Position numbers and translations under genes: made by a program. Of a stretch of DNA of 64,000 nt, positions 1 through 64,000 are shown one piece after another; the stretch's first letter is position 1; each line of letters begins with the position of its first letter. This DNA is from Stutzerimonas stutzeri (GTDB taxonomy: Bacteria > Pseudomonadota > Gammaproteobacteria > Pseudomonadales > Pseudomonadaceae): contig NZ_JAMOII010000013.1 of NCBI RefSeq assembly GCF_024448985.1, forward strand, positions 1 to 64,000, given 5' to 3'. The notes beneath the pieces are model-generated. The model was given only the letters and a program-made list of their open reading frames with translations, did not search any database and was not told the DNA's origin.

Positions 1-271
1 TCTGATATCAAATTAATGTCAATATGAAACTGCTTCGCTAAACGAACGGTTATAGACGATTTACCGGCGCCAAAATAATTTTACTGCTTGCCAATCTTTC
101 TATATAAAGCCTATCCATTCAAAGCGAGCTACGGTTTTGCCGTTTCGCTGCTTTGTTGTGAGTGGGTGGCGTCGTCGGCAGTGCTTCGTTTGTTGCATCC
201 CCCAATGAATGCTTCCGCAATTTTTTAAAGGGTACGCGTGCCCTTTGTCGTATTAAGTTCCGGAGATATCA
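1..271. other. AT-rich upstream region of the GH5 gene
   Basis: No coding region is supported here. The first ~130 bases are clearly more AT-rich than the rest of the window. A hairpin with arms AAAGGG/CCCTTT (227-246) lies in the probable leader of the following gene, just upstream of its GGAG ribosome-binding site at 262. I cannot assign a promoter with confidence. Confidence 0.4.
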
Positions 272-2386
272 ATGTCCCTCAAAGCAGTTTCGGGCGCACC
301 ACGAGCAATACTCGGCGCCTTCGTGCTTACCGCGATGTTTGGCCTCACTACGGTGATCCAGGATGCCAACGCAGCTGTTTCCTCTTCCGCTGCAAGCGCG
401 ACGAGGACAGTCGCCACCGCGCAGGTCAACAATTTCACCAGTCCTGAATGGAACAAGGGGACCTGGCGTAAATCGGCGGGTTTTTCCATCCCGGCGACGA
501 CGGCTAACAAAGCCGCATTCAAGAAAGGCGCACAGGTAAAACTGGCGAACGGCGAGGTTCGCTCGGTGAAGGTCGTCTATTTTTCGGGCGCGCACATGAG
601 CGTGATGCTGTCTGGCGCAACGCTCAACGTCGCGGCCACCGGTTACCCGAAAACCGTTTCGGCGCTGGGCTCGGATACAGGCGCGCCGGCAATCGCCGCA
701 CCGCAGCCGGCACCCTCGACCAGTACGTCCAGCCATAGCAGCGCCATCAACAATTACACCAACAGCGATTGGCAGAATGGTGTGTGGCGCAAATCGGCGG
801 GCTATTCGATCCCACTGACCACGACCAATCGTTCGGTATTCAAGCCTGGCGCCTCGGTGAAACTCGCAAATGGCGAGACTCGCGCCATCACCGCGGTGTA
901 CATCTCCGGCAACAACATGAGTGTGATGCTTTCCGGCGGCAAACTCAGCAGTTCGCTCGGCCATCCCAACAAGCTGTTCGCCGCGACCAGCAAGCCGAGC
1001 ACGCCTGCGGCTCCAGCTCCGGTTGCACCTAGCCAGCCTTCCAAGCCCGTTGCCACCCCGCCGTCGAACAGTTCGTCCCCATCCCTGACGACTGCGCTGA
1101 ATTCCTTTAACGGTGGCGACTTCGTTAACGGTGTCTACACCACCAGCAAGTTCGTAGGCATTTCGGTCAAGGCGACTGCACAGAACAAGGCGGCATTCCA
1201 CAAGGGCGCAAAGGTCAGGTTTGCCGATGGTCAGGTACGCACTATCAACCTGATCTATTACTCGGGCGGCAATATGACGGTGATGATGGACGGCGGCGCC
1301 ATCAACGGGAAAGCTGTGGGTTACCCACGAACCGTGTCGGTCAGCAGCACCGGTTTCAGCCAGGCAAGCCCAGGCACCGGCATTACTGCTCCAGCCACGA
1401 ACAACCCACCGCCAGCAAACCCCATCAACCTGGTTGGTATCAACCTGGCCGGTGCCGAGTTTGGCGCTGACGTCGCCTTGCCGGGGACATACCTAAAGCA
1501 CTACATCTACCCGGGCGAAGCAGACTTCAAGCGCTACGCCGAACGTAACCTGAAGCTGGTACGTCTGCCATTTCGTTGGGAACGGATTCAACCGAGGCTC
1601 AACGGCGAGCTGAACAGCGCCGAGCTGGCGCGAATGATGGCGACGCTTAACTATGCAAAAAAGTACAACATGCAAGTCGTCCTCGACATGCATAACTACT
1701 ATCGCTACTACGGCAAGATGATCGGTTCCAATGAAGTGCCCGTTAGCGCTTTTGCCGACGCCTGGCGACGCATTGCACAAAAGGTTGCCAACCACCCGGC
1801 AGTTTATGGCTATGGACTGATGAACGAGCCACACACCACAAACGGTAAGTGGCCCACCGCTGCACTGGCTGCGGCAAAAAGCATCCGTGCCGTCGACTCC
1901 AAACGCTGGGTAGTCATTGCCGGCGACCGCTGGTCCAGCGCATTCCACTGGCCGTCCTATAACACCCAGCTGGTTAATGACCCTTGGATGCGTGATTCGA
2001 AGAACAATCTGGTATTCGAAGCCCACCTGTATTTCGACAAGGATTATTCGGGCTATTACACCAATAGGAAAGAGGTCTACGACCCAATGATCGGTGTCAA
2101 CCGGGCCAAGCCTTTCGTCGAGTGGCTCAGAAAAAACAAGCTGCGTGGATTCATCGGTGAACACGGCGCGCCGGACTTCTCGCCCTCAGCAATCGTAGCG
2201 ACCGACAACCTGTTGAAGTATCTCAACCAGCACTGCATCCCAAGCACCTACTGGGCTGCCGGTCCATGGTGGGGCGACTACGCGCTGTCGCTGGATGTGA
2301 AGAGTGGCAAACCACGTCCGCAGCTGCCAGTTCTGCAAAAGCACGCGGCGAACAAATCCTGCGGGACCATCGGCCCACTGCTCTAA
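272..2386 (+). CDS. Secreted GH5-family glycoside hydrolase with three N-terminal repeat domains
   Basis: The 704-residue protein begins with a signal peptide (about residues 1-34, ending DANA). Three similar ~80-residue modules follow at about 52-132, 159-238 and 276-358. Each has a [W/Y]RKSxG-like start, the core V[K/R][L/F]A[N/D]G and the end SVMLSG or TVMMDG, and they are separated by Ser/Pro/Thr-rich linkers. The C-terminal ~315 residues look like a GH5 (cellulase-type) barrel, with LMNEPH containing the likely acid/base Glu519 and FIGEHG containing the likely nucleophile Glu630. The family retains beta-glycosidic linkages as substrates, but the exact polysaccharide cannot be read from sequence. 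The repeats may bind a polysaccharide or the cell surface, which is inference. The ATG at 272 has GGAG nine bases upstream. The gene is monocistronic and ends at a strong terminator. Confidence 0.85.
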   Translation: MSLKAVSGAPRAILGAFVLTAMFGLTTVIQDANAAVSSSAASATRTVATAQVNNFTSPEWNKGTWRKSAGFSIPATTANKAAFKKGAQVKLANGEVRSVKVVYFSGAHMSVMLSGATLNVAATGYPKTVSALGSDTGAPAIAAPQPAPSTSTSSHSSAINNYTNSDWQNGVWRKSAGYSIPLTTTNRSVFKPGASVKLANGETRAITAVYISGNNMSVMLSGGKLSSSLGHPNKLFAATSKPSTPAAPAPVAPSQPSKPVATPPSNSSSPSLTTALNSFNGGDFVNGVYTTSKFVGISVKATAQNKAAFHKGAKVRFADGQVRTINLIYYSGGNMTVMMDGGAINGKAVGYPRTVSVSSTGFSQASPGTGITAPATNNPPPANPINLVGINLAGAEFGADVALPGTYLKHYIYPGEADFKRYAERNLKLVRLPFRWERIQPRLNGELNSAELARMMATLNYAKKYNMQVVLDMHNYYRYYGKMIGSNEVPVSAFADAWRRIAQKVANHPAVYGYGLMNEPHTTNGKWPTAALAAAKSIRAVDSKRWVVIAGDRWSSAFHWPSYNTQLVNDPWMRDSKNNLVFEAHLYFDKDYSGYYTNRKEVYDPMIGVNRAKPFVEWLRKNKLRGFIGEHGAPDFSPSAIVATDNLLKYLNQHCIPSTYWAAGPWWGDYALSLDVKSGKPRPQLPVLQKHAANKSCGTIGPLL

Positions 2387-2402
2387 CCGGTCTGTCCGAT
2401 AC

Positions 2403-2434
2403 TTACGCCCCGCATTAGCGGGGCGTAACTTTTT
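2403..2434 (+). terminator. Rho-independent terminator of the GH5 gene
   Basis: A perfect 11-bp stem (TTACGCCCCGC / GCGGGGCGTAA) with an ATTA loop is followed by CTTTTT. It starts 16 bases after the stop codon and abuts the stop of the convergent gene. Confidence 0.9.
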
Positions 2435-2811
2435 CAGCCCGTCGCTAACGCATCGAAGATTTCCGGCGTTAGCGCGGCCTCGCCTTTGTCATCCAGGCGC
2501 TGGCGGTACGCAGTTCCCGCTGTGTCGCCTTCGAGCATTTCAAGTAATCGTGAGCCCCGCTCGGTCAGGACAAAATTCTCGCCATTACCACCCTGCTCTT
2601 CCGGGCGCGTCACCAGAAACCCACCTTCGAACAGCAGGCTCTCGTAGTTCTGCGCTTCAGCCTTGAGCGAATCGAGATTGGGCAGCGGCTGGCCGGCATC
2701 CTCCATCGCAATCGCATGCTCGTCGGCATATTGGCGCGGCGCGAACGCCTCGTTGCCAGGCTTTTGCGCTTCGCGCAGCAGGCGCAGCATCAGATCCCAG
2801 TCGTAGGTCAT
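2434..2811 (-). CDS. Hypothetical protein, possible DUF2513-like winged-helix protein
   Basis: This 125-residue acidic protein has no signal peptide or membrane segment. The start MTYDWDLMLRLL and the later run GGFLVTR...FVLTERG, which looks like a wing followed by 'LTxxG', resemble small DUF2513-type winged-helix proteins. That assignment is tentative and a role in transcription is only inference. It is convergent with the GH5 gene and shares the short terminator region. Its start has a GGAGAA-like site upstream (minus strand). Confidence 0.6.
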   Translation of the reverse strand: MTYDWDLMLRLLREAQKPGNEAFAPRQYADEHAIAMEDAGQPLPNLDSLKAEAQNYESLLFEGGFLVTRPEEQGGNGENFVLTERGSRLLEMLEGDTAGTAYRQRLDDKGEAALTPEIFDALATG

Positions 2812-2959
2812 GTCAGTTCTCCTGTTGCACCGCGCATAGTGCGGCTCGTGATAATACGGACCGTGCCGGCTGTAGCATGGTTCGAATCAGCACAACGGGA
2901 AGGCTGAACCAAAGCGCTCAAACGGCATCCACCGAACAGGACCTAAAGGAGCGTTGCCC

Positions 2960-3253
2960 ATGAAATACCTGATGATTCCCCTCGCCGCCGCCCTGCTGGC
3001 CAGCCAGCCGGCGCTAGCCGAATGCACCACGGATCAGATCAATGCTAAAGCCCAGCAGCTGGCTGAACGCGTTAATCAGCTGACCGAGAGCGACCCCGAG
3101 CGTGCTGCGGAGATCAACGAGCAATTGCGGGAGATGGAGGTCAAGCAGACCGCCGACCAGTTGGGCGACGAATGTCAGGCCTATGACAAGCGCCTGCAGC
3201 ACGTCGAGGAAGCGGAGAAAAAAGCTGATATCGCGCCAGCGGAGAAACGTTGA
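2960..3253 (+). CDS. Small periplasmic hypothetical protein
   Basis: The ~97-residue protein has a clear signal peptide (MKYLMIPLAAALLASQPALA) with cleavage after ALA. The mature part is charged, predicted helical, and holds two cysteines (AECTT and DECQ) that could form a disulfide. I chose the ATG at 2960 because AAGGAG lies eight bases upstream; an in-frame TTG two codons earlier is less likely. The gene is single, followed by a REP-like doublet. No function is recognised. Confidence 0.65.
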   Translation: MKYLMIPLAAALLASQPALAECTTDQINAKAQQLAERVNQLTESDPERAAEINEQLREMEVKQTADQLGDECQAYDKRLQHVEEAEKKADIAPAEKR

Positions 3254-3254
3254 T

Positions 3255-3315
3255 CCGTAGGGCCGAATTTATTCGGCCGTAAATCGCTAAAGGCCGAACA
3301 AGTTCGGCCCTACGG
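3255..3315. repeat. REP-like palindrome doublet (REPIN-type)
   Basis: Two hairpins, GGCCGAA..TTCGGCC at ~3261-3278 and ~3292-3310, are arranged as inverted copies, so the outer arms CCGTAGGGCCGAA and TTCGGCCCTACGG also pair. A T-rich stretch follows, so the element may also stop transcription of the gene to its left. Confidence 0.75.
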
Positions 3316-3333
3316 TTTTCCTTTTTCGTGCAA

Positions 3334-4695
<1,362 letters not shown>

Positions 4696-4894
4696 GGGGG
4701 ATACCTCGAGGTCGAAAAACGTCGCATAGATTAACGCGTCCGGCCGGCGGAGAGGCGGCTTTATGCTGCACGACGCTCGACCGAACCAGGCCGATGCGGA
4801 TGCAACCGTGCGGATGCGACTAACAAGTGATATTGGCTGAGCGCTCAGCCGAGCCTCGGAAGCCGGCCGCATCCCGATCGGCTCAACGCGAACC

Positions 4895-5224
4895 TCATTG
4901 CGGCTCGCAGGTCAGCTTGATGCGCAAGCGGATCACATCGCGCTTGAACTTGGCGGTCAGCGGCTTGCGCTCGCCAGCCTCGAGCGTGGTACGACGGGTA
5001 CGCGGTGCTTCCGGGCCGTTGCGAAACACAGCCGAGCAGCTCACAGGGCGCTCGCCGAAGTTCTGCAACAGCAGACCGGCCATGTCCCGGTCGATGGTTT
5101 CGGTGGTAGCCAGCACTTCGGCGCCATTGAGCTGCTGCTCCAGTTCCACCGGATAGCTGACGGCCAGGGCGCTCAGTGGGATGATTGCGAGCGAAGCGAG
5201 CGCGGCGAAGCGTATTTTTTTCAT
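4895..5224 (-). CDS. Small periplasmic hypothetical protein
   Basis: This 109-residue protein has a signal peptide (MKKIRFAALASLAIIPLSALA). The mature region has two cysteines (PVSCSAVF and KLTCEPQ) and basic strands, consistent with a small disulfide-bonded periplasmic domain. Similar short proteins are widespread in Pseudomonas, some with unreliable names. It is divergent from the adjacent LysR gene, with only 62 bases between starts. Function unknown. Confidence 0.65.
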   Translation of the reverse strand: MKKIRFAALASLAIIPLSALAVSYPVELEQQLNGAEVLATTETIDRDMAGLLLQNFGERPVSCSAVFRNGPEAPRTRRTTLEAGERKPLTAKFKRDVIRLRIKLTCEPQ

Positions 5225-5286
5225 TTATGCGGGCTCCTCATGAAGACGTGCAGCGTACCAGACAGACGCGACAGGAAAATAATGGA

Positions 5287-6231
5287 ATGAAAGTGCCACG
5301 CGTGACCCTCGATCAATGGCGAACCCTGCAGGCGGTGATCGATCACGGCGGCTTTGCCCAGGCGGCGGAGATGCTGCATCGCTCGCAGTCGTCGGTCAGC
5401 TATACCGTGGCGCGCATGCAGGAGCAGCTAGGCGTTCCGCTGTTGCGCATCGATGGACGCAAGGCCGTGCTCACCGAGGCCGGTGAGGTGCTGCTGCGCC
5501 GCTCGCGGCAGCTGGTCGTCCAGGCCGGGCAGCTCGAAGAACTGGCCCATCACATGGAGCAGGGCTGGGAAGCCGAAGTGCGCCTGGTGGTGGACGCCGC
5601 CTACCCCAACGCCAAGCTGATCCGCGCCCTGACCGAATTCATGCCCAAGAGCCGCGGATGCCGAGTACGGCTGCGTGAGGAGGTGCTTTCCGGTGTCGAA
5701 GATGTGCTCAGGGATGGCACCGCCGACCTGGCAATCACCAGTCTGGACATCACCGGCTACCTCGGTGCCGAACTGGGCAGCGTTGAGTTCGTTGCCGTCG
5801 CCCATGCCGACCATTCGCTGCACCAGTTGCAGCGCAAGCTCAGCGTGCAGGATCTGCAGAATCAGATGCAGGTGGTGGTGCGCGATTCCGGCCAACGTCA
5901 GCCGCGCGACGCCGGTTGGCTGGGCGCCGAGCAACGCTGGACCGTCGGCAGCCTGGCCACCTCGGTCGCCTTCGTCAGCAGCGGCCTGGGTTTCGCCTGG
6001 CTGCCGCGACACATGATCGGCCGCGAGCTGGCCGAAGGCGTGCTCAAGCCGCTGCCGTTGATCCAGGGCAGCATTCGCCGCCCGTTGTTCTATCTCTACA
6101 CTAACCCCGACAAGTCGCTCGGCCCGGCAACGCAGATTCTCATCGACCTGATCAAGACGTACGATGCGCAATCGCCGTCTGCCAATGGCCGACCGGCCCA
6201 GGCTTCCACCCTCAACAGGACTACACCATGA
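5287..6231 (+). CDS. LysR-family transcriptional regulator
   Basis: The 314-residue protein has the LysR layout: an N-terminal helix-turn-helix ([24 protein letters not shown] then [17 protein letters not shown], residues ~7-50), a linker helix and a periplasmic-binding-protein-like effector domain. I chose the ATG at 5287 because LysR proteins begin close to the helix-turn-helix; the frame is open further upstream without family similarity. The stop overlaps the start of the next gene (ATGA), so the two are probably cotranscribed. The effector is not predictable. The divergent small periplasmic gene is a candidate target, since LysR proteins often control divergent neighbours. Confidence 0.85.
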
Positions 6232-6779
6232 AACGACTCGTACTCGCCGCCTGCTCGCTGTTGCTCGCCGGAAACCTCCTGGCGGCTGACAATCCACACG
6301 TGCTGCTGAACACCAGCATGGGCGAAATCGAAATCGAGCTTGAAGCCGAGAAGGCACCGATCAGCGTGAAGAACTTTCTCAGCTATGTCGAAAGCGGCTT
6401 CTACGATGGCACGGTGTTCCACCGCGTGATCCCCGGTTTCATGATCCAGGGCGGTGGCTTCAACGAAGGCCTGGGCCAGAAGAAGACCGGCGAGCCGATC
6501 AAGAACGAAGCCGACAACGGTCTGCACAACGTTCGCGGAACCTTGGCGATGGCCCGCACACAGAACGTCAACTCGGCCACCAGCCAGTTCTTCATCAACC
6601 ACCGCGACAATGACTTCCTCGACCACGGCGGCCGCGATTTCGGCTATGCGGTGTTCGGCAAGGTGGTGCGCGGAATGGATGTGGTCGATCAGATTGCCCA
6701 GGTGCCGACCGGCAACCGCAGCATGATGCAGAACGTCCCGCTGCAGCCGGTGACGATCGTTTCCGCGAAGAAGCTCTAA
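6228..6779 (+). CDS. ppiA: Periplasmic peptidyl-prolyl cis-trans isomerase (cyclophilin)
   Basis: This 183-residue protein has an N-terminal signal peptide (ending LLAADN) and a complete single-domain cyclophilin fold. The catalytic signature [13 protein letters not shown] is present, followed by TSQFFIN and [12 protein letters not shown]. It should catalyse proline isomerisation during folding of exported proteins. The length fits PpiA-type enzymes. It overlaps the upstream LysR gene by four bases, an unusual pairing that implies translational coupling. It ends before a convergent CHAD gene. Confidence 0.88.
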
Positions 6780-6836
6780 CCTCGATTCCCCCTTCCACTG
6801 TCGGCGTTCGGCCTCATGGCCGGGCGCCTGGTGCAG

Positions 6837-7733
6837 TCAGGCCTCGGCGGTTTCCCAGTAGCGCTGCCAGCGCGCCACCAGATCTCGCGGTGCCTCCAGA
6901 TAGAGCTCATCACCCAGCGCCAGCGCGTCGCGCTGCATTTCACTACGCCGCTGGACGATCACATCGCCGAGCCGCTCACGTAGCGCCTGGTCACCGAAGA
7001 GCGGCGGCTGCGCCTGCATCAGCTGCTGCATCATCGCCAGGTCATGATCGTCGCCGAGCAGATCGGCCAGACGCTTGAGCGAGTCGCTGCGCAGCTGCAT
7101 TAGCGTCGGCCAGCTCGGAGTCAGTAGCCGCGTCTGATACCAGTGATCCTTGACCCGTTTGCGCCATTCATGGAACTGCTCGTCGCTCGGTTCGAGTTTG
7201 ACCTTGGCCAGCTCGGCGCACCCGTCAGCGTAGGTGCGTTCCACCCCGGCGGCCAACAGCTCGAAACTTTCGGCGCTCAATGGCCAGCTGTCGATACAGG
7301 CGCTGGCATTGCGCAGTTCATCGATCGCCTGGGCAATACGGGCATCCAGGTCGACGGCATCGCCTTCCCCCTGCCTGGCTCTTGCCTGCAGGCGCCGACG
7401 GATCTGTTTGAAGCCCGCCTCGGCAAACAGCTTAGGGAACCGCTCGCTCAGCAGATCCCAGCTTTCCAGCATGGCGGTGGCGTCGCGAGATTCGGCCAGC
7501 GCGCGGCCAAGGTCGCGTAGACGCTGATTCTCGCGCTTGAATTCAGCCCCCAAGGGCTTTCGCACCAATCGCAGCAACGCGCGCAATTCCTTGAAGCGCT
7601 TGCGCGCCTGATGCACACCCTCGGCTCGCTCGGCAGCTGGCACGCTCAGTGCCTCGATGGCTTTATCGATGCGCTGTCGAGCGACCTTGCGAACCTCGGC
7701 GGCGGGATCGTGCGGACGCAGTGTGTAACCCAT
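6837..7733 (-). CDS. CHAD domain-containing protein
   Basis: The 298-residue, predicted all-helical protein matches the CHAD (conserved histidine alpha-helical) pattern. It has HQARKRFKELRALLRLVR near the N-terminus and HEWRKRVKDHWYQTRLL in the second half, with conserved His plus basic residues. CHAD domains bind inorganic polyphosphate in characterised cases; that role is known from the family and not shown here. No adjacent ppk or CYTH gene is present. The upstream 100 bases hold a terminal-inverted-repeat element. Confidence 0.85.
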   Translation of the reverse strand: MGYTLRPHDPAAEVRKVARQRIDKAIEALSVPAAERAEGVHQARKRFKELRALLRLVRKPLGAEFKRENQRLRDLGRALAESRDATAMLESWDLLSERFPKLFAEAGFKQIRRRLQARARQGEGDAVDLDARIAQAIDELRNASACIDSWPLSAESFELLAAGVERTYADGCAELAKVKLEPSDEQFHEWRKRVKDHWYQTRLLTPSWPTLMQLRSDSLKRLADLLGDDHDLAMMQQLMQAQPPLFGDQALRERLGDVIVQRRSEMQRDALALGDELYLEAPRDLVARWQRYWETAEA

Positions 7734-7746
7734 GACAACTCCCTAA

Positions 7747-7834
7747 CAGGCCGTTGAAAAATTACCTGCGTTGGCAATACTGCGTTAAAAACAGCCTTGT
7801 CTTGCCTGCCTCGCCTACATTTTTCAACGGCCTG
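7747..7834. repeat. 88-bp element with 16-bp perfect terminal inverted repeats
   Basis: The ends CAGGCCGTTGAAAAAT (7747-7762) and ATTTTTCAACGGCCTG (7819-7834) are exact reverse complements enclosing 56 bases with no coding content. The size and structure suggest a MITE- or REPIN-like non-autonomous repeat between two minus-strand genes. I recall similar sequences between genes in P. stutzeri-group genomes, but copy number must be checked. Confidence 0.7.
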
Positions 7835-7875
7835 CTAATCAACCCGCGAGCGATGCAGGTCAGCTCACGGGGAAA

Positions 7876-9141
7876 TCAACCGTAGCGTTTCTTCGCTTCG
7901 ATGGCCAAGCCGCTGCCGATACTGCCGAAGCGGTTGCCTTCGACATGACTGGCCCTCGGCAGCAGTGCGGCAATGCGCTGGCGCAATGCCGGAATCGCGC
8001 TGGAACCGCCGGTGAAGAACACGGTATCGATGTCGTCGTGCTTGAGCCCGGCGCTTGCAAGCAATTGACTGACGTTGCTGCGGATTCGTTCGAGCAGCGG
8101 GTCGATAGCCGTTTCGAAACCATCACGAGTCAGACTCGCCTGCAGCCCCGCTTCGATCCGCGCGAAGTCGATGAGATAGCGGTCCTGCTCGGTCAGCTCG
8201 ATCTTGCTCTGCTCCACCTGCATCGCCAGCCAATGCCCGGCGCGTTGCTCGATGAGGCTGAACAACCGGTCGATCCCGGTGGGGTCGACGATGTCGTAGC
8301 GCATACTCTGCAGCGCGCGCAGCGAAGCCGGCGCATAGACCGCGTTGATGGTGTGCCAGGTGGCGAGGTTGAGGTGCGTGCTGGTAGGCATCGGTGCGTC
8401 GCTTTTCATCCGGCTGCCATAGCCGAACAACGGCATCACGCCCTGCAGGCTGAGCTGTTTGTCGAAATCGGTGCCGCCGATGTGCACGCCCGCGGTGGCG
8501 AGAATGTCGCTCTGTCGATCGTCGATCTGACGTCGCTCCGGCGACAGGCGCACCAGGGAAAAGTCCGACGTTCCGCCGCCGATATCGACGATCAATACGC
8601 GCTCTTCCCGTTCGATGCGCGATTCGTAGTCGAAAGCCGCGGCGATGGGTTCGTACTGGAACGAGACGTCGTTGAAGCCGATCTTCTTCGCCGCTGCGGC
8701 CAGGGTGTCGGCGGCCTCCTTGTCCGCCTGCGGGTCGTCGTCGACGAAGAACACCGGACGGCCCAGTACTACCTCGTCGAAGGCTCGATCGGCACTGGTT
8801 TCGGCGCGCTGTTTGAGCGTCCCGAGGAACAGCCCGAGGATGTCCTTGAATGGCATGGCGCTGCCCAGCACCGTGGTTTCGCTCTTTAGCAACTTGGAAC
8901 CCAGCAGGCTCTTGAGCGAGCGCATCAACCGCCCTTCGTAGCCCTCCAGATACTCGGCCAGGGCCAGCCGGCCATACACCGGACGGCGTTCTTCGACGTT
9001 GAAGAAGACGACTGAAGGCAGGGTGTGCTGATCGTCCTCGAGCACGATCAGCGGCTCGCAGGCGGGACGCCACCAGCCGACGGTTGAGTTGGAGGTGCCG
9101 AAGTCGATGCCGCAAGCGCGGGCGGGAGACGGAGTGTGCAT
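7876..9141 (-). CDS. yegD: Hsp70-family chaperone, YegD-like
   Basis: The 421-residue protein starts with the actin/Hsp70 phosphate-1 loop GIDFGTSNSTVGWW and has a phosphate-2 motif (VLIVDIGGGTSDFSLV) and a late adenosine motif (VFFTGGSSAIPALRQ). It contains the nucleotide-binding domain but no full DnaK substrate-binding domain, as in E. coli YegD. The frame is open to 9231, but the ATG at 9141 puts the phosphate loop about ten residues from the N-terminus, as expected. It stands alone on the minus strand with no DnaJ partner nearby. The client is unknown. Confidence 0.82.
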   Translation of the reverse strand: MHTPSPARACGIDFGTSNSTVGWWRPACEPLIVLEDDQHTLPSVVFFNVEERRPVYGRLALAEYLEGYEGRLMRSLKSLLGSKLLKSETTVLGSAMPFKDILGLFLGTLKQRAETSADRAFDEVVLGRPVFFVDDDPQADKEAADTLAAAAKKIGFNDVSFQYEPIAAAFDYESRIEREERVLIVDIGGGTSDFSLVRLSPERRQIDDRQSDILATAGVHIGGTDFDKQLSLQGVMPLFGYGSRMKSDAPMPTSTHLNLATWHTINAVYAPASLRALQSMRYDIVDPTGIDRLFSLIEQRAGHWLAMQVEQSKIELTEQDRYLIDFARIEAGLQASLTRDGFETAIDPLLERIRSNVSQLLASAGLKHDDIDTVFFTGGSSAIPALRQRIAALLPRASHVEGNRFGSIGSGLAIEAKKRYG

Positions 9142-9266
9142 ATGCGATCCGGACTGCCAAAAACGGCCGCGCAGTTTATGCGAGCCTGCCGGCAAATGCA
9201 GGCCAATCGTCGGGGGGATAGCTGGACCCATCGACAGCGCGGCTGCGCTGTCGATGGGGAGGCGAA

Positions 9267-10613
9267 TCAGGCCAGTGCCGCTTCCGCTTCGCTGGCGGAC
9301 TGACTCATGCCGTCGGTCATGCGCTTGGCGTCATGACAGAAGGTCCGCGAGGCCTGGAACAGGAAGACCATGGTCAGCAGCAATGACGCCGGGATCAAGT
9401 ACATCGCACCGTGCAGACCCTCGGCGCGGAACACCTCACTCATTTCGCTGGCTCCCGCCGCGAGCATTGCCGACTCGGCGAAATGATCCGACAACAGCCC
9501 CACCACCACCGTGCCCATGCCACCCCCGAGCAGGTACAGCCCAGCAAAGAACAGCGCCATCGCCGTGGCGCGCAGACGTGGCTCGACCACATCCTGAATG
9601 GCGGTGTAAACGCAGGTGTAGAAGTTGTAGGAGAACAGCCAGCCGATACTGAACACCGCGACGAACACGCCGACCTCGATGCGCCCCGCCAGCAGCGCGT
9701 AACCGGTGGCGAGCGTAGCGATGAACATGCTCACCGCCGCGAAAATCAGCCGGCCACGGGCGAAACGCTGATGGATCTGGTCGGCCACCCACCCCCCAAA
9801 GGTCAGCCCGACCAGACCGGTGAGACCGACGATGACGCCGGTGGCAATCGATGCCTCGACCAACGGCACCGCGTGATAGCGCATCAGCAACGGCACCATG
9901 AACGCGTTACAGGCGTAAGTCGCGAAGTTGAACGCCAGACCGGCCAGCACCAGCCACCAGAAGGTACGGATCGCCAACACCTTACGCACCGGTTGCTGCA
10001 CCCGCTCCTGGGATACCTTCACCGTCTCGGCGGCGCCGCGCTGCGGCTCCTTGACGAAAAAGATGAACACCGCCAGCACCAATCCAGGCACGGCAGCGAT
10101 AAAGAACGGCGCACGCCAGCTGCCGAAATACTCGACCATCGAACCAATCGTGAAGAAGGCCAGCAGCAGCCCAAGCGGCAGGCCGAGCATGAAGATGCCC
10201 ATGGCGCGAGCCCGCTTGTGGGCCGGGAACAGATCGCCGATCAGCGAGTTGGCGGCCGGTGCGTAGCTGGCCTCGCCGATGCCAATGCCCATGCGCACCA
10301 ACAAAAAGCTCCAGAAATTCCAGGCCAATCCGTTGACCGCCGTCAAGCCGCTCCAGGCGGTCAGGCCCCAGCCCATGATCTTGCGGCGCGAGCCAATGTC
10401 GGCCATGCGCCCCAGCGGCACTCCGGCTATCGCATAGACGATAGTGAACGCGGTGCCGATCAGGCCGAGCTGGAAGTCGTTGAGGCTCCATTCCAGGCGT
10501 ATAGGCTCAGCGATGATGGCGGGAATGGTACGGTCGAAGAAATTGAACAGGTTGGCCAGAAACAGCAGGAACAGGACGCGCCAGGCGTTCGCGGCTTGGT
10601 TGGATGGCTGCAT
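9267..10613 (-). CDS. MFS transporter (spinster-like)
   Basis: The 448-residue protein has 12 likely transmembrane segments and MFS loop motifs (GRMADIGSRRKIMGWG between helices 2 and 3; FFDRTIPAIIAEP in helix 1). It resembles the spinster-type MFS group, which transports organic anions or lipids. It follows the hydroxypyruvate-isomerase-like gene on the same strand after 125 bases and may share its promoter, which would suggest a hydroxy-acid substrate. That link is inference. Confidence 0.8.
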   Translation of the reverse strand: MQPSNQAANAWRVLFLLFLANLFNFFDRTIPAIIAEPIRLEWSLNDFQLGLIGTAFTIVYAIAGVPLGRMADIGSRRKIMGWGLTAWSGLTAVNGLAWNFWSFLLVRMGIGIGEASYAPAANSLIGDLFPAHKRARAMGIFMLGLPLGLLLAFFTIGSMVEYFGSWRAPFFIAAVPGLVLAVFIFFVKEPQRGAAETVKVSQERVQQPVRKVLAIRTFWWLVLAGLAFNFATYACNAFMVPLLMRYHAVPLVEASIATGVIVGLTGLVGLTFGGWVADQIHQRFARGRLIFAAVSMFIATLATGYALLAGRIEVGVFVAVFSIGWLFSYNFYTCVYTAIQDVVEPRLRATAMALFFAGLYLLGGGMGTVVVGLLSDHFAESAMLAAGASEMSEVFRAEGLHGAMYLIPASLLLTMVFLFQASRTFCHDAKRMTDGMSQSASEAEAALA

Positions 10614-10738
10614 GACGTCGCTCTCGATTTATTGTTATAGGCCGACCATTGAGTCAATCGGCTGTCCTGCGAATGACTCTAGAGCTCCTTCACGCTTCTG
10701 TCTGTCAACATCATTCCCGCTTATGCCGGGCGATGGCA

Positions 10739-11521
10739 TCAACGCTGCCGCCACTCCGCCAGCCAGCCGAGGCTCGCTTCGGTATCTTGCCCATCGGGCC
10801 GATACTCAGCGGCCAACCAGCCGTCGTAACCCGCCTCCCGCAGCGCTTCGATCAGACTCGCGAATGCCACCTCGCCGCTACCCGGCGCGCCGCGTCCGGG
10901 GCAATCGGCGAACTGCACGTGACCGATGCGTGAACCCAGAAGCCTGATCCCGGCAGCGATGTCGAGCCCCTGTCGCGCCATGTGGTACAGATCCAGCTGC
11001 GCCTGGCAGTTGGGATGATCGACGCGCTCCAGCAAGGCCTGCAGATGCTCAGGGGTGTTGATCAGGAAGCCCGGCATGTCCAGCGGATTGATCGCCTCGC
11101 ACACCACGCGCACACCGAGCAACGCGAAAGCTTCGGCGCTCTTGCGCAGGTTGTTGGCCAAGGTTGAGAGCGCTTGCTCGCGCGTGACGCCCTCGGCCAG
11201 CCGCCCCGGCAGCACATTGACGCAGACCGGTCGCGTCATCGCCGCGTAGGTCAGGGCGTCCTGCAGCGCCGCATCGAAGGCCTGCTGGCGCGCCGGGACC
11301 GCGGCCAAACCGGCGCCACCCTGCATGAAATCACCGGCTGGCAGATTGATCAGCACCAACGGCAAGCCGGCACGATCGAGCAGCTCCTTGAAGCGGATCG
11401 CCGGCAGTTCGTAGGGAAACTGGATTTCCACGCCATCGAAACCGGCGGTGCGCGCCGCCATGATGCGTTCGGCCAGCGGCAGCTCGCTGAACAGCATGGA
11501 CAGATTGGCAGCGATTTTCAT
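10739..11521 (-). CDS. hyi: Hydroxypyruvate isomerase family protein (TIM barrel)
   Basis: The 260-residue protein fits the xylose-isomerase-like TIM-barrel family of Hyi/OtnI. Typical segments are FDGVEIQFPYE near the start, CEAINPLDMPGF (metal-ligand Glu), QLDLYHMARQG (Asp and His ligands) and HVQFADCPGRGAPGSGE at the C-terminus. Hyi interconverts hydroxypyruvate and tartronate semialdehyde in glyoxylate assimilation; OtnI acts on 2-oxotetronate. The start overlaps the stop of the reductase gene by four bases (ATGA). This coupling supports a shared glyoxylate/tartronate pathway, although no gcl gene is present in the window. Confidence 0.82.
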   Translation of the reverse strand: MKIAANLSMLFSELPLAERIMAARTAGFDGVEIQFPYELPAIRFKELLDRAGLPLVLINLPAGDFMQGGAGLAAVPARQQAFDAALQDALTYAAMTRPVCVNVLPGRLAEGVTREQALSTLANNLRKSAEAFALLGVRVVCEAINPLDMPGFLINTPEHLQALLERVDHPNCQAQLDLYHMARQGLDIAAGIRLLGSRIGHVQFADCPGRGAPGSGEVAFASLIEALREAGYDGWLAAEYRPDGQDTEASLGWLAEWRQR

Positions 11522-12405
11522 TGGCTCTGCTCCCGGTACATCCGCACCAAGGTCGCCGGGTCCTGCTCAAGATGACCCTGACTGCCATGCAGACGCATCA
11601 GCTGCGCGGCCAGCCCGGTCATCGGCGTGGCGCTGCCCTCTTCGCGGGATAGCTGCACGGCGGTGTCGAGATCCTTCAGCAAGGTGCGCACGTGCCATTT
11701 GATCGGCTCGAATTCACTGTTGGCCATCTGCGGGGCGAGAATTTGCAGCGGCTTGGAGTCGGCGAAACCTCCGGCCAACGCCGGCGCGATCAGGCTGGCA
11801 TCGACACCGGAGCGCTCAGCCAGCGCCACGACTTCGGCGATAACCAGCGCATTGCAGGCCACAATCATCTGATTGCAGGCCTTGGTCACCTGTCCGGCGC
11901 CGACCTCGCCCATGTGCGTCAGCCGCTGCCCCAGATGCATCAATATCGGTCGGACCCGCTCGACGTCATCGACACGCCCACCAGCCATGATCGCCAGGCT
12001 GCCCGCCTCCGCGCCAGCGGTGCCGCCAGATACTGGCGCATCGACCCAGCGCATACCGCTGCGCGACTCCAGTTCGGCGGCCATGGCGCGCGTGGCCGCC
12101 GGTTCCAGGCTGGAATGATCAACCAGCACTTGCCCCGCTCGCGCGCCTTCGACAATACCGCCCGCGCCGAATACCACCTCGCGCACCACTGCGGTATCGG
12201 CCAGACACAGCAACACCACATCAGCAGCGGCGCAGAGCTCGGCCGGCGTGCTCGCCTGCCGCGCACCGGCTTCGACCAACGGCGCGCATTTGTCCGGCGA
12301 ACGGTTCCATACCGTTAGCGGATAACCGGCGGCAATCAGCCGACGACACATACGCAGGCCCATCAGGCCAATGCCGGCGAAGGCGATGGATGGCAACTCA
12401 GGCAT
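11518..12405 (-). CDS. glxR: 2-hydroxy-3-oxopropionate (tartronate semialdehyde) reductase-like dehydrogenase
   Basis: The 295-residue protein belongs to the beta-hydroxyacid dehydrogenases. It has a Rossmann start IAFAGIGLMGLRMCRRL, the substrate-binding segment VDAPVSGGTAGAEAGSLAIM, and the catalytic-lysine helix GQVTKACNQMIV. These suit NAD(P)H-dependent tartronate semialdehyde reductase or 3-hydroxyisobutyrate dehydrogenase. Coupling to hyi favours the former, giving glycerate from glyoxylate-derived tartronate semialdehyde. The frame is open to 12732, but the ATG at 12405 places the nucleotide-binding glycines correctly. Glyoxylate could come from the purine pathway in the same window, which is inference. 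Confidence 0.82.
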   Translation of the reverse strand: MPELPSIAFAGIGLMGLRMCRRLIAAGYPLTVWNRSPDKCAPLVEAGARQASTPAELCAAADVVLLCLADTAVVREVVFGAGGIVEGARAGQVLVDHSSLEPAATRAMAAELESRSGMRWVDAPVSGGTAGAEAGSLAIMAGGRVDDVERVRPILMHLGQRLTHMGEVGAGQVTKACNQMIVACNALVIAEVVALAERSGVDASLIAPALAGGFADSKPLQILAPQMANSEFEPIKWHVRTLLKDLDTAVQLSREEGSATPMTGLAAQLMRLHGSQGHLEQDPATLVRMYREQSQ

Positions 12406-12469
12406 GAGAGGGCTCCTCGATAAAGAGTGAGATTCTAGCGCTGCAGCGGCCCGTGCGACCAAGTCGCGC

Positions 12470-12793
12470 TCATAGCACCTCACCCTTGTCCCAGAGCCGC
12501 ACCAGCTCGCCGGGCGCTTGCTCCTCTGGCACCTGGAGCACCATTTCATCGTCGCGTTCCTGTTGCCGAAAGCGCAATTCGATCTGGTAATAGCGGCGGT
12601 CGCCTTGCCCGCTGGGAGAAGTTGCCAACGGCAGGCAGCCTTCAAGTACCGAGCAAATTTGTTGGCGCTGCTGCTCGTTACAACTGGCGAAATCGATTTC
12701 TCGCGGACGGCTGAGCGCCTGTATCGCGGCAAAGCCGCCTTGCCGCGACAGGCGAATGGTCGCGTCCGAATCCAGTGCCGGTAACTGTTTCAT
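12470..12793 (-). CDS. Emfourin-like inhibitor of M4 (protealysin-type) protease
   Basis: The ~107-residue protein has no signal peptide. It is predicted beta-rich (TIRLSRQGGFAAIQ, then YYQIELRFRQQ and EMVLQVPEEQAPGELVRLW), which matches small proteins encoded beside protealysin-like proteases. In Serratia, emfourin is a specific tight inhibitor of protealysin encoded in the same operon. The ATG at 12793 has AGGAGG at ideal spacing. An upstream in-frame ATG at 12811 would overlap the protease stop. The two are almost certainly cotranscribed with the protease first. The identification leans on context plus the overall pattern. Confidence 0.72.
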   Translation of the reverse strand: MKQLPALDSDATIRLSRQGGFAAIQALSRPREIDFASCNEQQRQQICSVLEGCLPLATSPSGQGDRRYYQIELRFRQQERDDEMVLQVPEEQAPGELVRLWDKGEVL

Positions 12794-12807
12794 GCTCGCC
12801 TCCTCGA

Positions 12808-13863
12808 TCATGGCTTCACGCCCACATCTGCCCAGGCCTGCGCGACGGCGCGCTCTTCATCGCTGCCCGCGCCGAAGCGGGCGACCGCGTTGTCCACCGT
12901 CAATCGCGCGAACGCGGGGAAATCCGCGTCGTTGGCCAGGCGCCGATCGCACAGCGTGTCGTACCAGATGCGCCCGGCCCTTTCCCAGGCGTAGCCACCC
13001 AGGGCGGTCGCGGCCAGATAAAACGCGCGGTTGGGGATGCCGGAGTTCAGATGCACTCCGCCGTTGTCGTCGCGGGTGTCGATGAAATCGCGCATGTGCC
13101 CGGGCTGCGGGTCCTTGCCCAGCAAAGGATCGTCATAGGCGCTGCCGGGATTGGCCATCGAGCGCAGCGCATCGCCCTGCACGTTATCGGTCAGCAGCTC
13201 GGCACCGATCAGCCAGTCGGCCTGGTCCGCCGTCTGCATCAGGCTGAACTGCCGCACCAGCACGCCGAATACGTCCGAAACCGATTCGTTCAGCGCACCC
13301 GACTGGTTGAAGTACACCAGCCCCGCCTCGCTTTCGGTCACGCCATGGGCCAGCTCATGGGCCACGACATCCAAGGAGAGCGTGAAGCGGTTGAAGATTT
13401 CGCCGTCGCCATCACCGAACACCATTTGCGCGCCGTTCCAGAAGGCGTTTTCGTAATCCACGCCGTAGTGCACCGTGCCGATCAGCGGGAAGCCGTGGTT
13501 GTCGATCGAGTCCCGGCCAAACACCTGCCAGAAAAATTCATGGGTCGTGCCGAGCGCATCGTAGGCCTCGTCCACCGCCGCATCGGCGACCGGCGGCTGG
13601 CCTTCGATTCGCGCCAGCACACCTGGCAGCACCATCTGCTGCTGGGCATCGTGAACGCTGCGCCGCGGCTCGCCTGGCCGGCCACGCTCGGGCAATACGC
13701 TGGCCATCGGCTGGCGATTGGGCGGCCCCGGATTGGGCAACAGATTGCGCACATGGGCCAGCGTCCCCAGCGCCCTGTCGCGCTGGTGCTGGGAGCCGTT
13801 ATCGATGATGTGCCTGAGGATGTAGGGCGGAATGAAACCGTGGTGCCAGTTCCGAGCGAACAT
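12808..13863 (-). CDS. Protealysin-like M4-family metalloprotease
   Basis: The 351-residue precursor lacks a classical signal peptide. It carries a short propeptide with FIPPYILRHI, the PPYxLR-type motif of protealysin precursors. The M4 catalytic core follows: zinc motif HELAH (169-173), third ligand Glu193 in GALNESVSDVFG, and a C-terminal GGVHLNSGIPNRAFYL region with the transition-state His. The ATG at 13863 has AGGGGG six bases upstream. Protealysin-type enzymes are thermolysin relatives that act within or outside the cell, including on host cytoskeletal proteins in Serratia; the target here is unknown. The downstream emfourin-like gene would control its activity. Confidence 0.88.
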   Translation of the reverse strand: MFARNWHHGFIPPYILRHIIDNGSQHQRDRALGTLAHVRNLLPNPGPPNRQPMASVLPERGRPGEPRRSVHDAQQQMVLPGVLARIEGQPPVADAAVDEAYDALGTTHEFFWQVFGRDSIDNHGFPLIGTVHYGVDYENAFWNGAQMVFGDGDGEIFNRFTLSLDVVAHELAHGVTESEAGLVYFNQSGALNESVSDVFGVLVRQFSLMQTADQADWLIGAELLTDNVQGDALRSMANPGSAYDDPLLGKDPQPGHMRDFIDTRDDNGGVHLNSGIPNRAFYLAATALGGYAWERAGRIWYDTLCDRRLANDADFPAFARLTVDNAVARFGAGSDEERAVAQAWADVGVKP

Positions 13864-13962
13864 GCAAAACCCCCTTCGATACAACACGAATGCAGGCTGC
13901 ATCCGTGCATATCTGATCAGGTCCCGTCCGCTGCGTTTCCTCGCCTGGACATTCTCTTGAGT

Positions 13963-14280
13963 CTAGCCGTCGTTCGCCGATTCCGACGCCATCATGACGG
14001 GCTTGTTCTCTAGTGCCCGGATCGCATCGTCCAGTTGTTGGATGCACAGATCGATCGCCATCTGCCGCAAGGCATCCGGCCACTGGTGATCGGTGAGCGG
14101 CTCGACCAGATCAAGCAAACCCGAATGCCCGACGAGCATGCCGTGCTTGACCTTGAGCGTCTGGCCATCGCTGACCAGCGTCACCGGATCGCGCGCGATG
14201 ATCATCGCGCCAGCTGCCAGCAACTCGTCGATGTGTTTGCGAAGAGAGTGAAGCGTACGTTTGTCTCGTTGCTGTTCCAT
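13963..14280 (-). CDS. Hypothetical protein
   Basis: This 105-residue soluble protein has no signal peptide. It begins with a charged helix (MEQQRDKRTLHSLRKHIDELL), then a short beta-like part (MIIARDPVTLVSDGQTLKVKHG) and a second helical half. I do not recognise a family. It lies between the protease and the divergent ABC-transporter gene, whose start is 190 bases away. Confidence 0.55.
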   Translation of the reverse strand: MEQQRDKRTLHSLRKHIDELLAAGAMIIARDPVTLVSDGQTLKVKHGMLVGHSGLLDLVEPLTDHQWPDALRQMAIDLCIQQLDDAIRALENKPVMMASESANDG

Positions 14281-14470
14281 AGCAATAGGCCATCACCCGA
14301 GAGGGGCGCGGATTCTAGAACAACAGCGAACTGAATCACAAAATTTCCGTAGCTGGCAGCCGCGAGCGAACAGGCTCGTCGCAGCCTGCCCGCTGCAGAC
14401 ACTTGCCCCTGCGCATCGGTCTAGCTCTATAATCCGCGCGCTTTTTCCGCTATTGAACCGGAGAACCACA

Positions 14471-15322
14471 ATGCTAAAGCGCTCCCTGGCAGCCGTCGCC
14501 GGCCTTGCCATTTCCCTGTCTTTTGTCACCGCCCATGCCGCCGAGACCCTTCGTGTATCGGCGATTCCCGATGAAGCGCCGACCGAGCTCATCCGTAAGT
14601 TCGAACCGCTGGGCCAATACCTCGAAAAACAGCTGGGCATGCCGGTGAAGTTCACACCGGTGTCAGATTACGCCGCCGTGGTCGAATCCCTGGCTGCTGA
14701 CCGCCTCGACCTGGCCTGGCTCGGCGGTTTCACCTTCGTCCAGACCCGTCTGAAGACCGGCGATGCGATCCCGCTGGTGCAGCGCGAACAGGACGAGAAA
14801 TTCACCAGTAAATTCATCACCGCCGATCCTGAGGTCAAAACCCAGCAGGATCTCAAGGGCAAGACGTTCGCCTTCGGCTCCGTGTCTTCGACGTCCGGCA
14901 GCCTGATGCCGCGCTATTTCATGATCAAGGACGGTATCGATCCCGAGCAGTTCTTCAAGCGCATCGCCTACTCCGGCGCGCACGATGCCACCGCCGCCTG
15001 GGTCGAGGCCGGCAAGGCCGACGCCGGCGTGCTCAACGCCTCGGTCTGGGACAAGCTAGTTGCCGCTGGGAAGGTCGATACTGACAAGGTCCGCGTGATC
15101 TCCACGACGCCGCCCTACTACGACTACAACTGGACGGTACGCGGCAACCTCGATCCAGCTCTGGTCAAGAAGATCAAGACCGCGTTCCTCGAACTCGATC
15201 CGGCGAATCCGGAGCACAAGAAAATTCTCGACCTGCAGGCTGCCAGCCGCTTCATCGAGACCCGCCCGGAAAACTACAAGGGCATCGAGGAAGCAGCGCG
15301 CGCCGCTGGCCTGCTGAAGTGA
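14471..15322 (+). CDS. PhnD-type ABC transporter periplasmic binding protein (putative selenate/oxyanion)
   Basis: The 283-residue precursor has a signal peptide ending AHAAE. The fold pattern is that of PhnD/PtxB proteins: LRVSAIPDEAPTEL at the start, DLAWLGGFTFVQ, the Ser/Thr-rich oxyanion loop FGSVSSTSGSLMPRYF, and YSGAHDATAAWVEAGKADAG. It closely resembles a group annotated in Pseudomonas as putative selenate ABC transporter binding protein; phosphonate or phosphite remain alternatives. It leads an operon with one ATPase and two permeases and no C-P lyase genes, so simple oxyanion uptake is more likely than phosphonate catabolism. I chose the ATG at 14471 from the signal peptide and an upstream GGAG. 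Confidence 0.8.
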   Translation: MLKRSLAAVAGLAISLSFVTAHAAETLRVSAIPDEAPTELIRKFEPLGQYLEKQLGMPVKFTPVSDYAAVVESLAADRLDLAWLGGFTFVQTRLKTGDAIPLVQREQDEKFTSKFITADPEVKTQQDLKGKTFAFGSVSSTSGSLMPRYFMIKDGIDPEQFFKRIAYSGAHDATAAWVEAGKADAGVLNASVWDKLVAAGKVDTDKVRVISTTPPYYDYNWTVRGNLDPALVKKIKTAFLELDPANPEHKKILDLQAASRFIETRPENYKGIEEAARAAGLLK

Positions 15323-15386
15323 GCCTTGCCGGCCGTTCTACGACGGCTCATAGGGCATTTGGAGAGCGGCAAGCAGGCAAATCGGA

Positions 15387-16247
15387 ATGAGCCATTCGAC
15401 GTCGAGCTCGGCGCTGCCGGCGGCATGCCCGAGCAGCGCCGAGCCTGTCCTGACGCTATCGGGCGCGAGCTATCGCCACGCCAACGGCCATGTCGCGCTG
15501 CGTGATCTCGATCTGCAGATCGTCAAAGGCGAGCGGATTGCCCTCATCGGACCTTCCGGTGCGGGCAAGACCACGTTGCTGCGCCTGTTAGCGACTCACT
15601 TGCAACCGAGTGCTGGCCGGCTGGAGCTGCTCGGATGTCAGCCCTGGTCGCTGTCGGCCGGCGCTCGGCAGAAACTCCGCGCCCGGATCGGGCTGATTCA
15701 CCAGGCGCCACCGTTGCCGCCGCGCCAGCGCGTCATCACCTCGGTGCTAGCCGGTCGCCTTGGGCAATGGTCGCTGGGGCGCAGCCTGCTCAGTCTGCTC
15801 TATCCGCTGGACAAGGAAGGCGCGGCACAGGCATTGGCTCAACTGGATCTGGCCGACAAACTCTACGAGCGCTGCGATCAACTCTCCGGCGGCCAGCTAC
15901 AGCGCGTTGGCATTGCTCGTGCGTTGTATCAGAGCCCGACTCTGATCCTCGCCGACGAGCCCGTCTCGGCGATGGACCCGGTGCTCGCAGCGTACTCACT
16001 GAATGTGCTTAACCGCGAAGCCACGCGCCGCCAGGCGACTTTGGTCGCCAGCTTGCACGCGGTAGAGCTGGCGCTTGAGCACTTCCCGCGCGTTATCGGC
16101 GTGCGCGCCGGAAGCATCCTGTTCGACAAAGCCTCGACGGACGTGACGCCATCCGAGCTCGAGGCGCTCTACGCCAACGAGCAGCTGGGCAATGAACAAA
16201 AGCCTCTGCCCTTGCCCGGCCAGCCGTTGCACGTCCCCCGATGCTGA
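15387..16247 (+). CDS. PhnC-type ABC transporter ATP-binding protein
   Basis: The 286-residue ATPase has Walker A GPSGAGKT, the signature LSGGQLQRVGIARAL, Walker B LILADEPVSAMDP and an H-loop (ASLHAVEL). It has the PhnC-like Q-loop context GLIHQAPPLPPRQ. The start follows the binding protein by 64 bases, and the stop overlaps the first permease by seven bases. It would power the importer for the PhnD-type ligand. The N-terminus has about 20 residues of low complexity (SSSALPAACPSSAEP), so a later start is possible. Confidence 0.85.
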   Translation: MSHSTSSSALPAACPSSAEPVLTLSGASYRHANGHVALRDLDLQIVKGERIALIGPSGAGKTTLLRLLATHLQPSAGRLELLGCQPWSLSAGARQKLRARIGLIHQAPPLPPRQRVITSVLAGRLGQWSLGRSLLSLLYPLDKEGAAQALAQLDLADKLYERCDQLSGGQLQRVGIARALYQSPTLILADEPVSAMDPVLAAYSLNVLNREATRRQATLVASLHAVELALEHFPRVIGVRAGSILFDKASTDVTPSELEALYANEQLGNEQKPLPLPGQPLHVPRC

Positions 16248-17074
16248 ACCCTGCAATCGCACAACGCGACCCGGCCGCCGGGCCGCGTCTGCTGGTCACC
16301 TTGCTGATACTGGCCTTGCTATGGCCGGGCCTGTCGCTGAGCGAGCTGGACCTCGGCGTGCTGTTCGACGGCAGCAACGCCGACACCATGGCGGTATTCC
16401 TCTCCGGCTTTTGGCCGCCGGCGCACGACGAAGACTTCCTGCTCCTGCTCTGGCGCGCCACGTGGGAGACGCTCGCCATCGCAACTGCCGGCATGACCTT
16501 GGCGCTGGTCGTGGCGCTACCTTGCGCCATCCTGGCCACACGCGCGTTGTCGATCTCGGCCATCAGCCGCGGCGGGCGCCCGCACTGGTGGGCGCAGTCA
16601 TTGCGCTGGCCGGTGCGTGGTCTACTGATCGTCCTGCGCAGCGTGCCAGAGATCGTCTGGGCACTGCTGTTCGTCCGCGCGGTGGGGCTCGGCCCGACTG
16701 CCGGCGTACTGGCCATTGCCATCACCTATGCCGGCATGCTCGGCAAGGTTTATGCGGAAATCTTCGAATCCGTCGATCCGCTGCCGACGCGCGCGTTGCT
16801 CGGTGCTGGAGGTTCGCGATTGCAGGCATTTGCCTACGGCGTGCTGCCACAGGCAGCGGGTGAAATGCTCTCGTACACCGTTTACCGCTGGGAATGCGCG
16901 ATTCGCGCTTCGGTGGTGATGGGCTTCGTCGGCGCCGGCGGGCTAGGCCAGCAGCTGGACTTATCGATGCGCATGTTCGCCGGAGGCGAAGTGGCCAGCA
17001 TGCTGTTGACCTTCCTGGCGCTGGTGCTGATGGCGGACCTGATCAGCCAGTTGCTGCGCCGGAGGTTCGTGTGA
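16241..17074 (+). CDS. PhnE-type ABC transporter permease 1
   Basis: The 277-residue membrane protein has five to six transmembrane segments. It carries the PhnE-type SVPEIVWALLFVRAVGLGPTAGVLAI segment and a typical EAA-loop-like stretch late in the protein (MGFVGAGGLGQQLDLSMRMF). It overlaps both neighbours, indicating tight translational coupling. Together with the next gene it would form a heterodimeric pore. Confidence 0.85.
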   Translation: MLNPAIAQRDPAAGPRLLVTLLILALLWPGLSLSELDLGVLFDGSNADTMAVFLSGFWPPAHDEDFLLLLWRATWETLAIATAGMTLALVVALPCAILATRALSISAISRGGRPHWWAQSLRWPVRGLLIVLRSVPEIVWALLFVRAVGLGPTAGVLAIAITYAGMLGKVYAEIFESVDPLPTRALLGAGGSRLQAFAYGVLPQAAGEMLSYTVYRWECAIRASVVMGFVGAGGLGQQLDLSMRMFAGGEVASMLLTFLALVLMADLISQLLRRRFV

Positions 17075-17838
17075 AGGCACTGTCGCGCTATGCATTGCCA
17101 CTGTTGCTGATCGCGGCGGTGATCGGTTCGTTCGTCTTCCTGCAGCTCGAGGCCAGTGCACTGTTCAGCCGCGACGGTCTGGGACAGATGGCCGAGTATG
17201 CGTCGGGCTTCCTTGAGCCGGATTTGTCAGGGACCCATTTGCGCGCGATTGGCTACGCTGCGATGGAAACCCTGGCGATGTCGGCGATCGGCACGCTGTT
17301 GGCCGCAATGCTCGGTTTGGCGTTGGCGTTACCGGCCTCTGGACGTTTCGGGTTGCTCGGCAAGGGCCTCTCCAGACTGTTGCTCAACGCATTGCGGGCC
17401 ATTCCCGAGCTGGTATGGGCGGCGTTGATGGTGCTGGCGGCGGGCCTTGGTCCTAATGCCGGCACCCTGGCACTGGCGCTGCATACGGCCGGCGTACTGG
17501 GACGGCTGTTTGCCGAAGCCCTAGAAAACACGCCGAGCGCCCCCGCCGAGGCGTTGCGGCTTTCAGGCAGCGATCGCATCAGCGCCTTCTGCTACGGCAC
17601 CCTGCCCGTCCTATGGCCACAACTGATGGCCTACAGTCTGTATCGCTGGGAGAACAACATCCGCATGGCCAGCGTGCTCGGCTTTGTCGGAGCCGGGGGG
17701 CTGGGCCAGATGCTTTACATGAGCCTCAGCCTATTCCAGCAAGCTCAGGCGTCGACGGTCATTCTGGCAATGCTGCTGATGGTACTGGCCGTGGACGCAT
17801 TGAGCGGCTGGGCGAGGATGCGCTGGGTGCGCGGCTAG
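17071..17838 (+). CDS. PhnE-type ABC transporter permease 2
   Basis: The 255-residue permease is clearly paralogous to its upstream neighbour: AIPELVWAALMVLAAGLGPNAG matches SVPEIVWALLFVRAVGLGP, and LGFVGAGGLGQMLYMSL matches MGFVGAGGLGQQL. The GTG start at 17071 overlaps the preceding stop (GTGA) with GGAGG just upstream. Two tandem PhnE paralogues instead of one suggest local gene duplication. The stop codon lies in the first unit of an 8-bp tandem repeat. Confidence 0.83.
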   Translation: MKALSRYALPLLLIAAVIGSFVFLQLEASALFSRDGLGQMAEYASGFLEPDLSGTHLRAIGYAAMETLAMSAIGTLLAAMLGLALALPASGRFGLLGKGLSRLLLNALRAIPELVWAALMVLAAGLGPNAGTLALALHTAGVLGRLFAEALENTPSAPAEALRLSGSDRISAFCYGTLPVLWPQLMAYSLYRWENNIRMASVLGFVGAGGLGQMLYMSLSLFQQAQASTVILAMLLMVLAVDALSGWARMRWVRG

Positions 17839-17858
17839 CCGTCTAGCCGTCTAGCCGT
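17835..17858. repeat. Three tandem copies of CTAGCCGT
   Basis: The 8-base unit is repeated exactly three times across the end of the permease gene. The first unit provides its TAG stop, and the unit length supplies TAG in each of the three frames. Probably slippage-derived. Confidence 0.8.
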
Positions 17859-17909
17859 CGCTGTAGTGGGCTCCGGCGTGTTCCCAGCGAAGCGAAAACA
17901 GGCTCCGGA

Positions 17910-18227
17910 TCAGTGCAGGCTGGGTCTCGCCGCCCTTTCCTGCACCAACACCCAGGGCGCAACGACCACAGCCCATAGTGACGGGTCACGCTCCAACCAG
18001 TCCTGCGCTTGCCCGGCCTCGAGCTTGGCGATATGGCCTGAAGCCAGCCACGCAGCCACGTTTTCCCGGTCATCCTGTGCCACGGCCTGAGCGGCCTCGA
18101 TCAGGTCGAAGTCGCTGGCGACGCGCAGCAGTGCGCCCCGAGCGAAAAAAGGCTGCAATTCCTGCCACGAGATCGACGCGGTTTCGCCCAGCAGCTTGGC
18201 ATAGAGAGTGCTTGGTACTTCGCTCAT
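17910..18227 (-). CDS. DUF2288 family protein
   Basis: The ~105-residue soluble protein matches DUF2288: SEVPSTLYAKLLGETASISW at the start, FARGALLRVASDFDLIEAAQAV in the middle and WAVVVAPWVLVQERA near the end. No function is established for the family. An alternative GTG start lies three codons upstream. It is convergent with the permease operon and divergent from the bra operon. Confidence 0.75.
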   Translation of the reverse strand: MSEVPSTLYAKLLGETASISWQELQPFFARGALLRVASDFDLIEAAQAVAQDDRENVAAWLASGHIAKLEAGQAQDWLERDPSLWAVVVAPWVLVQERAARPSLH

Positions 18228-18430
18228 GAGACTCACCCGATTCGAAAGGGCGCAATGATAGCGCCCGGGTAAATCTCATCAAACGAGTTCGAATTCCTGA
18301 CTGTGCAAATAGGTGCTGACGCTTCTACACTGTGCCGGTACAGTTGCCGTACCGTTTGGGGACGTTTGCCCCTTAACGACACTGCAGCCAGCAGGATTCA
18401 AACAATAATACGCAAGTGGAGCGCATAAAA

Positions 18431-19546
18431 ATGATCAAGCAGCGTCTGTCCAAACTTTTCATGGCTATCGCTTTGACGGGAGCCGCGAGCTACACGCTTG
18501 CCGCCGACACCATCAAGATCGGTTTGGCCGGTCCGGTCACGGGGGCCGTCGCGCAGTACGGGGACATGCAATTCATCGGTGCCCAGATGGCCATCGAGCA
18601 GATCAACAAGAAGGGCGGCGTCAACGGGCAACAACTGGAAGGCGTCGTGTATGACGACGCCTGCGACCCGAAGCAGGCGGTCGCGGTGGCCAACAAGATC
18701 GTCAATGACGAAATCAGTTTCGTGGTTGGTCACCTGTGCTCCAGCTCGACCCAGCCGGCCTCGGACATTTACGAAGACGAAGGCATTCTGATGATTACCG
18801 CGGCCTCGACCAGCCCGGACATCACCTCGCGCGGTTACGAACTGATCTTCCGCACCATCGGCCTGGACAGCCTGCAGGGCCCGACCGCTGGCAACTTCAT
18901 CGCTGACAATGTCAAGCCGCAGAACGTCGCCGTCATTCACGACAAGCAGCAGTACGGCGAGGGCATCGCCACGGCAGTCAAGCAGACCCTGGAAGAAAAA
19001 GGCGTCAAGGTCAGCGTGTTCGAAGGCATCAACGCCGGCGACAAGGATTTCTCTTCGATGATCTCCAAGCTCAAGCAGGCCGGTGTCGACTTCGTCTATT
19101 ACGGCGGCTATCACCCAGAGCTGGGTCTGCTGCTACGTCAGTCCAAGGAAAAGGGCTTGAACGTGCGCTACATGGGGCCAGAAGGCGTCGGCAACTCGGA
19201 AATTTCCGCTATTGCCGGTGCAGCCTCCGAAGGCATGCTGGTCACTCTGCCGAAATCCTTCGATCAGGATCCTCGCAACCAGGAACTGGTCGAAGCCTTC
19301 AAAGCCAAGAAGCAGGACCCGAGCGGCCCGTTCGTGTTCCCCGCTTACGCCGCAGTCCAGGTTATTGCCGAGGGTATCGAGAAAGCTGGCAGCACCGACA
19401 CCGACAAGGTGGCCGAAGCGCTGCGCAGCAACACCTTCGATACTCCGACCGGCAACCTCTCATTCGACGAGAAGGGAGACCTCAAGGACTTCAACTTCGT
19501 GGTTTACGAATGGCACCAGGACGGCACCAAGACCGAAGCCAAGTGA
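18431..19546 (+). CDS. braC: Branched-chain amino acid ABC transporter binding protein
   Basis: The 371-residue precursor has a signal peptide ending LAADT and a LivJ/BraC-type Leu/Ile/Val-binding fold. Diagnostic segments are KIGLAGPVTGAVAQYG, VGHLCSSSTQPASDIYEDEG (ligand-binding loop, identical in style to P. aeruginosa BraC) and YYGGYHPELGLLLRQ. It delivers branched-chain amino acids (Ala and Thr in some relatives) to the permease encoded downstream. The ATG at 18431 has GGAG about nine bases upstream. The next gene is 255 bases away beyond an attenuator-like terminator, an arrangement that lets the binding protein be made in excess. Confidence 0.9.
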   Translation: MIKQRLSKLFMAIALTGAASYTLAADTIKIGLAGPVTGAVAQYGDMQFIGAQMAIEQINKKGGVNGQQLEGVVYDDACDPKQAVAVANKIVNDEISFVVGHLCSSSTQPASDIYEDEGILMITAASTSPDITSRGYELIFRTIGLDSLQGPTAGNFIADNVKPQNVAVIHDKQQYGEGIATAVKQTLEEKGVKVSVFEGINAGDKDFSSMISKLKQAGVDFVYYGGYHPELGLLLRQSKEKGLNVRYMGPEGVGNSEISAIAGAASEGMLVTLPKSFDQDPRNQELVEAFKAKKQDPSGPFVFPAYAAVQVIAEGIEKAGSTDTDKVAEALRSNTFDTPTGNLSFDEKGDLKDFNFVVYEWHQDGTKTEAK

Positions 19547-19564
19547 GCCAGTAACCACCAACCG

Positions 19565-19596
19565 AAGCCCACGGCACCCGCTGTGGGCTTTGTTTT
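19565..19596 (+). terminator. Terminator/attenuator between braC and braD
   Basis: An 8-bp stem AAGCCCAC / GTGGGCTT is followed by TGTTTT, 18 bases after the braC stop. In this position it probably reduces read-through into the permease genes; a second promoter in the remaining ~200 bases is possible. Confidence 0.75.
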
Positions 19597-19801
19597 AGCT
19601 GATCGGGGCTGACTCGGCCACAAGCACAGGGCCGCCCCAGCAACATCCTTAACCAAGCGAGCAGCCTGCAGAGCTGGCCCGCGTCGAACAGGTAGGTGCG
19701 TGATCCGCACTGAGCCCTTGGCGCTGCATTCTCCATGCAGCGTGTTCGAAGCAGGCCTGCATTGGTAGCGAGCACGGACGCAGGATGTTCAGGAGAATGT
19801 A

Positions 19802-20721
<920 letters not shown>

Positions 20722-20725
<4 letters not shown>

Positions 20726-21978
20726 CTCTGCATCTGCGTACTGCCTTTTTCAGTGCCCTGCTGGTCATCGCCGTCGCGGTGCCGGTATTCGGCCTGAAGC
20801 TCACCACGGTGGGCATCAAGGTCGAGGTCCATGGAGCCGAAGCGTCCACCTTCTGGATCATCGCCGCCTGCGCCGTGGCCATGTTTTTCTGGCAGCTGGT
20901 TCGCACCCGCCTGGCAGCGGGCTGGGCGGCCAGCCCCAGCCTGCCGACCATACCCGCCGGCGCCGGCAACTTCTTTACCCTGCCCTCGACTCAGCGTTAC
21001 ATCATCATCGGCCTGGTGCTGGTGGCGCTCGCTTGGCCATTCTTTGGCTCGCGCGGTGCGGTGGATATCGCAACGCTGATCCTGATCTACGTGATGCTCG
21101 GCCTGGGCCTGAACATCGTGGTGGGTCTGGCCGGTCTGCTCGATCTGGGTTATGTCGGGTTCTATGCCGTCGGTGCCTACACCTACGCGCTGCTCTCGCA
21201 CTACTACGGCTTCGGGTTCTGGCTCAGCCTGCCGATCGCCGGTGCCATGGCGGCGTTGTTCGGTTTTCTGCTGGGCTTTCCGGTGCTGCGGCTGCGGGGC
21301 GATTACCTGGCCATCGTGACCCTGGGCTTCGGTGAGATCATCCGGCTGTTGCTGCGCAACATGACCGAGCTTACCGGTGGACCAAACGGTATCAGCGGCA
21401 TCGACAAGCCGACGCTGTTCGGCCTGTCGTTCGACCGGCGCGCCGCCGAGGGTATGCAAACTTTTCACGAGTTCTTCGGGGTGGATTACGCTTCGATCAA
21501 CAAGGTGATCTTCCTCTATCTGATCGCCCTGCTGCTGGTCCTGCTGACGCTGTTCGTGATCAATCGGCTGTTGCGCATGCCCATTGGCCGGGCTTGGGAA
21601 GCACTACGCGAGGACGAAATCGCCTGTCGCGCGCTGGGGATGAACCCAACGGTGATCAAGCTCTCGGCCTTCACCATCGGTGCGACCTTCGCCGGTTTTG
21701 CCGGCAGCTTCTTCGCCGCTCGCCAGGGCCTGGTTTCGCCGGAATCGTTCACCTTCATCGAGTCGGCCATCATCCTCGCCATCGTAGTACTCGGCGGCAT
21801 GGGCTCGCAGCTGGGCGTAATTCTCGCCGCCATTGTGATGATCCTGCTGCCCGAGCTGATGCGTGAATTCAGTGAGTACCGCATGCTGATGTTCGGCGCC
21901 ATGATGGTGCTGATGATGATCTGGCGTCCGCAGGGCCTGCTACCCATGCAACGTCCACACCTGGAGCTGAAGCGATGA
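20722..21978 (+). CDS. braE: High-affinity branched-chain amino acid permease BraE/LivM
   Basis: The 418-residue membrane protein has the long N-terminal extension typical of Pseudomonas BraE, then [27 protein letters not shown]. The ATPase-coupling loop is [26 protein letters not shown], and the C-terminal segment contains [13 protein letters not shown]. It forms the second half of the pore and overlaps both neighbours by four bases, as expected in this operon. Confidence 0.92.
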
Positions 21979-22742
21979 GCCGCACGATTCTTGAAGTACG
22001 CGGCTTGACCATGCGTTTCGGCGGCCTGCTGGCCGTCAACGGGGTGGGCCTGTCCGTACAGGAAAAGCAGGTGGTGTCGATGATCGGTCCTAACGGCGCC
22101 GGCAAAACCACCGTATTCAACTGCCTGACTGGCTTTTACCAGCCGACATCAGGCGAAATTCTTCTCGATGGCGAGGCGATCCACGGACTGCCGGGCCACA
22201 AAATCGCCCGCAAGGGCGTGGTCCGGACGTTCCAGAACGTGCGCCTGTTCAAGGACATGACCGCCATCGAAAATCTGTTGGTTGCCCAGCACCGGCATCT
22301 CAATACCGGATTCATATCCGGTCTGTTGAAAACCAAGGCGTTCCGTCAAAGCGAACGCGAAGCGATGGATTTCGCCGCGCACTGGCTCGAGCAGGTGAAC
22401 CTGACCGATATCGCCAACCGTCCGGCTGGCACCTTGGCCTATGGTCAGCAACGCCGCCTCGAGATCGCCCGCTGCATGATGACGCGTCCGCGGATCCTCA
22501 TGCTCGACGAACCTGCGGCCGGCCTCAACCCAAAAGAAACCGAAGACCTCAAGGCGCTAATCGGCATGCTGCGCGACACGCACGACGCCACGGTCCTGCT
22601 CATCGAACACGACATGAAGCTGGTCATGAGCATTTCCGACCATATCGTCGTGATCAATCAGGGCTGTCCGCTGGCCGATGGCACGCCAGAGCAGATTCGC
22701 GACAATCCGGACGTGATCAAAGCTTATCTGGGAGAGGCGTAA
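21975..22742 (+). CDS. braF: Branched-chain amino acid ABC transporter ATPase BraF/LivG
   Basis: The 255-residue ATPase has Walker A GPNGAGKT, a LivG-type insertion after the Q-loop ([21 protein letters not shown]), signature [13 protein letters not shown] and Walker [14 protein letters not shown]. The length and insertion separate it from LivF-type ATPases. It starts four bases inside braE and is followed two bases later by braG. Confidence 0.92.
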
Positions 22743-22744
22743 CC

Positions 22745-23446
22745 ATGCTGTATTTCGAAAACGTCTCGACTTTCTACGGCAAGATCCAGGCACTGCACAA
22801 CGTTGACGTCGAGGTCCGCAAGGGTGAAATCGTCACGTTGATCGGCGCTAACGGCGCTGGTAAATCGACCTTGCTGATGACGCTATGCGGTACGCCGCAA
22901 GCCTCGTCGGGCAGCATCCGCTTCGAAGGGGATGAGTTAGTCGGCCTGCAGACCTGCGACATCATGCGCAGAGACATCGCGGTGGTGCCTGAAGGGCGGC
23001 GCATCTTTGCCCGCCTGACTGTGGAAGAAAACCTTGCCATGGGTGGCTTCTTCACCAACAAGGCGGACTTCCAGGAGCAGCTGGACAAAGTGCTTTTGCT
23101 GTTCCCACGGCTCAAAGAGCGCTTTCAGCAACGTGGCGGCACCATGTCTGGTGGTGAGCAGCAAATGCTTGCCATCGCCCGGGCTCTTATGAGCAAACCC
23201 AAGCTGCTGCTTCTCGATGAACCGTCGCTGGGTCTGGCACCGATCATCATTCAGCAGATCTTCGAGATCATCGAGCAGTTGCGTGAAGACGGTGTAACCA
23301 TCTTTCTGGTCGAACAGAACGCCAACCAGGCGCTCAAATTGGCCGACCGTGGTTACGTACTTGAAAACGGCCGCATCGTCATGCAGGGAAGCGGTGAAGA
23401 GCTGCTGAGCAACCCCAAGGTGCGCGACGCCTACCTGGGCGGTTAA
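22745..23446 (+). CDS. braG: Branched-chain amino acid ABC transporter ATPase BraG/LivF
   Basis: The 233-residue ATPase has Walker A GANGAGKS, the LivF segment VVPEGRRIFARLTVEENLAMG, signature MSGGEQQMLAIARAL and Walker B LLLLDEPSLGLAP. It closes the braCDEFG operon and is followed by a strong terminator. The full gene order and spacing match the P. aeruginosa bra operon. Confidence 0.92.
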   Translation: MLYFENVSTFYGKIQALHNVDVEVRKGEIVTLIGANGAGKSTLLMTLCGTPQASSGSIRFEGDELVGLQTCDIMRRDIAVVPEGRRIFARLTVEENLAMGGFFTNKADFQEQLDKVLLLFPRLKERFQQRGGTMSGGEQQMLAIARALMSKPKLLLLDEPSLGLAPIIIQQIFEIIEQLREDGVTIFLVEQNANQALKLADRGYVLENGRIVMQGSGEELLSNPKVRDAYLGG

Positions 23447-23464
23447 CGGTCTGGTACAGAAGGA

Positions 23465-23487
23465 GCCGGGCCATGCCCGGCTTTTTT
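23465..23487 (+). terminator. Rho-independent terminator of the bra operon
   Basis: A perfect 7-bp stem GCCGGGC / GCCCGGC with a CAT loop is followed by six T residues, 18 bases after the braG stop. Confidence 0.92.
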
Positions 23488-23704
23488 ATTTGTTGGGTAT
23501 CGATTCGCGCTGGCAAGGCTGCTTGCATGGGTCTACAGCGCCTCGTCAGCGCCCTACCGCAGGGCAGCGTCGCCGCTTAGAGGGGTGACAAGTTCCCGGC
23601 AAGCCACTATCGTACGTCTCGCGCCCAACCTGGTGCGCACCTGGATCAGCAGACAGGGCAAAACTGAGCTGGCAATTCTGAACCTAACTCAGGAGACGCC
23701 GGCC

Positions 23705-25060
23705 ATGACTGCCAGCCGTATCTGGATCAAAAATCCCCTCGCCCTCTTTACCGCCAACGAGCAGAAAGCCGCTGGTGGTCTCGTCATCGACAAGGGCGTC
23801 ATTGTCGAAATGCTCGACGCCGGGCAATCGCCCTCCATGCCTGTAGACAGCACCTTCGATGCGCGTGAACACGTCGTGCTGCCGGGGCTGATTAACACCC
23901 ATCATCACTTCTATCAGACGCTTACCCGCGCCTGGGGTCCGGTGGTCAATCAGCCGCTGTTCCCCTGGCTGAAGACCTTGTATCCGGTCTGGGCACGACT
24001 GACACCGGACCGCCTCGCGCTTGCCAGTAAGGTTGCACTGGCGGAGCTTCTTTTGTCCGGTTGCACCACCGCTGCCGACCATCACTACCTGTTCCCGGAT
24101 GGCCTGGAGAATGCCATCGACGTTCAGATTGAGGCTGTCCGCGAGCTGGGAATGCGCGCCATGCTGACGCGGGGCTCCATGAGTCTGGGAGAAGCCGACG
24201 GAGGCCTGCCCCCGCAGCACACCGTGCAAACGGCTGAAGCGATCCTTGCCGACAGTGAGCGTTTGATCAGCCGTTACCACGAGCGTGGCGATGGTGCGCA
24301 GATCCAGATCGCACTCGCGCCCTGCTCGCCGTTTTCAGTCACTCCGGAAATCATGCGTGCCAGTGCCGCTTTGGCAGAAAAACACGACGTCCGCCTGCAT
24401 ACACACCTGGCGGAGACTCTCGACGAGGAAGACTTCTGCTTGCAGCGCTTCGGCTTGCGCACCGTGGATTATCTGGACAGTGTCGGCTGGTTGTCCGAGC
24501 GCACCTGGCTGGCGCACGGCATCCATTTCAATGATGAAGAAATCGAACGTCTCGGAAAGGCGGGCGTGGGGATCTGCCACTGTCCGAGCTCGAACATGCG
24601 ACTGGCGTCAGGTATCTGCCCAACCGTTGCGCTTGAAGCTGCCGGCGCAATCATCGGCCTCGGCGTGGATGGCTCTGCATCGAACGACGCCTCCAACATG
24701 ATTCTCGAAGCCCGTCAGGCGCTGTATATCCAGCGCCTGCGCTATGGTGCGGAGCAAATCACGCCGGAGCGTGTGCTCGGCTGGGCAACGCGCGGCTCGG
24801 CACGCCTGCTTGGACGTACTGATGTCGGCGAGCTGAGCGTCGGCAAGCAGGCCGACCTGGCCATGTTCAAGCTCGATGAGCTGCGCTTCTCCGGAAGTCA
24901 TGATCCGATCTCAGCACTGCTCCTGTGTGGCGCCGACCGGGCCGACCGAGTCATGGTTGGCGGGCAATGGCGAGTCACCGATGGGCAGATAGAAGGTCTC
25001 GACGTTGCCGGCCTGATTGCCGACCATAGCCAGGCTGCGCGGGCACTCATAGCAGGCTAA
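23705..25060 (+). CDS. 8-oxoguanine deaminase
   Basis: The 451-residue amidohydrolase has the metal and substrate motifs of the cytosine-deaminase-like group: INTHHHFYQTLTRAW, LHTHLAETLDEEDF, WLAHGIHF and ICHCPSSNMRLASG, with the metal-site Asp in GLGVDGSASND. The combination matches Pseudomonas 8-oxoguanine deaminase (PA0142 type), which converts 8-oxoguanine to urate and ammonia. This feeds the urate pathway encoded further on. The ATG at 23705 has AGGAGA eight bases upstream; the longer open frame has no family similarity. It lies between the bra terminator and xdhABC. S-adenosylhomocysteine or atrazine-type deaminases are less likely alternatives. Confidence 0.85.
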   Translation: MTASRIWIKNPLALFTANEQKAAGGLVIDKGVIVEMLDAGQSPSMPVDSTFDAREHVVLPGLINTHHHFYQTLTRAWGPVVNQPLFPWLKTLYPVWARLTPDRLALASKVALAELLLSGCTTAADHHYLFPDGLENAIDVQIEAVRELGMRAMLTRGSMSLGEADGGLPPQHTVQTAEAILADSERLISRYHERGDGAQIQIALAPCSPFSVTPEIMRASAALAEKHDVRLHTHLAETLDEEDFCLQRFGLRTVDYLDSVGWLSERTWLAHGIHFNDEEIERLGKAGVGICHCPSSNMRLASGICPTVALEAAGAIIGLGVDGSASNDASNMILEARQALYIQRLRYGAEQITPERVLGWATRGSARLLGRTDVGELSVGKQADLAMFKLDELRFSGSHDPISALLLCGADRADRVMVGGQWRVTDGQIEGLDVAGLIADHSQAARALIAG

Positions 25061-25405
25061 ACGATAGATCATCGCTCACATGAGCGATGTCCCCTGCGAG
25101 GCATCTCGCGCCGTAACGGTTCAGATTACGGCGCGATCCTCAGCCCGCTCATCGTCAGACACGAGCGGCAGAACCACATGCACCCGTTCCGCCAAGACAT
25201 CGCGCCTGTCGAGGCGAGCAGCAATCTCGGGCTGGCTGAGCCACACTCAACGCATGGACTGACAAGACAAAGCGGCATACGCATTGCTGCGAGGAGTTCG
25301 CTCGTCAAACACGCTGACTTTCGAGTCAGGAATTTGTTGACCTGAGAGTCAGATAAGGCTAATTTCCACTCCAGAGCCCAGAACAAAAATCCCCGGAGGC
25401 CCTCT
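25061..25405. other. Intergenic region with two hairpins and a dyad upstream of xdhA
   Basis: No gene is supported in these 345 bases. Two perfect hairpins follow the deaminase: CATCGCTCA/TGAGCGATG (25070-25089) and CGCGCCGTAA/TTACGGCGCG (25107-25135). Neither has a T-tract. The xdhA-proximal part holds the repeated dyad described separately. One plus-strand frame is open through much of the region, but it has no start with a ribosome-binding site and no recognisable family. Confidence 0.5.
25314..25352. promoter_or_regulatory. Dyad CTGACT-TTCG-AGTCAG with a second related half-repeat upstream of xdhA
   Basis: The perfect 6-bp inverted repeat at 25314-25329 is followed at 25342-25352 by CTGAGAGTCAG, which reuses the AGTCAG half. 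It lies 55-90 bases before the xdhA start. It may be an operator distinct from the TTGTNNACAA sites; the regulator is unknown. Confidence 0.4.
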
Positions 25406-26863
25406 TTGATCCAGTTCCTACTCAATCGAGAACTGCGCCGTGAGCAGACACTCGATCCGAATACCACCGTACTTGAATACCTTCGCGAATACCGCGGCAA
25501 GTCCGGTACTAAAGAAGGCTGCGCGTCCGGTGACTGTGGCGCCTGCACCGTCGTGGTCGGCGAGCTGGACGGCGACCGGCTGCGCTATCGCACGCTCAAC
25601 TCTTGCCTGACCTTCGTTTCCGCCTTGCATGGCAAGCAACTGATCGTCGTCGAAGACCTAAAGGATCAAGGCCAGCTGCACAGCGTCCAGCAGGCGATGG
25701 TCGACTGCCACGGTTCGCAATGCGGCTTCTGCACCCCCGGCTTCGTCATGAGCCTGTTTGCCCTGCAGAAGAATCGGGCTGCGTCAGGTGCCGTCAATGA
25801 ATACGATCCGGCCCAGACCCACGAAGCGCTGGCAGGCAACCTCTGCCGCTGTACCGGCTATCGTCCGATTCTCGAAGCGGCCGAACAAGCCTGCCGCGGC
25901 AAGCAGCCGGACCAGTTCGACGCGCGCGAAGCCGAAACCATCGCCCAGCTGAAAGCCATCGAGCCTCGCGAAACCGCCGAACTGAACAGTGGCGACAAGC
26001 GCTGCCTGTCGCCGCTCACAGTGAGCGATCTGGCCGAGATCTACAGCGCCAACCCTGACGCCCGCCTGCTGGCTGGCGGCACCGACCTGGCGCTGGAAGT
26101 CACCCAGTTCCACCGCGAACTGCCGGTGATGATCTACGTCGGCCACATCGCCGAGATGAAGAAAGTCGAAGTCACAGACGACAGCATCGAAATCGGTGCC
26201 GCCGCCGCGCTGACCGATTGTTACGAAGCGCTGGCCCGCGAATACCCAGATTTCGGCGAGCTGCTCCATCGCTTCGCCTCCCTGCAGATCCGCAACCAGG
26301 GCACCCTGGGCGGCAACATCGGCAACGCCTCGCCCATCGGCGACTCGCCGCCTCTGCTGATCGCCCTCGGCGCGCAGGTTGTACTGCGCAAGGGCAGTAA
26401 CAGCCGCACCCTGCCGCTGCAGGATTACTTCATCGACTACAAGGTCACCGCTCGCGAGCAAGGCGAATTCATCGAGAAGATCATCGTCCCGCGCGCTCGG
26501 CCGGAGCAGATATTCCGCGCCTATAAGGTGTCCAAACGACTGGACGACGATATTTCTGCCGTGTGCGCAGCGTTTGATCTGCGTGTCGAGAATGGCGTGA
26601 TCGCCGACGCACGGATCGCCTTCGGCGGTATGGCGGCAATTCCGAAGCGGGCCGCTGCCTGTGAGGCCGCGCTGAATGGTGCGCCTTTCACCATCGAAAC
26701 GGCCGAACGCGCCTGCGAAGCTCTGGCCCAGGACTTCACGCCACTGACCGACTTCCGTGCCAGCCGCGAATACCGCTTGCTGGTTGCACAGAACCTGCTG
26801 CGCAAGTGCTTCCTGGAACAGCACGCACCGAAAACCGAAACGAGGGTGACCGCTTATGTCTAA
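25406..26863 (+). CDS. xdhA: Xanthine dehydrogenase small subunit (FeS/FAD)
   Basis: The 485-residue subunit has the plant-type [2Fe-2S] domain with Cys39, 44, 47 and 67. The second [2Fe-2S] domain has Cys106, 109, 147 and 149 (CGFCTPGF and CRCTGYRP). From about residue 185 onward there is an FAD-binding domain (LLAGGTDLALEVTQF; GNIGNASPIGDSPP). It relays electrons from the molybdenum site to NAD+. The start is a TTG at 25406 with GGAGG upstream. The stop overlaps the xdhB start by eight bases. Confidence 0.93.
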   Translation: MIQFLLNRELRREQTLDPNTTVLEYLREYRGKSGTKEGCASGDCGACTVVVGELDGDRLRYRTLNSCLTFVSALHGKQLIVVEDLKDQGQLHSVQQAMVDCHGSQCGFCTPGFVMSLFALQKNRAASGAVNEYDPAQTHEALAGNLCRCTGYRPILEAAEQACRGKQPDQFDAREAETIAQLKAIEPRETAELNSGDKRCLSPLTVSDLAEIYSANPDARLLAGGTDLALEVTQFHRELPVMIYVGHIAEMKKVEVTDDSIEIGAAAALTDCYEALAREYPDFGELLHRFASLQIRNQGTLGGNIGNASPIGDSPPLLIALGAQVVLRKGSNSRTLPLQDYFIDYKVTAREQGEFIEKIIVPRARPEQIFRAYKVSKRLDDDISAVCAAFDLRVENGVIADARIAFGGMAAIPKRAAACEAALNGAPFTIETAERACEALAQDFTPLTDFRASREYRLLVAQNLLRKCFLEQHAPKTETRVTAYV

Positions 26864-29252
26864 CCACAACCTTGCCAAGACCCAGGAAGAAATCGCCGCC
26901 CTGTTCAGGCAGGACCTGGTCACCGGCGTCGGTCGGAGCGTCAAGCATGACAGCGCGGACAAGCACGTTTCCGGTGAAGCGGTATATGTCGACGACCGCC
27001 TGGAATTCCCCAACCAGCTGCACGTCTATGCGCGCATGAGTGACCGCGCCCACGCCCGCATCGTCCGCATCGATACCTCGCCCTGCTATCAGGTTCCGGG
27101 CGTGGCCATCGCCATCACCGCCGAAGACGTGCCCGGACAGCTGGACATCGGCCCGGTGGTCGCTGGCGACCCGCTGCTGGCGGACGGCAAGGTCGAGTAC
27201 GTTGGCCAGCCGGTGATCGCCGTAGCCGCCGACAGCCTGGAAACCGCCCGCAAGGCGGCCATGGCCGCGATCATCGAGTATGAGGATCTGGAGCCGGTGA
27301 TCGATGTAGTCGACGCACTGCGCAAAAAGCATTTCGTGCTCGACAGCCACACCCACAAGCGCGGCGACTCCGCCAGCGCACTAGCGACCGCGCCGCGCCG
27401 CTTGCAGGGCACGCTGCATATCGGTGGCCAGGAACACTTCTACCTGGAAACCCAGATCAGCTCGGTAATGCCCACCGAAGACGGTGGCATGATCGTCTAC
27501 ACCTCGACGCAGAACCCCACCGAAGTGCAGAAGCTGGTGGCAGAAGTGCTGGGCGTATCGATGAACAAGATCGTCATCGACATGCGCCGCATGGGCGGCG
27601 GTTTCGGCGGTAAGGAAACCCAGGCCGCAGGCCCCGCGTGCATGTGCGCAGTAATCGCCCACCTCACCGGCCGTCCGACCAAGATGCGCCTGCCGCGCAT
27701 GGAAGACATGACCATGACCGGCAAGCGTCACCCCTTCTACGTCGAATACGACGTGGGCTTCGATGAAGATGGCTTGTTGCACGGCATCCAGATCGACCTG
27801 GCCGGCAACTGCGGCTATTCGCCGGACCTGTCGGGCTCCATCGTCGACCGCGCCATGTTCCATTCGGACAATGCCTATTACCTGGGCGATGCGACCATCC
27901 ACGGTCATCGCTGCAAGACCAACCTGGCCTCCAACACTGCCTACCGCGGCTTCGGCGGCCCACAGGGTATGGTCGCCATCGAGGAGATCATGGACGCCGT
28001 CGCGCGTCACCTCGGCAAGGACCCGCTGGACGTGCGCAAGCGCAACTACTACGGCAAGACCGAGCGCAACGTCACGCCGTACTACCAGACCGTCGAGCAC
28101 AACATGCTCCAGGAGATGACCGCCGAGCTTGAGGCAAGCAGCGAATACGCCAAGCGACGCGAGGAAATCCGTGCGTTCAATGCCAAGAGTCCGGTCCTGA
28201 AAAAAGGTCTGTCGTTGACGCCAGTGAAATTCGGCATCAGCTTTACCGCCACCTTCCTCAACCAGGCCGGCGCGCTGGTGCACATCTATACCGATGGCAG
28301 CATCCATCTGAACCACGGCGGCACCGAAATGGGCCAAGGCCTGAACATCAAGGTCGCGCAGGTCGTGGCCGAGGTATTCCAGGTCGATATCGAGCGCATC
28401 CAGATCACCGCCACCAACACCGATAAGGTACCCAACACCTCGCCGACCGCTGCCTCCAGCGGTGCCGACCTCAACGGCAAGGCCGCACAAAACGCTGCGC
28501 TGATCATCAAGCAGCGCCTGGTCGAGTTCGCAGCACGGCACTACAAGGTCACCGAGGAAGATGTCGAGTTCAGGAACGGCCAGGTGCGCATCCGCGACCA
28601 GTTCATATCGTTCGAGGAGCTGATCCAGCAGGCCTACTTCGGGCAGGTGTCGCTGTCCTCCACAGGCTTCTACCGCACGCCGAAGATCTTTTACGACCGC
28701 GACCAAGCACGTGGACGGCCGTTCTACTACTTCGCCTACGGCGCCGCGTGCTCGGAAGTTATCGTCGATACCCTGACCGGTGAGTACCGCATGCTGCGCA
28801 GCGACATCCTGCACGACGTCGGCGCCTCGCTGAACCCGGCAATCGACATCGGCCAGGTGGAAGGCGGCTTCGTCCAGGGCATGGGTTGGCTGACCATGGA
28901 AGAACTGGTGTGGAACGACAAGGGCAAGCTGATGACCAGCGGCCCGGCCAGTTACAAGGTGCCGGCGGTGGCTGACATGCCGTTGGATCTGCGGGTCAAG
29001 CTGGTGGAAAACCGCAAGAACCCGGAAGACACGGTGTTTCATTCCAAGGCCGTTGGCGAGCCGCCGTTCATGCTCGGCATCTCGGTCTGGTGCGCGATCA
29101 AGGACGCCGTGGCCAGCCTAGCGGACTACAAGGCACAGCCGAAGATCGATGCGCCGGCAACGCCGGAGCGGGTGCTCTGGGGCGTCGAGCAGATGCGCAA
29201 GCTGAAGCAGAACGCCACTGCGGCTGCAACGACGGAAACGACACTGGCCTGA
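26856..29252 (+). CDS. xdhB: Xanthine dehydrogenase molybdenum-binding subunit
   Basis: The 798-residue subunit carries the molybdopterin-binding domains. It has GGGFGGKETQ, the substrate-side arginine region TAYRGFGGPQG, ASSGADLNGKA, and the catalytic Glu735 in AVGEPPFMLG. The enzyme oxidises hypoxanthine to xanthine and urate. The length fits XdhB of bipartite bacterial enzymes and no frameshift is seen. It is translationally coupled to xdhA. The accessory gene xdhC follows after 212 bases containing REP-like palindromes. Confidence 0.93.
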   Translation: MSNHNLAKTQEEIAALFRQDLVTGVGRSVKHDSADKHVSGEAVYVDDRLEFPNQLHVYARMSDRAHARIVRIDTSPCYQVPGVAIAITAEDVPGQLDIGPVVAGDPLLADGKVEYVGQPVIAVAADSLETARKAAMAAIIEYEDLEPVIDVVDALRKKHFVLDSHTHKRGDSASALATAPRRLQGTLHIGGQEHFYLETQISSVMPTEDGGMIVYTSTQNPTEVQKLVAEVLGVSMNKIVIDMRRMGGGFGGKETQAAGPACMCAVIAHLTGRPTKMRLPRMEDMTMTGKRHPFYVEYDVGFDEDGLLHGIQIDLAGNCGYSPDLSGSIVDRAMFHSDNAYYLGDATIHGHRCKTNLASNTAYRGFGGPQGMVAIEEIMDAVARHLGKDPLDVRKRNYYGKTERNVTPYYQTVEHNMLQEMTAELEASSEYAKRREEIRAFNAKSPVLKKGLSLTPVKFGISFTATFLNQAGALVHIYTDGSIHLNHGGTEMGQGLNIKVAQVVAEVFQVDIERIQITATNTDKVPNTSPTAASSGADLNGKAAQNAALIIKQRLVEFAARHYKVTEEDVEFRNGQVRIRDQFISFEELIQQAYFGQVSLSSTGFYRTPKIFYDRDQARGRPFYYFAYGAACSEVIVDTLTGEYRMLRSDILHDVGASLNPAIDIGQVEGGFVQGMGWLTMEELVWNDKGKLMTSGPASYKVPAVADMPLDLRVKLVENRKNPEDTVFHSKAVGEPPFMLGISVWCAIKDAVASLADYKAQPKIDAPATPERVLWGVEQMRKLKQNATAAATTETTLA

Positions 29253-29269
29253 CCGGCTGGAAGCCTGGC

Positions 29270-29361
29270 GTAGGGTGGGCCGAGGCGCGTTCCGCTGAAG
29301 CGGAACGCCGCCCACCCCTCCCTACAACAGAGTCGGATCGTAGGGTGGGCTTCAGCCCACC
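29270..29361. repeat. REP-like palindromes between xdhB and xdhC
   Basis: GTAGGGTGGGC at 29270 faces GCCCACCCC(TC)CCTAC at ~29320-29335, enclosing the inner hairpin GTTCCGC..GCGGAAC. A second compact hairpin, GTAGGGTGGGC-TTCA-GCCCACC, lies at 29340-29361. The same GTAGGGTGGGC/GCCCACCCTAC words recur after guaD. Confidence 0.75.
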
Positions 29362-29464
29362 AAAAGAGCGAACGTCAATGATGGGCCTAAGCGAAACACC
29401 GCTCGGCCCACCAGAACACTACAACGGAAGAAGCGCTGCGCGGCGCTATCCGAAGGACTGAACC

Positions 29465-30325
29465 ATGAGCAACACGGTCTGGATCGAAGCTCTCGCCGAC
29501 CTACAGCAGCGCGGCGAACCCTGCGTGCTGGTGACCATCATCGAGGAACGCGGCTCGACGCCGCGTAATGCCGGCTCGAAGATGATCGTCAGCCGCGAAC
29601 GGCTGTACGACACCATTGGCGGCGGCCATCTGGAGTACAAGGCACAGAAGATCGCCCGCGAAATGCTTGAAAATCGCGTGCGTGAAACCCGCCTCGAACG
29701 TTTTTCCCTCGGAGCCAGCCTGGGGCAATGCTGCGGCGGCGCGACCGTGCTGTTGTTCGAGCCCATGGGTCAACCGCAGGCGCACATAGCGGTTTTCGGT
29801 GCTGGCCACGTCGGCCGCGCACTGGTGCCGCTGCTGGCCAGCCTGCCGTGCAAGGTGCGCTGGATCGACTCGCGCGAGAGCGAATTCCCCGCGCATATCC
29901 CTGCCGGCGTAGAAAAAGTGGTCAACGACGAGGTAGTCGACGAGGTGGAGAGCATGCCCGCCGGCAGCTACTTCATCGTCATGACGCACAATCACCAGCT
30001 GGATTTGGAGCTGACTGCGGCAATCCTCGAACGCAATGATTTCACCTACTACGGTCTGATCGGTTCGAAGAGCAAGCGCGCCAAGTTCGAACACCGCCTG
30101 CGCGACCGTGGTTTCCAACCCGAAACCGTGCAGCGCATGCGTTGCCCGATGGGCATCTCCGAGGTGAAAGGCAAGCTGCCGGTGGAGATCGCGGTATCCA
30201 TCGCCGGCGAGGTAATCGCCACATACAACGCCCATTTCGGTGAGAACAGCGGTGAGAAAGCGCAGGACGGCGAAAAACCGGTGCCAATGCTGGTGCCCGC
30301 CTCGCGCCGCTCAAATAACGGCTGA
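29465..30325 (+). CDS. xdhC: Xanthine dehydrogenase accessory protein XdhC
   Basis: The 286-residue protein has the two XdhC regions: an N-terminal VTIIEERGSTPRNAGSKM domain with LGQCCGGA (conserved Cys pair), and a C-terminal Rossmann-like domain (IAVFGAGHVGRALVPLLA). XdhC binds molybdenum cofactor, directs its sulfuration and inserts it into XdhB. Its position directly after xdhAB is standard. The C-terminal ~30 residues are charged and variable. Confidence 0.92.
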   Translation: MSNTVWIEALADLQQRGEPCVLVTIIEERGSTPRNAGSKMIVSRERLYDTIGGGHLEYKAQKIAREMLENRVRETRLERFSLGASLGQCCGGATVLLFEPMGQPQAHIAVFGAGHVGRALVPLLASLPCKVRWIDSRESEFPAHIPAGVEKVVNDEVVDEVESMPAGSYFIVMTHNHQLDLELTAAILERNDFTYYGLIGSKSKRAKFEHRLRDRGFQPETVQRMRCPMGISEVKGKLPVEIAVSIAGEVIATYNAHFGENSGEKAQDGEKPVPMLVPASRRSNNG

Positions 30326-30346
30326 CCGAACGGCCACGCTTCTTTT

Positions 30347-30424
30347 GTGGGAGGCGCGCCCTGCGGCGAAGCGGGCCGCTGGCCAGCCAGAGCGAACGCT
30401 TCGCTCCGAAGGCGAGCCTCCCAC
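30347..30424. repeat. Palindromic REP-like element between xdhC and guaD
   Basis: Outer arms GTGGGAGGC (30347-30355) and GCCTCCCAC (30416-30424) are exact reverse complements. The inner hairpin GCGAA..TTCGC lies around 30393-30404. This word family (GTGGGAGGC...) is common among Pseudomonas REP sequences. Confidence 0.65.
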
Positions 30425-30460
30425 GCTACTTCCCCTTACAAACGATTTCCGAGAATCAGT

Positions 30461-31765
30461 ATGTCCCAAGCCAAAGCCTACCGTGCCGCCCTGCTCCACA
30501 GCCTCGCCGACCCACGCGATGTGGGCATCGAGCAGTCCCACGAATATTTCGAAGACGGCCTGCTGGTCATCGAGGACGGCAAGGTCACGCAGATCGGCCA
30601 TGCCGCCGAGCTGCTGCCTGCCCTTCCGGCCGGCACAGAAGTGATCGAGTACAAGGATGCGCTGATTACCCCCGGCTTCATCGACACCCATATCCATTAC
30701 CCGCAGACCGGCATGATCGCTTCCTATGGCGAACAGCTGCTGGACTGGCTCAACACCTACACCTTCCCAACCGAGCGCGCCTTTGCCGACAAGGCCCATG
30801 CCAGTGAGGTGGCAGAGATCTTCCTGGGCGAACTGCTGCGCAACGGCACCACCACTGCGCTGGTGTTTGGTAGCGTGCACAAGGAGTCGGTGGATGCCTT
30901 CTTCGAGGCCTGCGAGAAGCGCAACCTGCGGATGGTTGCCGGCAAGGTGCTGATGGACCGCAATGCGCCGGACTACCTCACCGACACTGCCGAATCCGGT
31001 TACGCCGACAGCAAGGAATTGATTGAACGCTGGCACGGCAAGGGGCGCCTGCATTACGCGGTCACGCCGCGCTTCGCACCGACCAGCACCCCGGAGCAAC
31101 TGGCGCTAGCCGGCAAGCTGTTCAAGGAATACCCGGAGCTGTACATGCATACCCACCTGTCCGAGAACCGCAAGGAGATCGAATGGGTGCGCGAGCTGTT
31201 CCCCGAGCGCAAGGGTTACCTGGACGTCTATGACCATCACGGCCTGATCGGCGCACGTTCGGTGTTCGCACATGGCGTGCACCTGTGCGACGACGAATGC
31301 AAGCGCCTCGGCGAAACCGGCTCGGCGGTGGCTTTCTGCCCCACTTCCAACCTTTTCCTGGGCAGCGGCCTGTTCGATCTGGAGAAAGTCGAAGGCTTTG
31401 GTGTGCGCGTTGGTCTGGGTACCGACGTCGGCGCCGGCACTAGCTTCTCCCAGCTGCAGTCGCTGAACGAGGCCTACAAGGTGATGCAACTGCAAGGGAA
31501 GAAACTGGATCCTTTCAAGTCGCTTTACCTCGCAACCCTGGGCGGTGCCCGCGCGCTCTATCTGGACGATCGGATCGGCAACCTGCAACCGGGCAAGGAA
31601 GCCGACTTCGTGGTGCTGGACTACAAGGCCACGCCGCTAATCGAGTACCGCTTGAATCAGGCGCGCAGCCTGGAAGAGCGGCTCTTCGCCCTAATGATCC
31701 TTGGTGATGACCGCGCCGTGAAGGAAACCTACGCCGCCGGCGTCTCGGTGTATAAGAAAGCGTAA
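30461..31765 (+). CDS. guaD: Guanine deaminase
   Basis: The 434-residue amidohydrolase has zinc and substrate motifs of GuaD: FIDTHIHYPQTGMIASYG, MHTHLSENRKEIEWV, FAHGVHL, FCPTSNLFLGSGLFD and GLGTDVGAGTSFS. It converts guanine to xanthine, the substrate of the XDH encoded just upstream. The ATG at 30461 gives the usual length; the longer frame starts inside the REP-like element. Only a weak GAGAA site precedes it. Confidence 0.92.
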   Translation: MSQAKAYRAALLHSLADPRDVGIEQSHEYFEDGLLVIEDGKVTQIGHAAELLPALPAGTEVIEYKDALITPGFIDTHIHYPQTGMIASYGEQLLDWLNTYTFPTERAFADKAHASEVAEIFLGELLRNGTTTALVFGSVHKESVDAFFEACEKRNLRMVAGKVLMDRNAPDYLTDTAESGYADSKELIERWHGKGRLHYAVTPRFAPTSTPEQLALAGKLFKEYPELYMHTHLSENRKEIEWVRELFPERKGYLDVYDHHGLIGARSVFAHGVHLCDDECKRLGETGSAVAFCPTSNLFLGSGLFDLEKVEGFGVRVGLGTDVGAGTSFSQLQSLNEAYKVMQLQGKKLDPFKSLYLATLGGARALYLDDRIGNLQPGKEADFVVLDYKATPLIEYRLNQARSLEERLFALMILGDDRAVKETYAAGVSVYKKA

Positions 31766-31808
31766 AGTCGATATACGCGCTGAGGATTGGGGGGCGGGAG
31801 GCTGTTGC

Positions 31809-32052
31809 CGTACATACGTAGGGGCTTTAGCCCACCGTCACTTAGCCCTTGATGGGCTGAAGCCCACCCTACATGCCGAAATGCGCCGGGCGCAGTCCCT
31901 GCACGGCGATGCGCTCCGCGCACCTTTGGCTTCGAACAAGCCGCTCCAGCCTCAGCGTCTTTTCCGACTTTCCCCGCCTGCCCAGGATGTAGAGCGGGCT
32001 GGGCGGCACTCCGCTTCAGCCCACCAAGGGCTAAAGCCCACCCTAGGTATGT
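31809..32052. repeat. REPIN-like inverted cluster after guaD
   Basis: This element occupies most of the ~310-base gap between guaD and gntR; I see no gene there. The left part GTACATACGTAGGGGCTTTAGCCCACC (first 9 bases from 31809) is mirrored by the right part ending CCCTAGGTATGTAC at 32052. An internal hairpin GGGCTGAAGCCCACCCTAC lies at about 31854-31872 and another TTCAGCCCACC near 32015. At least four GGGCT(T/G)(T/A)AGCCC units are present, in both orientations. Confidence 0.7.
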
Positions 32053-32077
32053 ACGACGGCAGCACTGTGAAACTGGT

Positions 32078-32833
32078 TCAGCGCTTTTTCGCGGCTTTAC
32101 CGGCCTTTCCTAAAATGTGCGAAAACACTGCATGCAAGTCATCCGAGGCGCTGTCTTCGTCGAGGTTGAGCTTGCTATCGATGTGATCCATGTGGTGCAG
32201 CATCAGGCTCACCGCTTTCTCGCTGTCGCGCGCGGCGATGGCGTCGATCAGTTGGTTGTGCTCGTCATACGAGCAATGCGAGCGGTTACCGCTTTCGTAC
32301 TGGGCGATGATCAGCGAGGTCTGGGATACCAGGCTGCGCTGGAAGCTCACCAGCGGGGCGTTCTTCGCCGCCTCGGCCAGCTTCAGGTGGAACTCGCCCG
32401 AAAGCCGAATACCGGCGCCACGATCACCACGGGCGAAGCATTCCTGCTCATCGATTACCATCTGCCGCAATTCGGCGAGCTGCTCGCTAGTGGCATGCTG
32501 CACTGCGAGCTCAGTGATTGCCCGCTCCACCATACGCCGCGCAAAGAATATCTGCCGAGCCTCATCGACGCTCGGACTAGCGACCACCGCACCACGGTTT
32601 GGGCGTAGCAGCACAACTCCTTCATGAGCCAGCCGCGATAGCGCACGCCGGATGATGGTGCGACTCACGCCAAAAATCTCCCCCAGCGCTTCTTCGCTGA
32701 GCTTGGTACCTGGGGCCAGTCGTTGCTCGAGGATAGCGTCGAAGATGTGAGCGTAAACGATGTCGTCTTGGGTTCCGGTCCGGGCCTTGCCGTTTCGTGT
32801 CGGCTTTTTTAGAGGCTGCAGCTGTTCGTTCAT
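32078..32833 (-). CDS. GntR-family (FCD) transcriptional regulator of purine catabolism
   Basis: The 251-residue protein has a GntR winged helix (residues ~25-90; LSEEALGEIFGVSRTIIRRALSRL) and an FCD C-terminal domain with candidate metal-ligand histidines (FHLKLAEAA; HCSYDEHNQLIDAI; LMLHHMDHI). Its place between guaD and the purine permease matches the regulator in the P. aeruginosa cluster. A TTGTGCACAA palindrome overlaps the -35 region of its own promoter, and related palindromes precede several neighbouring purine genes. It is therefore probably an autorepressor relieved by a purine intermediate. The ligand and direction of control are inference. The Lys-rich C-terminus (GKAGKAAKKR) is unusual but short. 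Confidence 0.88.
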   Translation of the reverse strand: MNEQLQPLKKPTRNGKARTGTQDDIVYAHIFDAILEQRLAPGTKLSEEALGEIFGVSRTIIRRALSRLAHEGVVLLRPNRGAVVASPSVDEARQIFFARRMVERAITELAVQHATSEQLAELRQMVIDEQECFARGDRGAGIRLSGEFHLKLAEAAKNAPLVSFQRSLVSQTSLIIAQYESGNRSHCSYDEHNQLIDAIAARDSEKAVSLMLHHMDHIDSKLNLDEDSASDDLHAVFSHILGKAGKAAKKR

Positions 32834-32931
32834 GGTGACTCGCGTCGGAAATATCGGCAGACCGAACTTTACTGCCTTAGGGTCATCGCTGGCAGTAGTA
32901 GATGGTCAAACAGGGAAATAAAAAGCGGTTT

Positions 32932-32943
32932 ATTGTGCACAAT
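32932..32943. promoter_or_regulatory. TTGTNNACAA operator in the gntR promoter
   Basis: The perfect 12-bp palindrome ATTGTGCACAAT overlaps a minus-strand promoter with -35 TTGATT (32946-32941), 17-base spacer and -10 TTTTAT (32923-32918). This placement fits autorepression of the GntR regulator. Confidence 0.7.
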
Positions 32944-33061
32944 CAATAAGAAACCCACTGCATCTTCGAGGCACCTTGGCTGTACCGCCGCCGCTGCACG
33001 CTGTGGAAAAGCCCTGCGTGACAATTTAAAGACTGAATTTACGCAAATCGAGTTGCAATTC

Positions 33062-33071
33062 TTGTATACAA
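33062..33071. promoter_or_regulatory. TTGTNNACAA operator in the purine permease promoter
   Basis: The perfect palindrome TTGTATACAA lies between a plus-strand -35 TTGCAA (33053-33058) and -10 CATAAT (33075-33080), spaced 16 bases. A repressor here would block the promoter of the AzgA-type permease. The ~365-base intergenic region contains this site and the gntR-proximal one; I see no gene. Confidence 0.68.
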
Positions 33072-33199
33072 AAGCATAATCGCGTCAAGCCTTCCTGACC
33101 TTTCGGTCAGAAAACCGAACAGGACGAGCCTAACCATCACCTGCCCTCGAGAGTACCGCGCTCTGGGTGATAGACAACAAGAACGATGAGGAACACCTT

Positions 33200-34546
33200 G
33201 TGGACACCACCAAGCAGGAACAGCAGACCGTCACGCTGCAACCGAACAATCCCGGCTGGCTCGATCGATTCTTCAAACTCAGCGCGCACCGTACCAGTGT
33301 CAAAACTGAGCTGCTCGCAGGCCTGACGACCTTCGTCACCATGGCTTACATCATATTCGTCAACCCAAACATCATGGCCGACGCCGGCATCGACCACGGT
33401 GCCGCGTTCGTCGCGACCTGCATTGGTGCAGCGCTCGGCTGCCTCCTGATGGGCCTATACGCGAACTGGCCGGTGGGCCTTGCGCCCGGCATGGGCTTGA
33501 ACGCCTTCTTCACCTATACGGTGGTTGGGGAAATGGGCTACAGCTGGGAAATTGCGCTGGGCGCGGTGTTCCTGTCTGGCATTCTGTTCATGATCATGAG
33601 CCTGTCTCGCCTGCGGGAGTGGCTGCTCAACAGCATTCCGATGAGTCTGCGCTTCGCCATGGGCGCCGGGGTCGGATTGTTCCTGGGACTGATCGGGTTG
33701 AAGACAGCCGGTATCGTCGTCGACAGCCCTGCAACTCTGCTAACCATGGGCTCGTTTGGTGAACCCACCGCGCTACTTGCGGCCGTGTGCTTTCTGCTGA
33801 TCGCCGTGCTCAGCCACCGCAACGTCTTCGGTGCAATCCTTATAAGCATGCTGGCGGTAACCGGCATCGGTTGGGCGATGGGTCTGGTCGAGTACAACGG
33901 GCTCGTGTCGTTGCCGCCCAGCCTTGCACCGACATGGCTGGCGATGGATATCGCCGGAGCCATGAACGTCGCGATGGTCAGTGTGATTCTGGCGTTCCTT
34001 TTCGTGAACATGTTCGATACCGCCGGCACCCTGATGGGCGTCGCGCATCGCGCCAACCTCGTCGACGATGATGGCAAGATCCAGAACCTCTCCCGCGCGC
34101 TGAAGGCGGACAGCACCTCCAGCGTCGCTGGCGCCTTCGTCGGCTGCCCGCCGGTAACCAGCTACGTTGAAAGTGCGTCGGGTGTCGCTGCGGGCGGGCG
34201 TACCGGCCTGACAGCCGTCACCGTTGGCGCGCTGTTTCTGATCGCAATGTTCTTCGCCCCGCTAGCGGCCATGATCCCCGCATATGCAACTGCCGGCGCC
34301 CTGATCTATGTCGCCATGCTGATGATGAGCGGGATGGCGCATATCGACTGGAAGGACCACACCGATACCATTCCGGCTATCGTCACTGTGGTGATGATGC
34401 CGCTGACTTTCTCCATCGCCAACGGCATCGCGCTGGGCTTTCTGACCTACGCGACGCTCAAGGTGCTGACCGGCCAGCGCGACAAGGTGTCGATCAGCTT
34501 GTACGTGCTCTGCGTGATCTTCATCGCCAAGTTCGCCTTCCTCTAA
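33200..34546 (+). CDS. NCS2-family purine permease (AzgA/GhxP type)
   Basis: The 448-residue protein has 12-14 transmembrane segments and AzgA-group features: TELLAGLTTFVTMAYIIFVNP at the start, GLAPGMGLNAFFTYTVV, NMFDTAGTLMGVAHRANLV and CPPVTSYVESASGVAAGGRTGLTA. These proteins import hypoxanthine, guanine or adenine by proton symport. I prefer the GTG at 33200 because GAGG lies eight bases upstream; another GTG at 33167 is possible. Its position next to gntR and guaD fits uptake of the pathway's entry substrates. Confidence 0.88.
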   Translation: MDTTKQEQQTVTLQPNNPGWLDRFFKLSAHRTSVKTELLAGLTTFVTMAYIIFVNPNIMADAGIDHGAAFVATCIGAALGCLLMGLYANWPVGLAPGMGLNAFFTYTVVGEMGYSWEIALGAVFLSGILFMIMSLSRLREWLLNSIPMSLRFAMGAGVGLFLGLIGLKTAGIVVDSPATLLTMGSFGEPTALLAAVCFLLIAVLSHRNVFGAILISMLAVTGIGWAMGLVEYNGLVSLPPSLAPTWLAMDIAGAMNVAMVSVILAFLFVNMFDTAGTLMGVAHRANLVDDDGKIQNLSRALKADSTSSVAGAFVGCPPVTSYVESASGVAAGGRTGLTAVTVGALFLIAMFFAPLAAMIPAYATAGALIYVAMLMMSGMAHIDWKDHTDTIPAIVTVVMMPLTFSIANGIALGFLTYATLKVLTGQRDKVSISLYVLCVIFIAKFAFL

Positions 34547-34563
34547 GCTTGGCGGATCGAGCG

Positions 34564-34592
34564 GCCCCATCGTTTCGGCGGTGGGGCTCTTT
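34564..34592 (+). terminator. Probable terminator of the purine permease gene
   Basis: Arms GCCCCA (34564-34569) and TGGGGC (34582-34587) are followed by TCTTT, 18 bases after the stop. Confidence 0.6.
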
Positions 34593-34724
34593 ACGTTTGA
34601 AGACCTGAACGCCCTCAAAAAACGAGCGGCCAAGCAATCCATATGACTTATACGAACCGCACCGTAAACATGATCGGCGCCAGCACTGAAAGCCTGTAAC
34701 GCAGCACCGTCAAGGAGGACTGAA

Positions 34725-35206
34725 ATGAGTCTGGAAACTTGGTTATTGTTCGCGAGCGCGGCGTTGGTGGTCGGCCCGCTGTGGCTGCCGATGTCAGTAA
34801 CAGCCTCAACTATGAGCTGCAGCGCTGCTAGCCGACGCTCGTTAGTGCTCGATCTGCCTGCTCAAGCTCCATTTGTCTGTATTGCCCGGCAGAGCTAGTA
34901 GGATTCGCGGCGTTGCAAGATGGGCTCAGCATTTGCAGCTGACGTCAGGCCACATATTCGCCAGTGTTCTCGCGGGTCTGGCCTGGAAGCAGCAAGCCCA
35001 AAAAACGATTTGTTCTTCGCAGCCTTCTGCTACCGTTTCTCAGCCCCGACTGGCCCTTCGTGCCGCAGCTCCTGATGATGATTCTGACATGGGCTGTGCT
35101 GCTGGTGGACAGCCTCGCCGCGCACGGCGCCGCGCGCTGAATCAACCGCAGCAGCGCCGCCCTGTTCGGTGGTCCCGGAACGACATCGTTACTCAGCAGC
35201 CGCTAG
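34725..35206 (+). pseudogene. Remnant of a LysE/RhtB-family amino acid exporter
   Basis: An intact start (ATG 34725 with AGGAGG upstream) encodes MSLETWLLFASAALVVGPLW, typical of LysE/RhtB exporters, then the reading frame decays to stop codons. Downstream, the family's later part is recognisable in pieces: ASPKNDLFFAAF (~34988-35024), then after a one-base shift LPFLSPDWPFVPQLL. An in-frame stop follows LAAHGAAR, and the distal end continues as NRSSAALFGGPGTTSLLSSR up to a TAG at 35204-35206. The gene thus has an internal deletion, at least one frameshift and a nonsense codon. Confidence 0.75.
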
Positions 35207-35247
35207 ATCACTCAGCTGCATGAGGGTTGTACTCCAACCGGCCATCC

Positions 35248-35320
35248 GATTCGCGAGCAAGCTCGCACCCACAAGCAGATGGTGCCTCGGTTCTCGTAGA
35301 GCGAGCTTACTCGCAACGAA
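35248..35320. repeat. Pseudomonas-type REP pair
   Basis: The hairpin GCGAGCAAGCTCGC (35253-35266) and the related GCGAGCTTACTCGC (35301-35314) stand in opposite sense within flanks of the type ATTCGCGAGCAAGCTCG. This is the classic Pseudomonas REP word. Confidence 0.75.
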
Positions 35321-35360
35321 GGGAGGCCTGGGTAGACGCCGGCCATTGAGCGTCAAAGAC

Positions 35361-35386
35361 AAAAAAAACCCGCCATCAAGGCGGGT
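35361..35386 (-). terminator. Rho-independent terminator of the HIU hydrolase gene
   Basis: On the minus strand, a 7-bp stem ACCCGCC / GGCGGGT with a 5-base loop is followed by a run of eight T residues (A8 at 35361-35368 on the plus strand). Confidence 0.88.
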
Positions 35387-35456
35387 CGATGACTCAGAGA
35401 GTCAAGCTTTACGCATGGGAGAGCGTACTGCCGCTGTAGTTGCGGCAGTCAGCCGA

Positions 35457-35810
35457 TCAGCTACCGCGATAAGTGGAGTAGCTGTACGGAGAAATCAGTA
35501 GCGGCACGTGGTAATGATCCTGCTCGGCGCTGATGCCGAAGCGCAACACGACGACATCCAGAAATGCCTGCTCGGGCAGTTGTACGCCGCGACCACGGTA
35601 GTAATCGCCGGCACTGAACTGCAGTTGGTAAACACCGGAACGGTAGTCATCCCCTTCCAGCAGTGGTGAATCGCAACGGCCATCAGCATTGGTCTGGCGC
35701 GTAGTGATCAGCTCGAGGCGCTCGCCTTCGACCCGATAGAGTTCGATGCGGATGTCGCTACCAGGGCAGCCGTGGGCGGCATCCAGTACGTGAGTAGTCA
35801 AACGTCCCAT
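35457..35810 (-). CDS. uraH: 5-hydroxyisourate hydrolase (transthyretin-like)
   Basis: The ~117-residue protein is a complete transthyretin-like HIU hydrolase. It has LTTHVLDAAHGCPG at the start with catalytic His, RIELYRV, the DGRCDSPLL segment and the diagnostic C-terminal YRGS. It converts 5-hydroxyisourate, made from urate by PuuD, to OHCU. The frame is open upstream to 35933; I chose MGRLTTHVL at 35810 by analogy with homologues, with MPES at 35822 as the alternative. Neither has a strong ribosome-binding site, although AGGAGG occurs about 24 bases upstream of 35822. No signal peptide is present, so it acts in the cytosol. It is divergent from puuE. Confidence 0.88.
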   Translation of the reverse strand: MGRLTTHVLDAAHGCPGSDIRIELYRVEGERLELITTRQTNADGRCDSPLLEGDDYRSGVYQLQFSAGDYYRGRGVQLPEQAFLDVVVLRFGISAEQDHYHVPLLISPYSYSTYRGS

Positions 35811-35922
35811 AGATTCTGGCATCGCGGATAAAACCGCTAATGCTCGCCTCCTCTTGTGATTGGTGTGGACTGGATTCGAGCATAGCATGCGCATAGGTTT
35901 TTGAAAGACAGTTTCTATAAAA

Positions 35923-35934
35923 ATTGTACACAAT
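35923..35934. promoter_or_regulatory. TTGTNNACAA-type operator upstream of the HIU hydrolase gene
   Basis: ATTGTACACAAT (arms ATTGT/ACAAT) is located about 115 bases upstream of the HIU hydrolase start within an AT-rich promoter-like stretch. It belongs to the same word family as the gntR operator. The rest of the 35811-36154 interval holds no gene. Confidence 0.62.
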
Positions 35935-36061
35935 TTATAGAGCTACAATCCTGACTGCCACGCTGCCGCTCTCCGATGCGCTATCCAGAGCGTGCACCTT
36001 CATGAAAGAGCGTGGAATCTCTACGACGCCAGCGACACGCGAGAAAATTTAGGATTGGTGA

Positions 36062-36091
36062 TTTACAAACTGCAAAACGTTTTGTATACAA
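36062..36091 (+). promoter_or_regulatory. puuE promoter with overlapping TTGTNNACAA operator
   Basis: A -35 TTTACA (36062-36067) is followed after 17 bases by -10 TATACA (36085-36090). The palindrome TTGTATACAA (36082-36091) covers the -10, an ideal repression position. It would control puuE-uraD and perhaps allA-puuD. Confidence 0.68.
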
Positions 36092-36154
36092 TTGACCCAT
36101 GGCGGTCGTACAGTAATTCACGGTGGCGACCCGTATTCAAATAAGGAATAACAA

Positions 36155-37087
36155 GTGAGCGCCGACTACCCTCGTGACCTTATCGGCTACGCCGAAAACC
36201 CACCCCATCCGCAATGGCCGGGCAATGCCCGCATCGCCCTCTCCTTCGTGCTCAATTACGAAGAAGGCGGCGAGCGCTGCGTATTGCATGGCGACAAGGA
36301 GTCTGAAGCCTTTCTCTCCGAGATGGTTTCTGCCCAGCCGTTTCAGGGCGTGCGTCACATGAGCATGGAGTCGCTCTACGAATACGGCAGCCGCGCCGGT
36401 GTTTGGCGCCTGCTCAAGCTATTCCGCAAGCACGATATTCCGCTGACCATTTTTGCCGTGGCCATGGCCGCGCAACGGCATCCGGACGTGATCAAGGCGA
36501 TGGTCGCCGATGGCCACGAGATCTGCAGCCACGGCTATCGCTGGGTCGACTATCAGTACATGGACGAGGCCGAAGAGCGCGAGCATATGCTTGAGGCCAT
36601 CCGCATCCTGACCGATATCACTGGTGAACGTCCGCTGGGCTGGTACACCGGCCGCACCGGCCCGAACACACGCCGTCTGGTACGCGAGGAAGGCGGTTTC
36701 CTCTATGACTGCGACACCTACGACGACGATCTGCCCTACTGGGACCCCGAATCCACTCCGGACAAGCCGCATCTGGTGATCCCCTACACGCTGGACACCA
36801 ACGACATGCGCTTCACCCAGGTGCAGGGCTTCAACACCGGCGACGACTTCTTCAAGTACCTGAAGGATGCCTTCGATGTGCTCTATGCCGAAGGCACCGA
36901 GGGCGCGCCCAAGATGCTGTCCATCGGGATGCACTGTCGCCTGCTGGGTCGCCCGGCACGTCTGGCCGCACTGCAGCGCTTCGTCGAGTACGCCAAGAGT
37001 CACGAGCAGGTATGGTTCGCCCGCCGTGTCGATATCGCACGCCACTGGCACGCCACTCACCCTTTGAAACAGGAACCCGCCGCATGA
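36155..37087 (+). CDS. puuE: Allantoinase PuuE (polysaccharide-deacetylase type)
   Basis: The 310-residue protein is a NodB-fold hydrolase of the PuuE group: YPRDLIGYAENPPHPQWPGN at the start, LNYEEGGE (conserved acidic motif), EICSHGYRWVDYQY and GWYTGRTGPNTRRLV. In Pseudomonas this cofactor-free enzyme hydrolyses allantoin to allantoate, replacing the metal-dependent AllB. The GTG start has AAGGA upstream. The stop overlaps the uraD start (ATGA). It is the first gene of the plus-strand urate-degradation run. Confidence 0.92.
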   Translation: MSADYPRDLIGYAENPPHPQWPGNARIALSFVLNYEEGGERCVLHGDKESEAFLSEMVSAQPFQGVRHMSMESLYEYGSRAGVWRLLKLFRKHDIPLTIFAVAMAAQRHPDVIKAMVADGHEICSHGYRWVDYQYMDEAEEREHMLEAIRILTDITGERPLGWYTGRTGPNTRRLVREEGGFLYDCDTYDDDLPYWDPESTPDKPHLVIPYTLDTNDMRFTQVQGFNTGDDFFKYLKDAFDVLYAEGTEGAPKMLSIGMHCRLLGRPARLAALQRFVEYAKSHEQVWFARRVDIARHWHATHPLKQEPAA

Positions 37088-37599
37088 GCCGTTTTCAGAC
37101 TTTGCAGCCTTCCAGCCTCGACCGCGACGCGTTCGTTGCCGCCTTCGCCGACATTTACGAGCACTCGCCCTGGGTCGCCGAGCAGGCTTATGACAAGGGA
37201 GTCGATGCCAGTCTCGACGACATCGAGACGCTGCATGCACGCATGGCCGACATACTCTTGAGCGCGCCGCGTGAAACGCAGCTGGCGTTGATCAACGCGC
37301 ACCCGGATCTGGCCGGCAAGGCCGCCGTGCGTGGCGAGCTGACAGCCTCCAGCACCTCGGAGCAGGCCGGCGCCGGCATCCATGAATGCACCGCTGAGGA
37401 ATTCGCACGCTTCACCGAGCTGAACGAGGCCTACAAGGACAAGTTCGGTTTCATCTTCATCATGGCGGTCAAGGGCAGCAACCGGCACCAGATCCTGGCG
37501 GCGTTCGAGGAACGTCTGCACAACACCCCGGAGCAGGAATTCGACCGGGCAGTGAGCGAGATCAACAAGATCGCGCTGTTCCGTCTGCAGACGATGTGA
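37084..37599 (+). CDS. uraD: OHCU decarboxylase
   Basis: The 171-residue helical protein has LINAHPDLAGKAAVRGELTASSTSEQAGAG with the catalytic HPDL motif, then FNELNEAYK-like ELNEAYKDKFGFIFIMAVKG and a C-terminal EINKIALFRL. It decarboxylates 2-oxo-4-hydroxy-4-carboxy-5-ureidoimidazoline to S-allantoin. It is coupled to puuE by a four-base overlap. In P. aeruginosa, allantoicase follows this gene; here the next gene is allA after 148 bases. Confidence 0.92.
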   Translation: MSRFQTLQPSSLDRDAFVAAFADIYEHSPWVAEQAYDKGVDASLDDIETLHARMADILLSAPRETQLALINAHPDLAGKAAVRGELTASSTSEQAGAGIHECTAEEFARFTELNEAYKDKFGFIFIMAVKGSNRHQILAAFEERLHNTPEQEFDRAVSEINKIALFRLQTM

Positions 37600-37747
37600 G
37601 CAAAGCGTCGGAGGCGAAACCATTGGCTTCGCGGCAAGCCGCCGCGTAGCCAAGCAACAGAATGAAGCAAGCCTCTGCCATGCGCCGAGGGACGGGGTGA
37701 GAGTCTCATCCCACTCGAATAACAACGAACACACGAGTAACCCAGCC

Positions 37748-38260
37748 ATGCGCATACTCAAGATCGAACCGTTGACCAAGGAAGCCTTCGCCCCTTTCGG
37801 TGATGTGATCGAAACCGAAGGCAGCGACTACTTCATGATCAACAACGGTTCCACCCGCCGCTATCACAAGCTGGCGTCGGTAGAGACCGCGCAGCCGGAA
37901 GATCAGGCCATCATCAGCATCTTCGCCGCCGATGCGTTGGAGATGCCGCTGGCCATTCGCATGCTCGAACGACATCCGCTGGGCAGCCAGGCGTTCATTC
38001 CGCTGCTCGGCAACCCCTTTCTGGTCGTGGTCGCGCCACTTGGCGATGCACCTGTACCGGGACACGTCCGCGCCTTCCGTAGCAACGGCAGGCAGGGCGT
38101 CAATTACCACCGCGGCGTCTGGCACCACCCGGTGCTGACGATCGAAAAGCGGGATGAATTCCTGGTGGTCGATCGCAGCGGTTCTGGCAACAACTGCGAC
38201 GAGCATTTTTTTACTGAGGATGAGCTGGTTCTCCTCGACCCCCACCGGGACTCCGAGTAA
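37748..38260 (+). CDS. allA: Ureidoglycolate lyase
   Basis: The 170-residue cupin-like protein matches AllA: LTKEAFAPFGDVIE at the start, a DQAIISIF segment, ERHPLGSQAFIPL, and NYHRGVWHHPVL with the likely metal/catalytic histidines. It splits ureidoglycolate to glyoxylate and urea. The ATG at 37748 gives the normal length. It is followed by puuD after 150 bases. Confidence 0.92.
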   Translation: MRILKIEPLTKEAFAPFGDVIETEGSDYFMINNGSTRRYHKLASVETAQPEDQAIISIFAADALEMPLAIRMLERHPLGSQAFIPLLGNPFLVVVAPLGDAPVPGHVRAFRSNGRQGVNYHRGVWHHPVLTIEKRDEFLVVDRSGSGNNCDEHFFTEDELVLLDPHRDSE

Positions 38261-38410
38261 GCGTCCGATTGTTACCGAGGGCCATCCCGGCGCGGCTGAC
38301 GTGCACAGCCGACACCGGACATGCGTTTTCAGAACAAACGAGACACCTGCGACGAGTCGAATAAGAAGAAACATCGGTTGGTACGCCAGCCGTGCAAAGA
38401 GGTAATTATC

Positions 38411-39664
38411 GTGGAAGCACATCTGACCGAATGGCTGAACCTGAGTATTCGCTGGATTCACATGATCGTCGGCATCGCCTGGATCGGTGCATCGTTCTAC
38501 TTCGTCTGGCTGGAAAACAACCTTAACCGTGCCAACCCGCGAGATGGCCTGTCCGGCGATCTTTGGGCGATCCACGGCGGTGGTATTTACCACCTGGAAA
38601 AATACAAACTCGCGCCTCCGCAAATGCCGGAGAATCTGCACTGGTTCAAGTGGGAGGCCTATACCACCTGGCTGTCGGGCGTCGCCCTGCTGATGGTGGT
38701 CTACTACCTCAACCCCAGTTTGTACCTGGTCCTGCCTGGCAGCGGCATGTCCCCTGCTACAGCGGTGGCCATCGGCTTCGGCTCGCTGATCGTCGGCTGG
38801 TTCATCTATGACCTGCTTTGCGACTCGCCGCTGGGCAAGAAGCCAGCGCTGCTCGGCCTCGTCCTGTTCGTTCTGGTGATCGCCGCGTGCTGGGGCTACT
38901 CGCAGATCTTCAGCGGTCGCGCTGCCTACATCCATACCGGTGCACTGATCGGCACCATCATGGTCGGCAACGTGTTCCGCATCATCATGCCGGCCCAGCG
39001 CGCGCTGGTCGCCGCCATCGAGCAGAACCGCACGCCCGACCCGCTGCTGCCGGCCAAAGGCCTGCTGCGCTCGCGTCACAACAACTACTTCACCCTGCCG
39101 GTGCTGTTCATTATGATCAGCAACCACTTCCCGAGCACCTACGGCAGCCAGTACAACTGGTTGATCCTGGCTGCACTCGGCGCGTTGTCGGTACTGGCTC
39201 GCCATTACTTCAACACCCGCCACGACAGCAACCGCTTCGCCTGGGCACTACCTGCTGCGGCAGTCGGCATGATTTGCCTGGCCTTCGTGCTGTCGCCGAA
39301 TCGTCAACCCGCTGCACCCAACCTGGCCGCCACCTCCCCGGAGCAAGCGAGCATGTCGGCGCAACAGAGCGGTACTGCCGAGGCCGAGACCGTGGCCGGC
39401 AACAGCGAGTTCGCCAAGGTCAAGCAGGTAATCGACGAACGCTGCACCGTTTGCCACGCAGCCCAGCCGAGCAGCCCGCTATTCAGCGCGCCACCCGCCG
39501 GGGTCATGTTCGACACGCCCGAGCAGATCAAACTGCAGGCTGCGAAGATTCATGCGCAGACCGTCGCCAGCCAGATCATGCCGCTGGGTAACATGACCAA
39601 CATGACCCAGGAAGAGCGCGACCTGCTCGGCGCCTGGATCGACAAGGGCGCGTCGATCAACTGA
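38411..39664 (+). CDS. puuD: Membrane urate hydroxylase PuuD with C-terminal cytochrome c domain
   Basis: The 417-residue protein has about eight transmembrane helices of the urate-oxidase N-terminal type (IRWIHMIVGIAWIGASFYFVWLE; RSRHNNYFTLPVLFIM; ISNHFPSTYGSQYNW). A Pro/Ala-rich linker and a C-terminal cytochrome c domain with CTVCH (345-349) follow. Such proteins replace soluble uricase: urate becomes 5-hydroxyisourate and electrons leave by the haem domain to the respiratory chain instead of to O2 as H2O2. I chose GTG 38411 with GAGG upstream. A terminator follows directly. Confidence 0.92.
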   Translation: MEAHLTEWLNLSIRWIHMIVGIAWIGASFYFVWLENNLNRANPRDGLSGDLWAIHGGGIYHLEKYKLAPPQMPENLHWFKWEAYTTWLSGVALLMVVYYLNPSLYLVLPGSGMSPATAVAIGFGSLIVGWFIYDLLCDSPLGKKPALLGLVLFVLVIAACWGYSQIFSGRAAYIHTGALIGTIMVGNVFRIIMPAQRALVAAIEQNRTPDPLLPAKGLLRSRHNNYFTLPVLFIMISNHFPSTYGSQYNWLILAALGALSVLARHYFNTRHDSNRFAWALPAAAVGMICLAFVLSPNRQPAAPNLAATSPEQASMSAQQSGTAEAETVAGNSEFAKVKQVIDERCTVCHAAQPSSPLFSAPPAGVMFDTPEQIKLQAAKIHAQTVASQIMPLGNMTNMTQEERDLLGAWIDKGASIN

Positions 39665-39677
39665 TCGTGTCCGCAAG

Positions 39678-39703
39678 CCGCGCTTTCGAGCGCGGTTTTT
39701 TTT
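39678..39703 (+). terminator. Rho-independent terminator of puuD
   Basis: A 7-bp stem CCGCGCT / AGCGCGG with a TTCG loop is followed by eight T residues, 13 bases after the puuD stop. Confidence 0.93.
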
Positions 39704-39834
39704 GTTCCCAGCCCTTCACTCACGAATAGCCGTAACAGGGTTCTGCCCTGCCAGAATCACAGCTCGAAAATCGGCCTCGCACGTTCAGCGGGGCCACGCG
39801 ACATCCAATAACAAAAGCGTCCGAGGTGTTTTGC

Positions 39835-41184
39835 ATGAACGATGTAACCCAGCGGGAAACCGCGCCCGTTACAGAAAAGCAGCTGCCTTTGCTGCAGATG
39901 CTGCTGGTGAGTTTTCAGCACGTACTGCTGATGTATGGCGGGGCCGTCGCCGTGCCCCTGATTGTCGGCCAGGCAGCCGGTCTCTCTCGTGAGGAGATCG
40001 CTTTCCTGATCAATGCCGATCTGCTGGTGGCGGGCATTGCCACGATCGTTCAATCCATGGGGATCGGTCCGGTCGGCATTCGCATGCCGGTAATGATGGG
40101 CGCCAGCTTCGCTGCGGTCAGCAGCATGGTTGTCATGGCCGGCATGCCTGGCGTAGGAATGACAGGTATCTTCGGCGCCACCATCGCTGCCGGCTTCTTC
40201 GGACTGCTGATCGCGCCTTTCGTCTCCAAGATTGTCCGCCTGTTTCCGCCGCTGGTGACCGGTACGGTGATCACCGCCATTGGCCTATCGCTATTCCCCG
40301 TGGCGGTGAACTGGGCCGGCGGCGGCAGCACCACTGGCCAATTCGGCGCCCTGCCCTACCTCGGCGTAGCAGCTGCGGTGCTGACCGTGATTCTTCTGAT
40401 CAATCAGTTTATGCGTGGCTTCTGGGTCAACGTCTCGGTACTGGTGGGCATGGCGCTGGGTTACGTGCTGGCGGCCAGCCTGGGGATGGTCGATTTGTCG
40501 GGCATCAGCTCGGCGCCGGCGTTCCAAGTGGTCACGCCGAATCACTTCGGCGCGCCGCAATTCCTCCTCGCGCCGATTCTGTCTATGTGTCTGGTGGTGG
40601 TGATTATCTTCGTCGAGTCAGCCGGCATGTTCCTCGCGCTAGGCAAGATCACGGGACAGGACGTCGACCCCAAGCAGCTGCGCCGCGGTCTGCTGTGTGA
40701 TGCCGGAGCAACTTTCTTTGCCGGCTTCATGAACACCTTCACGCATTCGTCCTTCGCGCAGAACATCGGTCTGGTGCAGATGACCGGCGTGCGTAGCCGC
40801 TACGTGACTGCGGTTGCGGGACTCTTCCTCATCAGCCTGAGCCTGCTGCCAAAGGCCGCGTTCATGGTAGCCTCGATTCCCGCAGCGGTATTGGGCGGTG
40901 CAGGCATCGCCATGTTCGGCATGGTCGCAGCCACGGGCATCAAGATCCTGCAGGAAGCCGATATCGGTGACCATCGCAACCAGCTATTGGTCGCGGTGAG
41001 CATCGGTCTAGGCATGGTGCCGGTGGTTCGCCCCGAATTCTTCGCGCATCTGCCGCATTGGATGGAGCCCATCACCCACAGCGGAATCGCCGTAGCCACC
41101 ATCAGCGCTGTGACGCTGAATCTGCTGTTCAATGTACTCGGCGGGCCGGAGCGCAATGCGCTGACCGGTGCGACTCAACACTGA
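39835..41184 (+). CDS. NCS2-family urate/xanthine permease (UacT-like)
   Basis: The 449-residue, ~14-helix protein has NCS2 hallmarks: QHVLLMYGGAVAVPLIVG, the conserved VESAGMFLALG region, NTFTHSSFAQNIGLVQMTGVRSRY (the family signature) and GMVAATGIKILQ. The short N-terminus and the FAQNIG/TGVRSRY form resemble the urate and xanthine transporters (UacT/XanQ group). Next to puuD, urate is the most plausible substrate. The ATG at 39835 has GAGG eight bases upstream. Confidence 0.88.
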   Translation: MNDVTQRETAPVTEKQLPLLQMLLVSFQHVLLMYGGAVAVPLIVGQAAGLSREEIAFLINADLLVAGIATIVQSMGIGPVGIRMPVMMGASFAAVSSMVVMAGMPGVGMTGIFGATIAAGFFGLLIAPFVSKIVRLFPPLVTGTVITAIGLSLFPVAVNWAGGGSTTGQFGALPYLGVAAAVLTVILLINQFMRGFWVNVSVLVGMALGYVLAASLGMVDLSGISSAPAFQVVTPNHFGAPQFLLAPILSMCLVVVIIFVESAGMFLALGKITGQDVDPKQLRRGLLCDAGATFFAGFMNTFTHSSFAQNIGLVQMTGVRSRYVTAVAGLFLISLSLLPKAAFMVASIPAAVLGGAGIAMFGMVAATGIKILQEADIGDHRNQLLVAVSIGLGMVPVVRPEFFAHLPHWMEPITHSGIAVATISAVTLNLLFNVLGGPERNALTGATQH

Positions 41185-41195
41185 TCGATAGTGAG

Positions 41196-41219
41196 GGCGC
41201 CGCGACGGAACGCGGCGCC
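41196..41219 (+). terminator. Strong hairpin after the UacT-like gene
   Basis: A perfect 9-bp GC-rich stem GGCGCCGCG / CGCGGCGCC with a 6-base loop lies 12 bases past the stop. No T-tract follows, so it may act mainly in mRNA 3'-end stabilisation or Rho-linked termination. Confidence 0.6.
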
Positions 41220-41359
41220 ATACCTATTTCGCGTCTCCTCAACCATCAACGAAACCTCGCCGCCGACTGCCACCCTGCCGGACACCACGCCACGCGCTAA
41301 ACCCGGCCGCACTAGCCACCCATACGGCATCAGTCACGTTCCAGATCGCGCTCGTCGCA

Positions 41360-41391
41360 ATTGTGCACAATAGTTAAATTAATTGTTTAAC
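41360..41391. promoter_or_regulatory. TTGTNNACAA operator plus a second AT-rich dyad upstream of the second NCS2 permease
   Basis: ATTGTGCACAAT (41360-41371) is identical to the gntR-promoter palindrome. It is immediately followed by the dyad GTTAAA-N7-TTTAAC (41373-41391). A possible promoter TTTAAC (41386-41391) / TATAGT (41410-41415) has an 18-base spacer. The remaining bases of the 41185-41502 gap show no gene. Confidence 0.65.
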
Positions 41392-41502
41392 CTAATGTTC
41401 ACAGGTTGCTATAGTCAACTCATCCTGACCGCCGAAACAACTTTTCTGCGACCAGCGATCGGGGTCCGTGCAACCCCAAAGCCCATGACCGAACAATAAC
41501 TA

Positions 41503-43017
41503 ATGGCAGGCTTGACCATGACCGCAACCGAATCCAGGAGCGGTGACGCTCCCAACCAGGACCTGATCTATCAACTCGAGGATCGCCCGGGTCCGCTTCC
41601 CGCCACCTTCGCCGCCGTCCAGCACGTGCTGGCCAGTTTCGTTGGCGTCATCACTCCAACCCTGATCATCGGCAGCGTGCTTGGCCTGGGCGAGTACGTG
41701 CCCTATCTGGTGAGCATGGCGCTGTTCGTGTCCGGCCTCGGCACCTTCATTCAAGCCAAACGAATTGGCCCAGTCGGCGCTGGCATGCTCTGCCTGCAAG
41801 GCACCAGTTTCGGCTTTCTCAGCGTGATCCTAGCGGCGGGCTTCATCGTCAAGGGTCGCGGTGGCAGCCCGGAAGAAATCCTGGCCACTCTGTTCGGTGT
41901 CGGTTTCTGCGCAGCATTCGTCGAAATCGCCGTCAGTCAATGCATAAATCGACTGCGCAGAATCATCACGCCGGTGGTTACCGGCACCATCATTAGTCTG
42001 ATGGGTCTGTCGCTGATTAAAGTTTCGATGACCGATATTGCTGGGGGGTACGGGGCTGAAAATCCCGGTGCGCTACCGAATCTGATGCTGGCCGGGCTGG
42101 TACTCGGCACCATCATCTTGCTGAACCGTTTTGGTTTCCCCCTGCTGCGGCTATCGGCAGTGATCGTGGCACTGGCCGTCGGTTACTTTGCCGCCTGGAT
42201 GATGGGCATGGTTGATTTTTCCAGCCTCGCCACGCTTCCAGCGGTCAGCGTGCCGCAGCCGTTTAGGTTCGGCTTCGCCTTCGACTGGATGGCGTTCATC
42301 CCAATCGCGGTCATCTTTTTGATCACCCCACTGGAGACGGCCGGCGACCTGACCGCCAACTCGATGATTTCGCGCCAGCCGGTCAAGGGCCCGCTCTATT
42401 TGAAGCGAATCAAGGGCGGCATTCTCGGTGACGGCTGCAGCTCGCTGTTGGCCGCCACCTTCAACAGCTTGCCGATGACCACATTCAGCCAGAACAACGG
42501 CGTGATTCAGCTGACCGGCGTTGCCAGCCGCCATGTAGGGCTGTACATCGCTGGCATCCTGATTCTGCTGGCATTGTTTCCTGCGGTTGGTGGCGTGCTG
42601 CAGTTGATGCCCAAGCCGGTACTCGGTGGCGCCACGCTGATCATGTTCGGTACCGTCGCCATCGCTGGGATCAAGATCCTTGCCGAAGCGGGCCTGAACC
42701 GTCGCAACATGCTCATCGTCGCCGTCTCACTGGGTCTCGGACTGGGCGTCGCCGCAGTGCCGGATGTGCTGAGCAACTTGCCTGATGTGTTGAAGAATAT
42801 CTTCGGCTCGCCGATCACCATCGGTGCCTTCAGCGCAATCCTGCTCAATTTCTTCCTGCCCCGCGAACCGGAAGAAATGGACGACTATGACCCCGACAAC
42901 CTGATCGAGGATTCGGTTGGCACCAATACCTTGGCAGTCAACATCCCGGATTACTCCAAGGACACAAAGAAGGCCACCAGCAACGATACCTCAGCGCACC
43001 TGACACCAACGGGCTGA
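41503..43017 (+). CDS. NCS2-family xanthine permease (XanP-like)
   Basis: The 504-residue protein has 14 likely helices with AVQHVLASFVGVITPTLIIG, LETAGDLTANSMIS and the family signature TFSQNNGVIQLTGVASRHVG. It also has an acidic C-terminal tail of ~50 residues (EEMDDYDPDN onward). The longer N- and C-termini and TGVASRHVG resemble the XanP-type subgroup. Xanthine or a related oxopurine is the likely substrate. Two ATGs (41503, 41518) are possible; neither has a strong ribosome-binding site. The operator upstream suggests control by the GntR regulator. Confidence 0.87.
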   Translation: MAGLTMTATESRSGDAPNQDLIYQLEDRPGPLPATFAAVQHVLASFVGVITPTLIIGSVLGLGEYVPYLVSMALFVSGLGTFIQAKRIGPVGAGMLCLQGTSFGFLSVILAAGFIVKGRGGSPEEILATLFGVGFCAAFVEIAVSQCINRLRRIITPVVTGTIISLMGLSLIKVSMTDIAGGYGAENPGALPNLMLAGLVLGTIILLNRFGFPLLRLSAVIVALAVGYFAAWMMGMVDFSSLATLPAVSVPQPFRFGFAFDWMAFIPIAVIFLITPLETAGDLTANSMISRQPVKGPLYLKRIKGGILGDGCSSLLAATFNSLPMTTFSQNNGVIQLTGVASRHVGLYIAGILILLALFPAVGGVLQLMPKPVLGGATLIMFGTVAIAGIKILAEAGLNRRNMLIVAVSLGLGLGVAAVPDVLSNLPDVLKNIFGSPITIGAFSAILLNFFLPREPEEMDDYDPDNLIEDSVGTNTLAVNIPDYSKDTKKATSNDTSAHLTPTG

Positions 43018-43091
43018 TCACCCTTGCGCCAGGGCACAACAGTGCCCTGGCAGCACTGCATTCACAACAACAAAACCAAAGGGCACTCCGC

Positions 43092-43895
43092 ATGAACTTC
43101 AAACTCGCTCCTCTTTCGCTGGCGCTGGCCGGCAGCCTGCTTGCCGCTCCGGCCTTCGCCGAGATGCATTGGCAGAACAACAGCCTGACGTACCTGTACG
43201 GCAAGGATTTCAAGGTCAACCCACCGATCCAGCAGACGATCACGTTCGAGCATGCCAGCGGCTGGAGTTGGGGCGACATGTTCCTGTTCGTCGACAACAT
43301 CTGGTACAACGGCGTCAGTGGCGGTGATGGACATACCTACTACGGCGAATTCAGCCCACGCCTATCGCTGGGCAAGATGACCGGTCAGGATATGTCCTTC
43401 GGCCCGATCAAGGACGTTCTGATTGCCGCTACCTACGAGCGCGGCGAGGACCGCAACCGTAACTACCTGCTCGGGCCGGCCGTCGACCTGTCTGTTCCTG
43501 GTTTCGATCGTTTCAATGTCAATGTCTATTACCGCAAGCCCGACGGCATTACCGGCAACCCCGGCGGCCAGTGGCAGATCACCCCGACTTGGGCGATGAC
43601 CATTCCGGTCGGTAAGTCCGATATCCTGTTTGACGGCTACATCGACTGGGTAGTCAACGATGCCGGCTCCGAGAGCCGCGGCGATTTCGTCTCGAAACAC
43701 CTGCACATCAACCCGCAGATCAAATACGACCTGGGCAAGGCGATGGACGGTGAACCCGGCAAGCTCTACGTGGGTATCGAGTACGACTACTGGGCCAACA
43801 AATACGGCATCGAGGACGGCGGGCCTCTGAGCGAGAACGTCGTCGGCCCAACCGACCAAAACACCTTCAGCCTGCTGGTGAAGGCGCACTTCTGA
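43092..43895 (+). CDS. Tsx-like outer-membrane nucleoside/nucleobase porin
   Basis: The 267-residue precursor has a signal peptide ending APAFAE. The mature protein is a beta-barrel with alternating aromatic strands, many Trp/Tyr residues (NSLTYLYGKDF; WGDMFLFVDNIWYNG) and the C-terminal aromatic signature KAHF expected for outer-membrane proteins. It resembles Tsx-family nucleoside channels (DUF5020-like). It follows the XanP-like permease by 74 bases and is probably cotranscribed, so it would supply purines or nucleosides to the periplasm. Confidence 0.82.
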   Translation: MNFKLAPLSLALAGSLLAAPAFAEMHWQNNSLTYLYGKDFKVNPPIQQTITFEHASGWSWGDMFLFVDNIWYNGVSGGDGHTYYGEFSPRLSLGKMTGQDMSFGPIKDVLIAATYERGEDRNRNYLLGPAVDLSVPGFDRFNVNVYYRKPDGITGNPGGQWQITPTWAMTIPVGKSDILFDGYIDWVVNDAGSESRGDFVSKHLHINPQIKYDLGKAMDGEPGKLYVGIEYDYWANKYGIEDGGPLSENVVGPTDQNTFSLLVKAHF

Positions 43896-43912
43896 TCGCC
43901 TGCTGTTACGTA

Positions 43913-43941
43913 GGATGGGGTGATGGGTTATCACCCCATCC
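43913..43941. repeat. Perfect 11-bp hairpin after the porin gene (REP-like word)
   Basis: GGATGGGGTGA and TCACCCCATCC enclose a 7-base loop. The surrounding GTAGGATGGG word recurs near 55905, so it is probably a REP-like sequence as well as a 3' hairpin. Confidence 0.65.
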
Positions 43942-43959
43942 CTCAAACAGCTAACGAAC

Positions 43960-44001
43960 GAAACCCCGCGAATCCAGACTGGAACGCGGGGTTTCGTTTT
44001 T
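43960..44001 (+). terminator. Rho-independent terminator after the porin gene
   Basis: An 11-bp stem GAAACCCCGCG / CGCGGGGTTTC with a 14-base loop is followed by GTTTTT. Confidence 0.9.
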
Positions 44002-44095
44002 ACGAGTACTTTTATTTCTGATCGGAGCTAGCTGTGCCCTGCTTGCCCCTTTCATGATTGAAGGACGCCGGTTTTCACCGGCGCCCTTTCGCTCA

Positions 44096-46027
44096 TCACA
44101 ACTTGAAGCTTCCCATCTGCCGGCTCAGGTCGTCCGCCAGGCGACTCAACGCGTGGCAGTCCTCGCGGCAGCCCTGTACATCACTGGCGGTCGCTTGGGC
44201 GAGGTCGGCGATGCCCTGGACGTTGCGAGTGATTTCTTCGGTCACGCTGCTCTGCTCTTCGGTCGCTGCCGCCACTTGGGCATTCATGTCGCTGATCGCT
44301 TCCACCTGCTCGGTGATCGCGTTCAATGATTGACCGGTACGCTGGCTGGCCTGCACACCGGTGCCGGTGGCTGCTTGCCCGGCATGCATCGAGCTGACAG
44401 CATTGTCCGCACCGCTCTTGAGACCCTGAATCATCTGCTGGATCTCATCGGTCGATGCCTGGGTGCGGCTGGCCAGCGTACGCACCTCATCGGCGACAAC
44501 CGCAAAACCGCGCCCCATCTCTCCGGCACGTGCCGCTTCGATGGCGGCGTTAAGCGCCAGCAGATTAGTCTGCTCCGAAATGCTGCGGATCACCGCCAAC
44601 ACTTTGTCGATGGATGCAACCTGCTGAGCAAGGTCGGTCACCGATTCAGCGGCACGACCGATCTCACCGGACATTTTTTCAACGTGCGCGATGGACTCAC
44701 CGACTACGCTGCCCGCTAGCAGCGCTTCGTCACGCGCACCCTGCGACGCCTGTGCCGCACTACTGGCGTTACGAGCGATCTCCTGCACCGTCAGGCCCAT
44801 TTCGTTGACGGCCGTGGCGACCATGTCGGTCATCTCGTTCTGGCGCTCGGCACGGGTTGCGGTGTTGTCGACCACTTCCGCCACCTGCCCCACCGCGGTA
44901 CGCAACTGCTGGCTGGTACTCAGCACGTCGCCGATGAGGCCGCGCAGACTGCCAATGAAACGGTTGAAACCACGTGCCAGATCACCCAGCTCATCGGCAC
45001 GGCTCTCGTCCAGCCGACGGGTCAGGTCGCCGCCACCGCCACCGATTTCCACCAGCGCCGAGGTCACCTGACGGATAGGCCGAACCAGCCCGCGTGCCAG
45101 CAGCACCACCAGCCCTAGGAAGAAGAGCGCGATACACGCGGCGATCAGGCTGATGGTCCACAGCGTGCGTCGCGCTTCACCGAAGATCTCCGCCTCGGGA
45201 ACCTCGCTTACCAATAACCAGCCCAAGCCTTCGATCGGTTGAGCCACTGCAAGGATGACCTCGCCGTCACGCTCGAAACGTATCGCCTTGTTGCCGCCAG
45301 CAAGCAGTTCCTGGGCCGCTTGCGCACTGGTCAAGGTGCGAAGCTCGGTACGATCATTGTGCTCGGTAGCCGGATGGACCTTGACCCGGCCATCGCTGCC
45401 GACCAGATAGACATTCCCACGCTCGCCGAAACGGAAATTGCTGATCAGCTCGGACATGCTTTTCAGGCTGTACCCTAGCCCCGCCACGCCGAGCGTCTTG
45501 CCGCCGGAACTGATGCGTTGATTGATGAACAGCGTTGGCTGGCGTGAGGCCTTGTCGATGTCGATCTCGATGCGCTGTTCGATATTGCCGTCGATCAGGC
45601 TGTAGAACCAACTGTCGGCAGCAGCACCGCGGTTGAGCGTACGCGACAGGCCCGTCTCGGAGTAGTAGTTGCCGCTCTCCAGCACCACGACCGAGGTCGT
45701 CAGCGCATTCTGCTGCATCTTCACGCCGTCGAGGTAGCGACTGATCGCGGCCGCCCGGTCCGCACTCTCGCCATCGCGCAACCACTCCTGCACGAAGGTA
45801 TTACCGGCGATGCCGCCCGTCGCGGTGATAGGCTCCGCCAGGGTGCGTTGGATATCGTTACGGATCGCGGTGACGTTGGCTGGCAGCGCTTCTCCGATCA
45901 GATAGCGTTCTGCCAGACGGTTGACCGCCGAAGAATAAACGGCGATTACGATCAGAATGCTTGTGAGCAGGGCCGCCCCCATACTTATGATCAACTGCCA
46001 CTGAATACTGCGTCGCATGAAAGACAT
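44096..46027 (-). CDS. Methyl-accepting chemotaxis protein with periplasmic dCache sensor
   Basis: The 643-residue receptor has TM1 (~11-31), a ~250-residue periplasmic dCache domain, TM2 (~290-312), a HAMP domain and a cytoplasmic signalling domain with the hairpin tip [19 protein letters not shown]. The sensor has DSWFY (138-142), EIDID (154-158), FINQR (167-171) and GVAGLGYSL (180-188). These match the equivalent parts of the sensor in the divergent cyclase gene. There is no CheR-tethering pentapeptide; the C-terminus ends SFKL. Position at the end of the purine block suggests a purine ligand, like P. putida McpH, but this is inference. Confidence 0.9.
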
Positions 46028-46216
46028 GGAGGTATCTCGCTTTGTTTTTTCTTAACGTACACATTTAATTGCTGAAATGTATACGAAATATTAGCTTCTA
46101 GAGCTTAAATGGCTATCGGCCATGTTTTCGATGCCTTTAGATACCGTCCGGCGGCTCGGCAATTGCGCTCGGGCTAAGCGCCTCGCCAGCATTAGTCGGG
46201 CTCACAAGGGGAATGG

Positions 46217-47677
46217 ATGTATCAACCGAATCTGAAGCAGACCACGCTGCTGACGTTGCTTGCCTTCATCATCGGGCTAGGCTTCTTGATCGCGACCATC
46301 GCCAATTACTTCGCGTCACGTGACACCATCCGCCACAGCATCATCGGCACCGAGCTTCCCTTGACGGCAGACGTGATCTCCCTGGAGCTGCAAAAGGAGC
46401 TGGTCAAGCTGGTTCAGGTCTCTTCCGCCATGGCCGACGATCCGTTACTGCTCGACTGGGTGGATCAGGGTGAGCGCAACACGAAGCTGATCACTCGCTA
46501 CCTTCAAGCCATCAAGAAGCGTTACGACACTTCAAACGCCTTCTTCGCCTCTGATCGCTCGCAGATCTACTACACCGATGATGCACACCAGCCCATGCGG
46601 CCCGATGAGCCGGCGCACCACTGGTTCTACCGTTTCGAAGGTGCCGGGACGCCTTGGGAAGTCGTCGTGGATGTCCGGCGTCTGACCTTGTTTCTCAATC
46701 ATCGAATGACAGCAAGTGATGGCTCGTTCCTCGGTGTGGCCGGGGTTGGTATGAGCCTGGATCGCATGCGTCATTTAATGGATACCTATCAACGGCGCTA
46801 TCAGCGCACTATCTACTTCGTCGATAGCCAGCAGAACGTCGTCGTAACCGGTAGCGAAGCCGGCTCGGAAGATATTCCGCGCGGTGCTCATCTGGGCGAT
46901 ATCCCTGCGCTGCACGGCCTCAAGCAGCAATTGCGCGAACTGCGTACCGGTTCGTTCCTCTACCGGAACGACGGCGAGCAGCATTTCATCAACATCCGCT
47001 ACATCCCTGAATTGAACTGGTATCTGATGGTGGACAAGCGCGAAAGCAACGTCATGGCGCCAGTACAGCGCACCTTATGGATCAATCTGCTGATCGGATT
47101 CAGCGTCATGGTGATAGTGCTCGGGCTGGTGGGCTCGATCAGCCGCCGCTATTTGCAACGCATCGAAGCCATGGCCATCCACGATGCGCTAACCGAGTTG
47201 CTCAACCGGCGCGGCTTCGGCCTGGTCGCCGAGCAGGCGATGCTTGAAGCAAAACGCCAGCGTAGCGACCTTTGCGTACTGATCTTGGATCTCGATCATT
47301 TCAAGACATTCAACGATACCTACGGCCACCTCGGCGGCGACTTTCTCTTGCGCAGCTTCGCCAGGCTACTGGCCCGGCAAATACGCCAGAGCGACTTGAT
47401 ATCGCGCTGGGGCGGCGAAGAGTTCGTGATCATGTTCAAAGACACCGAACTGGCCACCGCGCTGGCGCTAGCGGAGAAAATCCGTGCAGCCACCGAGGCT
47501 GCAACATTCGACTTCGAAGGCACGCCATTGCGAGTGACGGTCAGCATAGGCGCGGCCCAACTGTTACCGGGCGGTAACCTGGAGTCGCTATTGGGTGACG
47601 CCGATCGGGCCCTGTATCGGGCGAAGAACGGCGGACGCAACCAGGTCTGCAGCGCAGCGGGCACAGCCGACAGGTGA
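46217..47677 (+). CDS. Diguanylate cyclase with periplasmic dCache sensor
   Basis: The 486-residue protein has TM1 (~12-32), a periplasmic dCache domain with HHWFY (134-138), VDV (150-153), FLNHR (159-163) and GVAGVGMSL (173-181), TM2 (~288-308) and a GGDEF domain. The active site is GGEEF (399-403) and the product-inhibition site RQSD (390-393) is intact, so it should make c-di-GMP with feedback control. Its sensor aligns with that of the divergent chemoreceptor, implying a common or related ligand. The ATG at 46217 has AAGGGGA upstream. Confidence 0.92.
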   Translation: MYQPNLKQTTLLTLLAFIIGLGFLIATIANYFASRDTIRHSIIGTELPLTADVISLELQKELVKLVQVSSAMADDPLLLDWVDQGERNTKLITRYLQAIKKRYDTSNAFFASDRSQIYYTDDAHQPMRPDEPAHHWFYRFEGAGTPWEVVVDVRRLTLFLNHRMTASDGSFLGVAGVGMSLDRMRHLMDTYQRRYQRTIYFVDSQQNVVVTGSEAGSEDIPRGAHLGDIPALHGLKQQLRELRTGSFLYRNDGEQHFINIRYIPELNWYLMVDKRESNVMAPVQRTLWINLLIGFSVMVIVLGLVGSISRRYLQRIEAMAIHDALTELLNRRGFGLVAEQAMLEAKRQRSDLCVLILDLDHFKTFNDTYGHLGGDFLLRSFARLLARQIRQSDLISRWGGEEFVIMFKDTELATALALAEKIRAATEAATFDFEGTPLRVTVSIGAAQLLPGGNLESLLGDADRALYRAKNGGRNQVCSAAGTADR

Positions 47678-47694
47678 TCATCGCCACCGATGCG

Positions 47695-48513
47695 CTAGTT
47701 GCTGGCGGGCTCCTTGGCCTTCTGTCGCTGCAGAAACTCGATTTTCCACTGCTCCATGCCGATGTATTCCGATGACAGGTTCGCCTCCACCTGATGCTTG
47801 GCTTTAAGCGCGGCGACGGCGGGCTGCTGGATCTTGAGGTAGCGGTCGAGATGCTCGATCAGTTCGGGATGATCAAGGCTGGATAGGTTGAAGGTGCTTC
47901 GTGTGTGCGGCAAATCGGCATCAAAGACCAGCGCTCCCGGCTTGGCGCGCACGTTGTTCAAGTAATGCGCCGCCACCACCACGTTGTAATAGGCACCATC
48001 GCTATCCTTGAGCAGTGCCTGACGCACCATTCGCGGCAGGTTCTCGCTACTGACCAGCAAAATCTGGTTGGCTGCGACCCGGTCCTCGTAGCCCCAGGGC
48101 GTCCAGCCATCGACCACCGCTAACCGCCTGAGTTCATCGATACCTCGCCCCACGCGCCGCGGCGCCACCATCACACCATCGACATAACTAACGACCGCTT
48201 GGCTGTAGTGCAGCCGATGACCAGATTTAGCGGGTCCGGACCAGTTGGGATTATCGGGATACTTCGCATCGACACGGCCGTCCAGCAGCGCAGGCAACAG
48301 CTCATCTGCGGGTAACACCTTGTATGTCAGACGCACACCGCTATACGCGGCGAAACTGTCCAATAATTCTCGGGCGAAGCCCCCGTAGTTGCCTTTCGCA
48401 TCGCCGCTGTAGTGCGGCATGAACGCTGCCTGCTCGACGCCGATTACGTAGGTTTGCTCGGCGGCTACAGGCACTGAAAGCGCCAGCAAGGCGACCGCAA
48501 GAAATTTCTTCAT
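47695..48513 (-). CDS. Orphan extracellular solute-binding protein (family 3 type)
   Basis: The 272-residue precursor has a signal peptide ending VPVAAEQ and a bilobed family-3 binding fold: YVIGVEQAAFMPHYSG, GGFARELLDSFAAYSGVRLTY and LPALLDGRVDAKYPDN. No permease or ATPase gene is adjacent. It is convergent with the diguanylate cyclase (17-base gap). Such orphan binding proteins can present ligands to receptors or act with distant permeases. AAGGAG precedes the ATG at 48513. A TTGTGCACAA palindrome lies ~120 bases upstream. Confidence 0.82.
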   Translation of the reverse strand: MKKFLAVALLALSVPVAAEQTYVIGVEQAAFMPHYSGDAKGNYGGFARELLDSFAAYSGVRLTYKVLPADELLPALLDGRVDAKYPDNPNWSGPAKSGHRLHYSQAVVSYVDGVMVAPRRVGRGIDELRRLAVVDGWTPWGYEDRVAANQILLVSSENLPRMVRQALLKDSDGAYYNVVVAAHYLNNVRAKPGALVFDADLPHTRSTFNLSSLDHPELIEHLDRYLKIQQPAVAALKAKHQVEANLSSEYIGMEQWKIEFLQRQKAKEPASN

Positions 48514-48635
48514 TTGGAACTCCTTGTAAGTGGGACGACCCGCTCGGCAGACTCGGGGCGAGCCGGCAGGAAATGCGAAAGGCGATATCCATGACGCTGC
48601 ACTGACGACAGTAGCGTAGCAGCGTTTTTTTAGAA

Positions 48636-48645
48636 TTGTGCACAA
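48636..48645. promoter_or_regulatory. TTGTNNACAA palindrome between the orphan binding-protein gene and the TetR gene
   Basis: The perfect 10-bp palindrome TTGTGCACAA matches the gntR operator core. It could serve either divergent gene and would extend the purine regulon. Confidence 0.55.
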
Positions 48646-48678
48646 AGACTTAAGTATTTGTTCACAAATACACGGTTT

Positions 48679-48690
48679 GACGGGCCCGTC
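48679..48690. promoter_or_regulatory. Palindrome GACGGGCCCGTC upstream of the TetR-family gene
   Basis: This perfect 12-bp palindrome sits in the wider context TTGACGGGCCCGTCTTGA, 74 bases before the TetR start. It vaguely resembles the RutR half-sites TTGAC/GTCAA and may be an autoregulatory operator. Confidence 0.45.
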
Positions 48691-48763
48691 TTGAGACGCT
48701 CTTAAGGCCGGTGCTAGCATGCTGCGGCAGGCCACCAGGGTGGTCGTGAATTGAACAGGCCCT

Positions 48764-49387
48764 ATGTCCAGTATCCGCGAGCGCAACAAAGAATTGATCC
48801 TGCGCGCTGCCAGTGAAGAATTCGCCGAAAAGGGCTTCGCCGCCAGCAAGACCAGCGACATCGCCGACCGCGCCGGGCTGCCCAAGCCCAACGTTTATTA
48901 CTACTTCAAGAGCAAGGAAAACCTCTATCGCGAGGTGCTCGACAGCATTGTCGAGCCGCTGCTGCAAGCATCTGCCCCCTTCAATCAGCCCGGCGAACCC
49001 GCCGATGTGTTGCGCGCCTATATCCGCACCAAAATCCGGATTTCACGCGAGCACGCCTGCGCCTCTAAAGTGTTCGCAAGCGAAATCATGCATGGCGCGC
49101 CTCATTTGCCAGCCGAGCGGGCGGAGCAGCTCAACGCCCAGGCCAGCCACAACGTGGCTCGCATTCAGGGCTGGATCGATCAAGGACTGATGGCGAAGGT
49201 CGATCCCAATCATCTGTTGTTCAGCATCTGGGCTGCGACCCAGACCTATGCCGATTTCGACTGGCAGATATCCACCGTGACGGGAAAATCCTCTCTTGAC
49301 GATGCAGATTACGAAGCCGCTGCCGATACGATCATTCGTATGGTCATCAGGGGTTGCGAGGTAAAGGAAACGTCGGCCGTCAGCTGA
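48764..49387 (+). CDS. TetR-family regulator, RutR-like
   Basis: The 207-residue protein has a TetR helix-turn-helix (residues ~8-55; TSDIADRAGLPKPNVYYYFKSKENLY). Its C-terminal domain resembles RutR/YcdC, including HACASKVFASEIMHGAPHL and FSIWAATQTYADFDWQI. E. coli RutR senses uracil and thymine and controls pyrimidine and purine degradation and glutamine supply. A nucleobase-sensing role here is therefore plausible but inferred. The gene is monocistronic and divergent from the orphan binding-protein gene. Confidence 0.82.
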   Translation: MSSIRERNKELILRAASEEFAEKGFAASKTSDIADRAGLPKPNVYYYFKSKENLYREVLDSIVEPLLQASAPFNQPGEPADVLRAYIRTKIRISREHACASKVFASEIMHGAPHLPAERAEQLNAQASHNVARIQGWIDQGLMAKVDPNHLLFSIWAATQTYADFDWQISTVTGKSSLDDADYEAAADTIIRMVIRGCEVKETSAVS

Positions 49388-49555
49388 ACCAACTACGCTT
49401 TTCGAAGGCTCTGGCATGCCGCTTACGCGGCATATCAATAGTTCCTTGGGCGGTCGACGGAAGGTTCGGCGGGGCATCGAGGGTTCTGATAATGTTTTGC
49501 CCATACGTATGCCCAGCTTTTGACGTTTCCTTCATGACTACCAATACTTGCGCCA

Positions 49556-49887
49556 AGGCCTGTTGACGTATCGTTCACGGCCGCGCCGGAGCTTGTTTTT
49601 GCGCGAGACAAGGCCGCGCCCGCTCCCGGCGGGCTTGCGGCATTCACCCCATCCATGGGGATCGCACGAGGAGTGAAGTTTGGTTGTTCCAAATGAGCGA
49701 CGAGAAACGCCGCATCGCGCAAAAATAGGCCCGATCCGAAGGGTTGCGCGGCAAACAGCGCCATGCGGCGTCGCGGGACTCGGCTGGGGAACGACGCGGC
49801 CGGCCCGGGCCATGATCTGCGTCCCGCGCCTCGCCTGGCGTCATTTGGCGCAGCAACGCGGCTCGCGACGAAACGTCAACAGACCCT
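49556..49887. repeat. ~330-bp element with imperfect ~20-bp terminal inverted repeats
   Basis: Most of the 528 bases before the next gene is this element. The left end AGGCCTGTTGACGTATCGT and the reverse complement of the right end, AGGGTCTGTTGACGTTTCGT, share the core CTGTTGACGT. The interior is GC-rich with a CCGCTCCCGGCGGGC-type hairpin. It has no supported gene; short minus-strand open frames have no start signal or family. It looks like a non-autonomous mobile or dispersed intergenic repeat ending ~29 bases before a TTG start. The segment 49388-49555 holds nothing recognisable. Confidence 0.6.
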
Positions 49888-49915
49888 AGCAACGGCCTGG
49901 AAAAAGGAAATTCTT

Positions 49916-51976
49916 TTGACTGCATTGCGCAACAGCCTGTCGAGGAAATTGCTCCGTATCGTTCTGCTGTCAGCGCTCGCCGTTGGGCTGGTATTAAGCT
50001 GCGCACAGATCGTTTTCGATGCCTATAAGACTCGCCAACTGATCAATGCAGAGGCCCAGCGAATCCTGCGTATGACTCGCGACCCCTCGGCCCAGGCGAT
50101 CTACAGCCTGGACCGTGAAATGGGCGCACAGGTCATGGAAGGGTTGTTTCAGCACGAGTCGATTCATGAGGCATCGATCACCCATCCTGGCGAAGAACCT
50201 CTAGCCGACAAATCCCGCCCCCTCATATCCGCACCGACACGCTGGTTAACCGACCCGATACTCGGCCGCAGTCAGGCGTTCTCGATTCCGTTGATTGGTC
50301 GCCCCCCTTACAACGAGTACTACGGCGACCTGCGCATCACGCTCGACACCGCTCCCTATGGGGAGGAATTCATCAGTGACTCGATCGTCATCTTCTTCGT
50401 CGGCATTCTCCGTGCGCTGGCCTTGGGGCTATTGCTTTACCTGATTTACGAATGGCTGTTGACGCGACCGCTGACCAAGCTCACCGAGCACCTATCGCGC
50501 ATCAATCCCGGCCGTCCCGGCGAGCATTCACTACCGATGCCAAAGGGGCACGAGCGAAACGAGTTGGGTCTCTGGGTCGAAACCGCCAACGGCCTGCTCG
50601 CCTCCATCCAGCACAACATGCAGCTGCGCCATGCCGCGGAAAGCAGCCTCGAACGCATGACCCACTACGACTCGCTCACCGGGCTGCCCAATCGGCAGCA
50701 GCTGCAGCAACAGCTCGACAATATTCTCGGCGAGGCCGCCCGACTACAACGCCGTGTGGCCGTGCTCTGCCTGGGGCTGGACGACTTCAAAGGCGTGAAC
50801 GAGCAGTTCAGCTACCAGTGCGGCGACCGCATGTTGGTCGCGCTGGCCGATCGCCTGCGAAGCCTGAGCGGGCGTGTCGGTGCCCTTGCCCGCCTGGGTG
50901 GCGACCAGTTCGTGCTGGTGCTGTTCGGCTGCGAACAACCCTATGAGGCCGCGGAACTGGCGCAGAAGGTACTCGACGACCTGGAAAGGCCGATCACTCT
51001 CGATCAGCAAAGCATCCGCCTGCGCGCCACCATCGGCATCACGCTGTACCCGGAAGATGGCGACAGTACCGAGAAGCTGTTGCAGAAAGCCGAACAGACC
51101 ATGACCTTGGCGAAGAACCGCTCGCGCAACCGCTACCAGTTTTACGTGGCGAGCATCGACAGCGAAATGCGAACGCGCCGGGAATTGCAGAACGACCTGG
51201 CCGAAGCGGTCAAACGCAATGAATTCCATCTGGTCTACCAGCCGCAGATCGACTACCGACTGAAGCGCATCACCGGCGTCGAAGCCCTGCTGCGCTGGAC
51301 GCAGCCGGGCGGAAAGATGATTCCGCCGGACATTTTCATTCCCCTCGCCGAACAGAACGGCAGCATCATCGCCATCGGCGAATGGGTGCTCGATCAGGCC
51401 TGCCAACAGCTGAGCGAATGGCATCGGCAGGGCTTCAACGACCTGCGCATGGCGGTCAACCTCTCCACGGTCCAGTTACACCATGCCGAACTGCCGACGA
51501 CGATCAACACCCTGCTCAAAAACCACCGATTGCCGCCCGAGACCCTGGAGCTTGAGGTAACCGAGACCGGGCTAATGGAAGACATCGCCGCCGCTACACA
51601 CAACCTGCATAGCCTGCGCCGCTCCGGAGCGCTGATCGCCATCGACGACTTCGGCACCGGCTATTCCTCGCTCAGCTATCTTAAAAGCCTGCCGCTGGAC
51701 AAGATCAAGATCGACAAGAGCTTCGTGCGCGACATGTCCGCCGACGAAGGCGACACGACCATTGTCAGAGCGATCATCCAGCTGGGCAAAAGTCTCAATA
51801 TGCTGGTGATCGCCGAGGGCGTGGAAACCGCCGAGCAAGAGCGCTATCTCATCGATGAAGGCTGCAACGAAGGCCAAGGCTATTACTACAGCAAGCCCCT
51901 ACCGGGCCCTGAACTGACCGCCCTGCTTCGCCAATCCAGACGTTTCGAGCGCACGTTCAATTCAGAACCGCTTTAA
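49916..51976 (+). CDS. Membrane GGDEF-EAL protein, probable c-di-GMP phosphodiesterase
   Basis: The ~686-residue protein has TM1 (~10-30), a ~135-residue periplasmic domain, TM2, a HAMP-like linker, a GGDEF domain and an EAL domain. The cyclase site reads GGDQF, so diguanylate cyclase activity is probably lost and the domain may act as a GTP-binding regulator. The EAL domain keeps EALLRW, the NLS motif (AVNLSTVQL), DDFGTGYSSLSYL, KIDKSF and EGVET, so phosphodiesterase activity is expected. I chose TTG 49916 because AAGGAA lies seven bases upstream and the preceding frame runs through the repeat element. Confidence 0.88.
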   Translation: MTALRNSLSRKLLRIVLLSALAVGLVLSCAQIVFDAYKTRQLINAEAQRILRMTRDPSAQAIYSLDREMGAQVMEGLFQHESIHEASITHPGEEPLADKSRPLISAPTRWLTDPILGRSQAFSIPLIGRPPYNEYYGDLRITLDTAPYGEEFISDSIVIFFVGILRALALGLLLYLIYEWLLTRPLTKLTEHLSRINPGRPGEHSLPMPKGHERNELGLWVETANGLLASIQHNMQLRHAAESSLERMTHYDSLTGLPNRQQLQQQLDNILGEAARLQRRVAVLCLGLDDFKGVNEQFSYQCGDRMLVALADRLRSLSGRVGALARLGGDQFVLVLFGCEQPYEAAELAQKVLDDLERPITLDQQSIRLRATIGITLYPEDGDSTEKLLQKAEQTMTLAKNRSRNRYQFYVASIDSEMRTRRELQNDLAEAVKRNEFHLVYQPQIDYRLKRITGVEALLRWTQPGGKMIPPDIFIPLAEQNGSIIAIGEWVLDQACQQLSEWHRQGFNDLRMAVNLSTVQLHHAELPTTINTLLKNHRLPPETLELEVTETGLMEDIAAATHNLHSLRRSGALIAIDDFGTGYSSLSYLKSLPLDKIKIDKSFVRDMSADEGDTTIVRAIIQLGKSLNMLVIAEGVETAEQERYLIDEGCNEGQGYYYSKPLPGPELTALLRQSRRFERTFNSEPL

Positions 51977-52039
51977 GCTCATTTCTCCATGGTGCAGCCT
52001 CTTTCGCTGCGCTTCTTTTCCCCCTTCGATGAGCCTTGC

Positions 52040-52723
52040 ATGAAGCGTTTCGTATTGATCGACACCGCGGATATCCCCGGCGGCGGCGCCCTCTGCCTGT
52101 TCGAGTACGGTGACGATTTCGTCATCAAGATTCAGGGTGGCAATGGCAACCAGCTGATGAACACCCGCATGCACGGTTCCGAAGATGCCCTTGCGCGAAT
52201 CCCCTGCGAACGGATCGCCCAGCGCCCACGCCCCCGCGTGCTGATCGGTGGGCTGGGCATGGGTTTCACTTTGGCCTCGGCGTTGAAACACCTCGGCGAG
52301 GATGCCGAAGTACAGGTCGCAGAGCTGGTGCCCGGCGTGATCGAGTGGAACCGCGGAGCGCTCGGAGAGAAGGCCGGACTGCCGATCAACGATCCGCGCA
52401 CCCGAGTGCTCAACCATGATGTCGCCGACGTGCTACGGCGCGAACCTCAAGGCTTCGACGCGATCATGCTGGACGTCGATAACGGACCGGAAGGGCTGAC
52501 CCAGAAACACAACAGCTGGCTCTATTCAGCAGCGGGTTTGGATACCTGCGCGCAAGCTCTTCGTCCGAAGGGCCTATTGGCGGTATGGTCAGCGAGCGCG
52601 GACCAAGCCTTCTCGCAGCGCTTGGCCAAAGCGGGCTTCAAGGCCGAAGAGGTCCAGGTATTCGCCCACGGCAACCGCGGCACACGGCATACCATCTGGA
52701 TAGCTGAGAAAAAATCTCGTTAG
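52040..52723 (+). CDS. Spermidine-synthase-like methyltransferase-fold protein
   Basis: The 227-residue protein has a Rossmann-type nucleotide/SAM motif (VLIGGLGMGFTLASAL), an acidic strand end (VAELVPGVIEW) and DVADVLRREPQGFDAIMLDVDNGPEGL, which is typical of spermidine-synthase-related proteins. It lacks the N-terminal beta domain of true SpeE. Substrate unknown. I chose the ATG at 52040, although the frame is open back to 51989 and the ribosome-binding site is weak. It follows the GGDEF-EAL gene by 63 bases and could be cotranscribed. Confidence 0.75.
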   Translation: MKRFVLIDTADIPGGGALCLFEYGDDFVIKIQGGNGNQLMNTRMHGSEDALARIPCERIAQRPRPRVLIGGLGMGFTLASALKHLGEDAEVQVAELVPGVIEWNRGALGEKAGLPINDPRTRVLNHDVADVLRREPQGFDAIMLDVDNGPEGLTQKHNSWLYSAAGLDTCAQALRPKGLLAVWSASADQAFSQRLAKAGFKAEEVQVFAHGNRGTRHTIWIAEKKSR

Positions 52724-52794
52724 GCCGGACAACCAACAAGCCCGGAATAACCCCAACCAATGACAATGCGCGGCCGAGATCGCCAAGCTGTGGA

Positions 52795-53670
52795 TCAGCT
52801 AAACGCCAGCTGCGTTGCTAGCAACCAGGCACCGCCAGCGCACAGCACAGCGCCACCGATCGCCTGCCAGCGGTAACGGCGCGCAAGGACTTCCTCGCCA
52901 TGGCTGGAAAGCACAAATGGCAGCGCTTCGGTCGGCCGTGCAAGCCGATGCTCCGCCGGGCGACTACTGGCAAGGCGGTGCCGCTGCTCCGCCTCCAGAC
53001 CAGCAGCGAGTCGAACCCGCGCCCACTCCGCGTCGTCGAGCTGGCCGTCTCGATTATTATCGAAACGCCGCAGCAAACCGGCGTAATCACCTTTCCACTC
53101 GCGCACGACCTGTCCTTGCGCCGCGTTAAGATCAAGCCCCTGCCGGCCCCCCGCCGTGGTCCGAAAATCGCCGATGGCGTACAGCGGCTCGCCCGCGTGC
53201 AGGCGCTCTTCGGTGTAGCGGTAGCGGCGATTACCGCTTAGCCAGGCGAGAAGCCCCGTCGGCGGCAGGCCTCTGGGATGACGCAAGTCGCCGGTCCAGA
53301 CGTCGCGTCGCGCGGGCAATACCTCGGCACCCTTTGGGTCGATAAGGCAGTCACCGGTGGCATCGCTCAAACGCAGCGGGCGGTCGCTGCTGCCGTGTTC
53401 GACGACCCGCCAGCTGCTGCGCTTGCCCGCGGCGCGGTACTCCTCGATCCGATACCGCCACCAGAGGCAGGGTTTGGCTGTCAGCGGCGCCAGCATGACC
53501 GGCAGGTCCGCAACCTCGCCCAACATACCGGCGAGTTCGACATAGCCCTGCGCGGCCGAGCGTATTTTCGAGGTCGGCGTGTCCAGCAGATGGCGAACCT
53601 TCGACCATCGGCTGACCCAGAGCCAACCGCCGCCCAGACACATCGCCACGCCAACGCCCGCTAGCAACAC
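52795..53670 (-). CDS. GIDE-domain membrane protein with an EF-hand loop
   Basis: The 291-residue protein has transmembrane segments at ~3-20 and ~268-286, in the order of bacterial GIDE (E3-ligase/MULAN-like, PF12483-type) proteins. The GIDE-like region includes SAAQGYVELAGMLG and PCLWWRYRIEEYR. Unusually, residues 204-215 (DNNRDGQLDDAE) form a canonical EF-hand calcium loop just before the C-terminal membrane segment. No RING finger is present, so ubiquitin-ligase activity is not implied. It starts with GTG 13 bases after the lemA stop and is clearly in one operon with lemA, a common bacterial pairing. Confidence 0.75.
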   Translation of the reverse strand: MLLAGVGVAMCLGGGWLWVSRWSKVRHLLDTPTSKIRSAAQGYVELAGMLGEVADLPVMLAPLTAKPCLWWRYRIEEYRAAGKRSSWRVVEHGSSDRPLRLSDATGDCLIDPKGAEVLPARRDVWTGDLRHPRGLPPTGLLAWLSGNRRYRYTEERLHAGEPLYAIGDFRTTAGGRQGLDLNAAQGQVVREWKGDYAGLLRRFDNNRDGQLDDAEWARVRLAAGLEAEQRHRLASSRPAEHRLARPTEALPFVLSSHGEEVLARRYRWQAIGGAVLCAGGAWLLATQLAFS

Positions 53671-53683
53671 TTCGGTAGCCCAC

Positions 53684-54256
53684 TCAGCCGAACAGGGGTT
53701 TCAGATCGACGTCCGCCTTTTGCGCCTCGCTGAACTGCAGCAAGGGCGCCTCGCGGAAACCAAATGCGCGCGCCAGCAGCACGTCGGGGAATTGCTCGAT
53801 GCGCACGTTGTTCAGATTGACCGACTCGTTGTACAGCTCGCGACGATCAGCGATGCCACTTTCCAGCCCGCTGATGCGCTGCTGCAAATGCCGGAAGCTC
53901 TCGTTGGCGCGCAGCTCCGGATAGTTCTCAGCCAGCGCGAACAACCGCCCAAGCCCCGCACGCAGCCCAGTCTCGGCCTGCCCGAGCGCGCCGACATCGC
54001 CCTGCTCGCGCGCATCGGACACGGCGTTACGCGCCCTGATGATCTGCGCCAGAGTGCTGCGCTCGTGCTGCATGTATTGCTTGCAGGTTTCCACCAGTTT
54101 GGGCAGCTCTTCGTGCCGCTGGCGCAACAACACATCGATGTTCGACCAGGCCTTGCTTACGCCGTGCTTGAGGCGCACCAGACCGTTGTAAAGCACCACC
54201 GCATAAGCGACGACAAGAAACAGCACGACCCATGTAAGCACGGCGCCCAGGCTCAT
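53684..54256 (-). CDS. lemA: LemA family protein
   Basis: The 190-residue protein has one N-terminal membrane anchor (~5-22) and the LemA helical domain: YNGLVRLKHGVSKAWSNIDVLLRQRHEELPKLVETCK and YPELRANESFRHLQQRISGLE. LemA proteins are membrane-anchored helical bundles of uncertain function, often beside GIDE or TPM genes. This LemA is unrelated to the GacS sensor once also called LemA. It is the first gene of a two-gene operon. Confidence 0.88.
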   Translation of the reverse strand: MSLGAVLTWVVLFLVVAYAVVLYNGLVRLKHGVSKAWSNIDVLLRQRHEELPKLVETCKQYMQHERSTLAQIIRARNAVSDAREQGDVGALGQAETGLRAGLGRLFALAENYPELRANESFRHLQQRISGLESGIADRRELYNESVNLNNVRIEQFPDVLLARAFGFREAPLLQFSEAQKADVDLKPLFG

Positions 54257-54350
54257 CGAATATCTCCATAAAGGTCCGGATTCGGAGATGCATTCTAGCT
54301 ACACAGCCGAATCGCAGACGCGACCTGCTCCACGCAATTTCTTTGCACAA

Positions 54351-54369
54351 AATGCAAATCTTTCGCATT
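54351..54369. promoter_or_regulatory. Fur-box-like dyad upstream of the imelysin cluster
   Basis: AATGCAAATCTTTCGCATT has a 7-1-7 dyad TGCAAAT-C-TTTCGCA that partly matches the Fur consensus inverted repeat. It is 73 bases before the imelysin start. Iron regulation is known for IcmP-like genes, but this site is only a moderate match. Confidence 0.45.
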
Positions 54370-54441
54370 ATGCCCTGCAGCGAATAGCCGCACCTCATCG
54401 GTCGGCATTCCCTTTTCTCACTGCAAGCAAAGGAACCCGCC

Positions 54442-55785
54442 ATGCTACGCACCCCCGTCTGGGCCACCGCCAGCCTTCTCGCTGTCGCCATTTCACTCGC
54501 AGGTTGCGGCGAAGACAAAGCACCAGCCGAACAGGCCGCCGCGCCGCAAACCACCCAGAGTGAGCCGGCAACTGCGAGCGCGCCAGAAGCGACCCTGAAC
54601 GAAGAAGCCGCACAGGCGGTGGTCAAGCATTACGGGGACATGGCGCACGCCATTTTCAGCGATGCGCACAGCACTGGTTTGAAACTCCAGGAAGCCATCG
54701 ACGCCCTGCTTGCCGACCCTACCGAGCAAACCCTGCAGGCCGCCAAGGACGCCTGGCTGGCCGCACGTGTTCCCTACATGCAGACGGAAGTGTTCCGCTT
54801 CGGCAACGCCGTGGTCGATGATTGGGAAGGTCAGCTCAACGCCTGGCCGCTGGACGAAGGCATGATCGACTACGTCGAAGGCGACTACCAGCATGCGCTG
54901 GGCAACCCTGGCGCAACCGCCAACATCATTGCCAACCAGGAATTGCAGATCGGCGAAGACAAGATCGATGTCAGCGAAATCACCGGCGAGAAGCTCGCCA
55001 GCCTGAACGAACTGGCCGGCTCGGAAGCCAACGTCGCCACCGGTTATCACGCCATCGAATTTCTTCTCTGGGGCCAGGACCTGAACGGTACCGGCCCCGG
55101 CGCGGGTAACCGTCCCGTAAGCGACTTCATCGAGGGTGAAGGTTGCACCGGCGGTAACTGCGACCGCCGCCGCACCTACCTGAAAGCCGCGACCGATCTT
55201 CTGGTTACCGATCTCGAAGAGATGGTCAACGAGTGGAAGCCCGGCGTCGCGGACAACTATCGCGCCAGCCTGGAAGGCGAATCCGCCGAGAACGGTCTGC
55301 GCAAGATGTTCTTCGGCATGGGTAGCCTGTCGCTTGGCGAACTGGCAGGCGAGCGCATGAAAGTCGCACTGGAAGCCAACTCGCCGGAAGACGAGCACGA
55401 CTGCTTCAGCGACAACACCCATAACTCGCATTTCTTCAATGCCAAAGGCATCCGTAACGTCTACCTGGGCGAATACACCCGCGTCGATGGCAGCACGCTC
55501 AGCGGCCCGAGCCTGGCCTCGCTGGTGGATGGCGTCGACCCGCAGATCAACACCACGCTGAAGGCCGACCTGGAAACCACCGAAGCCAAGATGCAGATGC
55601 TGGTCGTCAGCGCCAATGAGGGTGGGGCGTTCGATCAACTGATCGCACCTGACAACACCGAAGGGCAGGAAAAAGTTCGCGCCGCGATCGGCGCGCTGGT
55701 ACAGCAAACCGGCTCGATCGAAAAAGCCGCTGCCGCACTGGGTATCAGCGATCTGAACCCGGACACTGCCGATCACCAGTTCTGA
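54442..55785 (+). CDS. icmP: Imelysin-family (M75) lipoprotein, IcmP-like
   Basis: The 447-residue precursor has a lipobox LAGC (Cys22), an Ala/Pro/Thr-rich linker and an imelysin domain. The metal-binding GxHxxE motif is GYHAIE (His203, Glu206), followed by FLLWGQDLNGTGPGAGNRPVSDF. It resembles P. aeruginosa IcmP (PA4370), described as an insulin-cleaving metalloprotease and related to iron-uptake proteins (EfeO, IrpA). It would sit on the periplasmic side of a membrane. It is the first of four functionally linked genes and has a Fur-like dyad upstream. Confidence 0.87.
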   Translation: MLRTPVWATASLLAVAISLAGCGEDKAPAEQAAAPQTTQSEPATASAPEATLNEEAAQAVVKHYGDMAHAIFSDAHSTGLKLQEAIDALLADPTEQTLQAAKDAWLAARVPYMQTEVFRFGNAVVDDWEGQLNAWPLDEGMIDYVEGDYQHALGNPGATANIIANQELQIGEDKIDVSEITGEKLASLNELAGSEANVATGYHAIEFLLWGQDLNGTGPGAGNRPVSDFIEGEGCTGGNCDRRRTYLKAATDLLVTDLEEMVNEWKPGVADNYRASLEGESAENGLRKMFFGMGSLSLGELAGERMKVALEANSPEDEHDCFSDNTHNSHFFNAKGIRNVYLGEYTRVDGSTLSGPSLASLVDGVDPQINTTLKADLETTEAKMQMLVVSANEGGAFDQLIAPDNTEGQEKVRAAIGALVQQTGSIEKAAAALGISDLNPDTADHQF

Positions 55786-55793
55786 TCCTATGT

Positions 55794-55824
55794 TTCAGGG
55801 AGCGGTGCAACGCCGCTCCCTGAA
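55794..55824. terminator. Perfect 12-bp hairpin after the first imelysin gene
   Basis: TTCAGGGAGCGG / CCGCTCCCTGAA with a 7-base loop starts eight bases after the stop. There is no T-run, so it may be a processing or stability hairpin separating icmP from the next three genes. Confidence 0.6.
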
Positions 55825-56017
55825 TGCCTGCCAGGCGCTTTTCCTGTAGCCAGGCCCTTCAGAGTACTCGCCCGGATAGGTCAGCCAACCCGCTCTGACG
55901 CCACGTAGGATGGGTGAAATCCATCAGCGACATCGCCAGATCAAATGCAAACTGCTCTTATTCACACTCCATTAGCCTGCTAAGATTGCCGCCCTGCCAC
56001 ATGTCCAGGTACACCCG

Positions 56018-57433
56018 ATGCACCCGCTTTTTCGCTCTGCTATCGCCCTGCTGCTGGCCATGAGCCTTGCCGCATGCGGCGAACAGGCGCCACGTTTCGA
56101 GCAGGCCGAGCCAGGCGAAGCGCTTTCCGCCGGCAGCGCGACCGTAATGAAGTTCGATCAGAACGCCTTCTCGATGCCCTCTGCCAACTTGTCGCCTGTG
56201 AGGCGACTGGATTTCAGTGTCGGCAACAGCTTCTTCCGAAACCCCTGGGTCATTGCGCCGGCTTCGACCACGGCCCGCGACGGCCTCGGCCCCCTGATGA
56301 ATACCAACGCCTGCCAGAACTGCCACATCAAGGACGGCCGCGGCCATCCCGCGCAAGCCGAGCGCGGCAATGCCGTTTCCATGCTGGTACGGCTATCGAT
56401 TCCCGCAAGTGCCGAACACGCCGAGGTCGTCCGCGAGCGCGGCATCGCACCGGAACCCGTCTACGGTGGTCAGTTGCAGGACATGTCCATTCCCGGCATC
56501 GCACCGGAGGGTAAGGTGCGGCTCAGCTACACCACCCGGACCGAGCGTTTCGCCGACGGATTCGAAGTCGAACTGCGTGAACCGAAGCTGGCCATCAGCG
56601 AACTCGGTTACGGCCCCATGCATCCCGATACGCAATTTTCCATTCGCATCGCCCCACCAGTGATTGGTCTCGGGCTGCTGGAGGCCATTCCCGACGCGGC
56701 GTTACTGGCCAATGTCGACCCGGACGACAGCAACGGCGACGGCATTTCCGGCCGTCCCAACCGGGTGTTCGATCAGGTTACGCGCGGCACCGCGATTGGC
56801 CGCTTCGGCTGGAAGGCCGGACAACCGAACCTCAATCAGCAGAATGCCGATGCGTTTTTCAACGACATGGGCCTGACCACGAGCCTGTTCACCGGTAATA
56901 GCTGCACCGATCGACAATTGGACTGCCTGGCCATGCCCCACGGCGGCGAGCCGGAAGTCAGCGATAACATTCTCGACCTGGTGCTGTTCTACACGCGCAA
57001 CCTGGGTGTACCGGCGCGCCGCGACGTTGACGCGCCGCAGGTCCTCCAGGGCAAGACACTGTTCCACCGCGCCGGCTGCCAGAACTGCCACGTGCCAACC
57101 TTTACCACGGGCGATGCCGCCGAGCCCGAACTGGCCAATCAGGTGATCCGACCCTATACCGATCTGCTGCTGCATGACATGGGCGAAGGACTTGCCGATC
57201 ACCGGCCGGAGTTCGAAGCCAGCGGCAGCGAATGGCGCACCCCACCGCTGTGGGGCATCGGCATGACCGAAGCGGTCAGCGGGCACACCCAGTTTCTGCA
57301 TGACGGACGGGCACGCAACCTGCTCGAAGCCATACTCTGGCACGGCGGCGAAGCGGAACGAGCCAAACAGGCCGTACTCGGTTTCGACAGCGATGAACGC
57401 AGCGCCTTGCTGGCCTTTCTCGAATCACTTTAA
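56018..57433 (+). CDS. Di-haem c-type cytochrome lipoprotein (DUF1111/thiol oxidoreductase-like)
   Basis: The 471-residue precursor has a lipobox LAAC (Cys20) and two haem-binding sites: CQNCH (99-103) and CQNCH (354-358). It also has a loop DPDDSNGDGISG that looks like a calcium site. It belongs to the DUF1111 (DHOR) family, which is distantly related to di-haem peroxidases. Substrate unknown. It is followed 39 bases later by a second imelysin and then a DUF1513 gene. The same set of families recurs around PA4370-PA4373, suggesting a common periplasmic metal- or redox-handling role. Confidence 0.85.
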   Translation: MHPLFRSAIALLLAMSLAACGEQAPRFEQAEPGEALSAGSATVMKFDQNAFSMPSANLSPVRRLDFSVGNSFFRNPWVIAPASTTARDGLGPLMNTNACQNCHIKDGRGHPAQAERGNAVSMLVRLSIPASAEHAEVVRERGIAPEPVYGGQLQDMSIPGIAPEGKVRLSYTTRTERFADGFEVELREPKLAISELGYGPMHPDTQFSIRIAPPVIGLGLLEAIPDAALLANVDPDDSNGDGISGRPNRVFDQVTRGTAIGRFGWKAGQPNLNQQNADAFFNDMGLTTSLFTGNSCTDRQLDCLAMPHGGEPEVSDNILDLVLFYTRNLGVPARRDVDAPQVLQGKTLFHRAGCQNCHVPTFTTGDAAEPELANQVIRPYTDLLLHDMGEGLADHRPEFEASGSEWRTPPLWGIGMTEAVSGHTQFLHDGRARNLLEAILWHGGEAERAKQAVLGFDSDERSALLAFLESL

Positions 57434-57472
57434 CGCCGGACCAACCGGTGTCCCGCCTTGCCGAGGAGCAAC

Positions 57473-58546
57473 ATGCATCCAAACCGTTACCTTTCAATCC
57501 TTTCCGCCACAGCGCTGGGTCTGATGTTGAGCGCCTGCGCGCCGTCCGACCCCTTTACCGAAACGAGCAAGAGTCTGGCTGATGAGGTCTTGCTGCCCTC
57601 CTATACCCAGTGGGCCGAAACCAACCGGCGCATGGCCGCGAGCGGTATCGCTTTTTGCGCGGGCAACGAAGAGTTGGACGACGCGCGCAAGGCGTTCGTG
57701 CACGCGCAATTTGCCTGGGCGGGCCTGCAGCCGCTGCTGATCGGACCGATGGGCGAAGGCAACCGGGCCTGGCAAGTGCAGTTCTGGCCCGACAAGAAAA
57801 ACCTCGTGGGCCGGCAGATCGCCGCCCTGCTGAAGAAGAATCCTCAGCTGACCCAGGCCGATCTGGAAAATGCCAGCGTCGTACTGCAGGGCCTTTCGGC
57901 GTACGAATACGTGCTGTTCGACAAGGCCGTCGACCTGCAGGACGCCGAGGTCAAGGCGCGCCACTGCTCGTTGCTCGTCGCTATCGGCGAACACCAGCAA
58001 AAGCTCGCCGCGAACATACTCGAGCAGTGGCAGGCCGAAGGCGGCATGGTCGCGCAACTCAGCGAGTTTCCCAACGAGCGCTACGCCGAAGCGCAGGAGG
58101 CCATCGCCGATCTGTTGCGCGTACAGGTCACCGCGCTGGACGGTCTGAAGAAAAAGCTCGGCGCCCCGCTGGGCCGTCAGACGAAAGGCTTTCCGCAGCC
58201 TTTCCAGGCCGAAGCCTGGCGCAGCGATGCGACGCTCGGCAGCATCGACGCTGCCCTCGCCGGCGCACAGCGGTTGTGGCAAGGCGCCGATGACAGTGGC
58301 CTTAAACGTCTGGTCCCTGCCGATCAGGCCGACCTGGTCAAACGCATCGATGTCGCCTACGCGGCGACCCGCCAACATCTGGCGGATATTAGGCTGCCGT
58401 TCAGCGAGCTGATCGCCGACGAGGCCGGTCGCGAACGGTTGAGCGCGCTGTACCAGGACATCGACGCACTGCACCGCTTGCATCAGAACGAACTGGCCCG
58501 CGCGCTGGGTGTGCAGATCGGCTTCAACGCGCACGACGGAGACTGA
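57473..58546 (+). CDS. Second imelysin-family lipoprotein
   Basis: The 357-residue precursor has a lipobox LSAC (Cys22). The imelysin fold is recognisable (MGEGNRAWQVQFWPDKKNLVGRQI; LQGLSAYEYVLFD), but the usual GxHxxE has become GLSAYE: the histidine is absent while the Glu remains. Metal binding may therefore differ from the first imelysin. The ATG at 57473 has GAGGAG at ideal spacing. One base separates its stop from the DUF1513 start. Confidence 0.82.
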   Translation: MHPNRYLSILSATALGLMLSACAPSDPFTETSKSLADEVLLPSYTQWAETNRRMAASGIAFCAGNEELDDARKAFVHAQFAWAGLQPLLIGPMGEGNRAWQVQFWPDKKNLVGRQIAALLKKNPQLTQADLENASVVLQGLSAYEYVLFDKAVDLQDAEVKARHCSLLVAIGEHQQKLAANILEQWQAEGGMVAQLSEFPNERYAEAQEAIADLLRVQVTALDGLKKKLGAPLGRQTKGFPQPFQAEAWRSDATLGSIDAALAGAQRLWQGADDSGLKRLVPADQADLVKRIDVAYAATRQHLADIRLPFSELIADEAGRERLSALYQDIDALHRLHQNELARALGVQIGFNAHDGD

Positions 58547-58547
58547 T

Positions 58548-59642
58548 ATGAAACGTAGAGCCTTTCTCGGACTGGGCGGCGCCGTGGTCGCAGCCTCTGC
58601 TGTCGGCGGCTGGACACTGACCCGTCACAGCGAGCAACCGCTGCTGCTCTCCGCGCGCGACGATGCCGATGGCCGTCATTACGCAGTCGGCTATCGGCTC
58701 GATGGCAGCCGCGTGTTCGCCACGCCAGCCAACGAGCGTTGCCATGACGTGTACGTCCATCCGCATTTGCCGCTGGCGGTGTTCGTCGGGCGCCGGCCGA
58801 GCCGCGAGAGCTATCTGATCGACAGCCGGGACGGCACCTTGCTGCAGGTCATCGCCTCGCCATCTGACCGTCACTTCTATGGCCACGGCGTGTTCCACGC
58901 CAGCGGCGATCTGTTCTACGCCACCGAAAACGACACCACCGATGCCGGCCGTGGCGTGCTGGGCATCTACCGCGTCGAGGAGCGCCGGCTGGTTCGCGAA
59001 GGCGAACATTCGTCCCACGGCATCGGCCCGCATCAGCTGCTCTGGATGCCGGACGGCGAAACCCTGGTGATCGCCAACGGCGGCATCCGCACCGAGGCCG
59101 ACAGCCGCGAAATGATGAACCTCGACGCCATGGAGCCGAGCCTGGTGCTGCTCCATCGCGACGGCACGCTGATCAGCAAGGAGCAACTGCCCGAGCAGAT
59201 GAACAGCGTGCGTCACCTGGCAGTTGCCGCAGACGGCACCGTGGTGTCCGGCCAGCAGTACGAAGGCGACCCCATGGACGCGGTCCCGCTGCTGGCGATC
59301 AAGCGTCCCGGTCAGGCGTTCCAGGCGTTCCCGCTGGGTGAGGCGCAGCGCCAGACGATGAACCAGTACACTGCCAGCCTGGCGATCAACGACTCATTGC
59401 GCCTGCTGGCCGTGACGGCGCCGCGCGGTAACAAGGTGTTCATCTGGGATCTGGACAGCGCTGCGTTGCGCGAAGAAATTCACCTGCCTGACTGCGCCGG
59501 CGTCGCAGCGGTCGAACAAGGCTTCGTGGTGAGTTCGGGGCAGGGTCGTTGCCGACTGGTCGACTGCGGCGGCGAGCGCTTCGTCAGTACCCCGCTGCAG
59601 CTTCCCGCAGGGCTCTGGGACAACCATTTGCGCCTGGCCTGA
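58548..59642 (+). CDS. DUF1513 family periplasmic protein (likely beta-propeller)
   Basis: The 364-residue protein starts with MKRRAFLGLGGAVVAASAVG, which resembles a Tat signal with a weak RR motif. Repeated strands with DGT/DGE turns (DGRHYAVGYRLDGSRVF; MPDGETLVIANGG; AADGTVVSGQQYEGDP) suggest a beta-propeller, consistent with DUF1513. It ends the imelysin-cytochrome-imelysin run and is tightly coupled to the previous gene. Function unknown; Tat export would imply folding or a cofactor before export. Confidence 0.8.
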   Translation: MKRRAFLGLGGAVVAASAVGGWTLTRHSEQPLLLSARDDADGRHYAVGYRLDGSRVFATPANERCHDVYVHPHLPLAVFVGRRPSRESYLIDSRDGTLLQVIASPSDRHFYGHGVFHASGDLFYATENDTTDAGRGVLGIYRVEERRLVREGEHSSHGIGPHQLLWMPDGETLVIANGGIRTEADSREMMNLDAMEPSLVLLHRDGTLISKEQLPEQMNSVRHLAVAADGTVVSGQQYEGDPMDAVPLLAIKRPGQAFQAFPLGEAQRQTMNQYTASLAINDSLRLLAVTAPRGNKVFIWDLDSAALREEIHLPDCAGVAAVEQGFVVSSGQGRCRLVDCGGERFVSTPLQLPAGLWDNHLRLA

Positions 59643-59747
59643 CCCTCAACATTCCGGCCTAGCCGCCGAAAAAACAGAGCGAGTGATCGTGCCTATGATC
59701 ACTCGACGCCTGTCTGCGCCTGACTCCAACACTACGAGAGCGCTCCG

Positions 59748-61373
59748 ATGTTTCTGAACAAATCCCTCCGGGCCCTGCTGCTGACGCTCATTGGCGCCGG
59801 CTCACTGATGATGCTGTTGATCGCATTCGCCAGCTTTGCCTTCTTGTCCAAGGATATTTCCGCCTACCAGACGCTGCTCAGAGGTCCGCTCGAGGCATCG
59901 CGGCTGATCGACGAAGCCAATCTGGAATTCAAGATACAGGTGCAGGAATGGAAGAACGTGCTGCTGCGCGGCAAATCGCCTGATGCCATGAACAAGTACT
60001 GGCAGAGCTTTGAAAAGCAGGAGCGCAAGGTCCAAGAATTACTGTCCACGCTGGTGCAACTGAGCAGCCACAAGCCGGACTTGTCGAGCAAGATCGAAAG
60101 CCTGCGTGCGGAGCACCGCAGCCTGGGCGTCGCTTATCGAGCCGGTCGTGATGCCTATATCGCTGCCGGTCACGACCCGCTGGCAGGCGACAAGGCCGTT
60201 CAGGGGATCGACCGTGCCACCAGCGAGCAACTCAGCGCACTGGTCGAACAGCTACGCGAATCCGCGCTGCGCAGCGCCGGTGAAATCAGTCAGGCCGCCG
60301 ACCAGACCATCCTCGCCGGATCGCTGATCATGCTGATCGCTGGCGCATTGATTGCCGTGCTTAGCCTGTGGCTGGTCAATCGCAACCTGATCGCGCCCAT
60401 CGGTCAGCTGGTCGATCAGATCGCCAAGCTCAGCCAGGGCGATTTCAGCGAGCGGATCGACACCAGGCGTGCCGACGAGCTTGGACGTCTGGCAGTGGCC
60501 GCTAACATCCTGCGCGACTTTCTCGCCGATACCTTTGCCCGCCTGCAGCGCAGCACCACGGATCTGGACAGCGCCAGCGGCGAGCTCCACGCCATCGCCA
60601 CGCTGATGGGCCAAGGAACCCGTGAACAGTTCTCGCGCACCGATCAGGTCGCAACCGCCATGCACGAAATGTCCGCCACGGCACAGGAAGTCGCCCGCCA
60701 TGCGGCCGAGGCCGCGCGTGCCGCGGATGCTGCCGACCACTCGGCTCAGCAGGGCGAGTGCATCATGCATTCGACCATCCAGACCATTACTGACATGCGT
60801 GGAGAGATCAGCAATACGGCCGAGGTCATTCGTCGCCTGGAAGCAGACAGCGGTCGAATCGGCAAGGTGCTGGAGGTCATTCGCAGCATCGCCGATCAAA
60901 CCAACCTGCTGGCCCTGAACGCCGCCATCGAAGCGGCACGGGCAGGCGATGCGGGCCGTGGATTTGCCGTCGTGGCCGACGAAGTGCGCACACTGGCCCG
61001 GCGTACGGCGGACTCCACCACCGAGATTCATCAGATCATCGATACGGTGCAGACCGGCGCAGTGCAGGCGGTGCGTGCAATCGAAAACGGCCAGAGCCGC
61101 AGTGACGAAGGGGTCGAGCGGGTCACGGAAGCGGGCAGCATGCTTCAGCGCATCACGCAGGAAGTCGAGGCGATTCGCGACATGAATCGTCAGATCGCCA
61201 CCGCAGCCGAAGAGCAGACATCCGTGGCCGAAGAGATCTCACGCAATCTCATCGAGATCACCGCAATCGCCACCACCAACCAGAACAACGTCGAACGCAC
61301 CGAAAAAGCCAGCCAGAACCTGCACGGCCTGTCGGCACAGCTCTCTGACGTGACTCACCGTCTCGCCGGCTGA
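59748..61373 (+). CDS. Methyl-accepting chemotaxis protein with helical sensor domain
   Basis: The 541-residue receptor has TM1 (~8-32), a ~155-residue helical periplasmic domain (4HB type), TM2 (~190-212), HAMP, and a signalling domain with [19 protein letters not shown] at the tip. The periplasmic domain has no Cache features and carries LRGKSPDAMNKYWQSFEKQE. It follows the imelysin cluster after 105 bases and may respond to a compound linked to it, which is inference. Confidence 0.88.
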   Translation: MFLNKSLRALLLTLIGAGSLMMLLIAFASFAFLSKDISAYQTLLRGPLEASRLIDEANLEFKIQVQEWKNVLLRGKSPDAMNKYWQSFEKQERKVQELLSTLVQLSSHKPDLSSKIESLRAEHRSLGVAYRAGRDAYIAAGHDPLAGDKAVQGIDRATSEQLSALVEQLRESALRSAGEISQAADQTILAGSLIMLIAGALIAVLSLWLVNRNLIAPIGQLVDQIAKLSQGDFSERIDTRRADELGRLAVAANILRDFLADTFARLQRSTTDLDSASGELHAIATLMGQGTREQFSRTDQVATAMHEMSATAQEVARHAAEAARAADAADHSAQQGECIMHSTIQTITDMRGEISNTAEVIRRLEADSGRIGKVLEVIRSIADQTNLLALNAAIEAARAGDAGRGFAVVADEVRTLARRTADSTTEIHQIIDTVQTGAVQAVRAIENGQSRSDEGVERVTEAGSMLQRITQEVEAIRDMNRQIATAAEEQTSVAEEISRNLIEITAIATTNQNNVERTEKASQNLHGLSAQLSDVTHRLAG

Positions 61374-61393
61374 CGCAACCTCATCTTGAGAAG

Positions 61394-61417
61394 CCGGCCT
61401 GCCGCGAGGCAGGCCGG
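61394..61417. terminator. GC-rich hairpin after the chemoreceptor gene
   Basis: A perfect 10-bp stem CCGGCCTGCC / GGCAGGCCGG with a GCGA loop, 20 bases past the stop; no T-run. The remaining ~230 bases before mexV contain nothing else I can assign. Confidence 0.6.
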
Positions 61418-61652
61418 ACGCGCCGCTCTATCCCTTCCGGTTGCGCGCCCTGCCACGGCACGTCGAATCCAGCAGCGACTGCTTTACATACACTCGATTC
61501 AAGACTAATTTCGCTATTTCCGACCCCACCGGTCGGACCAATAAAAGGCCGAGCAACCCATCAGGGCGGCATTCGGTCATCGCTGTCTACCCGCACGGCT
61601 GCGTCATTCATGGCAGTAGTCAGCCGGCCCACCTCTCCAGGGAAAACGGAAA

Positions 61653-62801
61653 ATGTTGCGCCGCATGCTGCTCATGCTGGGCGCGGTGATCGTCGTGGTA
61701 TTGATTCTCGCCGCCATCAAGTTCAATTCCATCTATACGCAGATCCAACAGTTCAAGGCCCCGAAGCCGGCCGTCAACGTCGAGGTCGTGGAGTCGCGCC
61801 GACAGCCGTGGCAACGCCAACTGCCGGCGATCGGCACACTCACGGCGTCCCAGGGCATCGATCTGTCCGTGGAACTCGCCGGCACGGTCAGCGACGTGCA
61901 GTTCCGTTCGGGCGAGAAGGTCAGCAAGGGCCAGCCGATCGTTCTGCTCGACAGCGAGATCGAGCAGGCAAGCCTGGCGGCCGCCGAAGCCGATCTGCAT
62001 CTGGCAAACGTGGAGTTCAAGCGGGCCCGCAGCCTGATCGACACTCAGGCCATCTCGCGCAGCGAGTTCGACCGGCTCAACGCCGAGTCACAGAAAGCGG
62101 CGGCCACCGTCGAACAGCTGAAGGCCAGCCTGGCGAAGAAACGCATTCTTGCGCCCTTTTCGGGGACCATCGGCATTCGCCAGGTGGATGTCGGTGACTT
62201 CGTCGCCGCCGGCACGCCGATCGCGACGCTACAGGATCTGTCGACCCTGTTCGTCGACTTCTATCTGGCCGAACAGCAGGTTCCCCTGCTCGCTATCGGA
62301 CAATCCGTACGGGTCCAGGTAGCGGCTTTTCCCGATGAGCATTTCGAGGGCCGGATCGTGGCCGTGAACCCCAAGGTGGAAGCCACGACCCGCAACGTGC
62401 AAGTCCGCGCGGAACTGGCCAATCCCGGCGAGCGCCTGTTGCCTGGCATGTTCGCCGACCTGCAGGTATTGCTGCCGGACGAAGCGCCTCAGGTGGTCGT
62501 GCCGGAGACGGCCATCACCTACACGCTGTACGGTGATTCGGTGCTGCTGGTAAAGGAAAGTCAAGCGCCCGAGCCCGAGGAAGGCGGCGAAGCGCCCGAG
62601 CGCAACGAGCCGTATCTGGTGGTGGAACGTCGCTTCGTCGAAACCGGCGAAAGGCGCAACGGACAGGTCGTGATCCTCGACGGGCTCGATGCCGGCGAAC
62701 AGGTGGTGATTGCCGGTCAGCTCAAGCTGGACACCGGCACGCACGTGGCCATCGACGACAAGCGCACGCTCGAACCGAACAACGGGGCCGACGCCCGTTG
62801 A
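61653..62801 (+). CDS. mexV: RND efflux periplasmic adaptor subunit, MexV-like
   Basis: The 382-residue protein has an N-terminal membrane anchor (~5-22, no lipobox). It has the membrane-fusion-protein order: beta-barrel/lipoyl region (ELAGTVSDVQFRSGEKVSKGQPIVLLD), a helical hairpin (~105-160), a second lipoyl half (ILAPFSGTIGIRQVDVGDFV) and a membrane-proximal domain. Order relative to the icmP-type cluster matches PA4370-PA4375, where the adaptor is MexV. It would bridge MexW to an outer-membrane channel; no channel gene is in view. A negatively charged insert (EPEEGGEAPE) lies near residue 305. Confidence 0.82.
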   Translation: MLRRMLLMLGAVIVVVLILAAIKFNSIYTQIQQFKAPKPAVNVEVVESRRQPWQRQLPAIGTLTASQGIDLSVELAGTVSDVQFRSGEKVSKGQPIVLLDSEIEQASLAAAEADLHLANVEFKRARSLIDTQAISRSEFDRLNAESQKAAATVEQLKASLAKKRILAPFSGTIGIRQVDVGDFVAAGTPIATLQDLSTLFVDFYLAEQQVPLLAIGQSVRVQVAAFPDEHFEGRIVAVNPKVEATTRNVQVRAELANPGERLLPGMFADLQVLLPDEAPQVVVPETAITYTLYGDSVLLVKESQAPEPEEGGEAPERNEPYLVVERRFVETGERRNGQVVILDGLDAGEQVVIAGQLKLDTGTHVAIDDKRTLEPNNGADAR

Positions 62802-62828
62802 GGCGTCGACCACAGGACAGACATCCTC

Positions 62829-64000
62829 ATGGCTTTTACCGATCCCTTCATACGCCGCCCCGTGTTGGCCAGCGTGATCAGCCTGCTGATCGTGTTGCTC
62901 GGTTTTCAGGCATTCAACAGCCTGGTGATCCGCCAGTATCCGCAGATGGAAAGCGCGCTGATCACGGTGACCACCGCCTATCCCGGCGCCAACGCCGAGA
63001 CGATCCAGGGCTATATCACCCAACCGCTGCAACAGAGTCTGGCCAGCGCCGAAGGCGTGGACTACATGACTTCGGTGAGCCAGCAGAACCTCTCGGTCAT
63101 CTCGGTTTACGCGCGTATCGGTGCCGACACCGACCGGCTTTACACCGAGCTGTTGAGCCAGGCCAACTCGGTGAAGAACCAGCTGCCGCAGAACGCCGAA
63201 GACCCGGTGCTGAACAAACAGGCCGCCGATTCGACCGCACTTATGTACATCAGCTTCTACAGCGAGCAGTTGAGCAATCCGCAGATCACCGATTACCTGT
63301 CGCGGGTCATCCAGCCGAAGCTGGCCACCCTGCCCGGCATGGCCGAGGCGGAGATTCTCGGTAATCAGGTCTTCGCCATGCGGCTATGGCTGGACCCGGT
63401 GAAGCTCGCCGCCCATGGCCTTTCCGCAAGCGATGTGAACGAGGCGGTGCGCCGGTACAACTTCCTTTCCGCTGCGGGTGAAGTGAAGGGCCAATATGTG
63501 GTCACCAGCATTAACGCCGACACCGACCTGAAGACGCCGGAAGCCTTCGCTGCGATCCCGCTGAAAACCCAGGGCGACAGCCGCGTACTGCTCAGCGATG
63601 TCGCACGGGTCGAAATGGGCGCCGAAAGCTATAACGCCATCAGCTCGTTCGATGGCACGCCCTCGGTCTATATCGGCGTCAAGGGCACACCGAGCGCCAA
63701 CCCGCTGGATGTGATCAGCGAAGTGCGTGCGGTAATGCCGGAAATCGAGTCGCAATTGCCACCGAATCTGAAGGTGACCATCGCCTATGACGCGACGCGC
63801 TTCATCCAGGCGTCGATCGACGAAGTGGTGAAAACGCTCGCCGAGGCGGTGGTCATCGTCATCGTCGTGGTCTTCCTGTTCCTCGGCTCGCTACGCTCGG
63901 TGCTGATTCCGGTGGTGACCATTCCGCTGTCGATGATCGGCGTGATGTTCTTTATGCAGACCATGGGGTATTCGATCAACCTGCTGACGCTGCTGGCCAT
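62829..64000 (+). CDS. mexW: RND efflux inner-membrane transporter, MexW-like (truncated by window edge)
   Basis: The first ~390 residues of an RND pump are visible, with MAFTDPFIRRPVLASVISLL, the AYPGANAETIQGYITQPLQQ segment of the porter domain, and LFLGSLRSVLIPVVTIPLSMIG of the membrane core. The reading frame is open to the window end. Its start is 27 bases after the adaptor gene. The gene order supports MexW; it exports diverse toxic compounds by proton antiport. Confidence 0.85.
   Translation, partial: MAFTDPFIRRPVLASVISLLIVLLGFQAFNSLVIRQYPQMESALITVTTAYPGANAETIQGYITQPLQQSLASAEGVDYMTSVSQQNLSVISVYARIGADTDRLYTELLSQANSVKNQLPQNAEDPVLNKQAADSTALMYISFYSEQLSNPQITDYLSRVIQPKLATLPGMAEAEILGNQVFAMRLWLDPVKLAAHGLSASDVNEAVRRYNFLSAAGEVKGQYVVTSINADTDLKTPEAFAAIPLKTQGDSRVLLSDVARVEMGAESYNAISSFDGTPSVYIGVKGTPSANPLDVISEVRAVMPEIESQLPPNLKVTIAYDATRFIQASIDEVVKTLAEAVVIVIVVVFLFLGSLRSVLIPVVTIPLSMIGVMFFMQTMGYSINLLTLLA

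Follow-up and report, generated by a model that had tools for sequence, protein, structure and literature searches.

A chemoreceptor and a diguanylate cyclase with related dCache sensors beside the purine-catabolic block of Stutzerimonas stutzeri: a proposed purine-sensing pair

In the 64,000-nucleotide stretch of Stutzerimonas stutzeri DNA analyzed in the present study (hereafter, the window), the genes for an McpH-type chemoreceptor (MCP; 44096..46027, minus strand) and a diguanylate cyclase (46217..47677, plus strand) are divergent and separated by 189 bp, and lie next to a block of purine-catabolic genes. This locus raises the question of whether one nutrient directs both movement and settlement. 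The signals of most chemoreceptors and cyclases are unknown, and a linked pair makes a direct test possible. We consider it fairly probable that the two genes together provide the Stutzerimonas purine-catabolic block with purine-sensing outputs, one acting on swimming and the other on c-di-GMP.

Two homologous sensors behind a purine block

The purine block contains xdhA, xdhB, xdhC, and the genes for guanine deaminase, the allantoinase PuuE, OHCU decarboxylase, ureidoglycolate lyase, and urate oxidase (38321..39664, plus strand; Pfam Urate_ox_N, 1.5e-129). Transport is represented by two NCS2 xanthine permeases (39826..41184 and 41503..43017, plus strand; both above the cut-off of TIGR03173 pbuX) and a Tsx-type nucleoside channel, which is the last gene of the block (43092..43895, plus strand; Pfam Channel_Tsx, 6.8e-12). 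The pair follows this block, and the divergent reading frames and their position were as described in the original prediction. On its other side, the cyclase gene is convergent with a gene for a family-3-like periplasmic solute-binding protein (SBP; 47695..48513, minus strand; Pfam SBP_bac_3, 9.2e-06), the score of which (25.9 bits) is just under the cut-off of 26.4.

The chemoreceptor (643 aa) is composed of a dCache_1 sensor, a HAMP domain, and an MCP signaling domain, in this order (Pfam dCache_1, 2.4e-21; HAMP, 2.9e-14; MCPsignal, 2.3e-43), and its periplasmic sensor is encoded at 45158..45940 (minus strand). The cyclase (486 aa) has a dCache_1-like periplasmic sensor (46304..47086, plus strand) and a GGDEF domain (47174..47644, plus strand; Pfam GGDEF, 1.8e-43); the dCache_1 match of its sensor (1.7e-10, 41.3 bits) is under Pfam's curated cut-off of 45. 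A single gapped BLASTP alignment of the two sensors spans 299 positions with 26% identity (E=2e-23) and includes, in the same order, all four motif pairs on which their homology had been proposed. When the cyclase sensor was compared with the whole 4.23-Mb genome, only two relatives besides itself were found at E<=0.001: one was the neighboring chemoreceptor (6.6e-18) and the other a further McpH-like chemoreceptor, encoded on a different contig (3.3e-15). Since the neighbor is among only two other relatives in the genome, the homology of the sensors is far beyond chance. The second chemoreceptor (L057, contig C1, 63574-64338) has 64% sensor identity and the motif YRWFN, and is located outside the purine block.

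Several other origins and specificities were considered and rejected. Local duplication of one sensor is not consistent with the 26% identity of the cyclase sensor to its neighbor versus 36-46% to the unlinked family cyclase sensors among the matches listed, or with a tree in which a single branch separates the MCP sensors from the cyclase sensors. These identities and the split in the tree indicate that the two genes most likely met by rearrangement. Amino acid or amine sensing (dCache_1AA/dCache_1AM) was rejected because the defining Asp (D173 of PctA and D208 of McpX; G185 in McpH, according to the text of PMC11245519) is Gly in both window sensors, as in every row aligned. A SiaA-type sensor was rejected with NCBIfam SiaA scores of only 82 and 42 bits against a cut-off of 700.

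The purine motif and the altered pocket of the cyclase

The purine motif of dCache_1PU sensors comprises, in McpH numbering, Y121, R/K/H129, W140, F/Y167, and D/N169, with the variants given in Table 2 of PMC11245519. It is intact in the chemoreceptor (Y121/R129/W140/F167/N169, YRWFN), and YRWFN was present in all 30 MCP rows aligned, including that of the window; identical sequences were collapsed into a single row, so that 96 sensor stretches and three references gave 65 rows. The double-Cache sensor of the chemoreceptor is closest to McpH, which it matched at E=1.5e-67 in the PDB sequence search (8bmv). A purine ligand is supported by this closeness, the intact motif, the position in a purine locus, and operator-like sites in common with the purine block (described below). 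It is almost certain that the sensor for swimming recognizes purines. Xanthine taxis that depends on cheW has been described in a plant-associated Stutzerimonas strain, with the receptor left unnamed in the source text (PMC11045775). The window chemoreceptor is the obvious candidate for this receptor.

Catalytic diguanylate cyclases are recognized by GG[DE]EF together with an RxxD I-site. The window cyclase carries a GGEEF active site and an RxxD inhibitory site (RQSDLISRWGGEEF) and is predicted to be catalytic; both motifs also occur in its eight relatives that adjoin an MCP gene (with the window, the nine linked loci) and in the cyclase of G001, a genome in which the cyclase gene stands in the purine block without the MCP gene. 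In the PDB sequence search, the cyclase sensor matched 8bmv (McpH; 3.3e-16) and 9b9s (7e-11), and the next match was at 0.47. According to the PDB titles, 9b9s and 9b9x are structures of Htc10, a chemoreceptor of Halomonas titanicae, with bound guanine and hypoxanthine. Thus, below E=0.001, the cyclase sensor has only two sequence relatives in the PDB, McpH and Htc10, both of which are purine-bound chemoreceptor domains. A profile of the nine linked cyclase sensors gave the same two (2.5e-22 and 1.1e-18, respectively), followed by an unrelated receptor at 0.0035. The best Foldseek match of a structural model of the sensor (pLDDT 86.7) was also 8bmv (1.7e-15), which was tied by Z with DctB (20.3 and 19.4).

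The comparison of the two pockets, which had been proposed as a check, had a divided outcome. Y121, W140, D156, F167, and N169 are kept in the cyclase; however, residue 129, which is basic in the published motif, is Q in 9/9 linked cyclases (YQWFN), and about five residues are missing from the hairpin after D156, again in 9/9. Since Q129 is outside the R/K/H variants of Table 2, the five-residue purine motif is incomplete in the cyclase. R129 of McpH contacts an exocyclic oxygen of urate (text of PMC11245519). In the tree, the cyclase sensor falls on the same side as 24 canonical YKWFN cyclase sensors, and this position, together with the two PDB relatives, places its origin within the purine-sensor group. 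In the rest of the family, the canonical YKWFN was present in 24/24 rows of unlinked cyclases of this type, and the intermediate cyclase of G001 has H at 129. The most likely ancestor of the linked cyclase is therefore a canonical purine sensor, in which one urate-oxygen contact was then altered. The likeliest reading for the cyclase sensor is a purine-type pocket, and it is probably a modified purine receptor. The intact motif in one partner and the single conserved substitution in the other provide a test of whether one nutrient controls movement and settlement, and the pair may also be used to examine which pocket residue decides purine specificity.

It is quite possible, if short of probable, that both sensors are of the purine type and bind different compounds, with the chemoreceptor recognizing urate- or xanthine-like molecules and the cyclase a different purine, a nucleoside, or an intermediate of the pathway. 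The cyclase retains the stacking residues W140 and F167 together with Y121, D156, and N169, and would have lost the counterparts of R129, N154, and G159, the contacts of McpH to exocyclic oxygens of urate; their roles are taken from the McpH work as given in the text of PMC11245519. Residue 154 is V in the nine linked cyclases. Q129 is invariant among these nine, which are 61-96% identical to the window, and this suggests selection. On the other hand, variation at positions 154 and 159 is also seen among the aligned chemoreceptors and canonical cyclases, and ligands already differ between tested dCache_1PU proteins that share one motif (text of PMC11245519), so that motif differences predict little.

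We regard it as rather unlikely that purine sensing is confined to the chemoreceptor, with a cyclase that no longer binds purines and is instead controlled by a different small molecule or by the SBP encoded next to it. The change at motif residue 129 is in line with such a loss, as is the SBP gene, which adjoins the cyclase gene in 9/9 linked loci (the window and eight others) and is present in only 3/8 block loci without the cyclase. However, the core of the pocket is invariant in the nine linked cyclases, and the only PDB sequence relatives of the sensor are purine-bound. Moreover, the G001 cyclase is located in the purine block without the SBP, and its H at 129 is a variant listed in the published motif.

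Regulatory sites and linkage of the pair

The flagellar sigma-28 consensus is TAAA-N15-GCCGATA(A). A sigma-28 (FliA)-type predicted promoter of the chemoreceptor, TAAA-N15-GCCGATAG, is present at 46113..46139 (minus strand) with 0/12 mismatches, and promoters of this type were found in 9/9 linked genomes with 0-3 of 12 mismatches, 81-94 bp before the MCP start. The window has four sigma-28 sites with two or fewer mismatches, and, thus, the conserved place carries the weight rather than the match alone.

Between this promoter and the MCP start codon, a TGTNNACA-like dyad pair occurs in 9/9 linked intergenic regions, with its halves 21-23 bp apart. In the window, a weak operator-like half lies at 46055..46064 and the other half (ATGTATACGA) at 46077..46086, and this pair is imperfect, with two core mismatches. 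Equally good pairs arose in 0 to 28 of 1000 shuffles, depending on the region (G026 being the weakest), and in 8 of 462 control windows of 200 bp; the nine genomes include three that are near-identical. Exact dyads were found by a pattern scan between gntR and a permease (TTGTNNACAA, 32933..32942; TTGTATACAA, 33062..33071), upstream of puuE (TTGTACACAA, 35924..35933; TTGTATACAA, 36082..36091), upstream of the second xanthine permease (TTGTGCACAA, 41361..41370), and between the SBP and TetR genes (TTGTGCACAA, 48636..48645; TTGTTCACAA, 48658..48667). The last two are 22 bp apart in front of the SBP gene and are common to the RutR-like TetR gene (48764-49387). The seven exact TTGTNNACAA sites of the window are all within 32.9-48.7 kb, against a shuffle mean of 0.38 and a maximum of 2 (100 shuffles); genome-wide, there are 17 exact sites, versus 28 for a reversed control pattern.

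The likeliest binder of the TTGTNNACAA-type dyads, in view of the concentration of sites, is the GntR/FCD regulator proposed for the block (32078..32833, minus strand; Pfam FCD, 1.8e-23; GntR, 1.3e-17), which has a match in 54/56 genus genomes, one with an internal stop. The RutR-like TetR protein is a possible alternative. A site with up to one mismatch was found near the start of MCP genes in 32/50 loci outside the genus versus 120/4000 random stretches, and an exact site in 2/3 of the Stutzerimonas MCPs read outside the block, which suggests that the site and the MCP gene tend to move together. No dyad was found at the second McpH-like copy of the window genome. The dyad pair was rejected as a sign of purine regulation of the cyclase because these sites accompany the MCP gene and no dyad was detected at the cyclase gene of G001.

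Among 56 Stutzerimonas genomes, the pair was adjacent in nine, eight of them within 5 kb of tsx; in the ninth (G027), the pair is near a contig end. The order in linked loci with flanks read is tsx-MCP-cyclase-SBP-TetR, and MCP-only block loci have the same arrangement minus the cyclase. The MCP was present at >=64% identity in 33/56 genomes (34 copies), and 29/34 copies were within 5 kb of a tsx match. The cyclase was present at >=55% sensor identity in ten genomes and adjoined the MCP in 9/10; the exception is G001, with the cyclase 1.2 kb (hit to hit) from tsx and the MCP elsewhere in the genome. By eye, a terminator-like stretch separates the cyclase and tsx in G001. Three distant cyclases of this kind (40-42%; G002, G014, and a second in G001) are not beside an MCP. 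Of the genomes with the MCP, 24/33 have no adjacent cyclase. A differing pocket and a lack of conserved adjacency had been named in advance as findings that would speak against a shared signal; the pocket has changed, and adjacency is restricted but present. A GGDEF-EAL protein, possibly a c-di-GMP phosphodiesterase, is encoded about 2 kb past the cyclase (49763-51976), and a close match (>=88%) was found in 7/9 linked loci and 3/6 MCP-only block loci.

In a class sample of 274 genomes, 17 had a sensor match at E<=1e-20, with more than one match only in the window's own genome, and no other linked pair was found at this threshold. In a 298-genome family sample, an unlinked cyclase and an MCP were far apart in one genome in, for example, G141, G169, and G172 among the matches listed. 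Outside the genus, 50 of 109 genomes with an MCP match were surveyed; these loci were hand-picked across genera, not random, and include several close relatives, and, hence, are not 50 independent cases. In four (L096, L097, L098, and L105, from one related genus), the MCP gene comes after xdhABC in the same orientation, and no purine-set gene was found within the sequence stretch around the MCP in the other 46. The arrangement xdhA-xdhB-xdhC followed by an McpH-type gene is a second genomic tie of the receptor to purine catabolism. A GGDEF gene was located within 1.5 kb of the MCP on the opposite strand in 21/50 of these Pseudomonadaceae loci. Twenty of the 21 encode one orthologous protein, mostly of 373-388 aa, with several predicted membrane spans and no dCache match (L099, L103, L108, L109, L111-L120, L122, L123, L126, L128, L133, and L139), and the 21st (L102) encodes a GAF-GGDEF protein. 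Among the loci inspected, McpH-type genes repeatedly adjoin cyclase genes in Pseudomonadaceae, with a different cyclase in Stutzerimonas from that in other genera (20/50 loci).

An accidental neighborhood, in which the cyclase landed beside mcpH and the order was inherited without functional coupling, is highly unlikely: the 24 MCP genomes without the cyclase, the at least six changes in cyclase presence needed on the MCP tree (9/30 rows), and the lack of another linked pair in the class sample are in its favor, whereas linkage persists down to 61% sensor identity (three of the nine linked genomes being near-identical here, with 95-100% identity in the cyclase sensor), G001 has kept the cyclase in its purine block although the MCP is gone from there, and a different GGDEF gene neighbors the MCP in other Pseudomonadaceae.

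Proposed mechanism and comparison with known systems

We propose that purines (uric acid, xanthine, hypoxanthine, adenine, or similar compounds) cross the outer membrane via Tsx and may reach both sensors. A purine in the membrane-distal pocket of the chemoreceptor would direct swimming towards the source, and a purine or close derivative, possibly the same compound, would bind the divergent purine-family sensor of the cyclase and change c-di-GMP. By analogy with VC2224, the cyclase most likely raises c-di-GMP, which would favor settlement where purines are present. VC2224 is activated by inosine, guanosine, and theophylline, and its responses to inosine and theophylline were shown in cells (text of PMC11245519). 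A metabolic effect of the opposite sign is known in P. aeruginosa, according to the text of PMC11197132, and, thus, the effects of sensing and of metabolism need to be told apart in any measured response. A wider reading appears doubtful to us: that the block has its own sensor pair with different pockets, the chemoreceptor detecting one purine for approach and the cyclase, with its R-to-Q change and short hairpin, another purine or nucleoside for stopping, and that purine taxis and c-di-GMP are recurrently coupled in Pseudomonadaceae.

A coupled purine module had been put forward as new. This claim does not stand for the kind of sensor: purine-binding dCache_1 domains in chemoreceptors and cyclases, and the activation of a cyclase by purines, were published in 2024 (text of PMC11245519). 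A literature search, with the supplement of that paper outside its scope, found no report of the linked pair, the YQWFN variant, or mcpH beside cyclase genes. Accordingly, the sensor family and purine control of a cyclase are known, and the linked pair and the altered pocket are new within the literature searched.

Among known systems, McpH of P. putida KT2440 (8bmv) shares the sensor fold and all five motif positions with the window chemoreceptor at 44% identity across the aligned sensor. The window chemoreceptor differs in having N rather than D at 169, E at 154, and K at 159, and, unlike McpH, its gene is at the end of a purine-catabolic block; N at 169 is the form in most homologues (text of PMC11245519). 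PctP (PA1608) of P. aeruginosa likewise mediates purine chemotaxis, the role proposed for the window MCP; however, its sensor is a four-helix bundle with a fold unrelated to the dCache sensors of the window (text of PMC10653921). Htc10 of H. titanicae, the only protein in the PDB besides McpH with a sequence match to the cyclase sensor below E=0.001, is a chemoreceptor, not a cyclase, and is 23% identical to the window cyclase model. The dCache_1PU cyclase VC2224 (R6, YKWFN) combines a purine-group dCache sensor with GGDEF, as does the window cyclase (text of PMC11245519). Four of the five motif residues are common to the window cyclase and the published dCache_1PU cyclases. In contrast to these, the window cyclase has Q instead of R/K/H at 129, its hairpin is shorter than in the aligned canonical cyclases, and, unlike VC2224-type cyclases, its gene is divergent from an mcpH-type gene.
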